Of a stretch of DNA of 64,000 nucleotides, positions 1 to 64,000 are shown piece by piece. The notes under the pieces are model-generated. The model searched no databases. It was given only the letters and a program-made list of their open reading frames with translations, and was not told the DNA's origin. Where the stretch lies: assembly GCA_030407315.1 (NCBI GenBank), contig JALQPE010002468.1, forward strand, positions 1-64,000, written 5' to 3'. The stretch comes from Asparagopsis taxiformis (Eukaryota > Rhodophyta > Florideophyceae > Bonnemaisoniales > Bonnemaisoniaceae). The position numbers and the translations under genes are program-made. Each line of letters starts with the position of its first letter. Position 1 is the stretch's first letter.

Positions 1-1386
1 CGCGTGGCGGTGTCGAGTCTATCAGCGTACTGATTCTCGTCCTCGTTAGGACTCTGCGTGATCATCGTGACCCTTTTTCGTAGGCCTCCTGCAGCACGTC
101 GTCTTGCAGGTACCGTTTTAATCAACGCGTTTTGATTACGTGAGGCCACGAGAACCTCTTCGTCGGATCAGTCGTGATCACGCCAGTCGTACACTGGGAA
201 TCGTAGAACCGTCGGGCGTCCCCTTCGAGGAAGAAGTGCAGCGCACGTACTGCCACTCCCTCGCACCACTCCGAGGTGCTGAACCCATCACGGATTTGGG
301 CGAGGAATCCGAGCAACGTAATCGGATTCCGGCCGGAGAACGGCTTTAAACGTAGGGGAAAAGTTCCTCCAGCTCACGTTTGAGGCTTATGTACGCTTTG
401 ACTCTCGTTCACGTAGAGATGTTTCACGTTACATCATGAGTCGGTACATGCGGTACGACACCACGTTCGCAAATGCGTCGAGCATTGTCGTGTGCTCTGC
501 CAACGCGTGGCAAACGGGTCCGAGGGCGTTCCCTGGTAAGCGTACCGCGTCGGCACGTTCGTTTTCGTGGGACTCGCGTGTGTCCGTCGCCGAACGTTCC
601 CAGCCACGGAATGTACGTCTCACGTGGCGGGGGAGCTCTCGTATCGAATTGCGCAGCTCGTGCTGCGTCCGCCGACCGCGCGTGGTCTGGCGTATCGTTA
701 AAACGTAATTGCCTTCGTGGCGTCTCGTTGGGGTTGGCGATGGCTCGTTGCACTGTCGCCCCCCTTCCGTACGTGGTCGGGGTCGTCGGACCGGGTGTTC
801 GTGGGTATCCTCCCGGAACGGCCGGGGAGGATTGCGAGTTATAGGCGCGCGAGCCTTCTTCGTAATTCGGATCGCTTCCGCTCGGCGGAGCGGAACGTCC
901 AGCGACGATTTCGTTGAATACTACGACAAACGAGTCGAGTCTTCCCTCCACGGCGGAGAGACGGTTTCGTAAATCTTCGTTTTCCCGTTCGAGGGTCGCT
1001 GAGCGTTCACGTAACGCACGAGCTTCGCGCTCCGAGACTCCGAGTCTCTGCCTTACGCTTCGTCGACGGCCGCGTCGCTCGCCCTTTCGATGTGACCTCG
1101 AAGGTCTTCGTACACTACGCGTAGTGCCGTGGGAGTCACGTTCCCTTCGTTGAGCTGACCGCCGCGTTGCGGGGTCCATACTCACGGACTCAAACGGGCT
1201 TACCGTACGTGGTAGCTGGCCGATCGCCTCGATATCCGGCGGGATAGATCGATCAGTCGCGAAGATCGCTTCTGCTGACAAGGCCACGTCGGCTTCGGCG
1301 TCCGCTGACGTTGGCAACGGTTGCCTGGGCGACGCGCTGGAATTCGACACAGCGTAATTCATAGACCGTCGTCTGTAGCGTAGCAC
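1..1386 (-). pseudogene. Gag-like retroelement polyprotein, decayed, runs off the left edge
   Basis: Read on the minus strand, 1386-424 encodes a 320-residue, Ser/Arg/Pro-rich protein with a coiled coil near residues 115-155 and an in-frame stop at 424. A second stretch, about 375 down to 122, gives a capsid-like block with the motifs PFSGRNP, FLAQIRDGF and FFLEGDARRFYDS, which resembles LTR-retrotransposon Gag. Below the stop at 122 the same reading continues (LKRYLQDDVLQEAYEK), then shifts frame and reads on as Gag-like sequence to base 1. The reading is therefore broken by at least two stops and frame changes. No protease, reverse transcriptase or integrase is in the window; they would lie beyond base 1. 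Gag identity rests on motif resemblance only. Confidence 0.6.
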
Positions 1387-2239
1387 GTAGCTTTCGTTAA
1401 CGTAAAAGAGCTCAACCTCGTTGGTTGTCGTTATGCTCGTAGCAACTTCTAGGTCGAGAGACCAGTGTGGAACAACGTTAGTTCTAGATAGCTGGTACGA
1501 GCTACGGACACGCTGTCCTTACGAAACGAAACGAGCAGTCCACCCGCTGGTGTTTGACTGTATTGTTAGAACGGTAGAAGGTAGAGTGGTTAGCGAGTAG
1601 ACACGAGCGTCACGACGCAACAATCCACGCGAGGATTACGTTAGCAAACGAGGTGGTACGTCACCGGAGGCGCTCTCAACCAAGCCGGAGGCACTACACG
1701 CAATCAGCCTTACGTGCGGCGATGGGTAGGAGTACGCAGCTCGACGGAGACGAAGCTCGTTAGGCAGAACGTAAACGTAAAACGTAGAAGTCAGTCGTAG
1801 ACTAGAGCCGTTGCTCGATCGTTGTCTTGTCCCCTTTCCTCCCGGCACGATGCAATACCTATATGGCCACGATGGCATCGCTTTACAGTGTAAACACTGC
1901 TCGTAACGTCCCGAATGGGAAAGGACCTTGGGGGTCACACGTAGGGACCCGTTGGTCCGTTGGCCGTTGCCAATACGTTCGTTGCACACGTGTGCCGACT
2001 GCGCGCGCGCATGCGCCAGCAATGTTCGTGCATGCTGTCATCGCTCGGGTCCGCGGAAATTCGTAATTCCGCGGAAATCGTAATTATTTGCAATTTCGGA
2101 ATTGCCACGTATACTACAGAGACCGTCCGCATGTGGAACAAGGCAAAACAACTAAGAACGGCTGGTATCCAACCTCAGCCTTCGACATGCCATGTAGGGT
2201 TGTGTGGTGCCCGTGCTATGCCAGAACACATACAAGGCA
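1387..2239. other. Intergenic stretch, possible 5' LTR/leader of the Gag element
   Basis: No gene is supported here. On the minus strand, a TGG-led sequence near 1453-1464 follows a CA end at about 1466. That is the arrangement expected of a primer-binding site next to an LTR, so part of 1466-2100 could be the LTR of the Gag element. I could not find a matching TG start or a target-site duplication, so the LTR limits are unproven. Near 2056-2090 there are short imperfect repeats of a GGAAATTCGTAATT-like sequence. Confidence 0.25.
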
Positions 2240-2288
2240 GCGTAAAATTTGGTAATTTTTTGAGCCCAAAAATTACCAAATTTTACGC
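2240..2288. repeat. Palindrome P1 (AAATTTGGTAATTTTT family)
   Basis: Two perfect 21-nt arms (2240-2260 and 2268-2288) surround the spacer TGAGCCC. The arms contain AAATTTGGTAATTTTT and its complement. Related palindromes lie at 6328, 6788, 11086, 11545 and 11887. P1 sits 188 bp beyond the stop of the methyltransferase-SET gene and marks the left edge of that cassette. Confidence 0.9.
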
Positions 2289-2475
2289 ACAGAATATACC
2301 TTGTCCAACCTTATGCAGACGCATTACGTACCAAACGGGAAATTCTTCTACGCATTGCTTGCTTGGGGGGAAAGAGTACATTACGATAAAAATAAATTGA
2401 GGTATGGGAAACAGAGTGAAAACATTAATGGAGAGATGGATTTACTTGTGAAATTTGACTGTGAGAGGGTAACAG

Positions 2476-5400
2476 CTAGACAGTGAAGTAATCATGACCG
2501 TATTCGATAAACAGCTCGGATCCAGCTGAGATAGCCTCGTTAGCAGTAACACATACAACTTGGTAGGTAGACACAGAGCTCTCACTGATGAGTTCTTGTA
2601 CAGGGGAGGAGAAACTAACATTAGCAGTTCGCGACGGGCGATCGGTTCCCTCTGCTGGATCCACGAACGTTGGGTCGTTGATTTTCGAAGCAGCGCAATA
2701 CTCGAATGGAACAATGAAGATGGGGCGGCCAGACGTAGACGGAACCAAGCAGGTGATATTTGGGTCCTTGATTTTGAACTGCGTACTTCTGGAAGCGCTC
2801 AATCGAGAACGAAGTCGGACCCGTACCAAACGTCTTCAGTTTTGCTTGGTAGAGATCCTTGTAAACCACTGCCCCAAAATAGTACCCGACGATATCTCCT
2901 GGATCAATATCTACTCTTGCGAAGAGTCCATCACCAGCTGCAGGTATAGTTGAAGTTGCAACGTATACATTGTGTGCCATTGCATCAATTGATAGCAGGG
3001 TTTTACTATCCATGGTGGACAACAAGCCCAGCAGTGATTGTGGCCATTTGTGAATAGGAAGGTCTACCAAGTCATTGTGCTGGTCTGGGATGCACCAAAT
3101 GGCGGTCAGAAAGCTGATGAGGTGGGGTGGAAGTTGTGTCGAACTTGGTAAACTGGAGGGGTTCTTCGAGTGGGAATCGTCATCGGAAGTTCCGAGTTGA
3201 GAAGTGGCCAGCTGCTGCAGGGCGGGCGTGGACTGTTGAGCAAAGTTCCCAATGGAGACCTGCTGCAGAAATGCAAGATTAACTCTAGGAAGGGATAGTT
3301 CAAAGCAGTCCGTGAACTTCTCACACCCCACAAACCTCCTGTACTGACCGTGGTGCATAGTAAGGCATGCAACTGCAGTAGAGAAAGCGCCAGCAAACAT
3401 GTCCACGACCAAGTCTCCCTGGTTTGAGAAACGTCCAATGAGCTCTTGCATGAGAGCTACGGTCTTCTGCTCGGGGCGCAACGTAACCTTTTTCTTGTCC
3501 TTGTCCAAATATTTCACTGTTTCCGATGCTGTGATGCGCGGGATGTTGTCGATGACATTTGTCCAAGCCTTGAACCTAGAAGGGATGTATCCTGCATTTC
3601 GGTAGTTCACCATCCCCCAGCCTTCTTTACCCTTACCCAGCTTCGTAGCATGTACAACCAGCTCGACCATATTTAACAAACTGGTTGTAATCCTATATGG
3701 AGGCGAAGTAAAATGGGTGGGGCTCCGAGTACAGACGATAGGCTGCGAATCAACCGCGAACATAGGACTACCCGTAGAGTATTTCACTTTGCGAAGCTCG
3801 TATACCCAATTGTAGAACAGAGCAGCAGATGTGAATATGAGAACATGACCACCCTTGCGCGTCACCTTGGAAATTTCAGCTACCGTGTCTTCGATTTCTT
3901 CCTGACGGAGGACATCGTAACCAGAGTTTCCTCTGCCAGACATACGCCTAGTATTGTACGGCGGGTCAGTGAGTACCAACTGAGCACCTTCCCGGATTTG
4001 CGGCTTTCGAGGATTGTCAACAGCGTCATAGTTCTTCAAAAGGTCTCTGAAGCTGCAGTTGAAAGTATGCAGGACAGATCCTTTCATGTTGTCCATTTCT
4101 GGAGGAATCAACACTTCATCTTCTGCACGCATGGATTTTATATCAGCTCTGGCCGCTTCGGCGGTACCGCTGTTACCGCTATTCCTGCTCGAGCTTCCTG
4201 CACCAGAAGGGCTTTCATCTAGTCGTCTGCGTTTAGCATTCGGGCTCGTTCCGTTCCCGCCGGGCGGAGAATCCCGTACTGGAGAAGCTGTTCTCTCAGT
4301 GTCTCCGAACAGCTCCTCATTAGGGTCGGGCGTTGATTGTGGCTCTTCTGTGAGGCTGAATGCCGTGAGTTGCCTTTCAACCATACCCAGAGCCCGAATA
4401 GTCGTAAACCTCCCAGCATCCGGGGAACCAGTCGACGCCTGGAAGCCCTGTAGGAAAGGTATTGCTCGCGGTGAAGAAACGGTTTGGTCGAACAATTCTT
4501 TGTGCCGACAGATCGTCATTATGTGCTCCCAGAAGGACGTTGCGCAGAGGCGCATCTGAGCATCTTGCAGCAGCGTACGATGGACAGCCGCACTCGAGAT
4601 GCTTGCCGAGTGCTGCACTCTTCGAACAGCTCCTCTGCCGTGCAACAAAGTCTTCAGCTCTCGAAGCGGTGCGAAGCCCCTATTTTCCGAGTCCAGGACG
4701 TGGTACGTGAATACTCTCTGGTCGTACAGAAGGTACGGTTGCAAGAGCTCCTCGGTATTGGTAGCCCCTAGCGACTTTGCCAATACATCCCATGACTTCA
4801 GAATCACATGAATACCATATCCAAGACGCTGGGCAGTCCACGGACTATCCTTCTTGAGAAGCGGCGTGGGTCTATTCGAAGACCTCGTTCTTGTACGTGA
4901 GCGTGGCCGGGATTCTGCCTGCAACTTCCAGTCTCGGTCCATTTGTATCAATGCCATGAGAAATACAACCCTCTCGAAAGTTGTGGTAAGTCTCGGAGTT
5001 GTCCAGCTATCTTGATGCGAAGCGCGCTCCTGGGTCTGTGAAACGAAGAATTGGCATGCTAGTGATTGTCTTGAGAAGGCATCTCGACCAATCGCGGACT
5101 GGGAGAAGTTATGCTCGGTGTAGAACTCTTTCTGAACTGGAAGTGGTGGTCCAGGACTCTGAGAGTTTTTGAGTGGATCCTCTGCTGATTGCTCATCACG
5201 CTCATGGACAAACACGGGAATAAAGAAGGATACGGATAAATCCAGCAACCCACAGCTCGTGAGGAATAGATCCCATACCCGTGTGTCTATATCTACACTA
5301 CCATCTTCACCAGCAGAAATGGTGAAGTTTCGGACTGCTTGCACAATGTTAAAGGTGTGACGATGGTAGGCATACGAGAACCATTTATCCAGAACGATTG

Positions 5401-5950
5401 AAGCATTCGCTGGCAGGTCAAACTTGTACATACTGCTCACAGCCCTTCGAAACGCTGTGAGCGAACGTTCTGCAAGGGGCACATGATCCTCTTTCTTCTC
5501 AGCTTCATGCCAACAGTCTCGCATGTGAGCGACTATTGCTACACTTTCGTAGAACGGAATAATCCTTTCCCTCTCCAGGAGATGAAAGAGAATAGAGGCA
5601 AGCGTATGTGGTTTGGTAGTAATAGATTCGTAGCTCATGCGAAGTAAATATCTCGATGTGTTCCGTCGGGGGCGCGACCACACCTCCTCGCACACGTCCA
5701 TGCCTCCCACCAAGGTTACGTCACCATTGTCCGCAATGCTACCGTACAGATAGAGACGTTCGAAATCCAGATGCACTACGGATGTGACATCGGAGGCTGG
5801 GGTGCTAGCCCCTGCGATAGCAGGAATTGAAACAACGCGAGCGGGATCAACCCATAGAATGGTTCCGTTTCCGTACTTGTCAGATGGATGCATCGGCCCA
5901 TCTTCGCTGTACGTTTCGACAAGCCCGTGCCGGGGTTGTGGCTGCGCCAT
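2476..5950 (-). CDS. DPPY-class DNA methyltransferase with C-terminal SET-like domain (one frame break)
   Basis: The main frame runs from an upstream ATG at 6019; the ATG at 5950 (MAQPQPRH) is a plausible start. Numbering from the 6019 ATG, the first ~600 residues match nothing I recognise; KRRRL near 597 could be a nuclear signal. Residues ~640-920 look like an N6-adenine/N4-cytosine methyltransferase with motif order IV then I: TDPPYNTRR near 685 and VVDMFAGAFSTA near 873. After ~1015 comes a SET-like domain with GDGLFARVDIDPGDIVGYYFG. The main frame then diverges at a TTTT run (plus 2772-2775; A4 on the gene strand). Dropping one base gives YAVQIKDPN and joins the frame holding the rest of SET (KINDPTF, ELFIEYGHDYF), ending at 2476. 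The likely role is nuclear DNA and/or protein methylation. Substrate and activity are unknown. Confidence 0.75.
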
Positions 5951-6327
5951 TTCAGGGGATGCTCGGGAACGAGGGAGAAGAGAGAATGCGATAGATTGGT
6001 AGAGAAGATTGCAATGCAATCCGGCACATGTGCCTGACAGGACGGCAAGGAGATTTTTCCGCGCGCCCGCAAAATTTGAAATTGGAATTTATGGAAGCCC
6101 CGATTTCTGACGAGGGGTCGCGGGATGATGAAAGAGTTTGGAGTTTTGTTGTTGAAGATTGGTGAAGGGGTGCAATGTTTTGAACGGGTATGCAGCTTGG
6201 GCGCATTCTGTATCATGACAGTGCATTAAACAAAATCTCCACAACCTTGAGCTAGCTTCACTAATAATACAGAGACACTGCACCTAAATTCAAGCCCCAT
6301 TAGCTACAGACGGTCGCCAGACTAGTC

Positions 6328-6370
6328 TAAAATTTGGTAATTTTTTGGGCACAAAAATTACCAAATTTTA
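6328..6370. repeat. Palindrome P2
   Basis: Eighteen-nt arms (TAAAATTTGGTAATTTTT and its complement) surround a GGGC-containing spacer. It lies about 380 bp upstream of the methyltransferase-SET start, so P1 and P2 bracket that gene. Immediately outside is the 10-nt palindrome AGACTAGTCT (6320-6329), which also borders copies at 11597 and 12007. Confidence 0.9.
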
Positions 6371-6787
6371 TGCCCCACTCGTAGTGACCGTATGGCTCGT
6401 ACTCCGTCCTACTTTGTACCAGCGACCTTATGCCATGGGACACTCACCACCACGAGTAAGCACCACGTGGGCAGCACCTTCTATAGTTCGGTGCAATTAT
6501 GTTTATCGACTATTGGTGCACAACTGTCTGGATGCATCACGATGACTAGATGTTCAAGATTGTATGAGGAGAGAAGTAGACGGACATAGATGCACGTCAT
6601 GGTAATACCGGTTCGGTTTTGAACAGAGCTGCAATGCGCCGTCAATGTTCGTCAACAACCATCCAGCGAAGAAGCGTAGCATTTGGAATGTTTAGAAACA
6701 TCAGTAAAGCATGGAATGTATGAACCTGACGTAGCCTGGGGCAGGAGCGGTTGTCCAAATCTGGAACAGGTGGGCGCCGGATGGGTC

Positions 6788-6830
6788 TAAAATTTGGTAA
6801 TTTTTTGGGCTCAAAAATTACCAAATTTTA
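6788..6830. repeat. Palindrome P3
   Basis: It has the same arms as P2 with a spacer containing GGGCT. It is the inner end of repeat arm R1 and lies about 260 bp beyond the oxygenase stop codon. The 6831-7091 spacer between them holds nothing I recognise apart from AT-rich TATAGTATACTAT-like sequence near 7000. Confidence 0.9.
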
Positions 6831-7091
6831 GGACCTGAATAGCAGCTGGAAAAGACAAAGTAGAGGTACTGCTGAGGTCGGGAGCGCTCTTAGCTCATGG
6901 ATACGCACTCGTTAGTCTGGGTTGAGAGGAAAACAATATCGTAGATCACAGAATGTCACAAGTTGTCAGTAAGCAATGGGGAAGAGTATACTGTTAGTAT
7001 ATAGTATACTATGCTACAGGTGAAGCAATGGAGGAACATTAAGAAAACAATAGAAACTTTAGTTGAGAGCAACCTATAGGTGAAATCCTAC

Positions 7092-9064
7092 CTACTCAAC
7101 TGTTATGTAATCTTCACTACTATCCGGTACCTCATCGTCCGACTCAAAGTCGTGTGCGAACTCGTAAGGTTTCGGCAGACGATTGGGGTCGTCACTCTGC
7201 ACCGGTGCGTAGACGAGATCATTGACTAGCTCGGAAGAATCACGTACAGCCATGCTATGGACTCGAATGTGATGACCGTATTGTACTCCAGTCTTAGAAA
7301 TTTTGTCCTTCACGAAGTCGTAATCCTGCCATCCCGCACCAGCGTGCTCTACGTCACCACGAGTCACGAGAACAGAGAAGGGTGGAATCCAAACCAATTT
7401 TGGATGGAGATGGGGCCAGATGGCCAGGAAGGCATCACGAGGGGCGTTGAGGAAGGCATGACTCCGCGGTCGTACCAGAATTGGGGACCCAACTGCACCA
7501 GTAGCTATGAAAGAATAGTCTGGGTCTGGTGCAGGGGTCCCACAATAGCGGTTCGGTTCCTCGCGTGGCGGTCCTGGGTACGTGAAGTCGAGATGCGGGA
7601 TCTGACGAGTACAGTTGGAACCCGTCAGGAGCATCCGAAGTCCTGTCCTCCCAAAGCGCAGCTTGGAGCCTTTCTTGAATCCGTTCAAAGATGAAACGGA
7701 ATCCTCCAAGTGCAACATTTCCGCTATAATTGCGAGGATGACATCCACGGAAACCTTGTCATGAGCCAGCGACATGGATTGCTCCCCGTCGAGGTCTTCA
7801 ATGACAGCCGAGCGGGGGTCATGTACCGCTGGCGAGACGCGCCACCCCGGGCATCCTGGGCAGCTGAACCGGAGTTCAGAATCGTGCCCCACGCCCCTTC
7901 CACATTGTCATCGAACTTTTGGGCAAACCCAGAGAGCAGTTCGTGGATTGCAGACCGTACATCGGAAGCTCCTAGTATGTCTTCGAGGACGATGTATCCA
8001 TCGAAATCAATACTAGCCCTTGCCCGCTCCCAATAAACAATCCTCTCCTCGGATGTACCACCAGCCGCGGAGTTGATATCCTCCCTGATCTCCTCCACCT
8101 CCCCACTCGTCATGATGAACCCAGAGCGGTGTTCAGGATGGAGCAGACCCGAAATTGAACGCACGAACGTAGCAGCTTGGGCAAGCGTGGTCTGCTCCGT
8201 GAGAAAGGAAGGTGGCGGTGGCTGCTCGTCCTCATACCTGTGTACCCGAAACCCCTTGGAAGTCACCTTCGTCTTTGTAGGGGTTTCGCCGTCTTCTATC
8301 TCACCTTCACGCTCCTTTTCGCCAGATGAGGGTGGCTGTGCAGGAAGCGGAAGGGAGACAGGGGGAGAAGACGGGCTACCGAGAGCGATGAGTTGCTCTG
8401 CGATAGCGGCACTTCTGGTCTTGGACCGAGTCATCCGAGTCGGAGGAGGAGTGGTCGGCTCTCTCCTCCTCTTTTCTCCCCGCCGCGGTGTTCCAGAGGC
8501 ACTTTTCTTGGCTGGTTCCCGGGATATGGGCGCCTTCCCTCCCATCGTACTCCGCGGAGCCTCACCGGTCTGCTTATCCTTTTCTTCAGCAGACTCGGTA
8601 GAGGACGCGTCCTTTTCGAAAGGATTGTACGCATCACCTTCCCACGCTTCTTGTAACGTGACCCCTGCAGGAGGGGTCCAAGAAGGGGGGTCATCCGGTT
8701 GACGGCCATCGTAGCACTCACGGGAGCAGACGAACACCATGTCTCGCTCACCGTTGTTGAGGTACTTGATGGGGATGAGGTGATATACTCGAGGATAGTC
8801 GCACAGGTTGTGTACTGGCTGAATGTTGCACGCTGTGCATTTGTGCACAGCGGCATAGCCGGGGAAGCGACAGTGTGATCCAAGCGAGCAGGGAAAGGGG
8901 CGTGGCGTAGTTTCATCGGGCGGAATGCGCACAGAGCGTGAAACTACTGTCCCCCCACCACCCCCCTGCGGTTGAGAAGCTTCAACCGAGGTTTCGGGGT
9001 TCTGCTGTTCCGTGGCGATAGCAGAGTCGGGAACAGGAGCAGACGTGGGTGGGGAGACGGCCAT
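7092..9064 (-). CDS. Zinc-finger plus 2-oxoglutarate/Fe(II) oxygenase, TET/JBP-like fold (one frame break; probable fusion to ParB-like part)
   Basis: The frame from ATG 9064 has a Cys/His cluster at residues 59-117 (Cys 59, 65, 76, 79, 88, 113, 117; His 74, 85). A long basic, Ser/Pro-rich linker follows, then a folded region ending in DDNVEGAW. The frame is lost at a G4 run (plus 7887-7890). One extra G restores continuity (EGAW to GHDSELRF) into the frame that ends at 7092. That frame carries an HxD motif (HLDF), a distal His (GDVEHAGAGW) and an Arg about 27 residues later (HHIRVHSM), the usual iron and 2-oxoglutarate ligand set. The zinc finger plus dioxygenase suggests a nucleic-acid or chromatin oxygenase, but phytanoyl-type dioxygenases share the motif set. 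The ATG lies inside the 3' end of the ParB-like frame, so the two may be one protein. Confidence 0.65.
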
Positions 9065-10629
9065 GGGGGAGCGGGGGGTGAGTCGGGTTGTGAGGGGGAA
9101 GGGGGAGGGGGAGGAGAGTTGGGTTTGGAGGGGGAAGGGGGAGGAGAGTTGGGCTTCGAGGGGGAAGGGGCGCGGGCTGTTGAGTCCGGCTTGGCTTGGG
9201 AGTCAGGAGGAGAAATGTCCATCGGATTGATTTCGTCCTCAGGAAGGGGTTGTGAGGGAAGGGGAACGGGGAGAGGTTCCATGATATTCTCCCCGAATTG
9301 GGTCGGAGAGCGAGCCTGCCGAGTCACCTGTGATGGTGACTTCGGAGGAGTGGCTGATGCCACAGGGGCAGGAGCAGGAACGCTCTCTGCCGCTTTCTCG
9401 CTCTCCTTCCCCACATCTTTTGCGCCTTGACTGGCCGCAGTGGCAAGCACTGCATCGCCAGATGCTCCGGGAGGAGGGGGCGGAGTCTCACGATCCGGTG
9501 CAATGTTGAAACGTTGCAGGATGACGGTTCGGAAATCTTCTCGGCGACGCTCGTGGTTCTTCTCCTGTTTTGGCACAGGTTCTTCTTCATATTGAACCAT
9601 GCGCTTGAACACGGATTTCCAGGTCGGGATCATGTCCGTTCCATCCGGTTCGAGGTCCTCCAGGTCTGCCAGCTCGTCCGTAGTCATCCCAACCTTGGGT
9701 GCGACTTCACGGATTACCAGGTAGAAATCTCTGATGTAATTGAGATACACCCTGAGCTGGAGACCTGGGATGCGACCAAAGGACTGGAGCAATTTCACAG
9801 AGCGGTAGTGAATGCACCTAACCATCAGCTCACTGGCACGGTCCTCAGCCTTTGTGAACGCGGTGTCCTTCAGCACTAGAAGGCTGATTCCAACCTCATT
9901 TTCCTTCCTACCAGAGGCCATCTTGTACGCCTCGTACGTGCGTGGTGAACGTCTCATGTTCAGAGCCACATTGACGATAGACGTCACCGTACTCTTCCTG
10001 AGTATGCCACTGAAGTGACGCTGGAAGAACCAGTTGCACAGCTGCGAAGCTGTCATACTGGAGAGTTTCCTTTCCCCTTCCTTCGCGTACTTCAAGTTGC
10101 AGTTGTATATGCTGATGATAGCATGAATACGGTCGCGGATGGTGGTCGGTAAAACCGTGTGCACCAGTTCGTTCAGCCGCTGACTCAGGTAGAGCACGTC
10201 TTCCATCGTCATGGCTTGTCCATCTGGCCTGAACGCTTCCTGAACAGGAACGCTGTCCACAATAGAAGCCAGACGTTCAACTCCTTCCGCTTTGGCTCGG
10301 ACAAGAGCGCCACGACGATGGAGACCATCCGCGATGTAGAAGCGTGTTTCGTCGGACTCGTGGGCTAGACCAACGACAGTCACGGAGCCCACGGAAGAGG
10401 TCTGAAAGCCTTCAAGAACCATCTTCTGAAACAACACATCTACATGCGACTCATCAACCTCGCGCGATGTTTCTTCCGTGACATGAATGTCCGCAATCGG
10501 AAGTGTCATCTGCCGGAACTCGTAGTTCGCAAGCGTGCTACCAGCCCGGGGCATCGCGGGGACTGTCAGCTCCCGAGCTGGAGCGCGGGAAGATGCAGCT
10601 GCGAGACGAGAGCGTTGACGATGAAACAT
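8944..10629 (-). CDS. ParB/sulfiredoxin-like domain protein with Pro-rich tail
   Basis: The first ATG is at 10629 (MFHRQRSR); the frame stays open upstream but only from a non-ATG codon. Residues ~40-120 give a ParB-like N-terminal fold: LPIADIHV, then FQKMVLEGFQ, then FYIADGLHRRGALVRA with the DGxHR signature. A mainly helical, basic region follows to ~350, then an acidic segment. The tail is a low-complexity repeat of SPSKPNSPPP type. The last 120 bp overlap the start of the zinc-finger/oxygenase frame. Inserting one C in the C5 run (G5 on plus, 9065-9069) would run this tail into MAVSPPTSAP, making one protein of about 1,180 residues. ParB-family domains bind CTP and/or DNA in bacteria. 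The role here is unknown, and a DNA-targeting part is an inference. Confidence 0.7.
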   Translation of the reverse strand: MFHRQRSRLAAASSRAPARELTVPAMPRAGSTLANYEFRQMTLPIADIHVTEETSREVDESHVDVLFQKMVLEGFQTSSVGSVTVVGLAHESDETRFYIADGLHRRGALVRAKAEGVERLASIVDSVPVQEAFRPDGQAMTMEDVLYLSQRLNELVHTVLPTTIRDRIHAIISIYNCNLKYAKEGERKLSSMTASQLCNWFFQRHFSGILRKSTVTSIVNVALNMRRSPRTYEAYKMASGRKENEVGISLLVLKDTAFTKAEDRASELMVRCIHYRSVKLLQSFGRIPGLQLRVYLNYIRDFYLVIREVAPKVGMTTDELADLEDLEPDGTDMIPTWKSVFKRMVQYEEEPVPKQEKNHERRREDFRTVILQRFNIAPDRETPPPPPGASGDAVLATAASQGAKDVGKESEKAAESVPAPAPVASATPPKSPSQVTRQARSPTQFGENIMEPLPVPLPSQPLPEDEINPMDISPPDSQAKPDSTARAPSPSKPNSPPPSPSKPNSPPPPPSPSQPDSPPAPPWPSPHPRLLLFPTLLSPRNSRTPKPRLKLLNRRGVVGGQ

Positions 10630-10650
10630 GTTTGTGGGTGGGATAAACAA

Positions 10651-11085
10651 GCTCTTGAACTCTGAACGGTGTATAGAGGTGAAGTGGGCACGAAAAGGGC
10701 AGGGAGTGAAGAGAAAGAGAGGGCACGGGAGAGCAAGGATTGAAGAGAGAGAGAGAGGGATGGGACACTGTCACTGTGGGGAGACAGATGGATGCAAAGC
10801 GGGAGAAGCAGAGAGAGATGCGAAGAGCGAAGCTTGGAAAGCAGGGGGAGTTGGGCTGAAGCAGGGAGATGCACGATCTGAATTGCCTTTGAGGTGCTGG
10901 AGTACTACAAGGAGTAGTAGATGAGTAGCAGAGGAGAGTGACAGGAAATCGTGTAGACGTAACGTTTGGAAGGTTAACTGAAGGGGTGCGAATAAATTCG
11001 CGCCCACGCGCCAAAAGACTCACCGGTTGCGTTCAAATCAATCAGTACCCAATGAACAGTCGTGAAGAGAGTACAAGAAGGGGCG
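10651..11085. promoter_or_regulatory. Purine-rich upstream region of the ParB-like gene
   Basis: This 435-bp stretch lies between the ParB-like start and palindrome P4. It is strongly purine-rich on plus (GA and GGA runs around 10690-10830, including a GAGAGAGAGAGAG tract near 10750), which is pyrimidine-rich on the gene strand. It is the only available promoter/5' leader for the cassette. No TATA box stands out. Confidence 0.4.
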
Positions 11086-11128
11086 TGAAATTTGGTAATT
11101 TTTGAGCCCAAAAAATTACCAAATTTTA
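11086..11128. repeat. Palindrome P4
   Basis: Near-perfect 18-nt arms (TGAAATTTGGTAATTTTT, one change from the consensus) lie around GAGCCCA. It is the right border of the ParB/oxygenase cassette and the inner end of repeat arm R2. Like P1, it is preceded by GCGT. Confidence 0.9.
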
Positions 11129-11544
11129 GACCCGTCCGGCGCCCACCTGTTCCAGATTTGGACAACCGCTCCTGCCCCATGCTACGTCAAGTTCATGCAT
11201 TCCATGCTTTACTGATGTTTCTAAACATTCCAAATGCTACGCTTCTTCGCTGGATGGTTGTTGACGAACATTGACGGCGCATTGCAGCTCTGTTCAAAAC
11301 CGAACCGGTATTACCATGACGTGCATCTATGTCCGTCTACTTCTCTCCTCATACAATCTTGAACATCTAGTCATCGTGATGCATCCAGACAGTTGTGCAC
11401 CAATAGTCGATAAACATAATTGCACCGAACTATAGAAGGTGCTGCCCACGTGGTGCTTACTCGTGGTGGTGAGTGTCCCATGGCATAAGGTCGCTGGTAC
11501 AAAGTAGGACGGAGTACGAGCCATACGGTCACTACGAGTGGGCA

Positions 11545-11596
11545 TAAAATTTGGTAACTGCAGTAATTTTTGTGCCCAAAAAATTACCAAATTTTA
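11545..11596. repeat. Palindrome P5 with CTGCAGTAA insert
   Basis: This is the family palindrome TAAAATTTGGTAA...ATTACCAAATTTTA, interrupted by CTGCAGTAA. Because CTGCAGTAA is the end of the nearby 62-bp mini-palindrome, this looks like a footprint left by loss of such an element, or a deletion derivative of P6. Confidence 0.8.
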
Positions 11597-11886
11597 GACT
11601 AGTCTGGCGACCGTCTGCACCAGATTTGGACAACCGCTCCTGCTCCACATTTCGTCTAGTCGTCGCATTCGATGCTTTAATGATGTATGTTTCTGAATAT
11701 TCCGACGGTGTTCGTCGTAGTACATTGAGACTGTTGTGCACCAGCAGTCCAGAAACGTATTTGAAAGGAACTATAGAAGGTGCTGCCCACGTGGTGCTGA
11801 CCGATGGTGGTGAGTGTTTCATGGAATATGGACGGGAGCACAAAGCAGGGCGGTGTACGAGCCATACGGTCACTACGAGTGGGGCA
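11597..11886 (-). repeat. Diverged third repeat unit R3
   Basis: It is in the same orientation as R2 and clearly related to it. Both share CCAGATTTGGACAACCGCTC, GAAGGTGCTGCCCACGTGGT and CGAGCCATACGGTCACTACG (each at most 20 nt). R3 is shorter and has many differences. It lies in tandem between palindromes P5 and P6, so R2 and R3 are units of one palindrome-separated array. Confidence 0.85.
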
Positions 11887-12007
11887 TAAAATTTGGTAAT
11901 TTTTTGGGCTCAAAATTACTGCAGTAAAAACTGATCTAGCAAAGTGCACTTGGCTAGATCAGTTTTTACTGCAGTAATTTTTGTGCCCAAAAAATTACCA
12001 AATTTTA
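11887..12007. repeat. Palindrome P6 split by a mini-element
   Basis: Left and right parts of the AAATTTGG palindrome family flank a 62-bp mini-palindrome (11916-11977). The right flank continues AGACTAGTCT, as at P2 and P5. Confidence 0.85.
11916..11977. mobile_element. 62-bp palindromic mini-element (ACTGCAGTAAAAACTGATCTA ends)
   Basis: Perfect 25-nt arms, TTACTGCAGTAAAAACTGAT followed by CTAGC, flank a 12-nt spacer. A second, slightly diverged copy lies at 16799-16859. The pair flank the large transposase gene. They could be independent foldback elements, or they could mark the ends of that transposon. Confidence 0.7.
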
Positions 12008-12341
12008 GACTAGTCTGGAACTTCTCCGTGCCACTCCATGGAGTATAGTGTTTGCACTGAGTGCTCTGTCTGCAGTTGCGAAGCTGCAAGAAACACTGTC
12101 GAGTAGTGAAGGAGAGGCATCTCCTTCACTACTTGACAGTGTTTCTTGCTAAGTAAACACTATAGGATGAATTACGATTCTGGTAAAAACTATGTCATTC
12201 TTTGAAGTTTTCAGTCTTCATGTATACTCATCAGTACTTTGCACTATTTCCTGGCTTCCATGGAAATAGAGAACATGTTCTCTGCAACGACTGTAACGGT
12301 CAGCTCTGAGATCTCCCCTTCCAATTTCGTTCTTCTACAGA
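12008..12341. repeat. Nested hairpin repeat and leader before the transposase
   Basis: A 64-bp inverted repeat spans 12086-12149 (arms begin GCAAGAAACACTGTC, one mismatch). It is nested inside outer arms TATAGTGTTT (12044-12053) and AAACACTATA (12155-12164). The outer arms carry CACTA-type ends. The rest of the stretch (12165-12341) is AT-rich, non-coding leader. Confidence 0.7.
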
Positions 12342-12452
12342 TTGATAGACTATAGAGATTTGTATCCTCATAATATAGAGGCGTACAGCGTTTCCCTCCC
12401 TTCCAAACAGCTGTTTGCACCTAGGTGCTACCTCAATCCAGGTTATCGAGAT

Positions 12453-15400
12453 ATGGCTAGACCGAGAAAGTCTAGGAATGGCCCGAGGCTCCGTTTCAAC
12501 TATGTAGCCCCTGTCCGCAATCGGACTAGACGCTCGACATCCAGAACAGTCTCAAATCCTTTTGCCGTTCAGGAAATGGACTGCAATACACCAGAAACCC
12601 ATCATCCTCGCCCGGCAACAGAGTATGGTAGCACTTCGAACCCTCCCCATGCTCCCATAGCTACCAATTCGCAGACCCCAGATCCAGATCCAGTCCTCCC
12701 TTCCTCGCCTTCACAGGATATCTTCAGACCTGGGAGCAATTCTGTGGATACCACCCTCCCTTTGACGTACGCCAATAGTGGGCAGCAGAACAATATACTC
12801 AAGTATACTTCTGGAACAATTGTTCCAGAAGTTCAAAAAGCTTGTATTACTCCTAGCGACGATGATATTGTACTATCCTCCGGCAGAGACCCCGTCACTT
12901 CTGCTGCGACAGTTCCTAAACTGTGCCATCCCGCTGCTTCCGACCATCATGAGAACGTCACCGCAACAAACGACTCCGATTCGGATGACAACGACCTGTT
13001 TCTACAGGAGGAGGCAGAAGCGAAGCTCCTAATCTCTTCTCCCTTTATCATGAACACGTCCAATCCAGACAAAGCTCGCAATTACATGACAGAATGGACA
13101 ACGTTGTACGCTGTCGCCAAACTGACAGGGTCGACGAAATGCACCGCAGCAAACCTTCAGGAAGATCGCGTGTTGTTCGATTTCGCTAGACAAGGTTCCA
13201 CGAACAAACACGTTCAGCGAAGTCTACCCCATTATTCGACAATTATGCGGAAGGTAAGACCGTGGCTGTTCTTCAACGCATGGTTACGTTCGGAAACCGT
13301 ATACTTCCCTGTAAACGCAGAGCGTAGTGCAGCTCGTGTTGCCTCTTCTGCAATTCTACGAAGAAGCAAGGTCGAACAAAACAAAGCTAGTCAATCAGCA
13401 CCTGTACTTATCGTTCCACCAAGCGAATATGCACGAGCAGACATTACTGCACCACATATATTCGACCTTGCGTGGCGTGATAACACACAATTGGATGCTT
13501 CCGACTCGGATGACATACTAAGTTTACATGGTAACGTGTGCAAGTCGAAGCTAGGAAAATTCAGAGAGTACTCCTTAAAAGGACAAAACTACACGATGAG
13601 GGCGGAGGCGGTAAAAGACGGCTTTCCCGTTTCTGCTTTCGGTGGTAGTATTGTGGAACTGCATGTCACATCAGGGCAGCACGCCTCTTCTCTAGATCCT
13701 ACTCTCAGTTCCCTTTTCCAACATGAATCACTATCTTCCAGCCATGAGTCGTTCAAAGCTATCACATCTTCTTCATGGATAAACTCCGGTGCCACATTTC
13801 ATAGTAGGCTTTCGGTCTCCCCGCATTCATATGGGTCCGCCTTCATCCTTCAGAAAGAGTCGTTCCGGGAATATGCTCGGCCGGGTGATCACCTGACAGT
13901 TTTATCACCCAGTCCTGAGTGTAACCCTACTCAAAATTGTGGTATACAGTTCTTCATTGGGCTTGTCGTCAGCTCTCCCGGACCGCCAGGCCCATCACAA
14001 AAACTGCTCTTTCTCGTCAACTCTGAAGGGCATTACAAAGTTGTCGGCGGAACTCGTGCAATCAATAATGTCAAGTTATTGAAACCAGGCACGAGCCCCA
14101 GCCCCTTTCATCCTACACATCTCCGTGGGGTTCTCAGCTGCGGTACCACATACTACGTCTATCCATTTCTTTTATACTGCGATGACTTCAATGAAGCCTC
14201 TGGTAAGAAAGGGAGTGCTGGAGGATGCTATATGCTCCCAATGGGTCTTCCGCTGGACTGTCGCCGGAACAGTTCTGCTGTGCGCGTTATCGGTGTCACA
14301 GGTCCTGGTGTTAGTACAAACCATATCCTTCGACATATCTCTAGAGACATTATTCAAGGATATACGTCGGGGTTTCGTGATGTCGATCCAGACGGCAATG
14401 AATGTCTAATTTTCCTGGACTTTATTGGTTTCGTATCGGATTATCCTGCCTGTTCTCATGTGCTGGATGTCATGGGGCACAACGCAGACTGCCCATGCCA
14501 TTTGTGTTTCTTTGTAAGAGGGGGGAAATATGGGAAGAACTCGCAGTTTGGCTACGACACCCGTTTACATTCGAGCTCTGATACACACTTTCGCACATCC
14601 GAGCGAACAGCTGCTGTTCAGTCATCGGAAAGTTCTGCAAACATCTTGAAGTATCTGGGTTTGAGAACAGTGCAAAATATCACAGACACTCCATTGCATC
14701 TCATTGAAAGACTACTTCATGAAGCTAGGTCCAAAGGGCTGGTTCCAACCGGGACACCACTCGGAAACGATGGTCTACGAATCCCTGTCGTGCCTGCTAT
14801 TCTGGACCCATACCGTTCGACGTTTGTTGGAATTGACCATCTCCTCCATGGACTGGCAAAGGATGCTCTGGACAATGCTTTTTCAAGCTTGCCTAATGAT
14901 GGTGTGAGAAGGCTGGCCGACAGGTTCATGGTGGATGCCCTCCGTGTATTGGGTCTCGCAAATCAGAACAAGATATATAACTTCAACGCAGGTGAAACTC
15001 ATACAATGGGAATCTCGGACAGATTTGCAGTTCTCCTCGTCGCCGAACACTGCTTCAGGTCTTCTCTGAAATTCCAATCGCAGACTACAAGGTCATCCGA
15101 AGGTAGCGGTTCAAGGTCACTCCAGGCTTCTGAAGAGCAACGCCATCTGTCCCTAGAACTTGTTCGTCTCCTGTCCTCTATATCTGCAGCTACATACTTC
15201 CTACCACGAAAAAATATCGACGGTTCTGAGGCAGTACAGAGAGCTACAGGGAATTCTGCGCACAACGGTCTCCGTCGTCTGCAGCAGCTATCGAAAGAAT
15301 ATGCTACTCTAGTGGATGACCTGCTCAAGACTGTTCCTACCAGACAGCGGAGCACAGCGGTCTCGAAGAAACGGAAGATGCAGACAGAAGGTATAGTAAC

Positions 15401-16502
15401 GAATGATAATGACCACATTGAGATGGAAAACAAGACTGCTGGATTCCGGGCAAGGAAGATTCTTGACAATAAGCCAAACTTGCACCGTCTCATTGAGGCA
15501 TTTGAACACACTGTTCCTCTGCTCGGACACGCTCGCCAGGTAGCTGAGCTATCATTCGAAGCAACACATCAACAAATGAAAAGAGGTCTAGAGCATTCCG
15601 GAGGTGCTGACAGACAGTTGGATGCTATGTTAGCGGCACTCGGAAACTATTGGAAAGGAAGCCTCCATCTTGCTTTGAAAAGTTTCTCCAATTCTACTCC
15701 AGCATCTGTGGAGAGACAACGTTCTAAACGGTTTCTCCTTCGTGTTCTATTCGGACGGGAGCACTGTAAATCCATGGAGAACCTCCCGGCTAGTACGCTG
15801 CATGACCTCTGTCAAGAACCTCTTCTCGAACATTTGAATAGGTCTTCTTTACCATTCTTCTCTTCTCCATATTCATATTACTCGTGGACAGGAGTTCCCT
15901 CTTCATTACCACAGCAGGATTTTTCCTGTGGGCAGAATTCGGATGCAGTCATGCTTCGTGGAAAACCTTGCAAGGGAGCACGTCTCAGTTCTGCCCACCC
16001 TGCCTGTGCAGCTTCGCCCTCTGCTGCGTCTCGGGACTTTTCAAAGCCACAAGAAATAGCTTCTGGCTGTGTAGTACAAGCTTGCTACTCAGCTTCCCCG
16101 TCTTCTAGAATTCTACAGAAGACCTGTTCGCCTTCTTTTTGGGCTGTTACCACCGTGTTTGACCTGACTATTGATGGAAACATTGCTTCACCGGGAAACG
16201 TTTGCATACACGAATCTCACCAGGAAAACCTGTCTCCACCACACGCTATTGTTCTTCCAGTTATCAAGCAGAAGTCGTCCCCCACTACGTTTGCACCGAA
16301 CACCGATTCCGGCTCCTGGTTTCTCCCTCTCACTTCAGGGGTTCGTAAGGTTGGTCTCCTCCACAATTGTAGCCCTTCATTATGTTCTGTGGAGCAAGGC
16401 ACTTCGAATGGAGGAATTACGCATGGAGGTCCTTCGTTTATGGATGGTGGTTCCTTCTCTATCTTTGCAAGAGAAGATGGATATCCGCCAAGGACTGCAT
16501 AA
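12453..16502 (+). CDS. Tnp2/Plavaka-like DDE transposase
   Basis: The frame opens at 12342 from a TTG; the first ATG is at 12453 (MARPRKSRNG), giving 1,349 residues. An N-terminal disordered, acidic/Ser-rich region is followed by a conserved core. Numbering from the frame opening, residues ~610-720 contain YPFLLYCDDFNEASGKK, GLPLDCRRN, VTGPGVSTN, FLDFIGFVSDYPACSHVLDV and CPCHLCFF. This pattern resembles the Tnp2-type transposase core of CACTA/Plavaka elements (acidic residues plus a C-P-C-x2-C metal-binding motif). The C-terminal third is Ser-rich and unrecognised. The frame is intact for 4 kb, so the element may be young. It is bracketed by the mini-palindromes at 11916 and 16799. KDZ-type affiliation cannot be excluded by eye. 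Confidence 0.7.
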   Translation: MARPRKSRNGPRLRFNYVAPVRNRTRRSTSRTVSNPFAVQEMDCNTPETHHPRPATEYGSTSNPPHAPIATNSQTPDPDPVLPSSPSQDIFRPGSNSVDTTLPLTYANSGQQNNILKYTSGTIVPEVQKACITPSDDDIVLSSGRDPVTSAATVPKLCHPAASDHHENVTATNDSDSDDNDLFLQEEAEAKLLISSPFIMNTSNPDKARNYMTEWTTLYAVAKLTGSTKCTAANLQEDRVLFDFARQGSTNKHVQRSLPHYSTIMRKVRPWLFFNAWLRSETVYFPVNAERSAARVASSAILRRSKVEQNKASQSAPVLIVPPSEYARADITAPHIFDLAWRDNTQLDASDSDDILSLHGNVCKSKLGKFREYSLKGQNYTMRAEAVKDGFPVSAFGGSIVELHVTSGQHASSLDPTLSSLFQHESLSSSHESFKAITSSSWINSGATFHSRLSVSPHSYGSAFILQKESFREYARPGDHLTVLSPSPECNPTQNCGIQFFIGLVVSSPGPPGPSQKLLFLVNSEGHYKVVGGTRAINNVKLLKPGTSPSPFHPTHLRGVLSCGTTYYVYPFLLYCDDFNEASGKKGSAGGCYMLPMGLPLDCRRNSSAVRVIGVTGPGVSTNHILRHISRDIIQGYTSGFRDVDPDGNECLIFLDFIGFVSDYPACSHVLDVMGHNADCPCHLCFFVRGGKYGKNSQFGYDTRLHSSSDTHFRTSERTAAVQSSESSANILKYLGLRTVQNITDTPLHLIERLLHEARSKGLVPTGTPLGNDGLRIPVVPAILDPYRSTFVGIDHLLHGLAKDALDNAFSSLPNDGVRRLADRFMVDALRVLGLANQNKIYNFNAGETHTMGISDRFAVLLVAEHCFRSSLKFQSQTTRSSEGSGSRSLQASEEQRHLSLELVRLLSSISAATYFLPRKNIDGSEAVQRATGNSAHNGLRRLQQLSKEYATLVDDLLKTVPTRQRSTAVSKKRKMQTEGIVTNDNDHIEMENKTAGFRARKILDNKPNLHRLIEAFEHTVPLLGHARQVAELSFEATHQQMKRGLEHSGGADRQLDAMLAALGNYWKGSLHLALKSFSNSTPASVERQRSKRFLLRVLFGREHCKSMENLPASTLHDLCQEPLLEHLNRSSLPFFSSPYSYYSWTGVPSSLPQQDFSCGQNSDAVMLRGKPCKGARLSSAHPACAASPSAASRDFSKPQEIASGCVVQACYSASPSSRILQKTCSPSFWAVTTVFDLTIDGNIASPGNVCIHESHQENLSPPHAIVLPVIKQKSSPTTFAPNTDSGSWFLPLTSGVRKVGLLHNCSPSLCSVEQGTSNGGITHGGPSFMDGGSFSIFAREDGYPPRTA

Positions 16503-16798
16503 TACTCTAGGGTCTAGTACATAAGCTTCTCTACCATATTACTTCCCGTAAACAAACTTCCTCATATTGTAGCCTTTCCGTCACATACATCCACCTTGAC
16601 ATTGGCCATACTTATGTCCCTTGTCCCAAAAACTGTCAGACACTATGTTATATTTTATGTAACCATCTCTAATTCCTCGTCTATACCCCATTCATGCTTC
16701 TTCCAGAGCTTATCCATTCCTTGAACTGCCTCAAGCCTGAACCAGCTTCCTCAGGGCGGAACGTACCACAATAAAATTAAAGGCAAATTAAGTTTTTT

Positions 16799-16859
16799 TT
16801 ACTGCAGTAAAAACTGATCTACCAAATGCATCTTCCTAGATCACTTTTTACTGCAGTAA
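16799..16859. mobile_element. Second copy of the palindromic mini-element
   Basis: It starts TTACTGCAGTAAAAACTGAT and ends CTTTTTACTGCAGTAA. Its centre differs from the 11916 copy. It lies about 300 bp after the transposase stop. Confidence 0.7.
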
Positions 16860-16946
16860 CTAGTCATTTTTTCTAATTTTTCATCATTGGCTCCTCAGCC
16901 TGCAATACACGTTTCCGCTCACAAGCGTGCAGCTCCACGCCAGCTG

Positions 16947-16984
16947 TAATGAAATAGAACACTACCTAGTGTTCTATTTCATTA
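16947..16984. repeat. 38-bp perfect palindrome with CACTA/TAGTG core
   Basis: The arm TAATGAAATAGAACACTA is followed by CC and its exact complement. The CACTA...TAGTG core resembles abutting CACTA-type termini, but no matching partner end was found near 12165. Confidence 0.8.
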
Positions 16985-17200
16985 CGTATTCATGACGAGT
17001 CCATCTCGAGTCCATGACGTGTCCATGACGTGTTCATAGATCATCGATGATTTGTTTCTGATTTGTCAGTACGAAAAGCGCGCGCTTTCTCACTACGCAA
17101 GTGAAATACGCGACCTCTGGGCTCACTCTGCAGCAGTATTTAAGCCTTGCGTCAAGCCGGGCAACATCGCCAGCACCTGTCGCTCGGAGCACACCACCTA

Positions 17201-17271
17201 CGCAGGATGGGGCGGCGGAGTGCAATCACATCCCTACGGATGTGATTGTGCCCCGCCGCCTCCATCCTACG
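17201..17271. repeat. Imperfect ~33-bp-arm inverted repeat
   Basis: CGCAGGATGGGGCGGCGG...CAATCACATCC is mirrored by GGATGTGATTG...GCCGCCTCCATCCTACG with a few mismatches and a three-base centre. It looks like a small foldback/MITE-type element. Confidence 0.65.
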
Positions 17272-18038
17272 ATAAGGTTTTCCTGCTCATTTAGTCTTTT
17301 AGCCATTCCTCCCATTCTCTTTTTCTGCGGTTCTTCGTTGTTCTTCTGCTAACATACTTTTCTGCCTTTCCTACTTTCTGTTTCGTCTTTCTCCAGGGCT
17401 ACTGTCATTACTACGTTTTCTCACTTCTAATCGAGCTTTTGGCATACCGTTTCCAGCACTAACCACTGTGTCATCCACTTCTTTCCATCTATGTGCCAGC
17501 AGAAGTTTCTGGGTTCTCTACAATCCGCTTACTCAAGCTCTGGCTCCACTATCAACGGTATGTTCTCTCGCTTCTAACCATGCTTCTAGCGTTGATGAAG
17601 TTACATTCCTAGCACTAACCATTCATTCATCTATTCTTTTCCTTCCAGGTGCCAACAGAAATTTCTGGCTTCCCCTCATCTCTCTTTTCATGCCTATATG
17701 TATTTGTAGTTACTTTATGTAGAGCTAGTGTTTTGCCGTTTAGTATCTGCCATGGTGGCATAGTTCATAGTTCCGTAGTGCAGTGTACAGATGATCTTCA
17801 TGTCGTTAAACTTTTGGCGTTAGCTGCCCATTTACCTATTCCATATCCACTACACTATATCGTAAATCTTGCGTACCCGCTACTGGCTGCAACCTAGTCT
17901 AATTCATTGTCCCTATGCCGATTTCCATTCTACCTAGATATCGTTTCAGTCAGACCTATCCGTCCTGCAGTTTCTCCGCAAAAGTGCGATGTGCCGCCCG
18001 TTCTACCTTTCAGTTTCTACCCAGAGCGCCCACCGGTG

Positions 18039-18150
18039 CAACCACTCTACCCAGTGGACATGGTCCACGCCCACCCGACGGTACAACTACTCTACCCAGT
18101 GGACATGGTCCACGCCCACCCGACGGTACAACCACTACATCCAGTGGAAG
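18039..18150. repeat. 45-bp tandem repeat, about 2.5 copies
   Basis: The unit begins CAACCACTCTACCCAGTGGA and continues CATGGTCCACGCCCACCCGA. Copies at 18039 and 18084 are nearly identical and a third is partial. Each unit contains an inverted GTGGAC/GTCCAC pair. The period is a multiple of three, but there is no other sign of coding. Confidence 0.85.
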
Positions 18151-18875
18151 TGAACCGTACCCATTACAGTGCTCCACGGTGGAATAATACCAGTGTCACG
18201 AGCAGGTGTTATAATAGAATATATCCGGGCTTTACACAGTACTGTAGTTTGGAAACTAACCGCGCTTTGCCTTGGGCCGCACATGCCCAGTCAATGGTCC
18301 CTTTCTAAATTATCGTTTGGCCAGTTCCACAAGTCAGCTTGGTCACGTCCCATGAGCAAAAAGTCACCTACTCTGGAATTATTCCAATGAATACAATAAT
18401 CATACTTTGGTCACCGTCCATTCAGCGAGTGCTGCTTACGCCTGGTTTCAGACACCGGACCGTCACGGTGTGCCCATTATATTTTATAGTTTATTTCTAC
18501 GAATCGCTCTGCACCTTCCACCACATATCGCAGTCACGGTGCACCCCATATCTAACTATACCCATATACAGTACTGGTTCCATTCCAACAGTCCGTGCCT
18601 GCGTGACTTGGCCCGTTCTAGTCAACCCGCCGTCCTGCTCATATATGGACGTGGTTCATTTCCATCCCTACGTGTCCTTCCGTACATGGTTCAGCCATCA
18701 CCTCACGGCCACACCATAGTTCTGCTTGGTTCCTGCCTACTGTAAAACAAAATCGCCGTGCTGGTCTCAGCCCATGATTTTTTACATTTTTTTCGATGGG
18801 CCTTATCCAAACGTTGGGGATGGGCGTTCCGCTAAAATATGGTGACTAGTTCTACTGTACAATACGGCATTTTCC

Positions 18876-20664
18876 ATGGAATATTCTCTATTTTTGCTTA
18901 TCCTGTGGATGACAAATTTCACAGAGTCTGAATTTGACTATATTTGGACACGAATGAACACCCATGTTCAGTCCACGTGGAACGTCGGGAGAGGTCGTAA
19001 GTCAAAGCATCAGCCCAAGGATGTTCTTTTCATGACACTCACTGTGCTCAAGCATCCTTCGACGTGGCAGATGTCTGGTTTGATGTTTGATATGAAAGGG
19101 CCAACCTTCCAGAAGCTGATCATGGGATACCTGGAAATAATTGGGCCGGAGCTGTACAAATTCGCAGTGACAAGAATGAACTCCAAGTACACTATGAAGA
19201 AGGAGATGTTGGAAGGCCAGGTTTTCTCGACATTCGATTTTTGTCGATATGCGACAGATGTCACTTTTCAGCAGACTAATCGCCCATCTGGGAATATGCG
19301 TGAGGGCAAGTTATATTTCAGTGGTAAGTGTAGCAGGTAGAAAATCCGCTAGAGGGGCAAACCACCCGACAGGTGTCCCGAGCCTCGGTAGAGGAAGTGG
19401 TAGAGCAGATGAACCTTATAGGTACCCAGCGGGTAGTCTCGTAAGAGAGAAGGTATCGCTACCCGGAGGGGGTTGTGCGATTATAGCGCTCACGCGAGGT
19501 GCGTATTAAAGGAGCAAAGTGACGTAATCCGTCGAGCTGTTGGCTAACCCTAAGGTTTTCCCGGAGAGGGGTTGAACAATAGGTATGCGAACACTGTTCC
19601 AGTGGGTCGTAATTCCACGTGAGTTTACGTTACTCTAGAAACCGTGCCTACTGGCTATTCCAGTGGCAGTTTTATACTAAGTCTACTGTAAGCTAGGGTT
19701 AGTGGTTAGGAATAAATATCCAGTTAGTGACCAATCAGAACCTAATTACTGGCGCTCGCCTACCCACGAGGTCATCGCCAATAGGCTTACATTGTAATGT
19801 ATGGCTGATCAGCCTAAGTTAAAATTTGCCCCTTGTGGGGTCTTGGCCGGGGCCGATAGGCCCGGATGGGGTTATTTGTCAGCCTTAGCTTGTCCCAAGT
19901 ATAGGAAACAGGCCAGTTGGCTGGTGCCTTCTGATTGGCACATCCCGTAAGTGGGTACCCAATACGGAAGCGACACGGCTCGATCAGCGAGGACCGCCAG
20001 GCGGTACGACAGTAAGCACAAGCTGTAAGGATACAAAACCGAAGTGTCTGTCATTCCACGTTGATACGCTATTGGCTGCAGCAAGCATCGCCCTGGATCT
20101 ATTTCGGATATTGACATCTTCTATGATAACCTGGATTTTCACGAGAGTTCCGTGGCCAAAGGTAGTGACATGGCTGAACTTGATGATGATGGAGAATTGA
20201 ATGACACCTACCCTAATCAATGGGGCATACTCGGTGACAAGGGATATCAGGGTGGAACAAGACACATCAGGATGATTCATCCAGTTAAGATGCCAATTAA
20301 TGGGACTCTGACTGCTGACGAGAAGGTGTTCAATGAGGAGCTGTCAAGTGACAGAATTATTGTGGAGAACTATTTTGGTCGCCTGTCAAGCTTATGGACT
20401 GTCATGTCCAACAAGTACAAGTGGAACGAAGACACGTACGATCTGGTTTTCCGTACTTGTGTGGTACTGACAAACATCCACGTCAAGTTCAATCCGCTTC
20501 GTGACAGTGACCAGTCCTTCTATAAGTCGCTACAGAACTATCTTGTCAATACTGGAGACAACATCTCTCGTAAGAGGGCCCGCTCCCAGGAGCTCTATAG
20601 GGACAGGGTAAGGAGGAGGCTGGCGATTGAGTTTGATAACTTGCCTGGATATGATAGTATGTAG
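18876..20664 (+). pseudogene. Harbinger-type (DDE_Tnp_4) transposase, disrupted by a solo LTR
   Basis: The N-terminal half (18876-19328) ends with RYATDVTFQQT (first Asp of the DDE triad) and LYFSGK. The reading resumes in the same phase at 20012-20664 with ILGDKGYQGG (second Asp) and SDRIIVENYFGRL (Glu), then a basic C terminus. Joining the halves at the duplicated GTAAG reads FSGKHKL, but two stops follow, TAA at 20026 and TGA at 20062, before SISDIDIFYDNLDF. The gene is therefore dead by both insertion and point mutation. DDE_Tnp_4 proteins are the endonucleases of PIF/Harbinger transposons. Terminal inverted repeats were not identified. Confidence 0.85.
19329..20011. mobile_element. Solo LTR, 683 bp, with 5-bp target duplication GTAAG
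   Basis: It begins TGTAGCAGG and ends GGTACGACA, a canonical TG...CA pair with TGT/ACA ends. It is flanked directly by GTAAG at 19324-19328 and 20012-20016. Removing the element and one GTAAG restores the phase of the interrupted transposase, which confirms both boundaries. No internal retroelement coding sequence is present, so it is a solo LTR left by recombination. Whether it belongs to the family of the Gag element at the left edge is not determined. Confidence 0.9.
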
Positions 20665-21339
20665 GGTTGACCATGCTCCAGACTTGATTCATCAGTAAAA
20701 ATTCGATGTTCGAACCCTTTCAGGTAGGGGCAGGCTCTGAAAAAAAACTTTTTCGTTGATTACATCCATAGTGGAAGCTGCATTCAGGAAATGACATTTA
20801 GTCGTTCATTGTACTGTTCGAAGGCTAGTAGTGTGCTGAGTATTTTGATTGGACAAGCTTCCAGCGTGGCATTGGAGCGAACTTTGTCCCGCACACACTT
20901 TTCACCTTCCAGTACAAATCATCCTCATTACAGCAATTACCCAAGAGCAATCAACGTGGCAGGATTCGAACTGAGAAACTCAGTCAGTGCACTGTCTGAT
21001 TTCAGGATGGACTTACAGTGTAATATGTAGCTGAGTATGCCAGCAGCCTCGACCAAGGGCGGGAGGGTATTGGCAAACACCCTGTATTTTGTTAAAGAAA
21101 AGGGAATAATTTTTGTACTGAGTAGTTTTGAAATGTTTGCGTATTTTCCTACTTGACGGACCTTTGATTAAAATATACAACTTTTTTTTTAGTTTGTAAT
21201 CTAGGAAATGATGAAGCAATTAGGAAATGACTCGATCTTTAAGGAAATACTCCGTATTTGAATATGAGGCCTATTGAAGCGTTCGGTTGCAAGCCAGAAT
21301 ATGGGATTCAGACTTGGTGACGTGGAGAGGCTCATGGAA

Positions 21340-21608
21340 CAAGAACTTGAAAAATTACTGCAGAAAAGTTCAAACTGTATGCGGAGCATGCTACGCGTGA
21401 AGACGACCGCTCTCGGTGTTTGTCTCAAATCTAAGACAGCGATGAATATGATGAGCACAGTGACAGCGGTTGGGTAGTACGACACGGCGAGCAATCTGAG
21501 TCTTCCGATGACTCGGACTCTCCTCTATCAGGCTCTGATCTACCCCTGGCGGAAATCGATGCATTGAATGAAGATGCAATCCGGGAGGGAAATGACTTAG
21601 AAGCTTAG
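21340..21608 (+). pseudogene. Relic of an acidic-tailed coding sequence
   Basis: One phase reads EKFKLYAEHATREDDRS, then a stop (TAA at about 21434), then a highly acidic Ser/Asp-rich tail beginning DEYDEHSDSGWVVRHGEQSE and ending EGNDLEA at a TAG near 21606. The composition is protein-like, but the interruptions imply decay. It may be the C terminus or second frame of a transposon. No family is recognised. Confidence 0.35.
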
Positions 21609-22672
21609 AAATTTACTCTTGAATAAACGGAGAACTTGTGCTGATCTATACGTCCTGAAATCCCATAGAAAATTCGAGCTGTAGAAAAGCTTTATTTTGA
21701 CATTAAAATGAAGAGAAATGGATAACTAGAACCGAAGATACGTAAATTTTCGAAGTTGGCATTTCGTGGATTTTTCTATATAAATACAACGATTTCTCAA
21801 TTCTCTGGGTAACTGTGATGGAGTTTAGCTTCAGCGCGGATAATGACCTTCACGGTGGACGACTTGTCACAACGTCTCACTACGCACACTGAACTCCCTA
21901 GAGACAGGCTGTCCCAAGACCACGCCGGCGTCCACAGCAGGCAGAGGAAAGGATATATTCTGAGTCCAATGATCTCAAGACAGAGACTACAGAAAGACAG
22001 TGGGCGGTTCTAACAGAAAGGACAGAAAGAGACAGAATGTGCGGAAAAGCTTGCGTAAGCTCCAGGGTTGAGCGGGTAAGCACGACAAAATTAGAGTGGT
22101 TTTCGCAGACTACGTCGCAGAAAAGTCAAAAAAATAGGTTCGTATACCTGCCTTCAAGGAAAAACATCACCCAGGCCATGCTGGCAACGTTCAAATAAGA
22201 ATAGCTGCGGACATCTGTTGCGAACTGCAGTTGCAATATTTGAATCCTTATTTTTGTAAAAATTAATTTTTCCGTTTAGTTCGGTAAACTTGCCAAGTCT
22301 TTGAAAAGTGACTAGACGTTACATGACATGTAGTGGTCGGCGGTGGCCCGCCCAGGTTGCAGATCCAGATCTAATCAACTTAGGGAATTTTACTTCTGGG
22401 CTGTAGTCACGCCACTGTAACGCGCTTTCCGTATGCTCATTTCTGGTTTGTGTGGAAGAGGTTCATTGAGTCATTACATCCAGCTCCGCACTCTGATCAG
22501 TGCAGTTGTGGAACAAAGAAGTTCTATTTGAGCATACCGTTCTTGGAACGATACAATTCCATTGGTTCAGACGAAACGATCTAGTTTCATTAGACGAGGA
22601 ATCTGGACAATTTACGAGGTGTAGATTGTCCACTCCCCTTTCCCTGCAACGAAAGCGTTACTTACACAGTGA

Positions 22673-22857
22673 TTGTACAGTCGAGTGGAATACAATAGCG
22701 TTCATCGGACGGAATACTTGGAACTGCTGGACGAAATGAAGAGGGACGATGGGGAACTTTCATATTCCACTCACTTCAGAAGTATGAGTTTGCCAGAAAT
22801 GATAAGTGATATTTCTCAACTAGGTTTTTATTGGATAGACCCTATGTTTCGTTGAAT
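22673..22857 (+). pseudogene. Relic of a Harbinger-type transposase N terminus
   Basis: A 60-residue frame contains TEYLELLDEMKRDDGEL, then FRSMSLPEMISDISQLG. This resembles the N-terminal 'LxxEL...D...(Y)FRMS...F..LL' block of PIF/Harbinger transposases. It ends in a stop, and no catalytic core follows in phase. Low-confidence family call. Confidence 0.35.
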
Positions 22858-23739
22858 CTTTTTTGTGTTATCGGGTATAGAATGAGGTCTGTCAGTTGTT
22901 TCAGTTTTTGAGCCCGTCACAGTCCTCTCTCATTCGGGGTTCATATACATGTTACCCACACTAATGTCCAGGCCTACCACATTAGGCAGGTGTAAAGAAC
23001 GTCAATGTGAGATAATTCGCAATATCTGCAAGAAACTTATGATGTCTCACCCGACAGAGCCCTAACGGTCACAGTAGTTTCCGGTGAATGGCTGCGAAAT
23101 CAGGGAAGTCTACTCCCAGACTTGCCGTTAGAGTATGAGCTGTATTGTACCTAATTTAGTATATTAGACGAGACGCATGTAATTTGTTCTTCGAAGGAAG
23201 AATGTCAGATAATACTACATTGTCCATGAGATGTCAGCTAAATTCACTGACAATGGGACATACTAAGGAACAGGTTGCAGAGCATGAGCTTGACTATTGC
23301 TACTTAACAAGAATGCAGTGCACAAAACAATTTTTTGTCTGCACCAAATCTCCCGAAAGTAGGACCCATATCTCCTCGTGACCACGATGGTCACTGTGTG
23401 ATGTAGGATCACGTTCCGTCTCTTTCTTTTTCGTCAGATACTGACGTGGGAAGATGTCAGCATGAAAGACGAAAATTGCGACTCTTTCCACGAGAAAAAT
23501 TTAAACTATTTTGGAACCTTAATATTGTGATAATTATGAACTAGTTCTCATTCACAGATTGTAGCCAATAGGAGCACATATGAGGACTTTCTAGCGAACA
23601 ATTTACAAACTTTTCCTTTTTGCTTCCAGCATTTGGAGCGAATGATGGCTGACTAAACTGGTTTTCCTGCATGAGATAGTCGTGGCCACCATCCATCGTT
23701 CTTGACTGTCACGTCCACGAGTAGGTTCAACATTTACCC

Positions 23740-24504
23740 ATGTCGGGACTTCGATTATCAGCAGCACAAGTGCGTGCGAACCGCGACGCCAATGTGGAAT
23801 CATCAGCATCAGTGGCACCAATTAGCCATACGACCAGGCCCATGGTAACTGGTTCTTCTGTAATCGCCATCAAGTGCACAGATGGTGTTGTGATTGCAGC
23901 CGATACGCTTGCTTCATACGGATCTCTAGCTCGCTTTCGTCAAGTATCGCGCTTACACAAAGCAACAGAACAGTGCTTGTTGGGTGTAGGCGGCGATTAC
24001 TCAGATTTTCAGGAGATTAAGATGATGATTGATCGCATTACCACTCGTGACTACTGCTTTGACGACGGTCATATGCTATCTCCAAAGGCGATTCATCAGT
24101 ACGTTGCCCGTGTCATGTATAATCGCAGGAATAAGATGGATCCATTGTGGAACAAGGTTGTGATAGCCGGTATGCAGGACGGTGTACCAATGCTCGGATT
24201 GGTGGACTTGGTGGGAACTCATTTTGAGAGCGAAGTAATTGCCACAGGATTTGGTGAGTACCTTGGATTACCGTTGTTGCGGAAAGCCTATCGAGACGAC
24301 ATCACTGTTGCGGAGGCAAAAAAGGTCGTAGAAGAGACTATGAAGGTGCTGTTTTATCGTGATGCACGGACGAGCGATTCTGTTCAAATTGCAACTGTTA
24401 CCAAGGATGGCGTCGAGGTTGGTGAAGCAAGCAAGCTCGAAACCGAATGGAGCTACAAAGCTTTTGTCGGTGGTGCTCGGTCTGGTGATGTGTCCACATG
24501 GTAG
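23740..24504 (+). CDS. PSMB4: 20S proteasome subunit beta type-4 (beta-7)
   Basis: The protein is 254 residues, close to the usual family length. After a ~35-residue propeptide-like leader comes TGSSVIAIKCTDGVVIAADT, then SYGSLARF, GGDYSDFQ, YNRRNKMDPLWN and FYRDARTSD, all hallmark blocks of the beta-7 subunit (PSMB4/PBG1/Pre4). Beta-7 is a non-catalytic structural subunit of the 20S core in nucleus and cytosol; it contacts the opposite beta ring through its C-terminal tail. The frame is uninterrupted and starts at ATG 23740. This is the first clear housekeeping gene after the repeat-rich left part. Confidence 0.93.
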   Translation: MSGLRLSAAQVRANRDANVESSASVAPISHTTRPMVTGSSVIAIKCTDGVVIAADTLASYGSLARFRQVSRLHKATEQCLLGVGGDYSDFQEIKMMIDRITTRDYCFDDGHMLSPKAIHQYVARVMYNRRNKMDPLWNKVVIAGMQDGVPMLGLVDLVGTHFESEVIATGFGEYLGLPLLRKAYRDDITVAEAKKVVEETMKVLFYRDARTSDSVQIATVTKDGVEVGEASKLETEWSYKAFVGGARSGDVSTW

Positions 24505-24779
24505 ACATTGTACAAGGAATAAAACGTTTAACTCAACCAGATGCGCGCTTCGAGGCCATAAAGACGTAAGAGCTGTAGATGTCAAATGAAAGTCTGGGAT
24601 GATGAAAAATTGTATTTTTTAAGGGCCTGCCATGCAACTTTACGTTACGAATGCTCCAATAAGGTGCCCGCGGGAATGCACTACCTAAATTCCGCCCGCA
24701 CTGACCCACGTCCGTCCAGCCACAACACACAGTCGCCCACGTGCTTTCTTCTCCCTCTTCCGCTTTACAATCGCCTTCC

Positions 24780-27700
24780 ATGGTTGCCGATTCTTCTTCA
24801 TCAGAACTTTCGCTACACCCGTCACCATTGCTTCAAGATTCTTTGGTGCACGCAGCGTACAACAGCCTGGTTCAATCATCTAGCCCTTCTCTCCTTACTA
24901 ACACCCCAGCGTCTCCGTCCCCCACCTCTGTCAGTGCCGATGCACCAACTGATGCAGAACTCGGTCTCCCTTCGGTACGCGATGAAGCTCTCGCTGCTGC
25001 ATCTCCATCCATCCGTCCGCTGGCTGCCTGGTTGCTCCGTGCCCCTAATGCTGCTGTCGTCTCAGGTTTTGCCCGTACTAGAGTCGCAGCGGCCTTGGCA
25101 GTAGCCCTCAATGTACTTCATGCAGATGATCGTGCTCGACGTATTTTGCTTATTGCAAGCAATGACCGCGCCGCTTGTGTCTTCGAACGTGTTTTAACCC
25201 GTGACTGTGATGAACTTGCCATCACCAAATTTCCGACTGCTGTCTCTAGGCAAGGTCAAATTTTGCAGCTTTTACGAAAGGCTAGACGACCGGGCGCTAT
25301 CATACTCTCGGCGAAGTTATTGCGAACTGACGCGATGGCGCAATTATCGGACGCAATTCGAAGCAATGGAATATGGGACATGGTTTTATCAGATGCCGTT
25401 TGTTCAGATAGTGCACTCAATGAACCAAGCTGCCCATTGCGTATTTTTGCAGACCGTGGTACAGCTCGCAGTGTCATTTTGGCATGCTCGGAGAACGGTC
25501 CTGACGGTCTGACTGTCGAAGGTGTACAAGACTTCATCACAAAACAGATAGGATTAACTGGTGCGGATTCAGAGCCAGACAGTTTCTGGGGAACAGTTGG
25601 TGGGATGAATGATCCCGAACTGCGTTCAACATCCCCCAATCACGTCCATGAAAATAGTGGTGACAATGAAACTAACGAATCATCTGAGTTGCCTCTTTCG
25701 AAGGCAAACCAAATATCCAGAGACAAATCGTCCCAAACACTTCATGTTCCTGCGCGAAGCAGACTGCCTCTCCATAGTCATCAAGCAATATCACTAACAC
25801 CACTGAACGACGCAATCCCCCCAATGACAAAATCGGAAGAACCAATACAGACTCGAAAACTAGCACCCAAGGGGAGAATTAAGATTCCGGAGAATCCCCG
25901 GTACGAAAGAGGAGGTATTGCAATTTCTTCGCCAGGAGCTCATTTTCCCACTAAATCAGCCTCAGTGCTCTCAGGACCAAGAGGGCATAAAAATCTGCCA
26001 GGTAAGAAAAATCAACGCAAACCTTTGAATGAGTCGCGTAACGTATTGCATTATAATGCAATCGCACCAGCTCAGAAGAACCATCCATCAAGGAAAGATT
26101 CAAAAGAACTGGGGGAGAGTCCCAATCATAAGCCTCCCTTGAGAAGGGTTTGTGCAGTTTCCAAACATGATGGGGTTTCCTCGGCGGAGAACACGACGGC
26201 TGCCGAATTGGAGGAGTTAACTACAGGAGTCAGACTCACAGATGAACCAAACAAGCATTCAAAACGTCGTGGAAAACGAACATCGAGACGCTCAAGTACT
26301 TCAGCTAAAGATATTCAAGGTAGTTCCGTTGTGAAGGAATCGAATCTGCCATTGCAGCCTGTGGTCCTAGTGAGAAATGATATGGGTGGCGAAAAGTCGA
26401 AGAAACTTGAATCACCAATCAGGCGGAGAAGACGCTCCCGAGCGCCCAGGAGGAGACTTAGCACTGGAAGCGACAGTTCTGTTGCTGAAGACCAATGGAA
26501 GACGCCCCCATCAGAACCTATAAGTCCTCCCTTCGTTCGGAGATCCAGCTCGCCATTACCAAGGATGAAAGGAAGGGATAAGTGGCAAACACCACATTCA
26601 GAATTCCCCAGCTCATTCCCAACAGATTCGACTCATCACTTCAGAGCACATCCTGGGTTTTCCTCAACACAGAAAGAGGCACCGAGGGCACCAGTCTCCA
26701 AAACTGCAGAGCATCACAATCGTTTGGAACCTCTACAAAGGTCCGATAACATTAGGGCTACGTCGGCCAGAGCCGAACCTCTGTCACAGCCAAAACGATC
26801 TGAAACAACATCGACTAAACTTATTGGTCGTCTCTTCGAGGAAAGTACAATAGCAACCTTGTACCCTTCATCCAGCGGTCCAGTTGAGAAAACAGCGACT
26901 CAGAAGGAATCTTTCAGAAAAGAACAGTCAAAGCGTTCAGAGGGTTACGCGAGTGGACATGGGCTTTCGGATACATCAGGATTGGTACCAAAACCAAAAA
27001 GTGTGAAAGCGAAGACCATTGAAAAGAGAAAACCATTGCCACGGCGTCCATCCAAGGAAAACGCGGAGAGGAAGAGGTCCTCCGCGAAACAATTACCACA
27101 CACGCCAAATGTTGTGAGCAAACCGTTGGCTGTAATAGCCATTGATTCGTCTGATGATGAAAACACTGAAATGAAGAAGCGAATGAGTACTATGCCGCGG
27201 CGGTTATCTGGAGAAAGCGATGTTATTGTTATTAGTAGTGATGACGACGAACGTACGCCCGTTCCTCGTCGTAGACGATCGCAGTCTCTGCCGAGGAGGA
27301 ACTCCGGTACTTCTTCGAGACAGCCTGTGTTTAATGAACTGGGAAGAAATATGGAGAGAAGGAATTCTGGTAGTTTGCCGAGAAAAACTACTACGAATCA
27401 CTCTGAAAAAAGAGCAGAGAGGACAACTGGCATCTCGACGAGGAAACCCAACGTGAGTCGTTCTAGAAAAAGCTTGGAGAGGAGGAATTCAGGTGCTTTG
27501 CCTAGAAAGCCTAGTGCGAAGGATTCTAGACCAGATTACGAGACGGGGCCGCGAAGTGCCACGAATTCCGAGCTTATCATGAACAATATTTCCAGCTTGG
27601 CTCCTGGTGCTGGGAATTTGACGAAGGAAAATTTGTGTAGTTATAATGCTATGGTGAAGGCAGCTCACAGGTGTCTTTCCATGGGCAATCGTCGCAAGGC

Positions 27701-27965
27701 TCTACAATTGTACACTGCATGTTTCAAATTGTATAATGGAGATGCGAGGCTAGAGAGTTCGATCATGGCCCTTTCGACAAGTTCAGGAGCTCTGAAAGCG
27801 GATGATTTCAAAGGTCCTGCATTGCAGCGATCTGAATCAAGCATTCGAAAAAAATTTCGTTCTGATAAGAATCGTCGCAAGCAAGCACATCGTGGAAAAA
27901 CAACTGGGAGACCGGCAAACGTAAGTAGACCTGTCGCATCAAAGAAGATAATTTCTTTGGATTGA
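24780..27965 (+). CDS. ERCC6L/PICH-like protein with degenerate Snf2 lobe and long basic disordered region
   Basis: The frame opens at 24741 from GTG; the first ATG is 24780. Residues ~75-250 follow the spacing of the first Snf2/SF2 helicase lobe: RILLIASNDRAACVFERVL, AIILSAKLLRTD and IWDMVLSDAV. However, the Walker A lysine motif is missing (GFARTRVAAAL in its place) and the DExH box reads SDAV. About 650 residues of Ser/Arg/Lys-rich, probably disordered sequence follow, with repeats of the type RRNSGxLPRK near residues 850-930. The C-terminal ~100 residues hold a TPR-like unit (YNAMVKAAHRCLSMGNRRKA). ERCC6L also carries a TPR and a Snf2 core, hence the comparison. No second helicase lobe is present. 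Function is uncertain; ATPase activity is unlikely. Confidence 0.5.
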   Translation: MVADSSSSELSLHPSPLLQDSLVHAAYNSLVQSSSPSLLTNTPASPSPTSVSADAPTDAELGLPSVRDEALAAASPSIRPLAAWLLRAPNAAVVSGFARTRVAAALAVALNVLHADDRARRILLIASNDRAACVFERVLTRDCDELAITKFPTAVSRQGQILQLLRKARRPGAIILSAKLLRTDAMAQLSDAIRSNGIWDMVLSDAVCSDSALNEPSCPLRIFADRGTARSVILACSENGPDGLTVEGVQDFITKQIGLTGADSEPDSFWGTVGGMNDPELRSTSPNHVHENSGDNETNESSELPLSKANQISRDKSSQTLHVPARSRLPLHSHQAISLTPLNDAIPPMTKSEEPIQTRKLAPKGRIKIPENPRYERGGIAISSPGAHFPTKSASVLSGPRGHKNLPGKKNQRKPLNESRNVLHYNAIAPAQKNHPSRKDSKELGESPNHKPPLRRVCAVSKHDGVSSAENTTAAELEELTTGVRLTDEPNKHSKRRGKRTSRRSSTSAKDIQGSSVVKESNLPLQPVVLVRNDMGGEKSKKLESPIRRRRRSRAPRRRLSTGSDSSVAEDQWKTPPSEPISPPFVRRSSSPLPRMKGRDKWQTPHSEFPSSFPTDSTHHFRAHPGFSSTQKEAPRAPVSKTAEHHNRLEPLQRSDNIRATSARAEPLSQPKRSETTSTKLIGRLFEESTIATLYPSSSGPVEKTATQKESFRKEQSKRSEGYASGHGLSDTSGLVPKPKSVKAKTIEKRKPLPRRPSKENAERKRSSAKQLPHTPNVVSKPLAVIAIDSSDDENTEMKKRMSTMPRRLSGESDVIVISSDDDERTPVPRRRRSQSLPRRNSGTSSRQPVFNELGRNMERRNSGSLPRKTTTNHSEKRAERTTGISTRKPNVSRSRKSLERRNSGALPRKPSAKDSRPDYETGPRSATNSELIMNNISSLAPGAGNLTKENLCSYNAMVKAAHRCLSMGNRRKALQLYTACFKLYNGDARLESSIMALSTSSGALKADDFKGPALQRSESSIRKKFRSDKNRRKQAHRGKTTGRPANVSRPVASKKIISLD

Positions 27966-28313
27966 TCCTCTACTGGCATGAAAGGCTTATACTATTACTT
28001 CGAGCTAGACAAACGGTTCCTTAAATTTAACCTCTAAAACTTCCGACTTGTGTACTGGAGGTGCCGTGCCGATGTCAATGGAAAGGTCTGCCGATTCATG
28101 GATCCATACTTGCCACATTCGCGCAACAAGGCCAACTTCGATTTCCCTAGGGAACATTTTTGATGATGGACCCAAAAATGTACAGCATCACACGATACAA
28201 ACAGACTGGGACTAACTACAATTCATCAGTCTGCGGGGTGGAGCAATATTAGCAAACGAACAATGTGATAGATATTGATCTGTAAAGAAAGTCATTGGGA
28301 GTCCAACGAAATT
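27966..28313. other. Convergent intergenic spacer
   Basis: A 348-bp spacer between two convergently transcribed genes; it holds their 3' ends. I see no gene or repeat. Confidence 0.6.
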
Positions 28314-30203
28314 CTACAAAAACGTGAGGCTTATTGAGAAAAAACCCAAGACAGCAGTCATAAAAGGCATAGCAGATGGAGGTTCCGGAGACAACGGTGA
28401 AACCGCAGGCGGTACTGTAGATGAGGGTTTAGGAACATCCACAGAATCGGGTTGCTTCCTGTTGCTTGATTCTGAGTGCATCTGAGATGATGCAACACCG
28501 TCCTCTTCTCGCACATTCCGGGACTTCGCCCCATCAGATTTAAAGCTGTTTCTGTCTCCATTTCTTTTGGTCCGTGTACTACTAGAATTGTCGTTAAACG
28601 GACGAACATTCATCCTACCCATGTTCACCTCTGAATCCACTTCCAGTAAGGACAAAGCGCTCTCAGTGGGACTGAGTTCCAGTACATCGATCCACATACC
28701 AGTTGGTGCAAAGTCACCTGGTAGTGGGTCTGATACCGAAAGACGTTCATTTTCCCGTCCTGCCATAACGACAGAGCGTTCGAAGACTAGCTGAGCTCGA
28801 GATGCAGAACCATGTGTCCGTTCCAATTCACTGTACAGTTTCCAAATAGTGTGCGTGTTTGGCTGCAGCTTTATACAACTCTCCAGCAGATCACGTGCAC
28901 GTGGCATGTTACCGTCCTCTGCTTCAAGCTTGGCAAGGGACGACAATAGTGGGATGGAGTGTGGGTCAATATCAAGGCCATGCACAAAGTATCGGCGTGC
29001 TTGCTGGACATTATCTTGAGAAGCTTCGAGGTTTGCCCATGAATGCCATGTTCTTACGGCATGTCGTGATTGGGGGGCCGCCCAAATTGCTTCCTGAAAG
29101 AGCTCTCGGGCACGAGAAAGATTTCCATTGCGCTCCTCCATGCGTGCCCAGGCATGCCAGGAGGGTCCATGACGTTTGTTGATACGGAGTGCATCTAGGA
29201 TATGCTTGCGCGCCTCTTCCATATCCCCAGCACGGTATGCAAGCATAGCATACGCTTGGTGTGGTGCAGGGTCATCAGGGCGCACATTGATGGCGCGTCG
29301 CAGGAGAGAAGCAGCCTTTCGGCTGTCTCCAGCACGTTCACATGCAACGGCATGAGAGATGTACGCGTGAGTGTTTCTAGGGCCCGCTTTGTGAGCATGT
29401 TTGAAGAGGGAAGTTGCTTCTTTGAAGTGTCCGAGTCTGTCTTCTAGACAACCCCACAAGACGAAAGTTGCGGCATTGTTCGGGTTCGCCTCTATTCCTT
29501 TCTTAAAACAGGAACGTGCTGCCGAATAGTTACCCAGTGATTTCTCCAGAACACCCCAAACATGCCATACATAATAATTACTTGGATCAGCCAATGCACC
29601 GCGTTTGAAGGCATCCCGGGCTGACAAGGGGTCGCGTGCGTGGCGTTGATACCAGAGACCTAGAGCGACCCAGGAGGCGCAATGTGTATCGTCTGCGCGG
29701 ATTGCAGATTCGTAAAGTGACTTGGCACGCTCAATACAGGACTGGCGTTCCTCAAAAACTCCCCATGCTTGTAAAAGGTAGGGGTTCTTACGCGAAGCAG
29801 AAACACCGCGACGGAAAGTACGACGGGCTTGTTCATAATTACCTATGGAAATTTGAATGCGTGCGAGGCCCAGCCAGGCTCGACCATCTGCGCTGTTGAT
29901 GGATATGCAGCGACGGTAGAGCACCTCTGCTTTGGACGGGTCGGCATTTGGGCCTCGTGTGAGCTGGCGGGCGCGGTAAGTGAGGAGGTCCAGTTGAACT
30001 GGGAGGGGCGTTGCTGGAGAAGTTTGGGAAATGTCTGACGTCTGTTCCGTTTCAAAAATGTGGTTCTGAACCTTCTTGGAGAAATATTGTTGTGAGGGCA
30101 ACTGGTTTTCGTGGTTTGTTGGAGACGCCTGACATGTTGGGCGGGGGCGTTTCGCGAAAGGATGTGATGCAGGCAACACGATTGGGATGAAAGAGGGAAC
30201 CAT
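28314..30203 (-). CDS. Plastid HAT/TPR-repeat RNA-maturation factor (MBB1/HCF107-like)
   Basis: The frame extends to 30383, but the leader from ATG 30203 (MVPSFIPIVLPASHPFAKRP) looks like a plastid transit peptide; ATG 30305 is an alternative. About eleven tandem HAT-type repeats follow, with the recurring pattern W-x-x-x-A-x-x-E-x-x-x-G-x-x-x-x-A-R-x-x-F. Examples are AWLGLARIQISIGNYEQARR and TWHSWANLEASQDN. Arrays of this kind define HCF107/MBB1, which bind the 5' end of psbH/psbB transcripts in chloroplasts to stabilise and process them. The C terminus has a disordered Ser-rich segment and a short hydrophobic end (FMTAVLGFFSISLTFL) that could be membrane-associated. It shares a ~280-bp divergent promoter region with the next gene. 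Confidence 0.75.
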   Translation of the reverse strand: MVPSFIPIVLPASHPFAKRPRPTCQASPTNHENQLPSQQYFSKKVQNHIFETEQTSDISQTSPATPLPVQLDLLTYRARQLTRGPNADPSKAEVLYRRCISINSADGRAWLGLARIQISIGNYEQARRTFRRGVSASRKNPYLLQAWGVFEERQSCIERAKSLYESAIRADDTHCASWVALGLWYQRHARDPLSARDAFKRGALADPSNYYVWHVWGVLEKSLGNYSAARSCFKKGIEANPNNAATFVLWGCLEDRLGHFKEATSLFKHAHKAGPRNTHAYISHAVACERAGDSRKAASLLRRAINVRPDDPAPHQAYAMLAYRAGDMEEARKHILDALRINKRHGPSWHAWARMEERNGNLSRARELFQEAIWAAPQSRHAVRTWHSWANLEASQDNVQQARRYFVHGLDIDPHSIPLLSSLAKLEAEDGNMPRARDLLESCIKLQPNTHTIWKLYSELERTHGSASRAQLVFERSVVMAGRENERLSVSDPLPGDFAPTGMWIDVLELSPTESALSLLEVDSEVNMGRMNVRPFNDNSSSTRTKRNGDRNSFKSDGAKSRNVREEDGVASSQMHSESSNRKQPDSVDVPKPSSTVPPAVSPLSPEPPSAMPFMTAVLGFFSISLTFL

Positions 30204-30480
30204 TATCGCCAACGAGCACCATTCCGGGGTGAACGAGACATGAGGGTTGATGGGGAAGTAGGGAAAAACGTATACGGCCCGAAACGCAGAGATAAATTCT
30301 GACATGTTAGATCTAAGCCACACAAAACGACATCGTGGTGGATGCGTCAATCTGAAAATCAACTTATATACACGTGGCCACATGTACGCGTGTAAGCAAA
30401 TATTTTGTATGTTGGAGTTGCAATCTGTTTCTTTGGCGAACAGTTGTTGTTTCCACAGTTCGGATCAGCACCAGTTGACA

Positions 30481-31515
30481 ATGAAGCAAGTGAAGATTCT
30501 GAAACGACCGTCTTCGTCTAGTCCATCTGTGACCAAGCCGATTCCATCCACCCCGCAAGATCGAGTTTCTGCTCAGATCACAACGCTGCTCCACGATGCT
30601 CTCACTCGCGAACGGGCACGTCTGGAGCAGTTGCAAAAAGCGCGCCAAGAAGCACTGTTCCGCTCCATAGCTAGCATGTTGTCAGCACGTCTTTCAACTG
30701 TTATTCATTCGGCCGCAACCCGAGAAACTGATGCACTCGTTACCGCATTTGCCAAACTGAATAATGCCTCAGCGCCTGAGCCCGCTGCGCCAAACCAAAG
30801 CGCTTCATCAACACGCGACGCCTTTGCTGCTGCGTTTGAGAAAACAGCCCTGCCTGCCTTCGAGTCTTCTGTCCGTGACATGCTGGCAGCGATGGCAACA
30901 TTGGTAGAGAAAGCTGCGGAGGAACAAGTAGTGGCCCCCGCCGCAGCAGTTGGCACGGCGATGGCACGTGCCGCTGATGAGATCCGATCTGTGAAAGCCA
31001 CGACTGTAGATCTTATCGCTACTGCTGCTGCCTCCCGGCCGCAGACTGAGAGTGACCCAGACGCGGAAGACTTGCGCATCGTTCAAAGTGCCCTTGACAG
31101 CGGTGATGTGAGGCGTGCACTGTTGCATGCGACAGGAAAGTCAGCTGCGGTTTGTGCTCGAGCTGTAAATGGGGCGTTAGACAGCGATGTGTCTGCGCAA
31201 GATGTATTGGGTGATTTGGGTGATCTGATGCCGCCGCGTAGACAGCTGGTATTATTAGCAGCTATATTGTCATCGGATCTAGCCGATAGGACGGAGCAAA
31301 GGATTAGTTGGTTATACGAGGTTGTCACTTCTATGGATGATGCTCCCGAATTTGACCTATCCGTACCAGCAGTTGTGGAAGACTCTAAGTGGTTGTTGGA
31401 AAGTGTTATTGATAAGTTGAGACAGTTTTCCAAGGGAGGTGCAATGGCTGCACGTGACGTGAAGCATGCCAAGCTACTCATTCGAGTGTTGACAGCACAT
31501 GTCAAGGCGTTGTGA
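30481..31515 (+). CDS. EDC4/VARICOSE C-terminal-like protein lacking the WD40 domain
   Basis: Starting at ATG 30481 the protein has 344 residues. After a short basic leader come long amphipathic helices with AFAAAFEKTALPAFESSVRD, matching the conserved C-terminal helical part of EDC4 (VARICOSE in plants). A helical-repeat block follows: VQSALDSGDVRRALLHATGK, LGDLMPPRRQLVLLAAILSS and RISWLYEVVTSMD. EDC4 scaffolds the DCP2-DCP1 mRNA decapping complex in processing bodies. Typical EDC4 proteins exceed 1,000 residues and begin with a WD40 propeller. That part is absent here, and the space upstream is occupied by the divergent gene. It may be a stand-alone C-terminal module, or the WD40 part may be encoded elsewhere. 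Confidence 0.7.
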   Translation: MKQVKILKRPSSSSPSVTKPIPSTPQDRVSAQITTLLHDALTRERARLEQLQKARQEALFRSIASMLSARLSTVIHSAATRETDALVTAFAKLNNASAPEPAAPNQSASSTRDAFAAAFEKTALPAFESSVRDMLAAMATLVEKAAEEQVVAPAAAVGTAMARAADEIRSVKATTVDLIATAAASRPQTESDPDAEDLRIVQSALDSGDVRRALLHATGKSAAVCARAVNGALDSDVSAQDVLGDLGDLMPPRRQLVLLAAILSSDLADRTEQRISWLYEVVTSMDDAPEFDLSVPAVVEDSKWLLESVIDKLRQFSKGGAMAARDVKHAKLLIRVLTAHVKAL

Positions 31516-31719
31516 AATTACTTGTAATAAAAGGCAACGTGTACAACGTGTTTTGGAATAGCTCAAATCTACATTATGCACAGCACAGCAGAGCAAGGCG
31601 GCAATTAAATTTAGTGTCTTTTCACAAACGCGCACTCCGCCTCATTCTCTCAACTTCCCTCTGCGCGAGCCAAGCTCCTTGCCGGGTTCCACCCGCACCA
31701 CATCTGAGCGCATTTACCG

Positions 31720-34700
31720 ATGACTACGAATCAAGCCAGCACTGGTGCGACGGGCTTTCTGTTTGGGAACATCGACCGTCGCGGTCGCCTTGACGAAGAT
31801 TACTTGTCTGATGAAGCGAAGGACACCATCGACAATGTCGGCGCAAAAGTTACTGAAAAGGATGCAAACTTGCGTGAGATCTCCCAATCTCTGCCTCCTA
31901 CCTCCACTCTTCATTCTGACGATGAAGACTATGACGACCCACAACTCCCCAGTGCATCAGATGACCGTGTAGACTATTATGACGAAACTGAGGAGGTGGA
32001 AGATGATGGTCTTGACGACCAGCAACGTGCTGAAATGGCTCAGCTTGCCCTCCGCACTGCATCAGCAGCCCCGGATGAAGATGACGAGGATTACGACGAT
32101 GATCCTCCGCAACCTGATCCTCCGGCTCCCACACCCCCCGTCGTCTTGGATCCTGCTTTACAAGCGCAGCGCAAGCTTCTCGAAGATGCCCGTGAGAGGG
32201 CCCGCGTTTCTGCAGATTCTTTCCCATCGTTAACACATCACCCACCACCTTTACCTCATCCCGCTGTTCAACCAGATGCAGACGAAGAGGATGACCCTAT
32301 CAAATTTTCTCGCGTATTCTCGAAACCTAGTCAGCCTATACAATTTGTTCCGAAGCGTCGCCGTTTCGGAATTCAGCTTGTGTCAGAACCTTTGCCCATT
32401 TTAGCTTCAGACGATGTCGAGCGCCTTGAAACCGCCCCTCCTGCCCCTGTCGTGGATCCCATTCGTGTCGTATTGGCATATGATGCTCCCAATTCTGCCG
32501 TTCGGTATCCACGTCCTCAGAAAGCTAATTTGATTCCTTCAATGCCGGCGCCGCTTACCGACAAAGATGCAGAGGAATACGAAGATGCAGCCAAACCACT
32601 TGACCCGTCCAAGTCTCCATCTGCACCTACAACGGAAAATGTGCGCGCTGCAAAAGTAGACGACTTGAGCCATGCGCTTGTGCAACAAGTCGCATGGGAA
32701 GATGATATCATTTGGAATGCTGACACAGACGCCGATGAAGAAGATGATTGGTACATTTCAGTGGACAAGAATGCTGCTAAAGATACTGACATGAAAGATG
32801 GAGACAACTCCGATGACGACGACGACGAATTTGAGGAACCGGTTATCATTAATGAGCTAAACCTGAAATCAAGTAAGCAGGCGGAATCAGATTCTGATGA
32901 AGACATGGAGTGGGAAGATGGTCAACAGGCTGCTGATGCTGCTGCTACCGAAAATGCGAAATCTAACAAACAGGAAGAAACGAGGATGAAAACCAGTGCC
33001 GCAAATCAAAAGCTGCAGACTCCCTCAACTACTAACGGCTCCAATCCAGTCATAAAAATTCCTTTGTCAGCACCAGTGAAAGGTCTTAAATCTGCGTTAC
33101 CTCCATCGAAAAAGAAGCCTTCGAACAAAGCAACGGATCCTGCGGATGCAGCGAAGAAAAGTGCTCCAAACAACAATACCTCTGAAGAGAAGCCTGAAAT
33201 ACCCATTCCAAAGGCGCATCCAGGGAGTGATATCATCAAGACTATTATAGCGCCAAATAAAGAGTTGGAGGAGGGGACGTGGATTCACGACGTTGTCTGG
33301 GATTCCCAGAGTGAAAGTGACATTCGAGAACCTTTGAATTGTCATTCAGCGCCTCGTGACGATCACCTATCCAACCGATTTTCTCGCCTCATTCTGGATA
33401 TGAATGATCCCAACATGATCTTTGAGCATCTTTCTGATGATTCGGTTGTGAAGATCGACGAGAAGAAAAGGGTAGAACCATTTGACGCTACTCTCACGAC
33501 TTGGAAGATGAATACTTTAATCCGCTCATCTGGAACTCAAGTACTTCAACTTCTCGAAGCAGACAGATTCAATATCTCAAACGACCTTTACTATGCGAGT
33601 GGCACCTCAAACTTTATGAAAGTTGATCGCCGTTCTATTCTACGAGGCCTTCAGAATGCGCCCCCAGCCGTAAAATGTCAAACAACGAAGAGTGTACTAT
33701 CTGATGAAGAGCTGTTGTGGTTCAGGAGACCTAAGTTGAAGAAAGACAACCTCTCAAGAGATATGGAGATTGTTCCATTTCGAAGGAAGCGCCCGAAGGG
33801 TGGAAACGCGCAAATTGCTGGACAAATTCCGAAGAAGAGAGGTGAACTGTTGTGTGCTCCACCAAGCAGTAGTGCCAGAGATGCATACAGAGTATCACTT
33901 TATGAGTATACTTTGGAGCGCCAACCTTGCATTCTTCCCATTCCGGGCATGGCATCTCGAATCGTGACCTACGCGAGGAAGAGTTCAGCAGCTGCTGCTG
34001 CAGAAGCATTGAAGAATGCAGCTGGGACTCCAGAAGCAGATACTGTTTTCATGTCACCTGATGAGCCTCCGCCCGTTCATGCCGGGGATTTGGAAGCAGA
34101 CGGCCCACCTCTGTCTGTGGTCGAATCTCATGTCTACTCCGCGCCATGTGTACGAACTGCAGCACCAACAACAGACTTTCTTCTTATTCGCAGAGATGGA
34201 AAGTTGCATGTCAGAGAAATCGATTCTATTGTATCCCTGGGAGTAACAGAACCGAAAGTGGAGATCATGGCTCCAAACACGGATCGTTTCAAGAAGTACT
34301 CAAAGGATCGTGTTCTCTTGTGGATTTTAAGAGAATTTGCCAGACAACAAAAGGACAAAGTGAAACAGATCAAACAAGAGAAGAAGCACAACGTCAAGGA
34401 TGACATGACCCCACCTTCAATCGAGAAGGAACAAATCTTTGACGAGTTCAATCGCAGACGGACTTACTCTGAGACGTCGTTGTTGAGACTCCTGAAAGAA
34501 TTGGCCAGGTATCAGAATGGCAGATATATCATGAGCGAAGAACCTTCGAAGGGTTTTGCAGCTAGAGAGGCAGAATTGCTACGAACTGTCACTCCACAAG
34601 AGACGGCAGCTTTTGAAGCAATGGAATCTGGCTGGGAAATCCTACTCGATCGTGGTATTCAAATATTTACCTACCCCAGCTCTCAAGGAAATATCACAGC

Positions 34701-36903
34701 GGCTGCAGAGCGTTCCGGGCTGGAAGCAGGACCAGCAGTCGGGGCGTTCATAAAGAATCAGCTCCTCAAGTCGCCTTGGCACAAATCTCAAATGATTATT
34801 TCAGCACAAAAACAACAACGCAAAGAACTTCTCCAGGTACTATCTCTTGCACGTATTGTCAATGATCTTCGCGAGGGAGGAACTGTTATGGAGTCACGTT
34901 TAATGTCATTAACAGCGGCAGAAATGAACAACGTTCTTACCAATCAGTATCGTGTTAACTCGAGAAAAATCCCGACTGATGTCGAAGAGCGACGGGTTCT
35001 AGTTAGAGAGATGGCGCAAAAGAAAGGAAAAAGCAATGCTAATGATGTTTCGGACTATGCGATGCTAATTCAACAAGTTATGACGAAGCACCGCAACGCT
35101 GGGCTTATGAAAGCAGGAGCAAATCCCGCTGGAACGGCAACAGCAGCCAGTTGTCCAATTGGTCTCCCACTTGAGATCCAACGTAGGTGCTTGGAACATG
35201 GAGACGTTGAAGATCTCCCTATCGAAGAGGAAGATGGTTTTACTGATGCAGACGCAGCAGCAGCTTTTACGGCTTCAGGAGAGGAAGCCTTTGGTAAGAA
35301 GCCAGTGTCGAAGGAAAAAGAATCGAAAGGGGCAGCTCCCAAAAAAGTTGTGAAGAAGGCAAAGGTAGTCAAAAAGCCTCAGAAGCCATCTACGCCAATG
35401 ACGCCGCAAGAAGCCGAAAATGCAGAGGAAGCAGCTGAACTTGAGAAACTGTTGAGTTCATCAGTGGCCAACCCGAAACCACCAGTTCCTCCAAAGGTAC
35501 CAAATAGTGAACCGAAGAGGAAGAAAAAGAAAGTAACTCGTTTGAAGGTAACCAAGAAGGTAACCGATCCTGACGGTACACAACGGTCTGTTGTGAAAGT
35601 TGTAACAGACCCAGACGAAATAGCCAGACTTCTGGAAAAGGAGGCCCAGAAAAGCGGTAAGAAGCCTCAAAAGAAAACGCTTGGTCCCAAGGAAAGCGGA
35701 GATGGAGCGTCAAGTGGTGGCCTCAAGATTGCTATTGATTTGAGAATGCTGTCACAAGGTGGTAAAGCTGGAGTGAAAAAGAAGCAAGGTGCGGTGCAAG
35801 TGCGGAAGAAAGTTAAGAAACCTAGTCCGAAGGAAGGAAACTCATCGGGAACGGGATCTCAACCAGTGCGCAAGTCAGAGAAGGGCCAGATCGGAAAAAT
35901 TAAGATCAGTACGAAACAACTGCACAAAGATAAACAGCAAGCAGCTCTGAAACGTAAGCGGTCTCAGTATGGAGATGATTTGGAATATCGTGCTAAGAAG
36001 ACAGCTAAAACTTCGCGAAGGAAGAGAAATGGAACAGTTGAGCTAAATAGCATTTTAGAGAAGATTGAAAAGACTGTGCGCGAGACAGATGGCTATGTTG
36101 CTAGCGTCGATCCAGTTTTGAAAATTGCACGCCTTCGTGATGGTGAATCTCCACCGCCTGGGGTTCAAGCGAGCAATCTTGCAGCACCCAAGAACACAGG
36201 ACTTGATTTTACTTCGGCTGTAGATACCAAACTGGTCCCGCACTACAAGGATATCGTGAAGAGGCCGATGTATTTGAATTTGATCAAGTATAAGTGCAAG
36301 AGAACAACGTATCAGTCTGCATCGGAATATCTGGAAGATATGGACTTGTTAGTTCGTAATGCTCGTGCATTCAACAGCTCGCCTGATGTTCAGTGGGTAG
36401 TCCAACATGCAGAGTTATTGCAGGAGGTTGCAGTTGAACAAGTTTCACGAAAGGCTGACGAGATCAGGGCAGCAGAAGAAATGGTCGCTCTGGAAAAATC
36501 AGAAGCCAAGAACGCTAGCGCAAGTGGAGCAAATGCCAAGTCGAAGAGTAAGAAAGCGAAGAGTAAGGATGGGAAAAAAGGGCAGAACAGCGCATCAAAG
36601 AAGGACATGAAACTAGAAGTTGTCGAGGTGCAGGATGGATCGGATAAGGAAGGCAGTAATCCGAATTTGTCTGTTCCAGTTATTGACCTTAGCGAAGAAC
36701 CGCTCGGTGAACATCATGAGTTACAGTCACGAGATGGTAGTCCCCCTCCTGCTCCCTCGCCAATTCTAGATGCAGGGATGACAGACGACATATATTCAAT
36801 CGAGGGACCGGTTCTTACGAGCAGAGATGTTGATGGGGAGGATACCGGGGCTGACAACGTAGTTTTGGATCTAGACGATATTGGTGGGAATGATGTCGAA
36901 TAG
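31720..36903 (+). CDS. TAF1: Transcription initiation factor TFIID subunit 1
   Basis: A single 1,727-codon frame with no intron. The acidic N terminus is followed by the TAF1 signature WEDDIIWNADTD (~residue 325). The central conserved TAF1 domain (residues ~500-1000) contains TWIHDVVWD, DDHLSNRFSRLILDMNDPN, FNISNDLYYASG and LLWFRRPKLKKDNL. Long Lys-rich segments precede one bromodomain at ~1440-1570 (DFTSAVDTKLVPHYKDIVKR, MYLNLIKYKC, FNSSPDVQWV). The C terminus is acidic. Animal TAF1 has two bromodomains; single-bromodomain forms are usual in plants and algae. TAF1 is the scaffold of TFIID at RNA polymerase II promoters and binds TBP, TAF7 and acetylated histones. Confidence 0.92.
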   Translation: MTTNQASTGATGFLFGNIDRRGRLDEDYLSDEAKDTIDNVGAKVTEKDANLREISQSLPPTSTLHSDDEDYDDPQLPSASDDRVDYYDETEEVEDDGLDDQQRAEMAQLALRTASAAPDEDDEDYDDDPPQPDPPAPTPPVVLDPALQAQRKLLEDARERARVSADSFPSLTHHPPPLPHPAVQPDADEEDDPIKFSRVFSKPSQPIQFVPKRRRFGIQLVSEPLPILASDDVERLETAPPAPVVDPIRVVLAYDAPNSAVRYPRPQKANLIPSMPAPLTDKDAEEYEDAAKPLDPSKSPSAPTTENVRAAKVDDLSHALVQQVAWEDDIIWNADTDADEEDDWYISVDKNAAKDTDMKDGDNSDDDDDEFEEPVIINELNLKSSKQAESDSDEDMEWEDGQQAADAAATENAKSNKQEETRMKTSAANQKLQTPSTTNGSNPVIKIPLSAPVKGLKSALPPSKKKPSNKATDPADAAKKSAPNNNTSEEKPEIPIPKAHPGSDIIKTIIAPNKELEEGTWIHDVVWDSQSESDIREPLNCHSAPRDDHLSNRFSRLILDMNDPNMIFEHLSDDSVVKIDEKKRVEPFDATLTTWKMNTLIRSSGTQVLQLLEADRFNISNDLYYASGTSNFMKVDRRSILRGLQNAPPAVKCQTTKSVLSDEELLWFRRPKLKKDNLSRDMEIVPFRRKRPKGGNAQIAGQIPKKRGELLCAPPSSSARDAYRVSLYEYTLERQPCILPIPGMASRIVTYARKSSAAAAAEALKNAAGTPEADTVFMSPDEPPPVHAGDLEADGPPLSVVESHVYSAPCVRTAAPTTDFLLIRRDGKLHVREIDSIVSLGVTEPKVEIMAPNTDRFKKYSKDRVLLWILREFARQQKDKVKQIKQEKKHNVKDDMTPPSIEKEQIFDEFNRRRTYSETSLLRLLKELARYQNGRYIMSEEPSKGFAAREAELLRTVTPQETAAFEAMESGWEILLDRGIQIFTYPSSQGNITAAAERSGLEAGPAVGAFIKNQLLKSPWHKSQMIISAQKQQRKELLQVLSLARIVNDLREGGTVMESRLMSLTAAEMNNVLTNQYRVNSRKIPTDVEERRVLVREMAQKKGKSNANDVSDYAMLIQQVMTKHRNAGLMKAGANPAGTATAASCPIGLPLEIQRRCLEHGDVEDLPIEEEDGFTDADAAAAFTASGEEAFGKKPVSKEKESKGAAPKKVVKKAKVVKKPQKPSTPMTPQEAENAEEAAELEKLLSSSVANPKPPVPPKVPNSEPKRKKKKVTRLKVTKKVTDPDGTQRSVVKVVTDPDEIARLLEKEAQKSGKKPQKKTLGPKESGDGASSGGLKIAIDLRMLSQGGKAGVKKKQGAVQVRKKVKKPSPKEGNSSGTGSQPVRKSEKGQIGKIKISTKQLHKDKQQAALKRKRSQYGDDLEYRAKKTAKTSRRKRNGTVELNSILEKIEKTVRETDGYVASVDPVLKIARLRDGESPPPGVQASNLAAPKNTGLDFTSAVDTKLVPHYKDIVKRPMYLNLIKYKCKRTTYQSASEYLEDMDLLVRNARAFNSSPDVQWVVQHAELLQEVAVEQVSRKADEIRAAEEMVALEKSEAKNASASGANAKSKSKKAKSKDGKKGQNSASKKDMKLEVVEVQDGSDKEGSNPNLSVPVIDLSEEPLGEHHELQSRDGSPPPAPSPILDAGMTDDIYSIEGPVLTSRDVDGEDTGADNVVLDLDDIGGNDVE

Positions 36904-36976
36904 GAGCGTAACACAAACTAACATGTATATAAAGAATGATTCGCTAGAGACGTCGAATTGAGCACTAGTACAATTA

Positions 36977-38230
36977 TTATCCCTCCAAGTAGGTTGCAAA
37001 CTGCGGATGCTTCTCTAATATAGAATCAACACAATCATCAACGGCACTACATAAACTGGCGACGTGCGCGTCCCAGCGTTCGATCTGCTGCGTCTTCGCA
37101 TTGAGCGAAAACTCCAATATACCTTCTACCTGATCAATGGATGCTTTCATTCGATTCTCATAGATCATTCGTGCTGCAGTCGTCTCTGCTTTGGCTGCTG
37201 AAATTCCGAGCAAAACACCAAGCTCCGTAAACCGAATGTTAGTATATAGTCTGGACGCTGCTAATAAGTTATGCTCCACGACAGCGCGATCCAGAACCGT
37301 GTCGCCGTCGCTGTGCGAAGTTAATTGATGTGGAAGCAGCGTGGGTCGAAACTTTTCAATTTGAGTGCGCTCCAAAAGTCTGCCCATATGAATCGACTCT
37401 AGCAATGGAAAAATTTCCAGGCTTCTCGAGCGCTCGTCGTTATACAAAATAGCCAATACCCTAGAACGGCGCGGACCTGCCGGAGCAAGAATAGCGCACG
37501 TTACCGCATGAACAAGGGCGTGACTGAAGTCTGCATCGGCCATCGAATGCATAACCTGGGCGCTGTTTGGATGCTGGGAAAGTTGGTAGTACTTCATGGC
37601 AGCATCTTCAAACTTTCGCTTTGAATCCAGTATGCGTGCTTGACATACTCGGTGTTGCAGACGTAGGTCTTCATCCATGCATTCTTGCAGCAATGGAATT
37701 ACGCGATTGATATACACTTCAGCCTTATCATTCATCTCCGCCGAAAGGAAAAGTCGGGCGATACGTAGATAGTAGCGCAACAGGCCATGGTTGGGCAGAG
37801 AATGCATGGTATCGAAAGCCATCCTGGCAAGAACTTCAGCAGCTGAAGCCCAATCTGCAGCAGCTTCGAATTGCGCAGACGCTCGGTCACGCACAGGCAT
37901 CAATGTGTGCTCGAAAGAGAACGCGCGTGAATTGTTGGGAGTTGCATGAACTGAGAACAGAAATCTTGATATGCGCATGAAGGCAGGTTCTGGTAGCTCC
38001 AAACAGACGGAGCAGAATTCATTGTACAGCGTTCTTGCAAGAGAAAGCGGCAGCGTAGAGCCATACAAGAAAGCAGCAATGCCTTCCAGCACATCGCAGT
38101 TCTGCTCTCTGGCAGCTCTAGCGATGAGTTCAGAGTAGTCGCGCGCTCGATCGGAAGAGTCCACGATTAATCTAAGCTCGCGAAGAACCTGCGGCTGAAT
38201 GAGCGCATTTTCCCAGTTCACTTGATCCAT
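36977..38230 (-). CDS. CSN4: COP9 signalosome subunit 4
   Basis: The protein has 417 residues, the normal CSN4 length, with ATG at 38230. A helical-repeat N-terminal half leads into a PCI domain near residues 290-370: [60 protein letters not shown], then a C-terminal helix containing [10 protein letters not shown]. These blocks correspond closely to CSN4. The COP9 signalosome removes NEDD8 from cullin-RING ubiquitin ligases. The gene is convergent with TAF1, separated by only ~75 bp. Confidence 0.92.
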
Positions 38231-38457
38231 TGTGGGCAGCTACGGTCCAAGTCGTTGGGCTGAGAAGGTTGCCAAAGCTAGACCCGCAATTTTGGAGACG
38301 AAAATATTGCGATCAATGCATGGCACAGTACGGTTCCAATCTAATTTCATAGTCTATACAACTTCATGACGTTCTTTATCGTTATCGTTAGCATTGTACC
38401 ATCATATGCGTCTTTCCACATTCCCAAACTTCACCACCGTCATGTAGGCTCGTTAGC

Positions 38458-39426
38458 TTATGGCGTGCTTGCACTTGCACTTGCAATCGTACTCCGCACC
38501 CTGCTGACACTTTCACTTGCAGCAACCTTGACTTCCCGAACTAAATCAGAACCTCTTTGATTGTTCTCCTGGCTTCGGCGTCGAGACCTACGAGCAACCT
38601 GAGCACGCTCTCCCGCTCTCCTTGATGCCGTCCTACGCCCAGCCTCCAACGTCGCTATCCGTTCTCGGATAGTGCTGCATTGCACACAAGGTTCACTCGG
38701 CCTCTCTTCCCGCTGCTTCCTCTCCTCCTCTTCGAGTTCAATCTTTGCCCTGTCTGTCTCTTCCTGCAGTCTAACTGCTCTCCTTTTCTCAATTCGTGCC
38801 TCACCCATACTGTGCGTGACAGAATTCGCTTCACGAACGGCCTGTTGCAATTGTTCCACGGTTGCTTCCAAGCCCTTATCTACGCTATCTGCCAATTCTT
38901 TAAGCGCTCTCAAATCTGTCTCATTGATTTCAACTGCGCTAGCTTCTAACTCGTCCAGAGCTGCTCGCACAATTTTCTTCTCATCCAAAATGACTTGCAC
39001 TTTTCTCAACAGTTCTTCTACAGCATCACAAGCATCAACGTCGTTGGCAACAGCTTCAACCACCGCGTATTGCGCACTTGTAACCGTTTCAAGAATAGAA
39101 GTAAAAGATGTACAGTCTGTGGCGTTCTCCTTCATGTGACACTGAAAGGGCACAGTCTCGCTGGGAATGGTGTCAGCGTCAGAGACAAACCTTGTGCATG
39201 CTTTAATGCTGCAGAGTTCGTAGCCGAAGCAATCACATCGGTATCCTGCAGAACAAACGCCGAGCAGACACGAGCCTTCTGCAATGTTGGAGACACACAC
39301 GCCGGATGGATCCGAACTTGAGCACTGACAGGTGGAATTGGTGAGAATACAAGCATTAGAGTCTTGCGCTCGTGCGAGAGATACAAGCAAGGCTAGAATT
39401 GTGATATTGATTGTTAATGATGCCAT
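38458..39426 (-). CDS. Secreted Cys-rich protein with coiled coil, unknown function
   Basis: ATG 39426 begins a signal peptide (TINITILALLVSLARAQ, cleavage predicted after ARA or AQ). The next ~80 residues are Cys-rich (about 14 Cys), including CQCSSSDPSGVC, CLLGVCSAGYRCDC and CSIKAC. Residues ~105-255 form Glu/Lys/Arg-rich helices typical of a coiled coil, with a CVQC pair. A basic, Ser/Arg-rich tail ends in a Ser/Ala hydrophobic stretch (VRSTIASASASTP). The layout suggests an extracellular or cell-wall protein with disulfide bonds. I recognise no family. Confidence 0.7.
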   Translation of the reverse strand: MASLTINITILALLVSLARAQDSNACILTNSTCQCSSSDPSGVCVSNIAEGSCLLGVCSAGYRCDCFGYELCSIKACTRFVSDADTIPSETVPFQCHMKENATDCTSFTSILETVTSAQYAVVEAVANDVDACDAVEELLRKVQVILDEKKIVRAALDELEASAVEINETDLRALKELADSVDKGLEATVEQLQQAVREANSVTHSMGEARIEKRRAVRLQEETDRAKIELEEEERKQREERPSEPCVQCSTIRERIATLEAGRRTASRRAGERAQVARRSRRRSQENNQRGSDLVREVKVAASESVSRVRSTIASASASTP

Positions 39427-40394
39427 GGTCTGTTGTTCTTAACAGCTTGTTGCGTTATCAAGCTCAGGTGATGCGTAAATGCACGAGAAGGGGAAGACAG
39501 AAAGTCATATCCGATTGCCTCTTTTAAAGGAAATGCCAACCAAGTCACAAGAAAGGAGCGATCATGTGGTCTATAGCGAGTTAAGGATGAAGGGGTGTGT
39601 ATCAAGGGTTAAATTAGGAGTCAATGTAGAAGGCCTGGGTATTGACGGATGTGGAATTGAATGTTTCCGTGCAGCCTCATGTGCAACCGGAAAAGAATAA
39701 AAAGCCCAATGGAACAACATCCTCGCAGTTCAACAAGTTCAGAATCGCATAATTCAGAAAGCCCATACCCCTAAGCCGACGGAAAGAAGTCGAAGAAACA
39801 AAATTACCTCACTGGCAACTCGTCAGTCTTGGTTCTGCTAATTCGGCGATGCAATTGCTAAACCTCTAGAGTTAGGAAAGCGACAAAGTTATGAATCTAC
39901 GCGGCGTATATTCCCACAATTATCAGCACTGGCACTGCTTCAATGGTCAGCTCTCAACAGAGATGTATTTTCACGAATATGACCATTACCTTTCCACCGT
40001 ACGACCCCAATTCTTGAGGATGTAACTTAGGTATATGCCATATTTACTTTCACACCCTTTCCGATCTCCATCCTTTCCCTCTATTCTGTGACTGAAATCA
40101 ACACCAGTAACTCCAGCAGCCTCCGCATTTGACGAATTTGAAGTACTGCGAGCGCTTAGCTTTTTTGTAATGTAATTACTTTCCGCCTGCGGCTTTCCGT
40201 CCGAATTGGGAACAAGGGTTCTAGGTTCTTGACGTTTCAGAGATTTTGAGTTCGTATTTGAACCTTGTTGACCATTCGTCTCCTCCCATAAATAAACTAT
40301 GTGTTGCCCGTGCAATTAATCAGGCTGCTAGGCGATTACTACTGTTTACAAATCCATTCTTCTTCCCAATTTGTTTGAAAGCTCAGAGTACCTA
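39427..40394. other. Intergenic stretch with one doubtful minus-strand frame
   Basis: The 968 bp between two minus-strand genes hold promoter sequence for the secreted protein. A 109-codon minus frame (40315-39986) is polar, Asn/Ser/Lys-rich and shows no domain. It may be a small gene or a chance frame. Nothing else stands out. Confidence 0.4.
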
Positions 40395-42218
40395 CTAAGG
40401 AGCAGTAGTCATCTGATCAGACAAGGCATTCGGAGGTCCAATGTCTGATTGAGACAGGACTCTATTGTCATTTTGTGCTGTCTTTTCAACAGCAGTAGTA
40501 CTTTGACTATTTGGAGTCTCAGCAGCCGGTCCTGGTAGAGGATGTTTGCGTGGTCGTCCACGTTTTCTCCCTGGAACCTTAATCTTCACTTTTCTCGGCG
40601 CCCTTGGTTTCCTGTTAGTCAATGCTGAACATAGATCACTTGTAACCTTAGAACCTTCTTGTTGCGAATGATGATTATGAGCAAATGGTACACAAGTTAG
40701 AAAACCACCATCAATTCCAACGGCCAGCATTCCTTGTTTTGAGATTGCTATTCGAGAAACAACCACCTTTTGGTTATAGGCAGTGCCGAAGAAGGAATAT
40801 TCATCTGCAATGTCATCTGCTTTAACAGCCCGAGATTTCTTTATACTAGACTTGTTTGGCTTAGATTTTGAGGCAACTTCAACTTGTTTTGAAATACCAC
40901 CAGCTTGTTCAGTGACTGGTGAACTTCTTGCTTGGTTTGGCTCCGCATCAGTTCTTGCCTCACTAGGACCAAGATGTAATCTGAGACAAGAAAATGAAGT
41001 ATCTTTCAGGTTCTGAGGCAAAATCGCGTCTTCGTTTTCTTCTTCATCAAATGTTTTACGGGGCACTATTCTGTTTGCCTCCCCCTCGGTCACCATAACC
41101 CAATGAAGCTTTTGTTGAACACGAGAAAACCCCATACGACAATTTCCTGGGCTTATCCATATTGGGCGAGGGAAGATACATTCATGGACCCTCCCTTCTG
41201 CTCCGGCTGCATAAAGCAAAGTGTCGCGGAAATCTGACCCTCTCGGATTTATGGGGATGGATTTGATATCACGGAAGGCTGAAGCTTGCAAACGCACTCG
41301 CTTTAGAGAATGTTTAACTTGCACACCATCAATCCCCGTCAACCGCGAAATTCGCAGTGCACCACCATCGGCTCCAACAACGGCTACATGGGGTTCCAGC
41401 ACGTCCATTGCTTGGCTTCCAGAGAGCCCCTCAGAGCTTTGGTCCAGTATTGTACTGGGATCACGGATGTCTCGCATACGCAACATACAAGACATACCTA
41501 GACTGCAAATATGTGAATTCGAGATCCATCTGACATCTACAATGACAGATTCCTGGGCTGGGAATGACCAATACGGCCATACATTGTCAACAGTACTTGC
41601 TTCATATATCATAATACTTCCGTTTGCGCAACCAAGAGCCACTCGCTTTCCGTCCTCACTCCAGTCAACAGCACGGATGGGGCTTTGCCGAGAATTTTGC
41701 GGTGAAAGCCCCAGTTTTTGCACTGAAGGGTAAAGCAACCCTATTTGTGCACTATCATCTGAAGCAGGCTGCAAGTTGTCGACATTGACTTCACAAACAA
41801 TTGCGCTACCATCGCCGAGAGCGGCAACAAATGAATTACCTGTATGATTAGGTCTCCACTTAATATCCCAGGTACAATTGCCATCATGTTTAATTACGCC
41901 GACGCAAGCGGTTCTTTCCGCTGCGATAGACCACAATTGGATGTGCGCCTCACCTTGGTAGCATGTCAACACTTCATGCGTCAGTGTATCAGTTCGATGA
42001 GCACCAACTACACAAATTCCGGTGAACACAGGGTTCCAGTCTATGGCAGTCACAGGACCGCCTATAAATGCAAGTACACCATTATTGTTCGGAAGAACCT
42101 GGTGTTGAAACAATTCAAACTGACCAAGCTTTGTCGTTTCGTGCAGGCCTAACCCGGAAACTTGGATCTCATCTGATAGAGGCCAAAGTTCGGGACAAAT
42201 ATGGTTGTCCTTGTTCAT
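40395..42218 (-). CDS. WD40 protein with AT-hook, GTF3C2-like
   Basis: ATG 42218 gives 607 residues. The N-terminal ~350 residues form a WD40-type propeller: GPVTAIDWNPVF, AHIQLWSIAAERT, NCTWDIKWRPN, SPIRAVDWSEDGKRVALGCA and SVIVDVRWISN. A linker with a Lys-rich segment follows, and near residue 555 an AT-hook (GRKRGRPRKHP). The CTWDIKW-type spacing and an AT-hook resemble the GTF3C2 (TFIIIC110) family of RNA polymerase III factors and related plant WD40/AT-hook proteins. The likely role is DNA-binding in the nucleus. Assignment to TFIIIC itself is tentative. Confidence 0.6.
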   Translation of the reverse strand: MNKDNHICPELWPLSDEIQVSGLGLHETTKLGQFELFQHQVLPNNNGVLAFIGGPVTAIDWNPVFTGICVVGAHRTDTLTHEVLTCYQGEAHIQLWSIAAERTACVGVIKHDGNCTWDIKWRPNHTGNSFVAALGDGSAIVCEVNVDNLQPASDDSAQIGLLYPSVQKLGLSPQNSRQSPIRAVDWSEDGKRVALGCANGSIMIYEASTVDNVWPYWSFPAQESVIVDVRWISNSHICSLGMSCMLRMRDIRDPSTILDQSSEGLSGSQAMDVLEPHVAVVGADGGALRISRLTGIDGVQVKHSLKRVRLQASAFRDIKSIPINPRGSDFRDTLLYAAGAEGRVHECIFPRPIWISPGNCRMGFSRVQQKLHWVMVTEGEANRIVPRKTFDEEENEDAILPQNLKDTSFSCLRLHLGPSEARTDAEPNQARSSPVTEQAGGISKQVEVASKSKPNKSSIKKSRAVKADDIADEYSFFGTAYNQKVVVSRIAISKQGMLAVGIDGGFLTCVPFAHNHHSQQEGSKVTSDLCSALTNRKPRAPRKVKIKVPGRKRGRPRKHPLPGPAAETPNSQSTTAVEKTAQNDNRVLSQSDIGPPNALSDQMTTAP

Positions 42219-42411
42219 ATGCGGGCCAGCTGTGGATCAACTTTACGGGCAGAGGATGAATGACTTGAGGCGAGAGGTCAGACCACTCATTGGAAGCGTG
42301 ACGACATACAAACAGGGGGGACGGTAACAAGTTTGCAATTTTATTAACGAATTTTCAACTGCTGATCCGGATGCATCTTGAAACGGTCGCTCTCGCTGTC
42401 GAGCTACTCAT

Positions 42412-43077
42412 TTATCGATAGCCCGATTTGGTATCCGGTCTAACATCCACAGGCATGAAGCTTACGTCTGGCTCAGAGCTATTCTCAATAGAATAATAAG
42501 GTGACTCGCTGCCCTTTTTCTGTGCACAGGTCAACAGACTGCAATACGAAATATAAGGCACAGGGCCTGTGTTAGTTAAACCCCTCACGGTATACTCGCA
42601 CACTATGCCATGTGCAACAAACAGAATGTTCCCTGAATACTTTGTGGCAAGTAGATTTGCAACTTTTGCAGCTCTTTCAATAAGTTTTTCGCGCGTTTCC
42701 GGGTATTCTGCGATGCACTTAGATGTATAGGTATCATCAATTGATGGGAACTCATCTTTTAACTGTTGCATAGATTTCATAGATGGTTTCGTTGGAAACC
42801 ATTCCGGATTGAGGAATTCGCTCAAACCCGATTCAACTTTAATGGAGACTCCAGTGATCTTTGCAACTTCATTTGCAGTTTGGATTGTGCGATAGAACGG
42901 ACTGCAAAAAATGTGAGATAAACCGACAGACTCAAGTCTTTTGCCAAGAGCCGCCGCCTGACGAATTCCACAATGTGTCAAGAATGGATCTGAAGCGTTC
43001 GTGGCAGTAGCTTTCCAGTTCTTGTCGACATGATCAATTCGCTCGCCGTGTCGGGCTACAAAAACTTTTGCTGCCAT
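42412..43077 (-). CDS. Histidine phosphatase (phosphoglycerate mutase-like), UBASH3-type
   Basis: The 221-residue protein opens with VFVARHGER, the RHG motif whose His takes the phosphate. Then come LTHCGIRQAAALGKRL, FCSPFYRTIQTA and the distal catalytic His in LFVAHGIVCEYT. RHGER together with SPFYRTIQTA fits the branch related to the UBASH3/STS phosphatase domain rather than glycolytic phosphoglycerate mutase. Substrate unknown. No targeting signal is evident. It lies ~100 bp downstream of the DEAH helicase gene on the same strand. Confidence 0.85.
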   Translation of the reverse strand: MAAKVFVARHGERIDHVDKNWKATATNASDPFLTHCGIRQAAALGKRLESVGLSHIFCSPFYRTIQTANEVAKITGVSIKVESGLSEFLNPEWFPTKPSMKSMQQLKDEFPSIDDTYTSKCIAEYPETREKLIERAAKVANLLATKYSGNILFVAHGIVCEYTVRGLTNTGPVPYISYCSLLTCAQKKGSESPYYSIENSSEPDVSFMPVDVRPDTKSGYR

Positions 43078-43184
43078 AGTATGTTATTCAAACCGATTCG
43101 ATACCAAGTTTTTTCAAGCACAGGTTGAGATGTGTCGTACAAATTGCTGGAGCACGAGAGCCTCCAAAAATAATGGACGGATTT

Positions 43185-45371
43185 TTACGATCCCAACTCT
43201 TTCTTCTGAAAGTAGCTATTACAATGTTGCCGCAGCCATTCCATTTCTATACTAAGAACCACCCGCAAATAAGCTTTCGATGTCATGACAAGTTCGTTAT
43301 AGACCACCAGAGGAGGATTTCTCTTCACTCGTAGAGCGCGCAATGAGGAGCTAGGGTGAATCTCCACTCCCGTTTCCATGGCTTGTCCTGCAGCGCCACC
43401 TATCGGTATGTACTTACCATCTTCGCTTCTTTTCCGAGCTGCATTTCTGAAAAAACCTGCCACAACGCAACGTGAAACAAGCTCTTCCATCGATGCCTCT
43501 GCGACTTCAGATTCGACAGTTGCCGGCAACGGATTCTTCAAGCCCCACGCGACGAAATCGCCATGCTGCAGCAATTGGTCCAACTGGTTTCGAATCGACT
43601 CTGCGGAAGCCAGCGTACGATAGTTTAGAAAATGGTCACGACAAAATTCCATTCTTCGCGAAGTTCCTGTTAGTTGTAGAAACGCGTGCAGCGCATTGAC
43701 CAGCGTGATATGATCACCAGAAGAACTGATAAAACGTCTATGTGCACTTTTTGCTTGTTCTCTCTTGGTGGATGGTGAAAGCAAGACATCACCTTCAGCA
43801 CTGAGCACAGCAGCCAGCGTCAGCATCCAATCTACACATCCTAAGCGTAAAGACTCCATAAGACTCCTAGCGAGCATTGGGCCTGCTGGAATGCGAGACA
43901 TCAATTTACCAGTCTTGGTGAGTGTCATAGTCTGGTCGACAGCACCGAGAATACACAGAGTCTCCAAAGCCCTTTCCACTACTTTCCGCGGGATTCGATC
44001 AATTAGCGGGAATGTGAGGAAGCTGCTTGTTTCTTGCTCCTCTTTCCCGCCATTTCGCATAGCTTTTCCTTTCTGAGCTGCATTTCTAATAACGATTATC
44101 TGCAATAAACTGGCAGAGGCATCCACTCTCAAAATCTCCGGCTTTGGATACGGATCCATTTTGTTAAACTCTTGTTCAGTATACAAGCGGTACAATGTAC
44201 CAGGCCCTGTCCGTCCTGCTCGGCCCATTCGTTGTTCTGCCTCAGCAACGCTGACCGCTTGTATACGAAGAACATCGGCGAATATGCCCTTGTCAGACTG
44301 AAAACCACGCACCTTGACAAGGCCGCTGTCAACGACATATTTGATTCCAGGAATGGTGACACTTGTTTCCGCAACGTTTGTAGAGAAGATAATCTTCCGA
44401 CCAGATGCTTGCAATTCTTCTGGAAGAGGCTCTATAGCTTTCATCTGATCGGCTGGTGAAAGCGATGCGAACAAAGGTAAAATTCGAAGGGTTGTAGATT
44501 TATCTTTACCGCCATGGTGTTTGATGAGTTCTTTGAGAGTACTTATTGCACCCACAATTTCTTCTTGTCCGGGGAGGAAAATAAGAATATCGCCAGGCAA
44601 TGGGGAATCAATATGGACCTGCCTTGCGACTGTGGCAGCACCCGCGACGTAATCTGTGACAGGCTCAGTCGCATTCATTATCTTGACTGGATGTTTACGT
44701 CCCGGAATATCAATGGTTGTTACCTTGAGGGTAGTCTTGTCCTGAAAGAATCGCAGAAACTTTGGTACTTCCGTTGTCGCGGACATGACAATCACTTTAA
44801 AGGGCAACTTACTGCGAATCATCTTTGCAAACATTGCATTCTTTGAAGCGAAGCCGCCCGGTGAGACTGGGGACGTGGAGACTGGTGCGGTAATTATTTC
44901 TTTGATGATACCCAGGATAATATCTGTATCCACAGAACGCTCATGTACTTCGTCAATAATGACATGTGAATATCTCTTCCGCAAACTAGAACTTCCCTCT
45001 CCGAGGGCCTCACGAAGCAGAACACCATCAGTCACATAGCGAAGTCTGGTCACCCCCCGAGTGGACTTATCGTCGAAGCGAACCGCGTAACCTACTTCCT
45101 CACCAAGACAGCATTTTCGCTCATTAGCAACGCGCTGAGCAACAGTCATAGCCGCAACACGACGAGGTTGTGTTACGACGATATGAGCTGAACTATCTGC
45201 CTCCATAATAATTTGCGGAAGTTGAGTTGTCTTTCCTGACCCTGTCTCTGCCACCACGATTACAACATCATTGGCAGCCAGGGCCGACAAGATATCATTA
45301 GCGACGCGACGCACTGGGAGATTTTTGTCTGCTTCCCCCCGCGCGGGGGAAGGCGCTCTCCTCCTCTTCAT
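43185..45371 (-). CDS. DEAH-box RNA helicase (DEVH), DHX33/DHX35-like group
   Basis: The frame is open to 45629, but conserved sequence starts at ATG 45371 (MKRRRAPSPARG), giving 728 residues. Motifs are complete: I ETGSGKTTQ, Ia TQPRRVAA, II DEVHER, III MSATTE, IV FLPGQEE, V STNVAETSVTIPG and VI QRMGRAGRTG. These are followed by the winged-helix/ratchet (HA2) and OB-fold regions that end with a C-terminal ELGS. Such helicases remodel RNA-protein complexes in splicing or ribosome biogenesis. The size and lack of extra domains fit the short DHX33/35/40 types, but which one cannot be decided by eye. Confidence 0.88.
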   Translation of the reverse strand: MKRRRAPSPARGEADKNLPVRRVANDILSALAANDVVIVVAETGSGKTTQLPQIIMEADSSAHIVVTQPRRVAAMTVAQRVANERKCCLGEEVGYAVRFDDKSTRGVTRLRYVTDGVLLREALGEGSSSLRKRYSHVIIDEVHERSVDTDIILGIIKEIITAPVSTSPVSPGGFASKNAMFAKMIRSKLPFKVIVMSATTEVPKFLRFFQDKTTLKVTTIDIPGRKHPVKIMNATEPVTDYVAGAATVARQVHIDSPLPGDILIFLPGQEEIVGAISTLKELIKHHGGKDKSTTLRILPLFASLSPADQMKAIEPLPEELQASGRKIIFSTNVAETSVTIPGIKYVVDSGLVKVRGFQSDKGIFADVLRIQAVSVAEAEQRMGRAGRTGPGTLYRLYTEQEFNKMDPYPKPEILRVDASASLLQIIVIRNAAQKGKAMRNGGKEEQETSSFLTFPLIDRIPRKVVERALETLCILGAVDQTMTLTKTGKLMSRIPAGPMLARSLMESLRLGCVDWMLTLAAVLSAEGDVLLSPSTKREQAKSAHRRFISSSGDHITLVNALHAFLQLTGTSRRMEFCRDHFLNYRTLASAESIRNQLDQLLQHGDFVAWGLKNPLPATVESEVAEASMEELVSRCVVAGFFRNAARKRSEDGKYIPIGGAAGQAMETGVEIHPSSSLRALRVKRNPPLVVYNELVMTSKAYLRVVLSIEMEWLRQHCNSYFQKKELGS

Positions 45372-47254
45372 GCTGTCCAAGTTGATGAAAGAATCGCGGA
45401 TTATGGACCAAGGAGAAAACTCTACACGATGGTAGGCGTTACCGATCGCCGTTGGGATCAAAATTGAGCACCGTAGGAATCTATCTGTATATTGAAAATT
45501 AGAAAAATTAGCTACTATAGTTTTTAAAGCATAAATAAAGCTTTCTGGGACCAATTGTACAAATCCACGTCGCTCTCTCGGGTACCCCGTATTTTTAATT
45601 CTAATCATGTTTTCAGGAACCAACCACAACCTCCCTCACTTCATTCTGCACATAGTGAAAAAGTAATACTTGTTGGGTATGAGGTCAAGTCGGCCTCGGC
45701 GGATGACCACATCTATCGGTTGTTTCTCATTATACATTGTTTTGGAGCGTTTCATATAACATCCTTACATAGCATTAATAGCGATCAAAGAGCGGCCAAA
45801 ACGTCGTCTAGAGTACACTTTCAACTCTACTGATCCGCGTTTATACGAGTGGGATTATATCTCCAAGCTGAGAAGCGGTTGCAATATGTTTTCAGTTTCA
45901 TCGCAAAATAAACAAATGGATGTCGAAAATGATATAATGAGCAATATGAAGCGGCCGTAACATGGATAAGCATGACTTCTGATACCACTCGACGCAAAGG
46001 TACGAGTCGAACTGCTTGTGGTGGACACGGGCGGCAAGGTGTTTTCAGGTTGAAAAAAGTGATAATGACCAATCAGGTCCTGTTTTCTGTTCTGGGAAGA
46101 CGTTGGAGTCCCGCACATTCGTTACAAAGTTACATACAAGTTGTCATACAAAATATCTATCATTCCGTGCAGCCCTTCAGGATCTTTTCCCATTTCTCAC
46201 TCTTTCGAATGGAGCTTCGGTAGACCAATCCAATAATTTTCTCACTGTCTGACGCAACCATAACGAACAGAGCAACAGAAATCGATGATTATAGCCCGGA
46301 CAAACTGCCGTGTATATGATGATATCATGCTACCTTATGGTTGTTTTGCAACCTCACGTATGATGCGATTTCAACTTCTGCAAGTGGAGCCGTCGGTAGA
46401 TTTTACATCAAATCTTTTCAACAGTGCTCCAACATCTCATCCATCTGTCTGTCCGTCCGTGCTCCACGTTTAATTCAATTGTCTGGCGCAGTATACCTGA
46501 CTACACGCTGTGTTCTGCAAGTGTTGGACAGCTCTGTATTGTTCCGACGTGGACGCTTTTATCTAAAACTGATTGAGTATCTCATCTCTTGTCAGTATGA
46601 AGCTGTTCTTACTCTGTGGCCTAAGCAGTACAAACGGGACGAGACAGTAAGTCAACATATTGAGCTCATGATGAAAGCTCTTGATTGAAAAGCTTGGAAC
46701 TGATACAAATATTGCTGCTCTCTGTCCATCATTGCGATGAATGCGCCGTTTCTATGTAGGTTTCTTCTCGACTAATTCGTGACATGCATGTTCCACAACT
46801 TGGTGGGTCATAAAATGCTCTCAAGACTTTAAAGAAAGGTTTCTGAAAGCTCACACTCTTCTTGTACCTTGCTTACATGTTTCTTCCTCCGAACAGTCGT
46901 CGCTTGGTGGAATGCTGACTGTATGTTAACATACGAAGTGAATACATCGCTTTGCTTAGAAATGAGTGCGGATTGAAATGTTGTAGGTACCGATTGGTAA
47001 GGCCTACAGTGCGTTATGTTGTCGTCAGCAGGTGGAATAACACATGCACGTCGATTTGGTGCACTCATCCGGTTTACACTCTCGAGTTTGTCACACTATG
47101 AACTCTAGTTCTTCCACAAGTTTGATGGAACCCAATATATGGAAGCATTGCTTACATATTCAGGGTTGCGTGTACAAGTAGTTTCTTCGCTGCAGACTAC
47201 CACTAGAGTATATTCTGTTAGAACATTTTCCTTGTCCCAATATAAAAATAACGG
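45372..47254. other. Gene-poor spacer of 1.9 kb
   Basis: It lies upstream of the helicase gene and downstream of MLH3, both minus strand. Several frames of 60-115 codons exist (for example 46341-46688, plus), but none has a recognisable motif. The region is AT-rich compared with its neighbours and may hold decayed sequence. No palindromes of the AAATTTGG family occur here. Confidence 0.5.
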
Positions 47255-49345
47255 TTATTCGTGGATGTAATCAAGCCTTACCAAAGGTACGATAGAAGGA
47301 CGACCATGTGCACATATGAAAGGATTGGAACAATCTGCCATTGACCACACGAGTGATTCACACTGCTCCCTTGTAAGTTCGTCCCCAAATCTCACAGCTG
47401 AATGGCATGCGGCTGTTGCAATAGATTCCACTATAGGTTTTGGGATCGCCTGGCCGAGTGCACCACTTCGAACGTCATCCAAGTAACGCTGTAAGTGACG
47501 TCCACCATTTAAGATAACATCAGTTCCATCGATGCGTGGAACTTGAATCATATCGATGTCTGTACCGTCCGTTCCAGTTCGTAACGTCCAGCCCCACTGT
47601 TGTAAGTTGTACCAAATTCTTGATGCTGTTTCCATTTGTAAGCGTGACAGCACAACTCGCTGCGGTGTCTGTAAGGTTGATGGGAATACTCGTGTTCGAA
47701 TATTTTGCATCAGTGTTTCATACATGAACCGTTCTGATGCAGCATGCTGATCAACAACATACATTACGGCAGTTTGGTCAACAGCCACAATAAACTTTTT
47801 GTCTACCTGTCCAACAATGCGCAGTTGCTTGATTATGTCCCGTTGGATTGCAGTCCTGCACCTTTCAGCTCGGCCGTTCATTTGGGTTCGTTTCTTTGAT
47901 TCCATAAAACTATTCCTAGAGCTGCATAGATCGCGCGCAAAGCACGGGTTCGACCAGTGCGGAAACAACTTTCGATAGCTGTACTCTACCGCTTCAGCAG
48001 ATAATGGCCTATGATTGACGACGCGTGTAGATTTAACCAATTGTCGTCTATTTTTCACATTTGTGGTGGCGGTAGCATGTTCTCTCGACAATGGGCGTTT
48101 GAGAATTTCACATGCGGCCTTGGACGACCACAAAGAGGGAGGCGGTTTATGTATCGGCTTACATATCGTTGCATCAGAGAACCGTCCCGGCATGACCCTT
48201 TTGCGTACAGTGTTTACGACAGCATCTGTGACACGCAATTTTGTTTTGGCAATGGAGCGAATGTCTTTCTGTGAAGATCTGTGCTCTGGAGAGGCAGTAT
48301 ATAGCGCATCCTGCACGGCACGTTGCAACAGTCTCAAAAAGGGCATGGTTTGTGGTGGTTTTTCAGAGCGATAACATGCAGCAGCGGCGGCTGCCGAGCC
48401 AGAACAATTTAGAACGTAAGCTGGCATCTTGTTGCTCTCACTAGCGTGGTTCGAATCTCGCAAGAGATGTGTGGTCCAAATTTTGCGCATGTGGCTGTGT
48501 ACCCAGGCGTTGCGTTCAAGTGGAATTTTGTTCACGCTCACATATTGTATTGCACCATTCGTGCTGCCCTTGCTCGATATAAATCCCACCATCTGGAAAT
48601 TGTCTGGTGTAAGAGCTTGTACAGGTTGCCAGTCTAGTCCGTGCGAATCTCCAAAGGCAATTTGAATCATATCCACCGTAAGCTGTTCTCGCGGTATAGA
48701 TTTGTAATACGATATACCATTATGTGTTGACAGAGTAATACCAACGTTTGAGTTCGCCAGAGATAGAGCAACAATGCGCTGGCACAGAGTTTGCAGAGTA
48801 TGAATAGCACCTTTTTCCAGCTCCACGCGTCTCCGTACAGGGATATCGGCAAACATATCGCCAACCTTTACCACGAGACCATTATGATTTTGCAGGGAGT
48901 TGTGAGGGGTAGGTGATACTAAAGGATGGCGAAGAGAACATTTGAGTAGGTTTCCTGCTTGAACATGCTTTTCGGCATAAAAGTCATCGCAGCGAGTATA
49001 TAACCATACAGATGCAACAGCCGCTAAAGCAGCTAGAGACTGGCCTCTACAATCGATTTGTGATGTACAGGCAGGCTGTAGCATTAGGTGCCAGTCGGCC
49101 CTTCTGATGCCCGGTCCGTCATCGGATACGGTGAAACACAGATCTGATGGGTTGACTGTGACATCAATGTGTTGTGCGCCGAAGGTCAGGGCGTTTTGGA
49201 CAACGGATAAAACAGCATCTTCGTAGGACGGGATGTACTGAGCTGAGCGGATAAGAGCTGAAGTGGATGATGGCAATTTAGATATCGGCATTTGTTGGTC
49301 GGTGAAGCGTGCGTATGGAGTGACGAAGAAGATCTCGAAAGTCAT
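47255..49345 (-). CDS. MLH3: DNA mismatch repair/meiotic protein MLH3 (MutL homolog)
   Basis: ATG 49345 gives 696 residues; ATG 49291 (MPISKLP) is equally plausible. The N-terminal GHKL-type region has SDDGPGI and an RGQSLAALAAV block. In the first motif the usual catalytic glutamate (E in ELxxN) is serine: SVVQNALTFGA. The C-terminal half carries the metal-binding endonuclease motif DQHAASERFMYE (DQHA-x2-E-x4-E), ACHSAVRFGD and CAHGRPS, characteristic of endonuclease-competent MutL proteins and, by order, MLH3. MLH1-MLH3 nicks DNA in mismatch repair and meiotic crossover formation. The protein is shorter than animal MLH3, with a compressed linker. Confidence 0.85.
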   Translation of the reverse strand: MTFEIFFVTPYARFTDQQMPISKLPSSTSALIRSAQYIPSYEDAVLSVVQNALTFGAQHIDVTVNPSDLCFTVSDDGPGIRRADWHLMLQPACTSQIDCRGQSLAALAAVASVWLYTRCDDFYAEKHVQAGNLLKCSLRHPLVSPTPHNSLQNHNGLVVKVGDMFADIPVRRRVELEKGAIHTLQTLCQRIVALSLANSNVGITLSTHNGISYYKSIPREQLTVDMIQIAFGDSHGLDWQPVQALTPDNFQMVGFISSKGSTNGAIQYVSVNKIPLERNAWVHSHMRKIWTTHLLRDSNHASESNKMPAYVLNCSGSAAAAAACYRSEKPPQTMPFLRLLQRAVQDALYTASPEHRSSQKDIRSIAKTKLRVTDAVVNTVRKRVMPGRFSDATICKPIHKPPPSLWSSKAACEILKRPLSREHATATTNVKNRRQLVKSTRVVNHRPLSAEAVEYSYRKLFPHWSNPCFARDLCSSRNSFMESKKRTQMNGRAERCRTAIQRDIIKQLRIVGQVDKKFIVAVDQTAVMYVVDQHAASERFMYETLMQNIRTRVFPSTLQTPQRVVLSRLQMETASRIWYNLQQWGWTLRTGTDGTDIDMIQVPRIDGTDVILNGGRHLQRYLDDVRSGALGQAIPKPIVESIATAACHSAVRFGDELTREQCESLVWSMADCSNPFICAHGRPSIVPLVRLDYIHE

Positions 49346-49528
49346 ACAAAATAAGCGCTAAAATACAATTACGGTGCCACTTGGTAGGCCAGATTTTCTA
49401 TAAACCTGCCCAATCAATTACTTGCGGTTCCCAGTCGTCTTCAAACGTGCTCAGGTGGGGAAGGAACCGGATGCGTTTCGTTCTTGAGAAAGAATACTTG
49501 GCAACGCTCTTCCCATCGCAAGCATCTC

Positions 49529-50152
49529 ATGTCCACTCCGTATGAGATATCCGATCAAGCCTACGCAATAATTATACTCCACTGTTCCAAGTACGTGAAC
49601 GCTGTCAACGGCGTCCTGTTCGGCAAGCAGGCATCAAACGGCACGGTAAAGATTGAATTAGCGCTGCCCATCGCTCACTCGGCACTTGCCATAGGCACGA
49701 CACCATTGACAGAAACTGCATTGCATCTTGCCGAGGCAAAAGCTCAACAACTAGATCTCGAGCTCGTCGGTGCTTACTACGGAAACGAAGTGGCGGACGA
49801 TGCAAGTATCGGTACCTTTCCGACGCGAATTGCCGATGCGGTTCGTGCAAATTTCGCACCAGCATGTCTGCTTATGATCGACGCTGCCAGGCTTGCACCG
49901 CGTGTTAGACAAACACAACATTGCATGCGAGTTTGTGTGCGCGAAAGCGACACTCGCACTTGGGCAAGGGGTACACGACCGAACAATGAGCTCGCCGTGT
50001 CGGCTGCTGCACTAGATTTGTGTCATCGGCTATTACAAGGCAAGGTTGAGATAGCGGCAGTGATTGACTTTGAAGATCATTGTCTGGATGCGACACAAGA
50101 TTGGTTCAACACAAAGTTGATCTCGCAGTTGTCCTCACACATAGCTGCATAA
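49529..50152 (+). CDS. EMC8: ER membrane protein complex subunit 8/9 (MPN-like)
   Basis: The frame begins at 49484, but conserved sequence starts at ATG 49529 (MSTPYEISDQAY), giving 207 residues, the family size. Blocks YEISDQAYAIIILHCSKY, VNGVLFGK, VKIELALPIAHS, LELVGAYYGNEVADD and VIDFEDHCLD match the EMC8/EMC9 (UPF0172) family, a catalytically inactive MPN fold. The EMC inserts tail-anchored and multipass proteins into the ER membrane; EMC8/9 is a cytosolic cap subunit. It is divergently arranged with MLH3 across ~180 bp and convergent with the next gene. Confidence 0.9.
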   Translation: MSTPYEISDQAYAIIILHCSKYVNAVNGVLFGKQASNGTVKIELALPIAHSALAIGTTPLTETALHLAEAKAQQLDLELVGAYYGNEVADDASIGTFPTRIADAVRANFAPACLLMIDAARLAPRVRQTQHCMRVCVRESDTRTWARGTRPNNELAVSAAALDLCHRLLQGKVEIAAVIDFEDHCLDATQDWFNTKLISQLSSHIAA

Positions 50153-50196
50153 TTATTCTGGTTTATACTGCGCGACGTATAACATTTTATACCGAG

Positions 50197-51492
50197 CTAT
50201 GACGTTTCCGATGACAGGTTCTTGAGCGCTTGCATTGTCTTTTCCAGAATATCAGCTTGGCCGTGAACATACGTGCGACAAAACCATGCGAATGAATCTT
50301 GTTGTAGTCCTTCTCCATCTCCGTCTTCGAAAAGGTCAAATCCAGATAGCATTGCTTCTAGTAGGGAGGTCAGATTTGCCACGACGGCATTTTCATTTCT
50401 CACACTGATTCGCTTCGAAAAATTGGCATTCTGCACTGTGACTCCCTCTCCCTCTTCCTCATTCAACAATAGTAATCGGGCCGACGCCAGTAAATCCAGA
50501 GGAAGTGGGTTTGTGATGCTCAGTGTATGATGCACATCAAGGTCGCCTTGCATATTCATGTTGAGAAACAGCATCTTCCTGGTGTGAAGCTGCGGACTAT
50601 CGTCATCTGGCACTTGCAATGAGAGCATAATCGAGTCTTCCGAGTTGTTCTGAATTGTGAATCCATAGTGCAGTAACAATTGCCAATTAGCAAGGGCACC
50701 ATAAGATATACACAATTCCTCACCGGCAGATACGGATCGATCCGTGACGTGCATTTCCAGTCCAAGTTCATGAGGCGCCTCATCGAGTAACCATCCGCGT
50801 ACTTTGGCATTTCGGGCCGGACTGTTCAAACTGCGGTGGTTTGCCATATCAGCAAACGGCGCAAGAATAGTCACATCATCAATCTTAAATGCACGGCTGT
50901 CAATAACACAATGCACGTACATGAAGGATGAAAGCTTGCATTTCTCGGATGGATAGATATGCGGGTACTCATTCATAGCGAATGGAACGAACCAATCGTC
51001 GTACATCTCCTGAATCTCTTGCCGAAGGGTGTTCGCCAATGTTAGAAGCGTAGTACCTGTCAGAAGGTCCTCTGCAAAATCCTCATCTATAGTAACGGGC
51101 GTCCAGAAAATCGACGGCAAGGATTTGAACCAGGCGTGCCATCTACTGGACGGTCCTTTTACGAATTCAGCCATGACGAAGAGCAGAAGCGCTGCACTAT
51201 CGCTAGTAGCATCAGGAATGGATTGGTCCAAACCGGCGGCTTTAACGGCCTCGAAAATCGCCACGATGTGCGGCTGCTGTCGAGCTTTCTTGCATGTGAT
51301 GAGCAAAGAGGCGGGAATGCGCAGAAATGCAGTACCCGGTGACAAAGGTTGGGTCGCGAATAAACCACGATTGGCAGATGATCTTTCTTCAATTTTCACA
51401 TTGTGTATGTACGCACCGGATGACTGTACCCATGTTTGCAGCGAATCTAGTATCGCCATCGACTCTTGCTTGAGCTGCGTTTGATTGACCAT
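50197..51492 (-). CDS. SET-domain protein methyltransferase, SETD3/Rubisco-LSMT-like
   Basis: The frame is open to 51726, but the first strong ATG is at about 51492 (MVNQTQLKQE), giving 431 residues. The split SET domain shows SSANRGLFATQPLSPGTAFL, then after an inserted helical region (iSET) APFADMANHR, and then SAGEELCISYGALANWQLLL. A C-terminal substrate-binding helical region follows. This architecture is shared by SETD3 (actin His methyltransferase), SETD6 and plant Rubisco large-subunit methyltransferase. No obvious plastid leader is seen from this start, which favours a cytosolic or nuclear substrate. The exact substrate cannot be inferred. Confidence 0.85.
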   Translation of the reverse strand: MVNQTQLKQESMAILDSLQTWVQSSGAYIHNVKIEERSSANRGLFATQPLSPGTAFLRIPASLLITCKKARQQPHIVAIFEAVKAAGLDQSIPDATSDSAALLLFVMAEFVKGPSSRWHAWFKSLPSIFWTPVTIDEDFAEDLLTGTTLLTLANTLRQEIQEMYDDWFVPFAMNEYPHIYPSEKCKLSSFMYVHCVIDSRAFKIDDVTILAPFADMANHRSLNSPARNAKVRGWLLDEAPHELGLEMHVTDRSVSAGEELCISYGALANWQLLLHYGFTIQNNSEDSIMLSLQVPDDDSPQLHTRKMLFLNMNMQGDLDVHHTLSITNPLPLDLLASARLLLLNEEEGEGVTVQNANFSKRISVRNENAVVANLTSLLEAMLSGFDLFEDGDGEGLQQDSFAWFCRTYVHGQADILEKTMQALKNLSSETS

Positions 51493-51915
51493 GGTTGCTA
51501 ACTTGGTTGCGCATACGGATGAGACAATGTAGCAATGCGATATATAGTTATCGGTACGATCGGCATGCACCGAGTCAGCGGTGAGTACAGCAGTTGTGAC
51601 AGAATTGATGTAGTGTGTGGAATGATCGACGCTGCGCAGCGCAGTGGAGGCTGAGATGTGAGATGACCGACTTGATGGAGATGAATCGCACCCAACGCTG
51701 AACAAGACGCGCAAATTTGGTACCAATCAAATTGTTCTTACAGTTTACAGTACATGTTCTCGCAGATATTTTTCTGTACCAACACCAATGGCTTGTTGCC
51801 CGATGCATCCTTCCAATCATGTCCGATCTATTTAGCTGCAATCTCCTCGTAAATTTCTATCCTACGACCAACACCATTCGCAATATCTGTGAAAGAGAGC
51901 AACCCTTTCTCCAAC

Positions 51916-52944
51916 ATGGCCCAATGTCTCACCTTTGTCCCAGTGCTCGGCTCCCGCCAGTCCATTGCAGTCATCCCATCAGCCAGACATGGGCTCCAAT
52001 CTCCGCGTTTCAAATTCCGCCCAGCATTGCGTCGTCGCTCCGTGCCGCGCATGTCTGTGGCCGTCGTCAAGACTGGCGATCAATGCTCTGACACAGACCT
52101 AGAACAATTTGCGGAGCGTATTCGCGGCGAATGGACTGGTTATGAAGGCACATTTGATGTGAACACAGCAGAGGTTCAAGCGCTTCCAGAATCGTATATT
52201 CCCGAACAATTTACAGAGTGGGGCTTAGTGCCGCATGGTTATGAAACCAACCACTCGATGATTGTGCGCGGCACGAGGTTGTTCAAAAAGTTTTACCGCA
52301 TCCTACCAGCCGTTTCTTCGTTTTCAGACCATGTCGACCTCGAGGAAGATTTCACCATTGCCAACATCGATTCGGAGGAAGGAATGCACATCTTTCCAGA
52401 TGGATCGTTTTCATCCGGTCCACAGACCGTATGTATCGAGAAGAAATCCTATTTCGACAAATGGCCAGCAGTGCAGATGTATCTGCAGGATCCGCGTCCA
52501 GAGTCGAGACAAGCGATCCATGTGAGCTTGAAATTCAACTTTGAAACACGCCAGCTCGTGGACGAGTTGCGCGTCATTCACGAAAAGTTTTCGTGCATTT
52601 ATTGTGACGGTGCAGACATTGAAGGTTCATCGGGTTATGTGGAAGGCTGGGTGAGTGAAGACGGTATTTCACACGAGGATCTAGCGGGCACCTGGAAGGT
52701 TACCGGTGGAAGTGCAGAGTCGGAGACAATTGAACGGCCGTCCGGCGGGCCTCCAGCTACTCCGGCACGACAGTTGTATCTACCCAAGGGAATCGATATC
52801 AGCACACTGGAAGGCCAGAATGGCGGTGTCGTTGTGCAGGTGGGCTGGTTGGTGGATGAAAATACGCGAATCGTGCTGCGAAGGCTTTTTGGAAAGGATG
52901 GCGCCGTCTTACTATCAGAGCATGCCGTAGAGCATCGTGTATAA
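51916..52944 (+). CDS. Plastid-targeted conserved protein, unknown function
   Basis: From ATG 51916 the first ~45 residues are rich in Ser, Arg and Pro with few acidic residues (MAQCLTFVPVLGSRQSIAVI ... RFKFRPALRRRSVPRM), fitting a transit peptide. The mature part (~295 residues) is rich in beta-type sequence: FAERIRGEWTGYEGTF, YIPEQFTEWGLVPHGYE, HIFPDGSFSSGP, HVSLKFNFETRQLVDELRVI and YLPKGIDISTL. The pattern suggests a lipocalin-like or beta-barrel plastid protein, but I do not recognise the family with certainty. The frame is clean and convergent with the next gene. Confidence 0.7.
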   Translation: MAQCLTFVPVLGSRQSIAVIPSARHGLQSPRFKFRPALRRRSVPRMSVAVVKTGDQCSDTDLEQFAERIRGEWTGYEGTFDVNTAEVQALPESYIPEQFTEWGLVPHGYETNHSMIVRGTRLFKKFYRILPAVSSFSDHVDLEEDFTIANIDSEEGMHIFPDGSFSSGPQTVCIEKKSYFDKWPAVQMYLQDPRPESRQAIHVSLKFNFETRQLVDELRVIHEKFSCIYCDGADIEGSSGYVEGWVSEDGISHEDLAGTWKVTGGSAESETIERPSGGPPATPARQLYLPKGIDISTLEGQNGGVVVQVGWLVDENTRIVLRRLFGKDGAVLLSEHAVEHRV

Positions 52945-53013
52945 AGGGGGTTCGGCAGTTAGACTAAAATATTCAACATCAACCAGTGGTTTGGAAACTT
53001 GTTAAACAATGTT

Positions 53014-53736
53014 TTACTTATCGCCGTCCTCAGATTGACCCTCCTTTAACGCATCTGAGGCGGCGGAAATTGTAGTTACAACAAGTCGTGTGCTCTGGCC
53101 TAATATTGCGCTCTCTATCGACGTACGCGGCCGGTCAGCATTGGCCTGCGAGAGCGATTGCTCGAGTTGAATTCGCTTCATGTCATAACCAGCTTTGACC
53201 GCGGTGATGATATTCCCTACAAATTCATCTAGCTTATCGTAACTATCAGAAAACACTGTGCGCGGCATCTCCGACGCAGCGGCATCGTCTCTTCGCACAG
53301 GGAAGGCGAGTTGACGAAGCGTTTTGTAAACGAGTGTCAACCAAACGGACCGCAATTCAACTTCGTCGCTCTGTAGAGAACGTGTCGGCTGACCCTGACC
53401 GGACAGGCCCGTCTCTCCAGACGCGCTTAGCTCGAATTGCAACGCTTGCAACGAGTAGCCCGAACGATAGGCCTCCAATGCCGTGAGACAAAAGTTGCGC
53501 AATGCAATTGCATACGGCGTTTCACCGGGGCGACAGGCTTCCACAAACGCAGCAGCCACTTTGTACGCGACGCTGGCTGACGGGTCCGGGTTTGCACTGC
53601 ATTTTGGAACGGCTGCGCAGCGTCGACGCAGACAAAGTTGACGCGATTTGGTGTGTCGCAGCGGCGAACGTGGCGTAAATGCTGGACTAGATCGATTCGT
53701 TGGCGATGTCGGCGCAGCTGGGAGAAATGCTTGCAT
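53014..53736 (-). CDS. Probable plastid-targeted helical protein, unknown function
   Basis: ATG 53736 gives 240 residues. The first ~45 are Ser/Thr/Arg/Pro-rich (MQAFLPAAPTSPTNRSSPAF ... LRRRCAAVPKC), a typical plastid leader. The mature region is mostly alpha-helical: VAAAFVEACRPGETPYAIAL, FCLTALEAYRSGYSLQALQF, ELRSVWLTLVYKTLR and KLDEFVGNIITAVKAGYDMK. The repeated 'AY/AGY...LQ/RIQLE' pattern suggests two related helical modules. No domain is recognised. Confidence 0.65.
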   Translation of the reverse strand: MQAFLPAAPTSPTNRSSPAFTPRSPLRHTKSRQLCLRRRCAAVPKCSANPDPSASVAYKVAAAFVEACRPGETPYAIALRNFCLTALEAYRSGYSLQALQFELSASGETGLSGQGQPTRSLQSDEVELRSVWLTLVYKTLRQLAFPVRRDDAAASEMPRTVFSDSYDKLDEFVGNIITAVKAGYDMKRIQLEQSLSQANADRPRTSIESAILGQSTRLVVTTISAASDALKEGQSEDGDK

Positions 53737-54160
53737 GGTGCAGATGCGAAGTTGCGGCTAATGGCATGGGCGTCTGCGACGAACGGGATGAAAGCGGAGA
53801 TTGAGAAGATTGGCGACAGGTGTCGAGGGTGAACAGCGGCGAATCGAGATGATGATGTCAACAGTGTTCACTAGTGAGAGAATGAGAGATATTGAATTTG
53901 AGATATTTGTACAAGAATTAGAGGAAAACCATTGGATGAACACGAAGAGCAGTGCTTCGCTGGACTGTCTATCCACGAATTTCTACTGCTCGTTGAGATG
54001 CAAAATCGGTTTTGCAGATCAATGCTGCAAGAATCAATTTAAGTGCTGCTTTCGAGATGAAGCCCATGATGTACCCGTCTCGGGAAACAGCCCCTTAGAC
54101 TGTCGCAACCGCTAAACACTTTCCATCAGATTCGCCATTCGTACATTTCAGCCGAGCAAG

Positions 54161-54775
54161 ATGCCGAAAGAAAAGGACACGACAGGAATTGAACCGGTAT
54201 GCCCCTATAAGCCATACGCAGATCTTGAAAAAATCCTATGCGGTCCAGAAAGACTGCCATCACCGCTCGATAACGGCACGCTCTCTCTGATTGTTCTCCG
54301 GCCGCAAGTCAACGAGCGACGCGTCGTAGATGAGGTGGTGGCATCTGTCGAGTTTGGAATAGCAGGCTCTGGCTGGAAGCGTCGCGAGGAACGTGGAGTT
54401 ATAGACCAGGTATGCGTCATGTCCACAGCTGCAATAAAGGCCATTGCTGGTCCCGACCCGGCGCTTTGGCCGCCAGCCGGGGATCAGCTGTTCATGGACT
54501 TGGAACTCGGCAAAGACAACCTGAAAATTGGTGATAGGGTTGCGGTTGGACGCGAGGGAATCGACAAAGATGTGATTTTGGAAGTTACGACAAAACCTCA
54601 TAATGGATGTGCCAAGTTTGCTAAACGATATGGCCCTGATTCTCTCAAGATTCTCAATTCGCCTCTCGCTAAAGAGCGGAGGCTCAGAGGAATTTATTTC
54701 CATGTCGTCAGACCAGGCACGCTGAGGACGGGTGACAGAATCGTCAAGATTGGGAATGATGTAGAGGCGAACTAG
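54161..54775 (+). CDS. MOSC-domain protein
   Basis: ATG 54161 gives 204 residues. The core contains DLELGKDNLKIGDRVAVG, then TTKPHNGCAKFAKRYG, with the Cys expected in MOSC domains, and FHVVRPGTLRTGDRIVKI. MOSC domains occur in molybdenum-cofactor sulfurases, mARC and YiiM-type proteins, and carry sulfur or bind the cofactor. This is a stand-alone, small MOSC protein with no targeting signal, nearest in layout to YiiM/stand-alone bacterial types. Its precise substrate is unknown. Confidence 0.8.
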   Translation: MPKEKDTTGIEPVCPYKPYADLEKILCGPERLPSPLDNGTLSLIVLRPQVNERRVVDEVVASVEFGIAGSGWKRREERGVIDQVCVMSTAAIKAIAGPDPALWPPAGDQLFMDLELGKDNLKIGDRVAVGREGIDKDVILEVTTKPHNGCAKFAKRYGPDSLKILNSPLAKERRLRGIYFHVVRPGTLRTGDRIVKIGNDVEAN

Positions 54776-55450
54776 AGTGCGTGGTAGGGTATGATGTGTC
54801 ATGTTTGGGCGACGTCCGATTGTTCGTTGGATACAATCATGGCGTGATGTATGTTCTCAACGATAGGGTAAGTCAAAATAAAAGAAGGGTGAGGGGGTTT
54901 TGAGGCGATAAGTTCATTGTCTTCGTGAGGGATTATTATAAATCAAAGAATAACCCTCGTTTCTCTAGGAGTTTCCACAAGTATCAAGTATCTTCTACTT
55001 CAAAGAGAGAAAAGTTGGGGGTTTCACAGCGAGTCGGGGTATAGGCAGTGCATGAATGAGGCTGGCAAACCGCCTTTGTTCGTGCCAGACTCACCCATAT
55101 GGACTTTACAGATTCCGCTGTGGACGGGCGACTCACGAGTGCAAAGATGAAGGTCATGTGTAACAGTTTCCCTAGAATCGCATTATTCCGCATCGAGTAT
55201 GTGTTACTAAAATTTAATATAGAAAAACCTTATTTCGCGCGATGACGTCATCCTATTGAAGATTTGCCGTGGTATATCCAATTCTGTCAATTAACCAAGT
55301 GTTCCTCTTTATTTCTTCGATAAAGTTGAGGCTGGAATGAATTTTAAAATTATTTAATTTGGTGAACAAATCATCATGATATGGATATTACGTGGTAGTG
55401 GAATAAATTGCCTGGATTTCTACAGAAAGGCAGAAGTAGAAGAGCTTCAA
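54776..55450. other. Intergenic spacer before the tRNA gene
   Basis: It contains no supported protein gene; a 69-codon minus frame at 55193-54984 has no recognisable content. Sequence near 55200-55380 is AT-rich, which fits a tRNA upstream region. Confidence 0.5.
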
Positions 55451-55541
55451 GGGTTCGTAGCTCAGTGGTAGCTTGAAAGGTGCGCTCGAGAGCAATCGAC
55501 TGCAGATCGATAGGTCGCGTGTTCGACTCACGCCGGACCCT
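55451..55541 (+). tRNA. tRNA-Cys (GCA) with an ectopic D-arm intron
   Basis: Acceptor arms GGGTTCG (55451) and CGGACCC (55534-55540) pair with one G-U; the discriminator is T. The anticodon arm is ATCGA-CTGCAGA-TCGAT, with anticodon GCA. The T-arm is GCGTG-TTCGACT-CACGC and the variable loop AGGTC. The gene is 91 nt. Removing 19 nt from the D-arm gives a standard 72-nt tRNA whose D-arm reads GCTCAGTGGTAGAGC, the usual eukaryotic tRNA-Cys form. A T4 run follows at 55546-55549 (after TTTC), fitting a Pol III terminator. Confidence 0.92.
55472..55490 (+). other. Putative 19-nt intron in the D-arm of tRNA-Cys
   Basis: CTTGAAAGGTGCGCTCGAG separates ...AGTGGTAG from AGCAATCG... The boundaries can slide by one or two bases because of the AG repeat, without changing the product. 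The position, between the D-loop and the 3' side of the D-stem, is outside the canonical 37/38 intron site. Confidence 0.8.
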
Positions 55542-55545
55542 TTCT

Positions 55546-55549
55546 TTTC
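55546..55549 (+). terminator. Pol III T-run terminator of tRNA-Cys
   Basis: The tract TTTCTTTT begins right after the mature 3' end. The T4 part is a minimal RNA polymerase III termination signal. Confidence 0.6.
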
Positions 55550-55677
55550 GCTTACGGTGCAACAATATCCAGTCGGTTTTCCATTCTGCCAGTGCATTTT
55601 TGAACCATCCTGTCTCTCAGGTGTACGCAGAGGAAGAGCGAGACTTGCTGATCAGTAGCGCGTGTTCTACAAATACG

Positions 55678-57443
55678 ATGCATGCTAATCAAACCACCTC
55701 CAATGCAGTCAAGCGATACGAACGTCTTCTAGTTGCCAATGACTCTGAGCTGCAGATCGTTCTTGACGCCCTGGACATTTCCTCAGCTTCGCTCTCTCTA
55801 CCTGCAGCGCAATCCCAACTCCAACCGCCAGACCTCTTCGCTCCATTCAGCTACTCTTCAAAGATCACACCAGCCAATCTTTCCTATCCTCCGACGCACC
55901 AAACCCAATCACCTACGAAGCAACTCAAACCACTATCGAAAAATGTCCTACGCGCACTTTTCGCATCCGCACAATCTCCCACCACGTCACAAGCATCCCC
56001 CAACCAAAACTCAACCATCCCCATTTCCCAACCAGTCCAACAGCGTCCAAAGCCCGCCCCGCCCCCAGCTGACATCCAAGCTCCACCGCCCTCTCAACCC
56101 CAGCCTGCACAACAGCCCGCGGACAGCTCCGACGACATTCGAAAGGCATTCCCTTCCCGAGCGGCACGCGCAAAAAATCGCCCGCCATTCCCCGTGCGGA
56201 ACCATCGTCCTATTTCGACGACGACACAATCCCACCGGTCGACACGCCGTTTCGAACCGCGCGATCCAGGCTGCGACCGACTCGCACCCGGCCGCGCACG
56301 GGCGTCTCGGACGACGACGATGGCGGTGTCGGCCCCGGCCCCGGCGCAGCAGCCATGACGAGAGCGGTGCTAGGACCTGCCAAACGCCCGCGTTTCTCGG
56401 CGCCGCGTCCGCGCGCAGAGCCGGTAAGACAGCCAGCACATGGGGCCGGGAAGGATGACACTACTCGAGATGATTTGCCGCAGATTCCTAATGTGGAGCC
56501 CAAGTTGGTGGAGATGATCATGAATGAAATGCTAGATAAGTCGCCCGGTGTCGACTGGGATGATATTGCTGGGTTGCATTTCGCAAAGCGATGCGTCATG
56601 GAAGCGATTGTATGGCCGATGAAACGTCCGGATATCTTCACGGGGTTGCGCGGCCCGCCGAAGGGATTGCTTTTGTTCGGCCCGCCTGGAACAGGGAAGA
56701 CGCTTATTGGAAGGGCGATTGCGAGCAAGTCGGGTGCCAAGTTTTTCAATATTTCAGCCTCGAGTCTCATGTCCAAGTGGGTTGGCGAAGGTGAGAAAAT
56801 GGTTCGGGCGTTGTTTGCTGTCGCGAGAGTTTTTCAGCCTAGTGTTATTTTTGTTGATGAGATTGATAGTTTGCTCACGCAGCGTACAGACGGCGAGCAG
56901 GAATCTACACGCAGGATTAAGACAGAGTTTTTGGTGCAGATGGACGGCGCGGGGACGTCTAGGGAAGATCGAGTGCTGCTTGTGGGGGCTACGAATCGAC
57001 CACAGGAATTAGATGAGGCTGCTCGAAGGCGTTTGGTGAAACGGCTTTATATTCCGCTGCCGGATCATGAGGCGCGGTGTTCACTTGTGTCGAAATTGTT
57101 GCAAAAGCAGACCAATTCTCTTTCGAAGCAGGATGTTGAACATGTGGCCAACATTTCACAGGGTTACTCAGGATCGGACATGTACGCTTTATGCGCCGAG
57201 GCGGCGCTTGGACCTGTGAGGGAATTGGGCGAATCGATTGGAAATGTTGATGTAGATAGTGTACGAGCTGTTGGGAAGAAGGATTTTGAAATTGCGAGTA
57301 GAATGGTACGCGCCTCTGTGTCTAATGCAGACTTGGATGGATATATAGAGTGGAATACAACATTCGGGTCGTTTCCCTCTGTAGATCCCAGTGATTCGAA
57401 CAAGGCTCGAGAAGATGACGTAGACAGTGGCGTAGCAAAATAG
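55678..57443 (+). CDS. FIGNL1: Fidgetin-like AAA ATPase (FIGNL1), one frame break in the N-terminal half
   Basis: The AAA module lies in the frame ending at 57443: [28 protein letters not shown] (Walker A), [26 protein letters not shown] (Walker B), [20 protein letters not shown] and a C-terminal Vps4-type helix with [16 protein letters not shown]. The order and the [17 protein letters not shown] block indicate FIGNL1, which removes RAD51/DMC1 filaments. Upstream, another phase from ATG 55678 reads a disordered Pro/Gln-rich N terminus up to SRAARAK. Adding one A at the A6 run (56172-56177) joins it to [17 protein letters not shown] in the AAA phase. Thus the gene is probably 55678-57443 with one indel. 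Alternatively the protein starts at ATG 56355. Confidence 0.85.
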
Positions 57444-57719
57444 AGTACGATTGGGCGCAAGAGTTTGCTAAGATCGCAGCGAGCTAATGATGCAACAACG
57501 CCTCCACCCAATATACCAGCCGTTCCTTACCGAACATCAATTTTCATTAATTTCAGCGCGCCGAAACATGATGCGTACCCTCAACAACCGCGCATCGTCC
57601 CGGTGCCGGAGTGCGCGCTTCGCAAACCCACGATCCGCCCCGGTACTTGCGCGCCCCCAAACGCCCGTCCCATGAACGCCAGCAAATCGCGAGCGGAATG
57701 CCCGACGAGCAGTTGAGCC

Positions 57720-60467
57720 ATGGCCATGAATGTATACAGCGAGTATCGGCGCGGTGAAGGCACCAATTACGATTGGCATGACGTTCTCTCGCGTCGAATC
57801 ACCAACGCTGTAACGCGTCTTCACACGCTATCCGTGTCCTGCGATGGACGCGTCGCGCTCGGCACAACGACGCACGTCAGCGTGCTCAACCCTGCATCGG
57901 TGTTTCGCATGTCGGCGCCGTCGCAACGCAGCAATGTCACCGACGCCAAGCCCATCGAGTACGCGCTCATGGACTCGAGTTATAGAATCGCGCAGGGCAT
58001 TCGTCCGCCCGTTATTGGGCATGAAATCGTGTTTGAATCCGAAGAAGAAGTGCTGGCTGATACCAGGAAATATATCACCTCGTGTCGCAGGGATATTACC
58101 AATGTCGCTTGGGCGCCGGCCGATATGGATATCGCCTTGCTTATTGTTGACGGAGAGGGGTCCTGTTTTGTGGCTATGCCGCGGTATTCGTCCGATGGTG
58201 CTTTGGTGGATGGAACTTGGGGCGGCATTTTGGCGTTGTGGCATTTTAAGAATGTTACCCCCACTGGTGAGCATGCCGCGCGGATGGACGTAGGTGCTGC
58301 GTCGCTGAGTACGGGTGGGAACCTTGCTTCAGATCCCCCGATTCGTGACGTGGAGATCAATGTCCCATCTGCATCCGTGCGACCGCCAAATGAGGTGGAA
58401 TTGTCGAAGAAAACCGGTAACGTGGAGATGACTGACAAACAGAATCGTATTTCTTCGAGTCAGCGGGAAGGGGATATTCGTGACCAACCCAAGTCTATCA
58501 AGCTTCAGTTACCATTGACGGCGCTTGCCGCAGCAACCGTCGGAAGTCGTAGGGCTATTCGTGACAACACGGGTGGGCGAACGCAAACTAACATTGGCGG
58601 CGGGGCAGAAGTTGGGAAAGGAAGCGCTGACTTGAATGATTCAGCGAACCAGGCGATTCATTCGAAACCAAAAGCTGTTGATGTATCGAACCAGAAGCAA
58701 ATTGGAAGCGATGTCCTCTGTGCATCATTCTGTCGTATTTTTAAACCAATACTGCAAGGTTCGCAACCCTATACAGATAGTGACAAAGATGGCACCGGTC
58801 CTGCCTCGGACACACAAATCGGTTTGGGGAGCCGCACATATATTGTTGTTGGGACAAAAACTGGTGCGCATCTTTATGAGTATCCTGGATGGAAGAAGGC
58901 TGCGCGTTTGCAAACGCCGATTGTGACATTCACTACTAGTCGAAGTTCTGTGTTGTCGTTTGTTGAAAATGTTGAATACTCGACTTTTGCAATGACAGTT
59001 GTTGCCATTGGTGGTGGAATGGGCGATGTGGCTGTGTATGGCATGTGGTATAGAGATCCAAGCGAAGCGGGGGAGCTAGTAGTCGAAAGTGCTCTTCTCT
59101 GGAAAGTCGATGACGGACTTGCAACTGGACCTGTGAGTGGCCTGGCATGGAATGTACGCAGTGGTGATGATGGTGGATTACAACTCGCCGTTGCAGTGGG
59201 CAACAATATTTTACTCGTCGAATGGAACGAAGCCAGCAAAGTAGCCGGAGATGATGATATATTATGGGAGAAGCCACGGGCAGTTCATCGTATCGTGGAT
59301 GCACATGATCATCTAGTAAGTGCTGTAGAGTTTTGCGCGGACGGATCGATTGTATCATCATCATTGGACGGTAATGTATGCCGATGGTTACTGCAGAATT
59401 GGGAGGGCGATGAAAACGGCGTGCATCTGGTTCCATATGACGTTATACAAGACTCGGCGCAACGAGCTGAAAATGCAATGGCAATTCAGAAAACTGTGAA
59501 CGGATTCGGAATGTTTGTTGTCAGTACGGCTACGCGGAGTTATAGAGAAGTTGGCGAAAAGGACGACACGATGCGAACAAAGTATCAATCAGGCAGTCGG
59601 CGAACTTTACTAAGTCTTTTCATTTGCGCAGCTGACGACTGGGACGGGGTTGCGAATCGAATTGTAGAAGCAATTGAAGCTCACTGGAGAAGAGATCGCA
59701 TCGGACAAGCTGTATCATTGTGGGATATTGAATTATTCATGGATGGATGCGAAATCCAACACGGTGTTGTCGAAGCGTTACAAAGCATATTTCACTCGAC
59801 GTTTGAAAAGTTACGATTACGGAAAGCAAACGGACGGCAAGTTCACGAACATTGCGCACGGGTGCTACTGGCACTTTGCAGGGTTATCCTCTGCACTGAA
59901 ATGGTAGATGAGGAGAGTCGGGGGGCAATTGAAAAGGCTCGGAGCGAACTATTCAACAGTTTACTCGCGGGGCATTTCGAGACATGTCTGATGAACTTCA
60001 TCGAGCGCGGAATCGACGCAAGTAATATTTCGGACGTGGAGAGCAAGTCACTGGAAAGCATGTGTCAGTATGTAAGCATGGTATCGGAGGAGCTGTTATG
60101 GAACGGCGGCAAGGTCCAGGAAAGTGTGAAGAAAGTGCGCAAGGTGTTGAATAGTTGCGACGCAACTCGACAAGCATCCACAATAACTAGATGTCCGGTA
60201 TGTGGCCCCGAGGTGAACATGCCTCTCGTCGCGGACGCGGAAGAAGCCAACGCATTTTACTGCTCGTCTGGTGAATACTACACACGGTGCATTCTGACAG
60301 GATTGCCTTGCACGGACGCGGTTCCGGTGGTATGCCAGGGATGCGATGCGCGGGCGCAGAAAGTCGGGGTCAATGTCGGGGGTGAGAAAGCGGCGTTTGA
60401 ATGGATCCAACCAGCAGGGTGTGTCCACTGTGTAGATGCGCGCTACTGCCGAGCAGCGTTGAAATGA
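57720..60467 (+). CDS. GTF3C4: RNA polymerase III factor TFIIIC subunit (GTF3C4-like)
   Basis: ATG 57720 gives 915 residues. An N-terminal WD40-like propeller is indicated by LHTLSVSCDGRVALGTTTHV, DITNVAWAPADMDIALLIVD and GILALWHFKNV, and later by GPVSGLAWNVRSGDD and HLVSAVEFCADGSIVSSSLD. The C terminus (residues ~820-910) is a Cys-rich zinc-binding module: CPVCGPEV, YTRCILTGLPC, VVCQGCDAR and CVHCVDARYC. A TFIIIC-delta-type N-terminal domain plus this zinc finger is the layout of GTF3C4 (TFIIIC90). TFIIIC binds tRNA gene B boxes and recruits TFIIIB. The frame is uninterrupted. Confidence 0.8.
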   Translation: MAMNVYSEYRRGEGTNYDWHDVLSRRITNAVTRLHTLSVSCDGRVALGTTTHVSVLNPASVFRMSAPSQRSNVTDAKPIEYALMDSSYRIAQGIRPPVIGHEIVFESEEEVLADTRKYITSCRRDITNVAWAPADMDIALLIVDGEGSCFVAMPRYSSDGALVDGTWGGILALWHFKNVTPTGEHAARMDVGAASLSTGGNLASDPPIRDVEINVPSASVRPPNEVELSKKTGNVEMTDKQNRISSSQREGDIRDQPKSIKLQLPLTALAAATVGSRRAIRDNTGGRTQTNIGGGAEVGKGSADLNDSANQAIHSKPKAVDVSNQKQIGSDVLCASFCRIFKPILQGSQPYTDSDKDGTGPASDTQIGLGSRTYIVVGTKTGAHLYEYPGWKKAARLQTPIVTFTTSRSSVLSFVENVEYSTFAMTVVAIGGGMGDVAVYGMWYRDPSEAGELVVESALLWKVDDGLATGPVSGLAWNVRSGDDGGLQLAVAVGNNILLVEWNEASKVAGDDDILWEKPRAVHRIVDAHDHLVSAVEFCADGSIVSSSLDGNVCRWLLQNWEGDENGVHLVPYDVIQDSAQRAENAMAIQKTVNGFGMFVVSTATRSYREVGEKDDTMRTKYQSGSRRTLLSLFICAADDWDGVANRIVEAIEAHWRRDRIGQAVSLWDIELFMDGCEIQHGVVEALQSIFHSTFEKLRLRKANGRQVHEHCARVLLALCRVILCTEMVDEESRGAIEKARSELFNSLLAGHFETCLMNFIERGIDASNISDVESKSLESMCQYVSMVSEELLWNGGKVQESVKKVRKVLNSCDATRQASTITRCPVCGPEVNMPLVADAEEANAFYCSSGEYYTRCILTGLPCTDAVPVVCQGCDARAQKVGVNVGGEKAAFEWIQPAGCVHCVDARYCRAALK

Positions 60468-60522
60468 TTTGATTGATTTGCAACTTTATTGAACTAAAAC
60501 TAACAAGATGGTACAAAGAGAA

Positions 60523-60978
60523 TTAAGACGACGGCTTGGCACGACCGAGAAGATCTTCGAGCTCTTCCAAAAGCTCCTCGCGACTCTCCTTGAACAGCAC
60601 ATATCTCCACACAAACCATGCCGAATATCCGAGCCCGATGAGCTCGAGCGCGCCGGGGAGAAACGGCAGCGAATCTACAGCTGAAACCACCGCACGCAAC
60701 ACGGTAAGCAGCACGACAGCGCCCACTGCATAGCCGGCTATCTTACCGTAGTAGAAAGGCCGCGAGGACACATCGGTGACCACTTGCATGGTCTTTGTCT
60801 TGATCGCCTCCGTGTCCAGCTCGTATTCCGGGCTGGGCGGCGGCGTCTGGGCCATCGACGGACATGGGCGGCGGCGATTGGGGGCGACAATGCGGGGCGA
60901 GGGACGGAGTTTTGTTAGAGGGTTAGTTGAGCGGGCGGTCGGGATAAAGGGTGCGGGCGTGCTAGTGACGAAGGCCAT
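60523..60978 (-). CDS. CAAD-domain thylakoid protein (CURT1-like)
   Basis: ATG 60978 gives 151 residues. A Ser/Pro/Arg-rich plastid leader (MAFVTSTPAPFIPTARSTNP) precedes two hydrophobic segments (YGKIAGYAVGAVVLLTVL and ALELIGLGYSAWFVWRYVLF) and an amphipathic end (KESREELLEELEDLLG). This is the CAAD/CURT1 fold: ELIGLGYSAWFVWRYVLF followed by ESREELL is highly characteristic. CURT1 proteins bend thylakoid membranes at their margins; cyanobacterial CAAD domains anchor aminoacyl-tRNA synthetases to thylakoids. It supports a plastid-bearing host. Confidence 0.85.
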   Translation of the reverse strand: MAFVTSTPAPFIPTARSTNPLTKLRPSPRIVAPNRRRPCPSMAQTPPPSPEYELDTEAIKTKTMQVVTDVSSRPFYYGKIAGYAVGAVVLLTVLRAVVSAVDSLPFLPGALELIGLGYSAWFVWRYVLFKESREELLEELEDLLGRAKPSS

Positions 60979-61356
60979 GACGAATTGACGATGTGGAAAG
61001 AACGCTGCGGACAATTGGAAATGGTTTGCAGTGGTATAGATAGAATCTGGACAGCTCTGATTCAGATATTACATGCAACAAGCGATCTGGTGAAGCGACA
61101 TGGATCACTGCAAGTATCCAGCGGCATTTATCGAGCGATTAAACCTGAATGTATGCGCGCAGCAGTCATTGGCTGCGGTGCGGCACGAGGTCACTCGGGG
61201 AGTCTCTTGCCCACTACAACGGAGGGTTTTTTCTACAAAAATTGCACAACGGATTTTACGCACAAGTATCTATCCGGACCGACGAATCGATCATACCAAC
61301 TGACACGTACGCCACATTACATCCCATACGCATCCATCCGCCTCCGCATCGCTAGA
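60979..61356. other. Intergenic spacer
   Basis: A ~380-bp spacer holding the CAAD gene's promoter and the 3' end of the next minus-strand gene. The plus-strand frame across it (60985-61626) shows no domain and overlaps the antisense small gene, so it is not annotated. Confidence 0.5.
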
Positions 61357-61635
61357 CTAGCTCGTCGCTTCTACAGACGCCTCCGTCTCCGAGGCCTGCT
61401 TCTTCTTCTTCGGTCCAAACTTCCACACCGCGAGTCCGACGTAGAACGCGAAAAATCCACCGGCGACTTTGTGACGATTCGCATCCACCCATTCCGCAAA
61501 TGTCTTCTCCCCCGCGCGATACTCCCCCCACGTCACCACCGGCTCCTCCGTCGCCATGAAGCGCCGCGGCGCCGCGTGCCGTCCGCCCCCCGTCGCTCGC
61601 CGCATCATCAGCGACGCGTTTTGTAACGCTGACAT
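61357..61635 (-). CDS. Small single-span, probably mitochondrial protein
   Basis: ATG 61635 gives 92 residues. A basic, Arg-rich N terminus (MSALQNASLMMRRATGGGRH) resembles a mitochondrial presequence. The mature part has VTWGEYRAGEKTFAEWVDAN, then one membrane span (HKVAGGFFAFYVGLAVWKFG), then a Lys-rich end. It could be a small respiratory-complex or ATP-synthase accessory subunit, but no family is recognised. Confidence 0.6.
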   Translation of the reverse strand: MSALQNASLMMRRATGGGRHAAPRRFMATEEPVVTWGEYRAGEKTFAEWVDANRHKVAGGFFAFYVGLAVWKFGPKKKKQASETEASVEATS

Positions 61636-62115
61636 GGTGTGTCGGTCTGCTTGTGCGCCGGTTGCGAGATTGGATGTGCTTTGCGATCGGTCGCTGCGGA
61701 TCGACTGGATGGCATTGCGTCGCTCTGTAGACGTATGAGACGCTTTTACCGCGCGGCTCCCCGCTGGAATGGGATTGTAGAGCTGTTTTGGATCGGATTA
61801 TTTTATTTTTGGTGTTTGTCAATTTTTTCTTCCCCAGTGCCATTTGTCGCTGCCGTGATTGAGCCACGAGGAAGGCGTCTTGTTCATTGTTCATCTGCTG
61901 CGTTTGGAGATGCGTTTTCGTAGAATGGGTAGATGCTGCAAGCTCGGTGAGTTTGGTCGTTTCAGAATGTGGTACTTCAAACATTAGAAACATACATCCA
62001 GTTGGCATTTGGTAATGTATACTTGTTTAATTTCAGACTGGTTCGATTGCGCTACCTTGTCATTTACTAGTCAGTTTATCAATTCACACCTCCAATTCAT
62101 CCGGTTTGATTTCAT
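61636..62115. other. Intergenic spacer
   Basis: A 480-bp spacer with the small protein's promoter; AT-rich around 61795-61830. I see no gene or repeat. Confidence 0.5.
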
Positions 62116-63783
62116 CTATCGAAATGTTCCTCGCACCACATACCCTGAATATGATGGCGCCTCACTTCTAATGTATTGTACATAAATATGTCGGAATGGT
62201 AAAGCAACAACCCTCAAATCATTCATATGTCCATCCAGCTCGTCCAATGACTCTTCATCATGGTCTAATTCAACCCGCACATGTTCTAGACTCACCAAAC
62301 TTCCAATTTGTTTCTCCACGATCCCTATATCAACATCCCCAATAACTCGCATCACCAACGTTTTCAGCCGCCGCCCGACTGCTGACCTCAGACAGTTCCT
62401 CTCCCCATCCAGCTTGGATACATCAATGTTCAGCATCTCCAGGTTTGGGCACATTTCCAGGCTCATTGCGAGCAACGCATCCGGCACAAACTCCTCAAAC
62501 GATTCAATGACACAATTTCGGATGTGGACCTTTGAGAGCCTCAGCCTGTTCTGTCTGAGGATCATGTACACGGCGAGTATATGCAATGACACGCCGTGCA
62601 ATACAATTTCAGACAGATTGGTGAGGCTCTCAGCGAGCGTCCTGCCCATCGCTTGTGTCATGTGCCCCTCGCATTCCCACAAACGGACTGCTTCCAGTGA
62701 TGGACCATAACTGGAGAGGAGCTCTGCTAGGTCCTCGTCAACTGTGACTCGACACAGCTCTAGAACCTTTAGGTATCGGCAGGAGTCGCCGATGAGTGTC
62801 AGTATTGCGGCATGGTTCCGTACAAGTCGTACATTGAACCAAATACTGAGGCTCTCTAGGCTGTGTCCATGGGTACACAGGAGATCAGCCAGGCCTTGCA
62901 TCATTTCTTCATTGCCTTCTGATTCAGCAAGGGAGAGTGACAGCCTTCTCAAATACTGCCCTCCACATGTCATTGCACCATCCCCCTTCCCATCCCTTCC
63001 AATGTCCATTACCTCCTCGACGCGCTCCTCCATAATTTCCAGAGCCTCTAAGTGCTTGCAAAGCTCCTGCACACATTCCCAGGACACCTCCTCCCCGTTC
63101 CTTTCTTCCCCCCTCACAGAGTGCACGCTCCCCCGTATGCACAACTCCCTCAGCCTCCCTTCCATTCCACTCACCATTTCAATCACCATTCCCTCCGAGC
63201 AGCTCCGCATGTCGCACTGCAGTGTGAGAACCTGCAGGCAGCGGAGCTGCTGGCCCATCATTTGTAGGGTGTCGTCGGTGATGGCGACATTGGAATGGAC
63301 GACGAGGCGGTGGAGGGAGGGGATGGAGGCGACGATGGCGTTGAGGCCGACCTCGTCGATGAGGACTGCCGGGCCGAGGCAAAGGGAGGAGAGGTGCAGA
63401 AGGTGGGGGGCGGCACGGAAGATCTGGAGGGGGGATAGGGGAATAGTTTCATGACCGGGTCCTGTAATCCGGATGTGCTTGAGGGTGTTGGCGGACTGCT
63501 TGCAGAGGTCACTGAAGGTGTGGTTCTTGAGGGAGCCATAAATGGAGCATGCAGAGGCCCCTTTGTAGAGGGAGGGGAAAGAAGATGCCTGTTTGCACTG
63601 AGAGAGAGAGGGGCCACGGAAAATTGGGAGCGGGAGGGGGATGTCCCGAATAGAGAGGTGACCAGAGCAGAATTGGCAGTTGAGATGGGTGATGATTTGA
63701 GTCTGCAACTCAAATGGAAGCCGGCTGAGATCCTGGAGGCAAAAAGGTGATGCATCCACTTGCGAGGCTGACGTAGAGAACAT
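62116..63783 (-). CDS. F-box/leucine-rich-repeat-like protein
   Basis: The frame is open to 63876; ATG 63783 (MFSTSASQVD) is the likely start, giving 555 residues. Near residue 20 the motif LSRLPFELQTQIITHLNC resembles an F-box helix. The rest contains LRR-like units with leucine spacing: LLHLSSLCLGPAVL, LVVHSNVAITDDTLQMMGQQ, LEALEIMEERVEEV, YLKVLELCRVTVDEDLAELL and LEMLNIDVSKL. F-box/LRR proteins are substrate receptors of SCF ubiquitin ligases. The F-box match is short, so the ubiquitin role is tentative; the LRR part is clearer. Confidence 0.6.
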   Translation of the reverse strand: MFSTSASQVDASPFCLQDLSRLPFELQTQIITHLNCQFCSGHLSIRDIPLPLPIFRGPSLSQCKQASSFPSLYKGASACSIYGSLKNHTFSDLCKQSANTLKHIRITGPGHETIPLSPLQIFRAAPHLLHLSSLCLGPAVLIDEVGLNAIVASIPSLHRLVVHSNVAITDDTLQMMGQQLRCLQVLTLQCDMRSCSEGMVIEMVSGMEGRLRELCIRGSVHSVRGEERNGEEVSWECVQELCKHLEALEIMEERVEEVMDIGRDGKGDGAMTCGGQYLRRLSLSLAESEGNEEMMQGLADLLCTHGHSLESLSIWFNVRLVRNHAAILTLIGDSCRYLKVLELCRVTVDEDLAELLSSYGPSLEAVRLWECEGHMTQAMGRTLAESLTNLSEIVLHGVSLHILAVYMILRQNRLRLSKVHIRNCVIESFEEFVPDALLAMSLEMCPNLEMLNIDVSKLDGERNCLRSAVGRRLKTLVMRVIGDVDIGIVEKQIGSLVSLEHVRVELDHDEESLDELDGHMNDLRVVALPFRHIYVQYIRSEAPSYSGYVVRGTFR

Positions 63784-64000
63784 TTTGACGGTTTTAGAGG
63801 AGTGAAGTGTAAAGAGCGAAGTGCGAAGACCGATGTGCAAAAGACCGAAGTGCGGAGAGCGAATTGTAAAGACCAAAATGCAAAGAAAGAATTGCGAAGA
63901 GCAAGTAGAGCTGTTGTCGGCTTTTTGGGAGCTTTTGTCTTGTGTCGCTTTCCTGTGCGGTGAATTGATTTCGTCAGATAAGAAGAAGAAGCTCTGAAAA
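63784..64000. other. Right edge, upstream region
   Basis: It contains a short repeat-like tract on plus with GAAGTGC/GAAGACC variants (63801-63900), close to the start of the minus-strand gene. No gene is seen. Confidence 0.5.

What the first reader, a model, noticed from the sequence alone, without database searches (positions are those of the whole stretch)
2240..11611. Candidate mobile DNA/chromatin-modification module: methyltransferase-SET plus ParB-zinc finger-oxygenase
Two adjacent minus-strand cassettes encode complementary activities: a DPPY-class DNA methyltransferase fused to a SET-like domain, and a ParB-like protein overlapping or fused to a Cys/His zinc finger plus an HxD...H...R dioxygenase. 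Each cassette is bracketed by members of one palindrome family. The motifs are seen directly. TET/JBP oxygenases are known to travel with transposons in fungi and algae. The combination with ParB-like and SET-linked methyltransferase parts is one I have not seen described. It could write, recognise and oxidise marks on the element's own DNA to control silencing or mobility.
Basis: partly seen in the sequence, partly recalled or inferred. Interest (0 to 1): 0.88.

Follow-up and report, generated by a model that had tools for sequence, protein, structure and literature searches.

The report
Red-algal transposon carrying chromatin-modifying enzymes
The two gene cassettes are parts of one large jumping element of a red alga that carries, besides its transposase, a DNA methyltransferase joined to a histone-methyltransferase-like domain and a ParB-like protein joined to an oxygenase-like domain, with a conserved palindrome between the genes that could let the element mark its own DNA.

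Summary
The genes and palindromes are real, but the unit is larger than described. Both cassettes belong to one ~22-kb DNA transposon of a red alga (123 exact left ends; at least 34 transposase, 77 ParB, 41 methyltransferase copies scored). Ends are CACAGGATAAGCAA...TTGCTTATCCTGTG; 7 of 10 complete copies have a 2-bp target duplication; the transposase is EnSpm/Plavaka-like. In intact copies ParB-like, zinc-finger and oxygenase-like parts form one ~1190-aa protein, methyltransferase and SET another of ~1180 aa; the window's copies are frameshifted. The palindrome is internal, between genes, and 88-98% conserved in a subfamily whose flanking DNA is randomised. Proteins are under purifying selection (dN/dS ~0.18). 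Methyltransferase (DpnA/CcrM-like) and SET (EZH2/KMT5A-like) are firm; ParB is supported; the oxygenase has HxD...H...R but no family match, so TET/JBP is not supported. Giant red-algal EnSpm elements and ParB-methyltransferase genes in algal transposons are in print; I did not find the SET fusion, the ParB-oxygenase partner or the palindrome in the texts searched, but the most relevant paper was not readable. Likely role: sequence-targeted self-marking. Binding and activities are untested.

The parts
18886..18907 (-). left terminal sequence of the transposon (CACAGGATAAGCAAAAATAGAG read on the minus strand)
   Evidence: 123 exact copies genome-wide, control 0; three loci diverge at this point
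12342..16502 (+). transposase, 1386 aa in the window, DDE type with CxxC motif, EnSpm/Plavaka-like
   Evidence: 36 matches from 34 scored candidates, a lower bound; 26 of 26 rows near a listed left end lie 2.4-6.7 kb from it on one strand; conserved D, D, CxxC and E columns in 6 sequences; relative P0013 matches PF18759 Plavaka at E 5e-4, below the curated cut-off; the window protein itself has no Pfam hit
8944..10650 (-). ParB-like part of the ParB-finger-oxygenase gene (separate frame in the window copy)
   Evidence: PHROG 1033 ParB-like partition protein E 8.3e-5 on the C2066 copy; at least 77 copies
7724..9064 (-). Cys/His zinc-finger part of the same gene
   Evidence: ORF; the Cys/His stretch is kept in relative P0009, 55% identical (read by eye)
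7092..7892 (-). oxygenase-like part (HxD...H...R), frame-shifted in the window copy
   Evidence: at least 144 matches; H, D, H and R invariant in 3 sequences, 34% identical at the extreme; dN/dS 0.18; family unassigned
2621..6019 (-). amino-methyltransferase (DPPYN, beta class) part of the methyltransferase-SET gene
   Evidence: PF01555 E 2.9e-13; DpnA and CcrM nearest in PDB; 43 matches from 41 scored candidates
2476..2829 (-). SET-domain remainder, out of frame with the methyltransferase in the window copy
   Evidence: PF00856 E 0.0029 here, below cut-off; E 4.5e-5 and above the cut-off in the C2066 copy
2240..2288 (.). palindrome downstream of the SET end
6327..6372 (.). palindrome between the ParB-oxygenase and methyltransferase genes
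6787..6832 (.). palindrome between the ParB-oxygenase and methyltransferase genes
11085..11130 (.). palindrome upstream of the ParB-oxygenase gene
11887..12007 (.). long form of the palindrome (about 120 bp, with inner hairpin) between the divergent ParB-oxygenase and transposase genes
6374..6835 (.). left arm of an inverted repeat flanking the ParB-oxygenase gene
   Evidence: 462 nt, 98% complementary to 11081-11542
11081..11542 (.). right arm of the inverted repeat
16799..16859 (.). lone copy of the inner hairpin found inside the long palindromes

Best explanation
SHOWN: the locus is a damaged copy of a ~22-kb multi-gene DNA transposon (CMCT-type ends and transposase, EnSpm/Plavaka-like) of a red alga. 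Besides the transposase it carries two conserved accessory genes, ParB-like/zinc-finger/oxygenase-like and amino-methyltransferase/SET, two further ORFs without known domains, and a ~43-bp palindrome between genes that is conserved while its surroundings are not. INFERRED: the accessory proteins are a sequence-targeted self-marking system. Element-encoded DNA-binding parts (ParB-like module, zinc finger) recognise the palindromes beside the element's genes; the methyltransferase writes an amino-methyl mark (probably N6-methyladenine) and the SET domain a histone-lysine mark there; the oxygenase removes or converts a competing mark on DNA or chromatin. The most likely net effect is to keep the element's own genes expressed or its ends usable in spite of host silencing, as VANC proteins do for VANDAL elements. 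Identity as a transposon about 0.95; self-marking through the palindromes about 0.4; anti-silencing rather than self-silencing about 0.3.
For: Ends and 2-bp TSD. Constant order of transposase, ParB-oxygenase and methyltransferase-SET in the rows that could be placed from a left end. Three genes kept together in a divergent subfamily (contig C10), whose proteins resemble by eye P0002, P0009 and P0011, which are 65%, 55% and 65% identical to the main group. Purifying selection, dN/dS 0.17-0.19 for parts of three genes. Palindrome 88-98% conserved in that subfamily while its 100-bp flanks (39-49%) equal shuffled sequence (means 43-47%). Of 12 oxygenase-gene copies on the contigs of the listing, 10 have half-sites on both sides, 2 on one side (C66; C98, where the listing was cut), and 0 of 12 inside the 3.4-kb body. 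Methyltransferase and SET families. ParB. Printed proposal that ParB-methyltransferase proteins of algal transposons bind and modify their own element (PMC12477816, passage).
Against: No binding, methylation or expression data. The ParB match is modest (E 8e-5, no Pfam hit); the methyltransferase's own N-terminus lacks the DGxHR motif seen in relative P0005 (by eye), and profile comparison of the two N-termini found nothing, although a BLASTP of one with P0005 gave E 8e-5 for a single comparison. In the SET domain the canonical NHS (recalled) reads ND in 5 of 7 sequences, NE and NS in the others. The oxygenase has no family and its model was useless (pLDDT 31). The palindrome could serve transposition or replication instead. 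TSD fails in 3 of 10. Group ii and iii elements carry the oxygenase gene in the opposite orientation, so the intergenic layout is not strictly constant. Copy counts may include duplicate contigs of one locus.
Confidence: 0.42

Rival explanations
1. Self-restraint: the same targeted marking, but the marks silence the element and limit copy number, or separate old from new copies.
For: Amino-methylation can mark silenced transposons: bdelloid N4CMT deposits 4mC at transposons (PMC8885841, abstract). The SET profile resembles EZH2 and KMT5A among others.
Against: An element gains little from silencing itself (reasoning). Near-identical copies point to recent spread, e.g. C644 and C2066 methyltransferase dS 0.015. 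The SET profile also matches KMT2 enzymes, which are known as activating (recalled).
Confidence: 0.17
2. The palindromes and ParB-like protein serve DNA handling (synapsis, replication, transposition or inversion), and the enzymes act independently.
For: ParB homology. The ParB-oxygenase gene lies between 462-nt inverted repeats and is flipped in place in another subfamily: 22 of 22 rows of at least 93% identity are + and 14 of 15 rows of at most 74% identity are - relative to the left end. Long palindromes can form cruciforms (recalled).
Against: Apart from one decayed copy (C2236), orientation is uniform within each subfamily among the rows placed, so this looks like rare old inversion, not a working switch. 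Transposition by this clade is thought to need only the transposase and the ends (recalled).
Confidence: 0.22
3. Cargo without function for the element: captured genes carried passively.
For: Large transposons often carry genes of unknown function (PMC12477816 and PMC6431247, passages).
Against: dN/dS 0.17-0.19 between subfamilies with dS 1.7-3.0 and the same three genes kept together.
Confidence: 0.07
4. One reading: two separately mobile palindrome-bracketed cassettes, the oxygenase being TET/JBP.
For: Palindromes do bracket each gene; TET/JBP genes do travel on transposons in fungi (PMC12730594, abstract and passages).
Against: One element with its own ends contains both genes and a transposase; no TET/JBP match.
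Confidence: 0.03

Closest known systems
Giant EnSpm/CACTA families of the red alga Chondrus crispus, 16-20 kb with 4-5 ORFs (Kojima 2013 as cited in PMC6431247)
   Same: superfamily-level kind, size, several ORFs, red-algal host
   Different: sequences and gene content could not be compared here; the source report was not looked up
ParB-methyltransferase accessory protein of Sola1-1_Ec32 in Ectocarpus and similar proteins of green and red algal transposons (PMC12477816, citing Iyer 2011 and Petroll 2025 on Bostrychia)
   Same: ParB-like domain with a predicted 4mC/6mA methyltransferase on a ~21-kb algal transposon; same proposed role of marking its own DNA
   Different: 'SET domain' and 'dioxygenase' have 0 occurrences in that paper's main text; a Sola, not an EnSpm/Plavaka-like, element. 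Petroll 2025 could not be read
TET/JBP-carrying transposons of fungi (PMC12730594)
   Same: EnSpm and Plavaka elements with an oxygenase gene; 2-5 bp TSD and CA..TG ends as in the CMCT clade
   Different: oxygenase here has no TET/JBP match and is fused to ParB-like and zinc-finger parts
VANDAL/VANC anti-silencing of Arabidopsis (PMC10398659, abstract)
   Same: element-encoded proteins and repeated non-coding motifs of the element
   Different: VANC is an unrelated DNA-binding protein on a Mutator-type element (recalled); the motif here is not shown to be bound
Bdelloid N4CMT amino-methyltransferase with chromodomain (PMC8885841)
   Same: bacterial-type beta-class amino-methyltransferase joined to a chromatin domain
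   Different: host gene with a histone reader; here transposon-borne with a histone-writer-like SET domain
SET-carrying HarbingerS and MuDR transposons of Phytophthora (named in PMC12730594)
   Same: SET domain on a DNA transposon
   Different: other superfamilies; fusion to a DNA methyltransferase is not mentioned in the passage seen

Membership tests
CMCT clade DNA transposon (EnSpm/Plavaka-like) | 5'-CA...TG-3' terminal inverted repeats | tested here: met
   CACAGGATAAGCAA...TTGCTTATCCTGTG in 10 of 10 copies; these were chosen by exact end patterns; the right end was first seen in C215 by searching for the inverted left end with up to one mismatch
CMCT clade DNA transposon (EnSpm/Plavaka-like) | short (2-5 bp) target-site duplication | tested here: met
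   identical 2 bp in 7 of 10 copies (flanks printed; its own True/False column tests 3 bp and is False in 10 of 10)
[quoted passage not shown]
   D614, D693/D700, C719-x-x-C722 and E columns invariant in 6 sequences; which residues are catalytic is my reading, and H(3-4)H spacing was not found by eye
Plavaka (PF18759) or EnSpm (PF02992) | profile match above the curated cut-off | tested here: not met
   window transposase no hit; relative P0013 19.8 bits against a cut-off of 26.3 for Plavaka
beta-class amino DNA methyltransferase (N6_N4_Mtase) | PF01555 match with DPPY before the SAM-binding motif | tested here: met
   E 8.9e-14; DPPYN invariant and GTxxT kept in 7 sequences; the base methylated is not testable here
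SET domain | PF00856 above cut-off and SAM/catalytic motifs | tested here: met
   24.3 bits over 22.4; GxG, two N, EL and YG columns invariant in 7 sequences; NHS not kept; activity not testable
ParB N-terminal (ParB/Srx) domain | profile match and DGxHR box | tested here: inconclusive
   PHROG 1033 E 8.3e-5 and DGLHR present; no Pfam hit; structure job never accepted
TET/JBP dioxygenase | profile match | tested here: not met
   no Pfam hit up to E 10 in 3 of 3 members (HMMER filters drop most matches above about 0.1)
2OG-Fe(II) oxygenase superfamily | HxD...H and distal R on a double-stranded beta-helix | tested here: inconclusive
   residues invariant in 3 sequences; fold not established, pLDDT 31; best PDB match ectoine hydroxylase E 0.13 over 24 residues

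The most novel reading that the evidence does not exclude
A transposon-encoded epigenetic operating system: one protein writes both a DNA base mark and a histone mark, a second ParB-like zinc-finger protein erases or rewrites marks, and both find the element through a dedicated palindrome kept between its genes, so the element carries its own targeted chromatin state wherever it lands.
Probability: 0.33. Interest if true: 0.86.

Novelty: new variant of a known kind. Interest (0 to 1): 0.6.

Why it matters
It would be a natural example of a mobile element that brings DNA-writing, histone-writing and mark-erasing enzymes together with a cis site for targeting them, in red algae, whose large transposons have been little studied. 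It gives a concrete, testable site (the 43-bp palindrome) and concrete proteins for the printed idea that algal transposons modify their own DNA.

Tried and rejected
Independent palindrome-ended cassettes: rejected, because the palindromes are internal and the ends lie elsewhere. An element end at the shared C644/C2066 break (GCAACATCACCAC): rejected; the C644 sequence continues into ORF D as in C215, and in C2066 something beginning CACTA follows, which I read as another insertion. Working inversion switch: not supported; cassette orientation is nearly uniform within each subfamily. KDZ transposase: no profile hit. Viral or prokaryotic origin of the oxygenase or ParB part: a scan of viral contigs for each, and one of prokaryote genomes for the oxygenase, found no relative. 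Structure of the oxygenase: 3-sequence model useless, so no fold search was run. Profile comparison of the two ParB-like N-termini: nothing. A 3-bp duplication was tested first and failed in 10 of 10; the 2-bp duplication was read from the same flanks afterwards. First flank comparison with free end gaps was noisy and was repeated with end gaps penalised. A first count of palindromes beside the oxygenase gene used a partial choice of copies and estimated ORF ends; it was replaced by a count over the 12 oxygenase matches on the listed contigs. Row L057 was dropped from an alignment because my frame held stops; the frame-shifted window row was dropped from the oxygenase alignment before folding.

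Literature: searches. Seen as passages: PMC12730594 (also abstract), PMC12477816 (also one part of its reference list), PMC6431247, PMC8885841, PMC3627910; abstract and outline: PMC10398659. Petroll 2025 (Bostrychia) and Iyer 2014 were not held; that the Bostrychia paper concerns giant Plavaka elements is recalled, not seen.
Full report
What is there. The window lies in an unnamed 141.5-Mb assembly of 3156 contigs. Thirteen phycobilisome-linker matches (PF00427) make the host a red alga, by inference. The five ORFs of the finding are present, but both genes are broken relative to other copies. In contig C2066 the same genes read as one frame of 1186 aa (ParB-like, zinc finger, oxygenase-like) and one of 1180 aa (methyltransferase, SET).

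The unit. Aligning the window with contigs C644 and C2066 shows homology running from window 18907 down to 2119, across the palindromes and a 1386-aa ORF outside the finding. The end at 18907 is shared by three loci whose flanks differ and occurs 123 times exactly in the genome (57+66; reversed control 0). The opposite end, AAAATTGCTTATCCTGTG, was found in C215, and a 24-base version of it occurs 86 times (55+31). In 10 copies with both ends, 7 have an identical 2-bp target duplication and 3 do not; chance would give about one in sixteen each. Some pairs of ends are far apart because of insertions or may belong to different elements (e.g. C2026, 38 kb). Copies without such insertions span 21.5-22.2 kb (C2078, C1726, C2263). 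Beyond the methyltransferase gene lie ORF D (557 aa) and ORF E (564 aa), without Pfam matches. The window's homology stops at 2119 and its contig starts at 1, so these genes are missing here. The window copy's left end stands about 1.2 kb from a DDE_Tnp_4 ORF.

Transposase. The 1386-aa protein has 36 matches from 34 scored candidates, a lower bound. Its relatives share acidic residues and a CxxC after the second conserved D; one of them matches Plavaka at E 5e-4, below the curated cut-off. Printed descriptions give CA..TG ends, 2-5 bp duplications and C(2)C plus H(3-4)H motifs for the CMCT clade, which includes EnSpm and Plavaka (PMC12730594, passages). I did not find the H(3-4)H spacing. I therefore call it EnSpm/Plavaka-like, not a proven member of either.

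Layout and subfamilies. Of the 123 left ends 100 were listed. Those with a transposase match show it 2.4-6.7 kb inside on the same strand in 26 of 26 rows. ParB matches of at least 93% identity lie at 7.5-10.3 kb in forward orientation in 22 of 22 rows; matches of at most 74% are in reverse orientation in 14 of 15 rows (the exception, C2236, has three stop codons in the match); one of 80% is forward. The methyltransferase is forward in 12 of 13 rows, reversed in one of 78% identity (all). A third group (oxygenase 60% identical) is reversed in 4 of 4 rows. So the cassettes were flipped in place in other subfamilies, which fits recombination between the inverted repeats that flank the ParB-oxygenase gene here (462 nt, 98%), but orientation is nearly uniform within a subfamily.

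Proteins. Methyltransferase: PF01555 at 8.9e-14, PHROG DNA methyltransferase at 1.1e-25, nearest solved structures DpnA and CcrM. SET: above the Pfam cut-off in the C2066 copy, nearest EZH2, KMT5A, KMT2C. The fusion also occurs in more distant relatives P0006-P0008 at 26-28% identity over about two thirds of the query, so it is old. ParB-like: PHROG 1033 at 8.3e-5, no Pfam. A methyltransferase-SET relative, P0005, has an N-terminus that matches the ParB-oxygenase N-terminus by BLASTP at 8e-5 and PHROG 1033 only at 0.093, while profile comparison found nothing. Oxygenase: HxD, H and R are invariant down to 34% identity, but no library names it. The best solved-structure match is ectoine hydroxylase at E 0.13 over 24 residues and the predicted model is unusable. 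A PhyH-like reading of its motifs is my lead from memory, not a result.

Selection. A divergent subfamily on contig C10 (loci L005, L006) holds parts of all three genes in the same order and orientation as in the window; by eye its proteins are close to P0002, P0009 and P0011, found at 65%, 55% and 65% identity to the main group. Between C10 and the main group dN/dS is 0.18 (oxygenase, 291 codons), 0.185 (transposase, 241) and 0.17 (methyltransferase N-terminus, 99), with dS of 1.7-3.0, that is near saturation. The C10 ParB stretch itself has frame breaks and was not used.

Palindrome. In C10 the palindrome is 88-98% identical to the window's four short copies over 42 columns, whereas the adjacent 100 bp (three of the window's copies compared) are 39-49% identical, no better than shuffled sequence (means 43-47%). 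In C644 and C2066 it lies between the genes. Of the 1418 half-sites only the first 100 were listed; on their contigs lie 12 oxygenase matches. Ten of 12 have half-sites on both sides of the gene, two on one side (C66; C98, where the listing was cut), and none of 12 has one in the 3.4-kb body. This is the strongest evidence that the palindrome is a functional site.

How it may work. Shown: a mobile element, five or more ORFs, three genes under constraint, a constrained intergenic palindrome, methyltransferase and SET families. Inferred: that ParB-like or zinc-finger parts bind the palindrome, that the enzymes act at the element, and that the result is escape from silencing. Self-restraint or a DNA-handling role for the palindromes remain live rivals.

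What is known already. Giant EnSpm families of 16-20 kb with 4-5 ORFs are on record for the red alga Chondrus (PMC6431247, passage). [quoted passage not shown] Fungal EnSpm and Plavaka elements carry TET/JBP (PMC12730594, abstract). New relative to what I could read: the SET fusion, the ParB-finger-oxygenase partner, the conserved palindrome and the cassette flips. The most relevant paper (Petroll 2025, seen only in a reference list) was not held, so part of this may be in it.

Noticed in passing
L064 7057-8367 (-) and 8479-9840 (-): A second, distant oxygenase gene (about 31% identical) next to another ORF, directly beside the right end of the C215 copy; looks like a different element family with the same kind of oxygenase.
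   Followed up: partly
window 11887-12007 and 16799-16859: An inner hairpin (ACTGCAGTAAAAACTGATC...) sits in the centre of the long palindromes (25 of 31 pairs among the first 100 listed half-sites have 99-103 spacing, 6 have 23-24) and also occurs alone at 16799-16859; possibly a small repeat that settles in palindromes.
   Followed up: partly
L064 3600-5294 (-): ORF E (564 aa) of the element has a stretch that looks Tudor/Agenet-like by eye; no Pfam match.
   Followed up: no
L063 1554-5902 (-); L062 about 8100: The C644 copy is interrupted by about 7.5 kb that holds a Gypsy-like retrotransposon, and the C2066 copy by something beginning CACTAGGAGGGC.
   Followed up: no
contigs C86 and C730: Two left ends stand back to back 541 bp apart, at the same spacing on two contigs (15053-/15616+ and 15631-/16194+): two adjacent elements, probably on haplotype or duplicated contigs.
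   Followed up: no
whole genome: At least 123 matches to Plavaka (PF18759), many in frames of about 1036 aa, and 36 to PF02992: other transposases of the same clade are common in this genome.
   Followed up: no
window 12086-12149: A 30-bp near-perfect hairpin with a 4-base loop upstream of the transposase gene.
   Followed up: no
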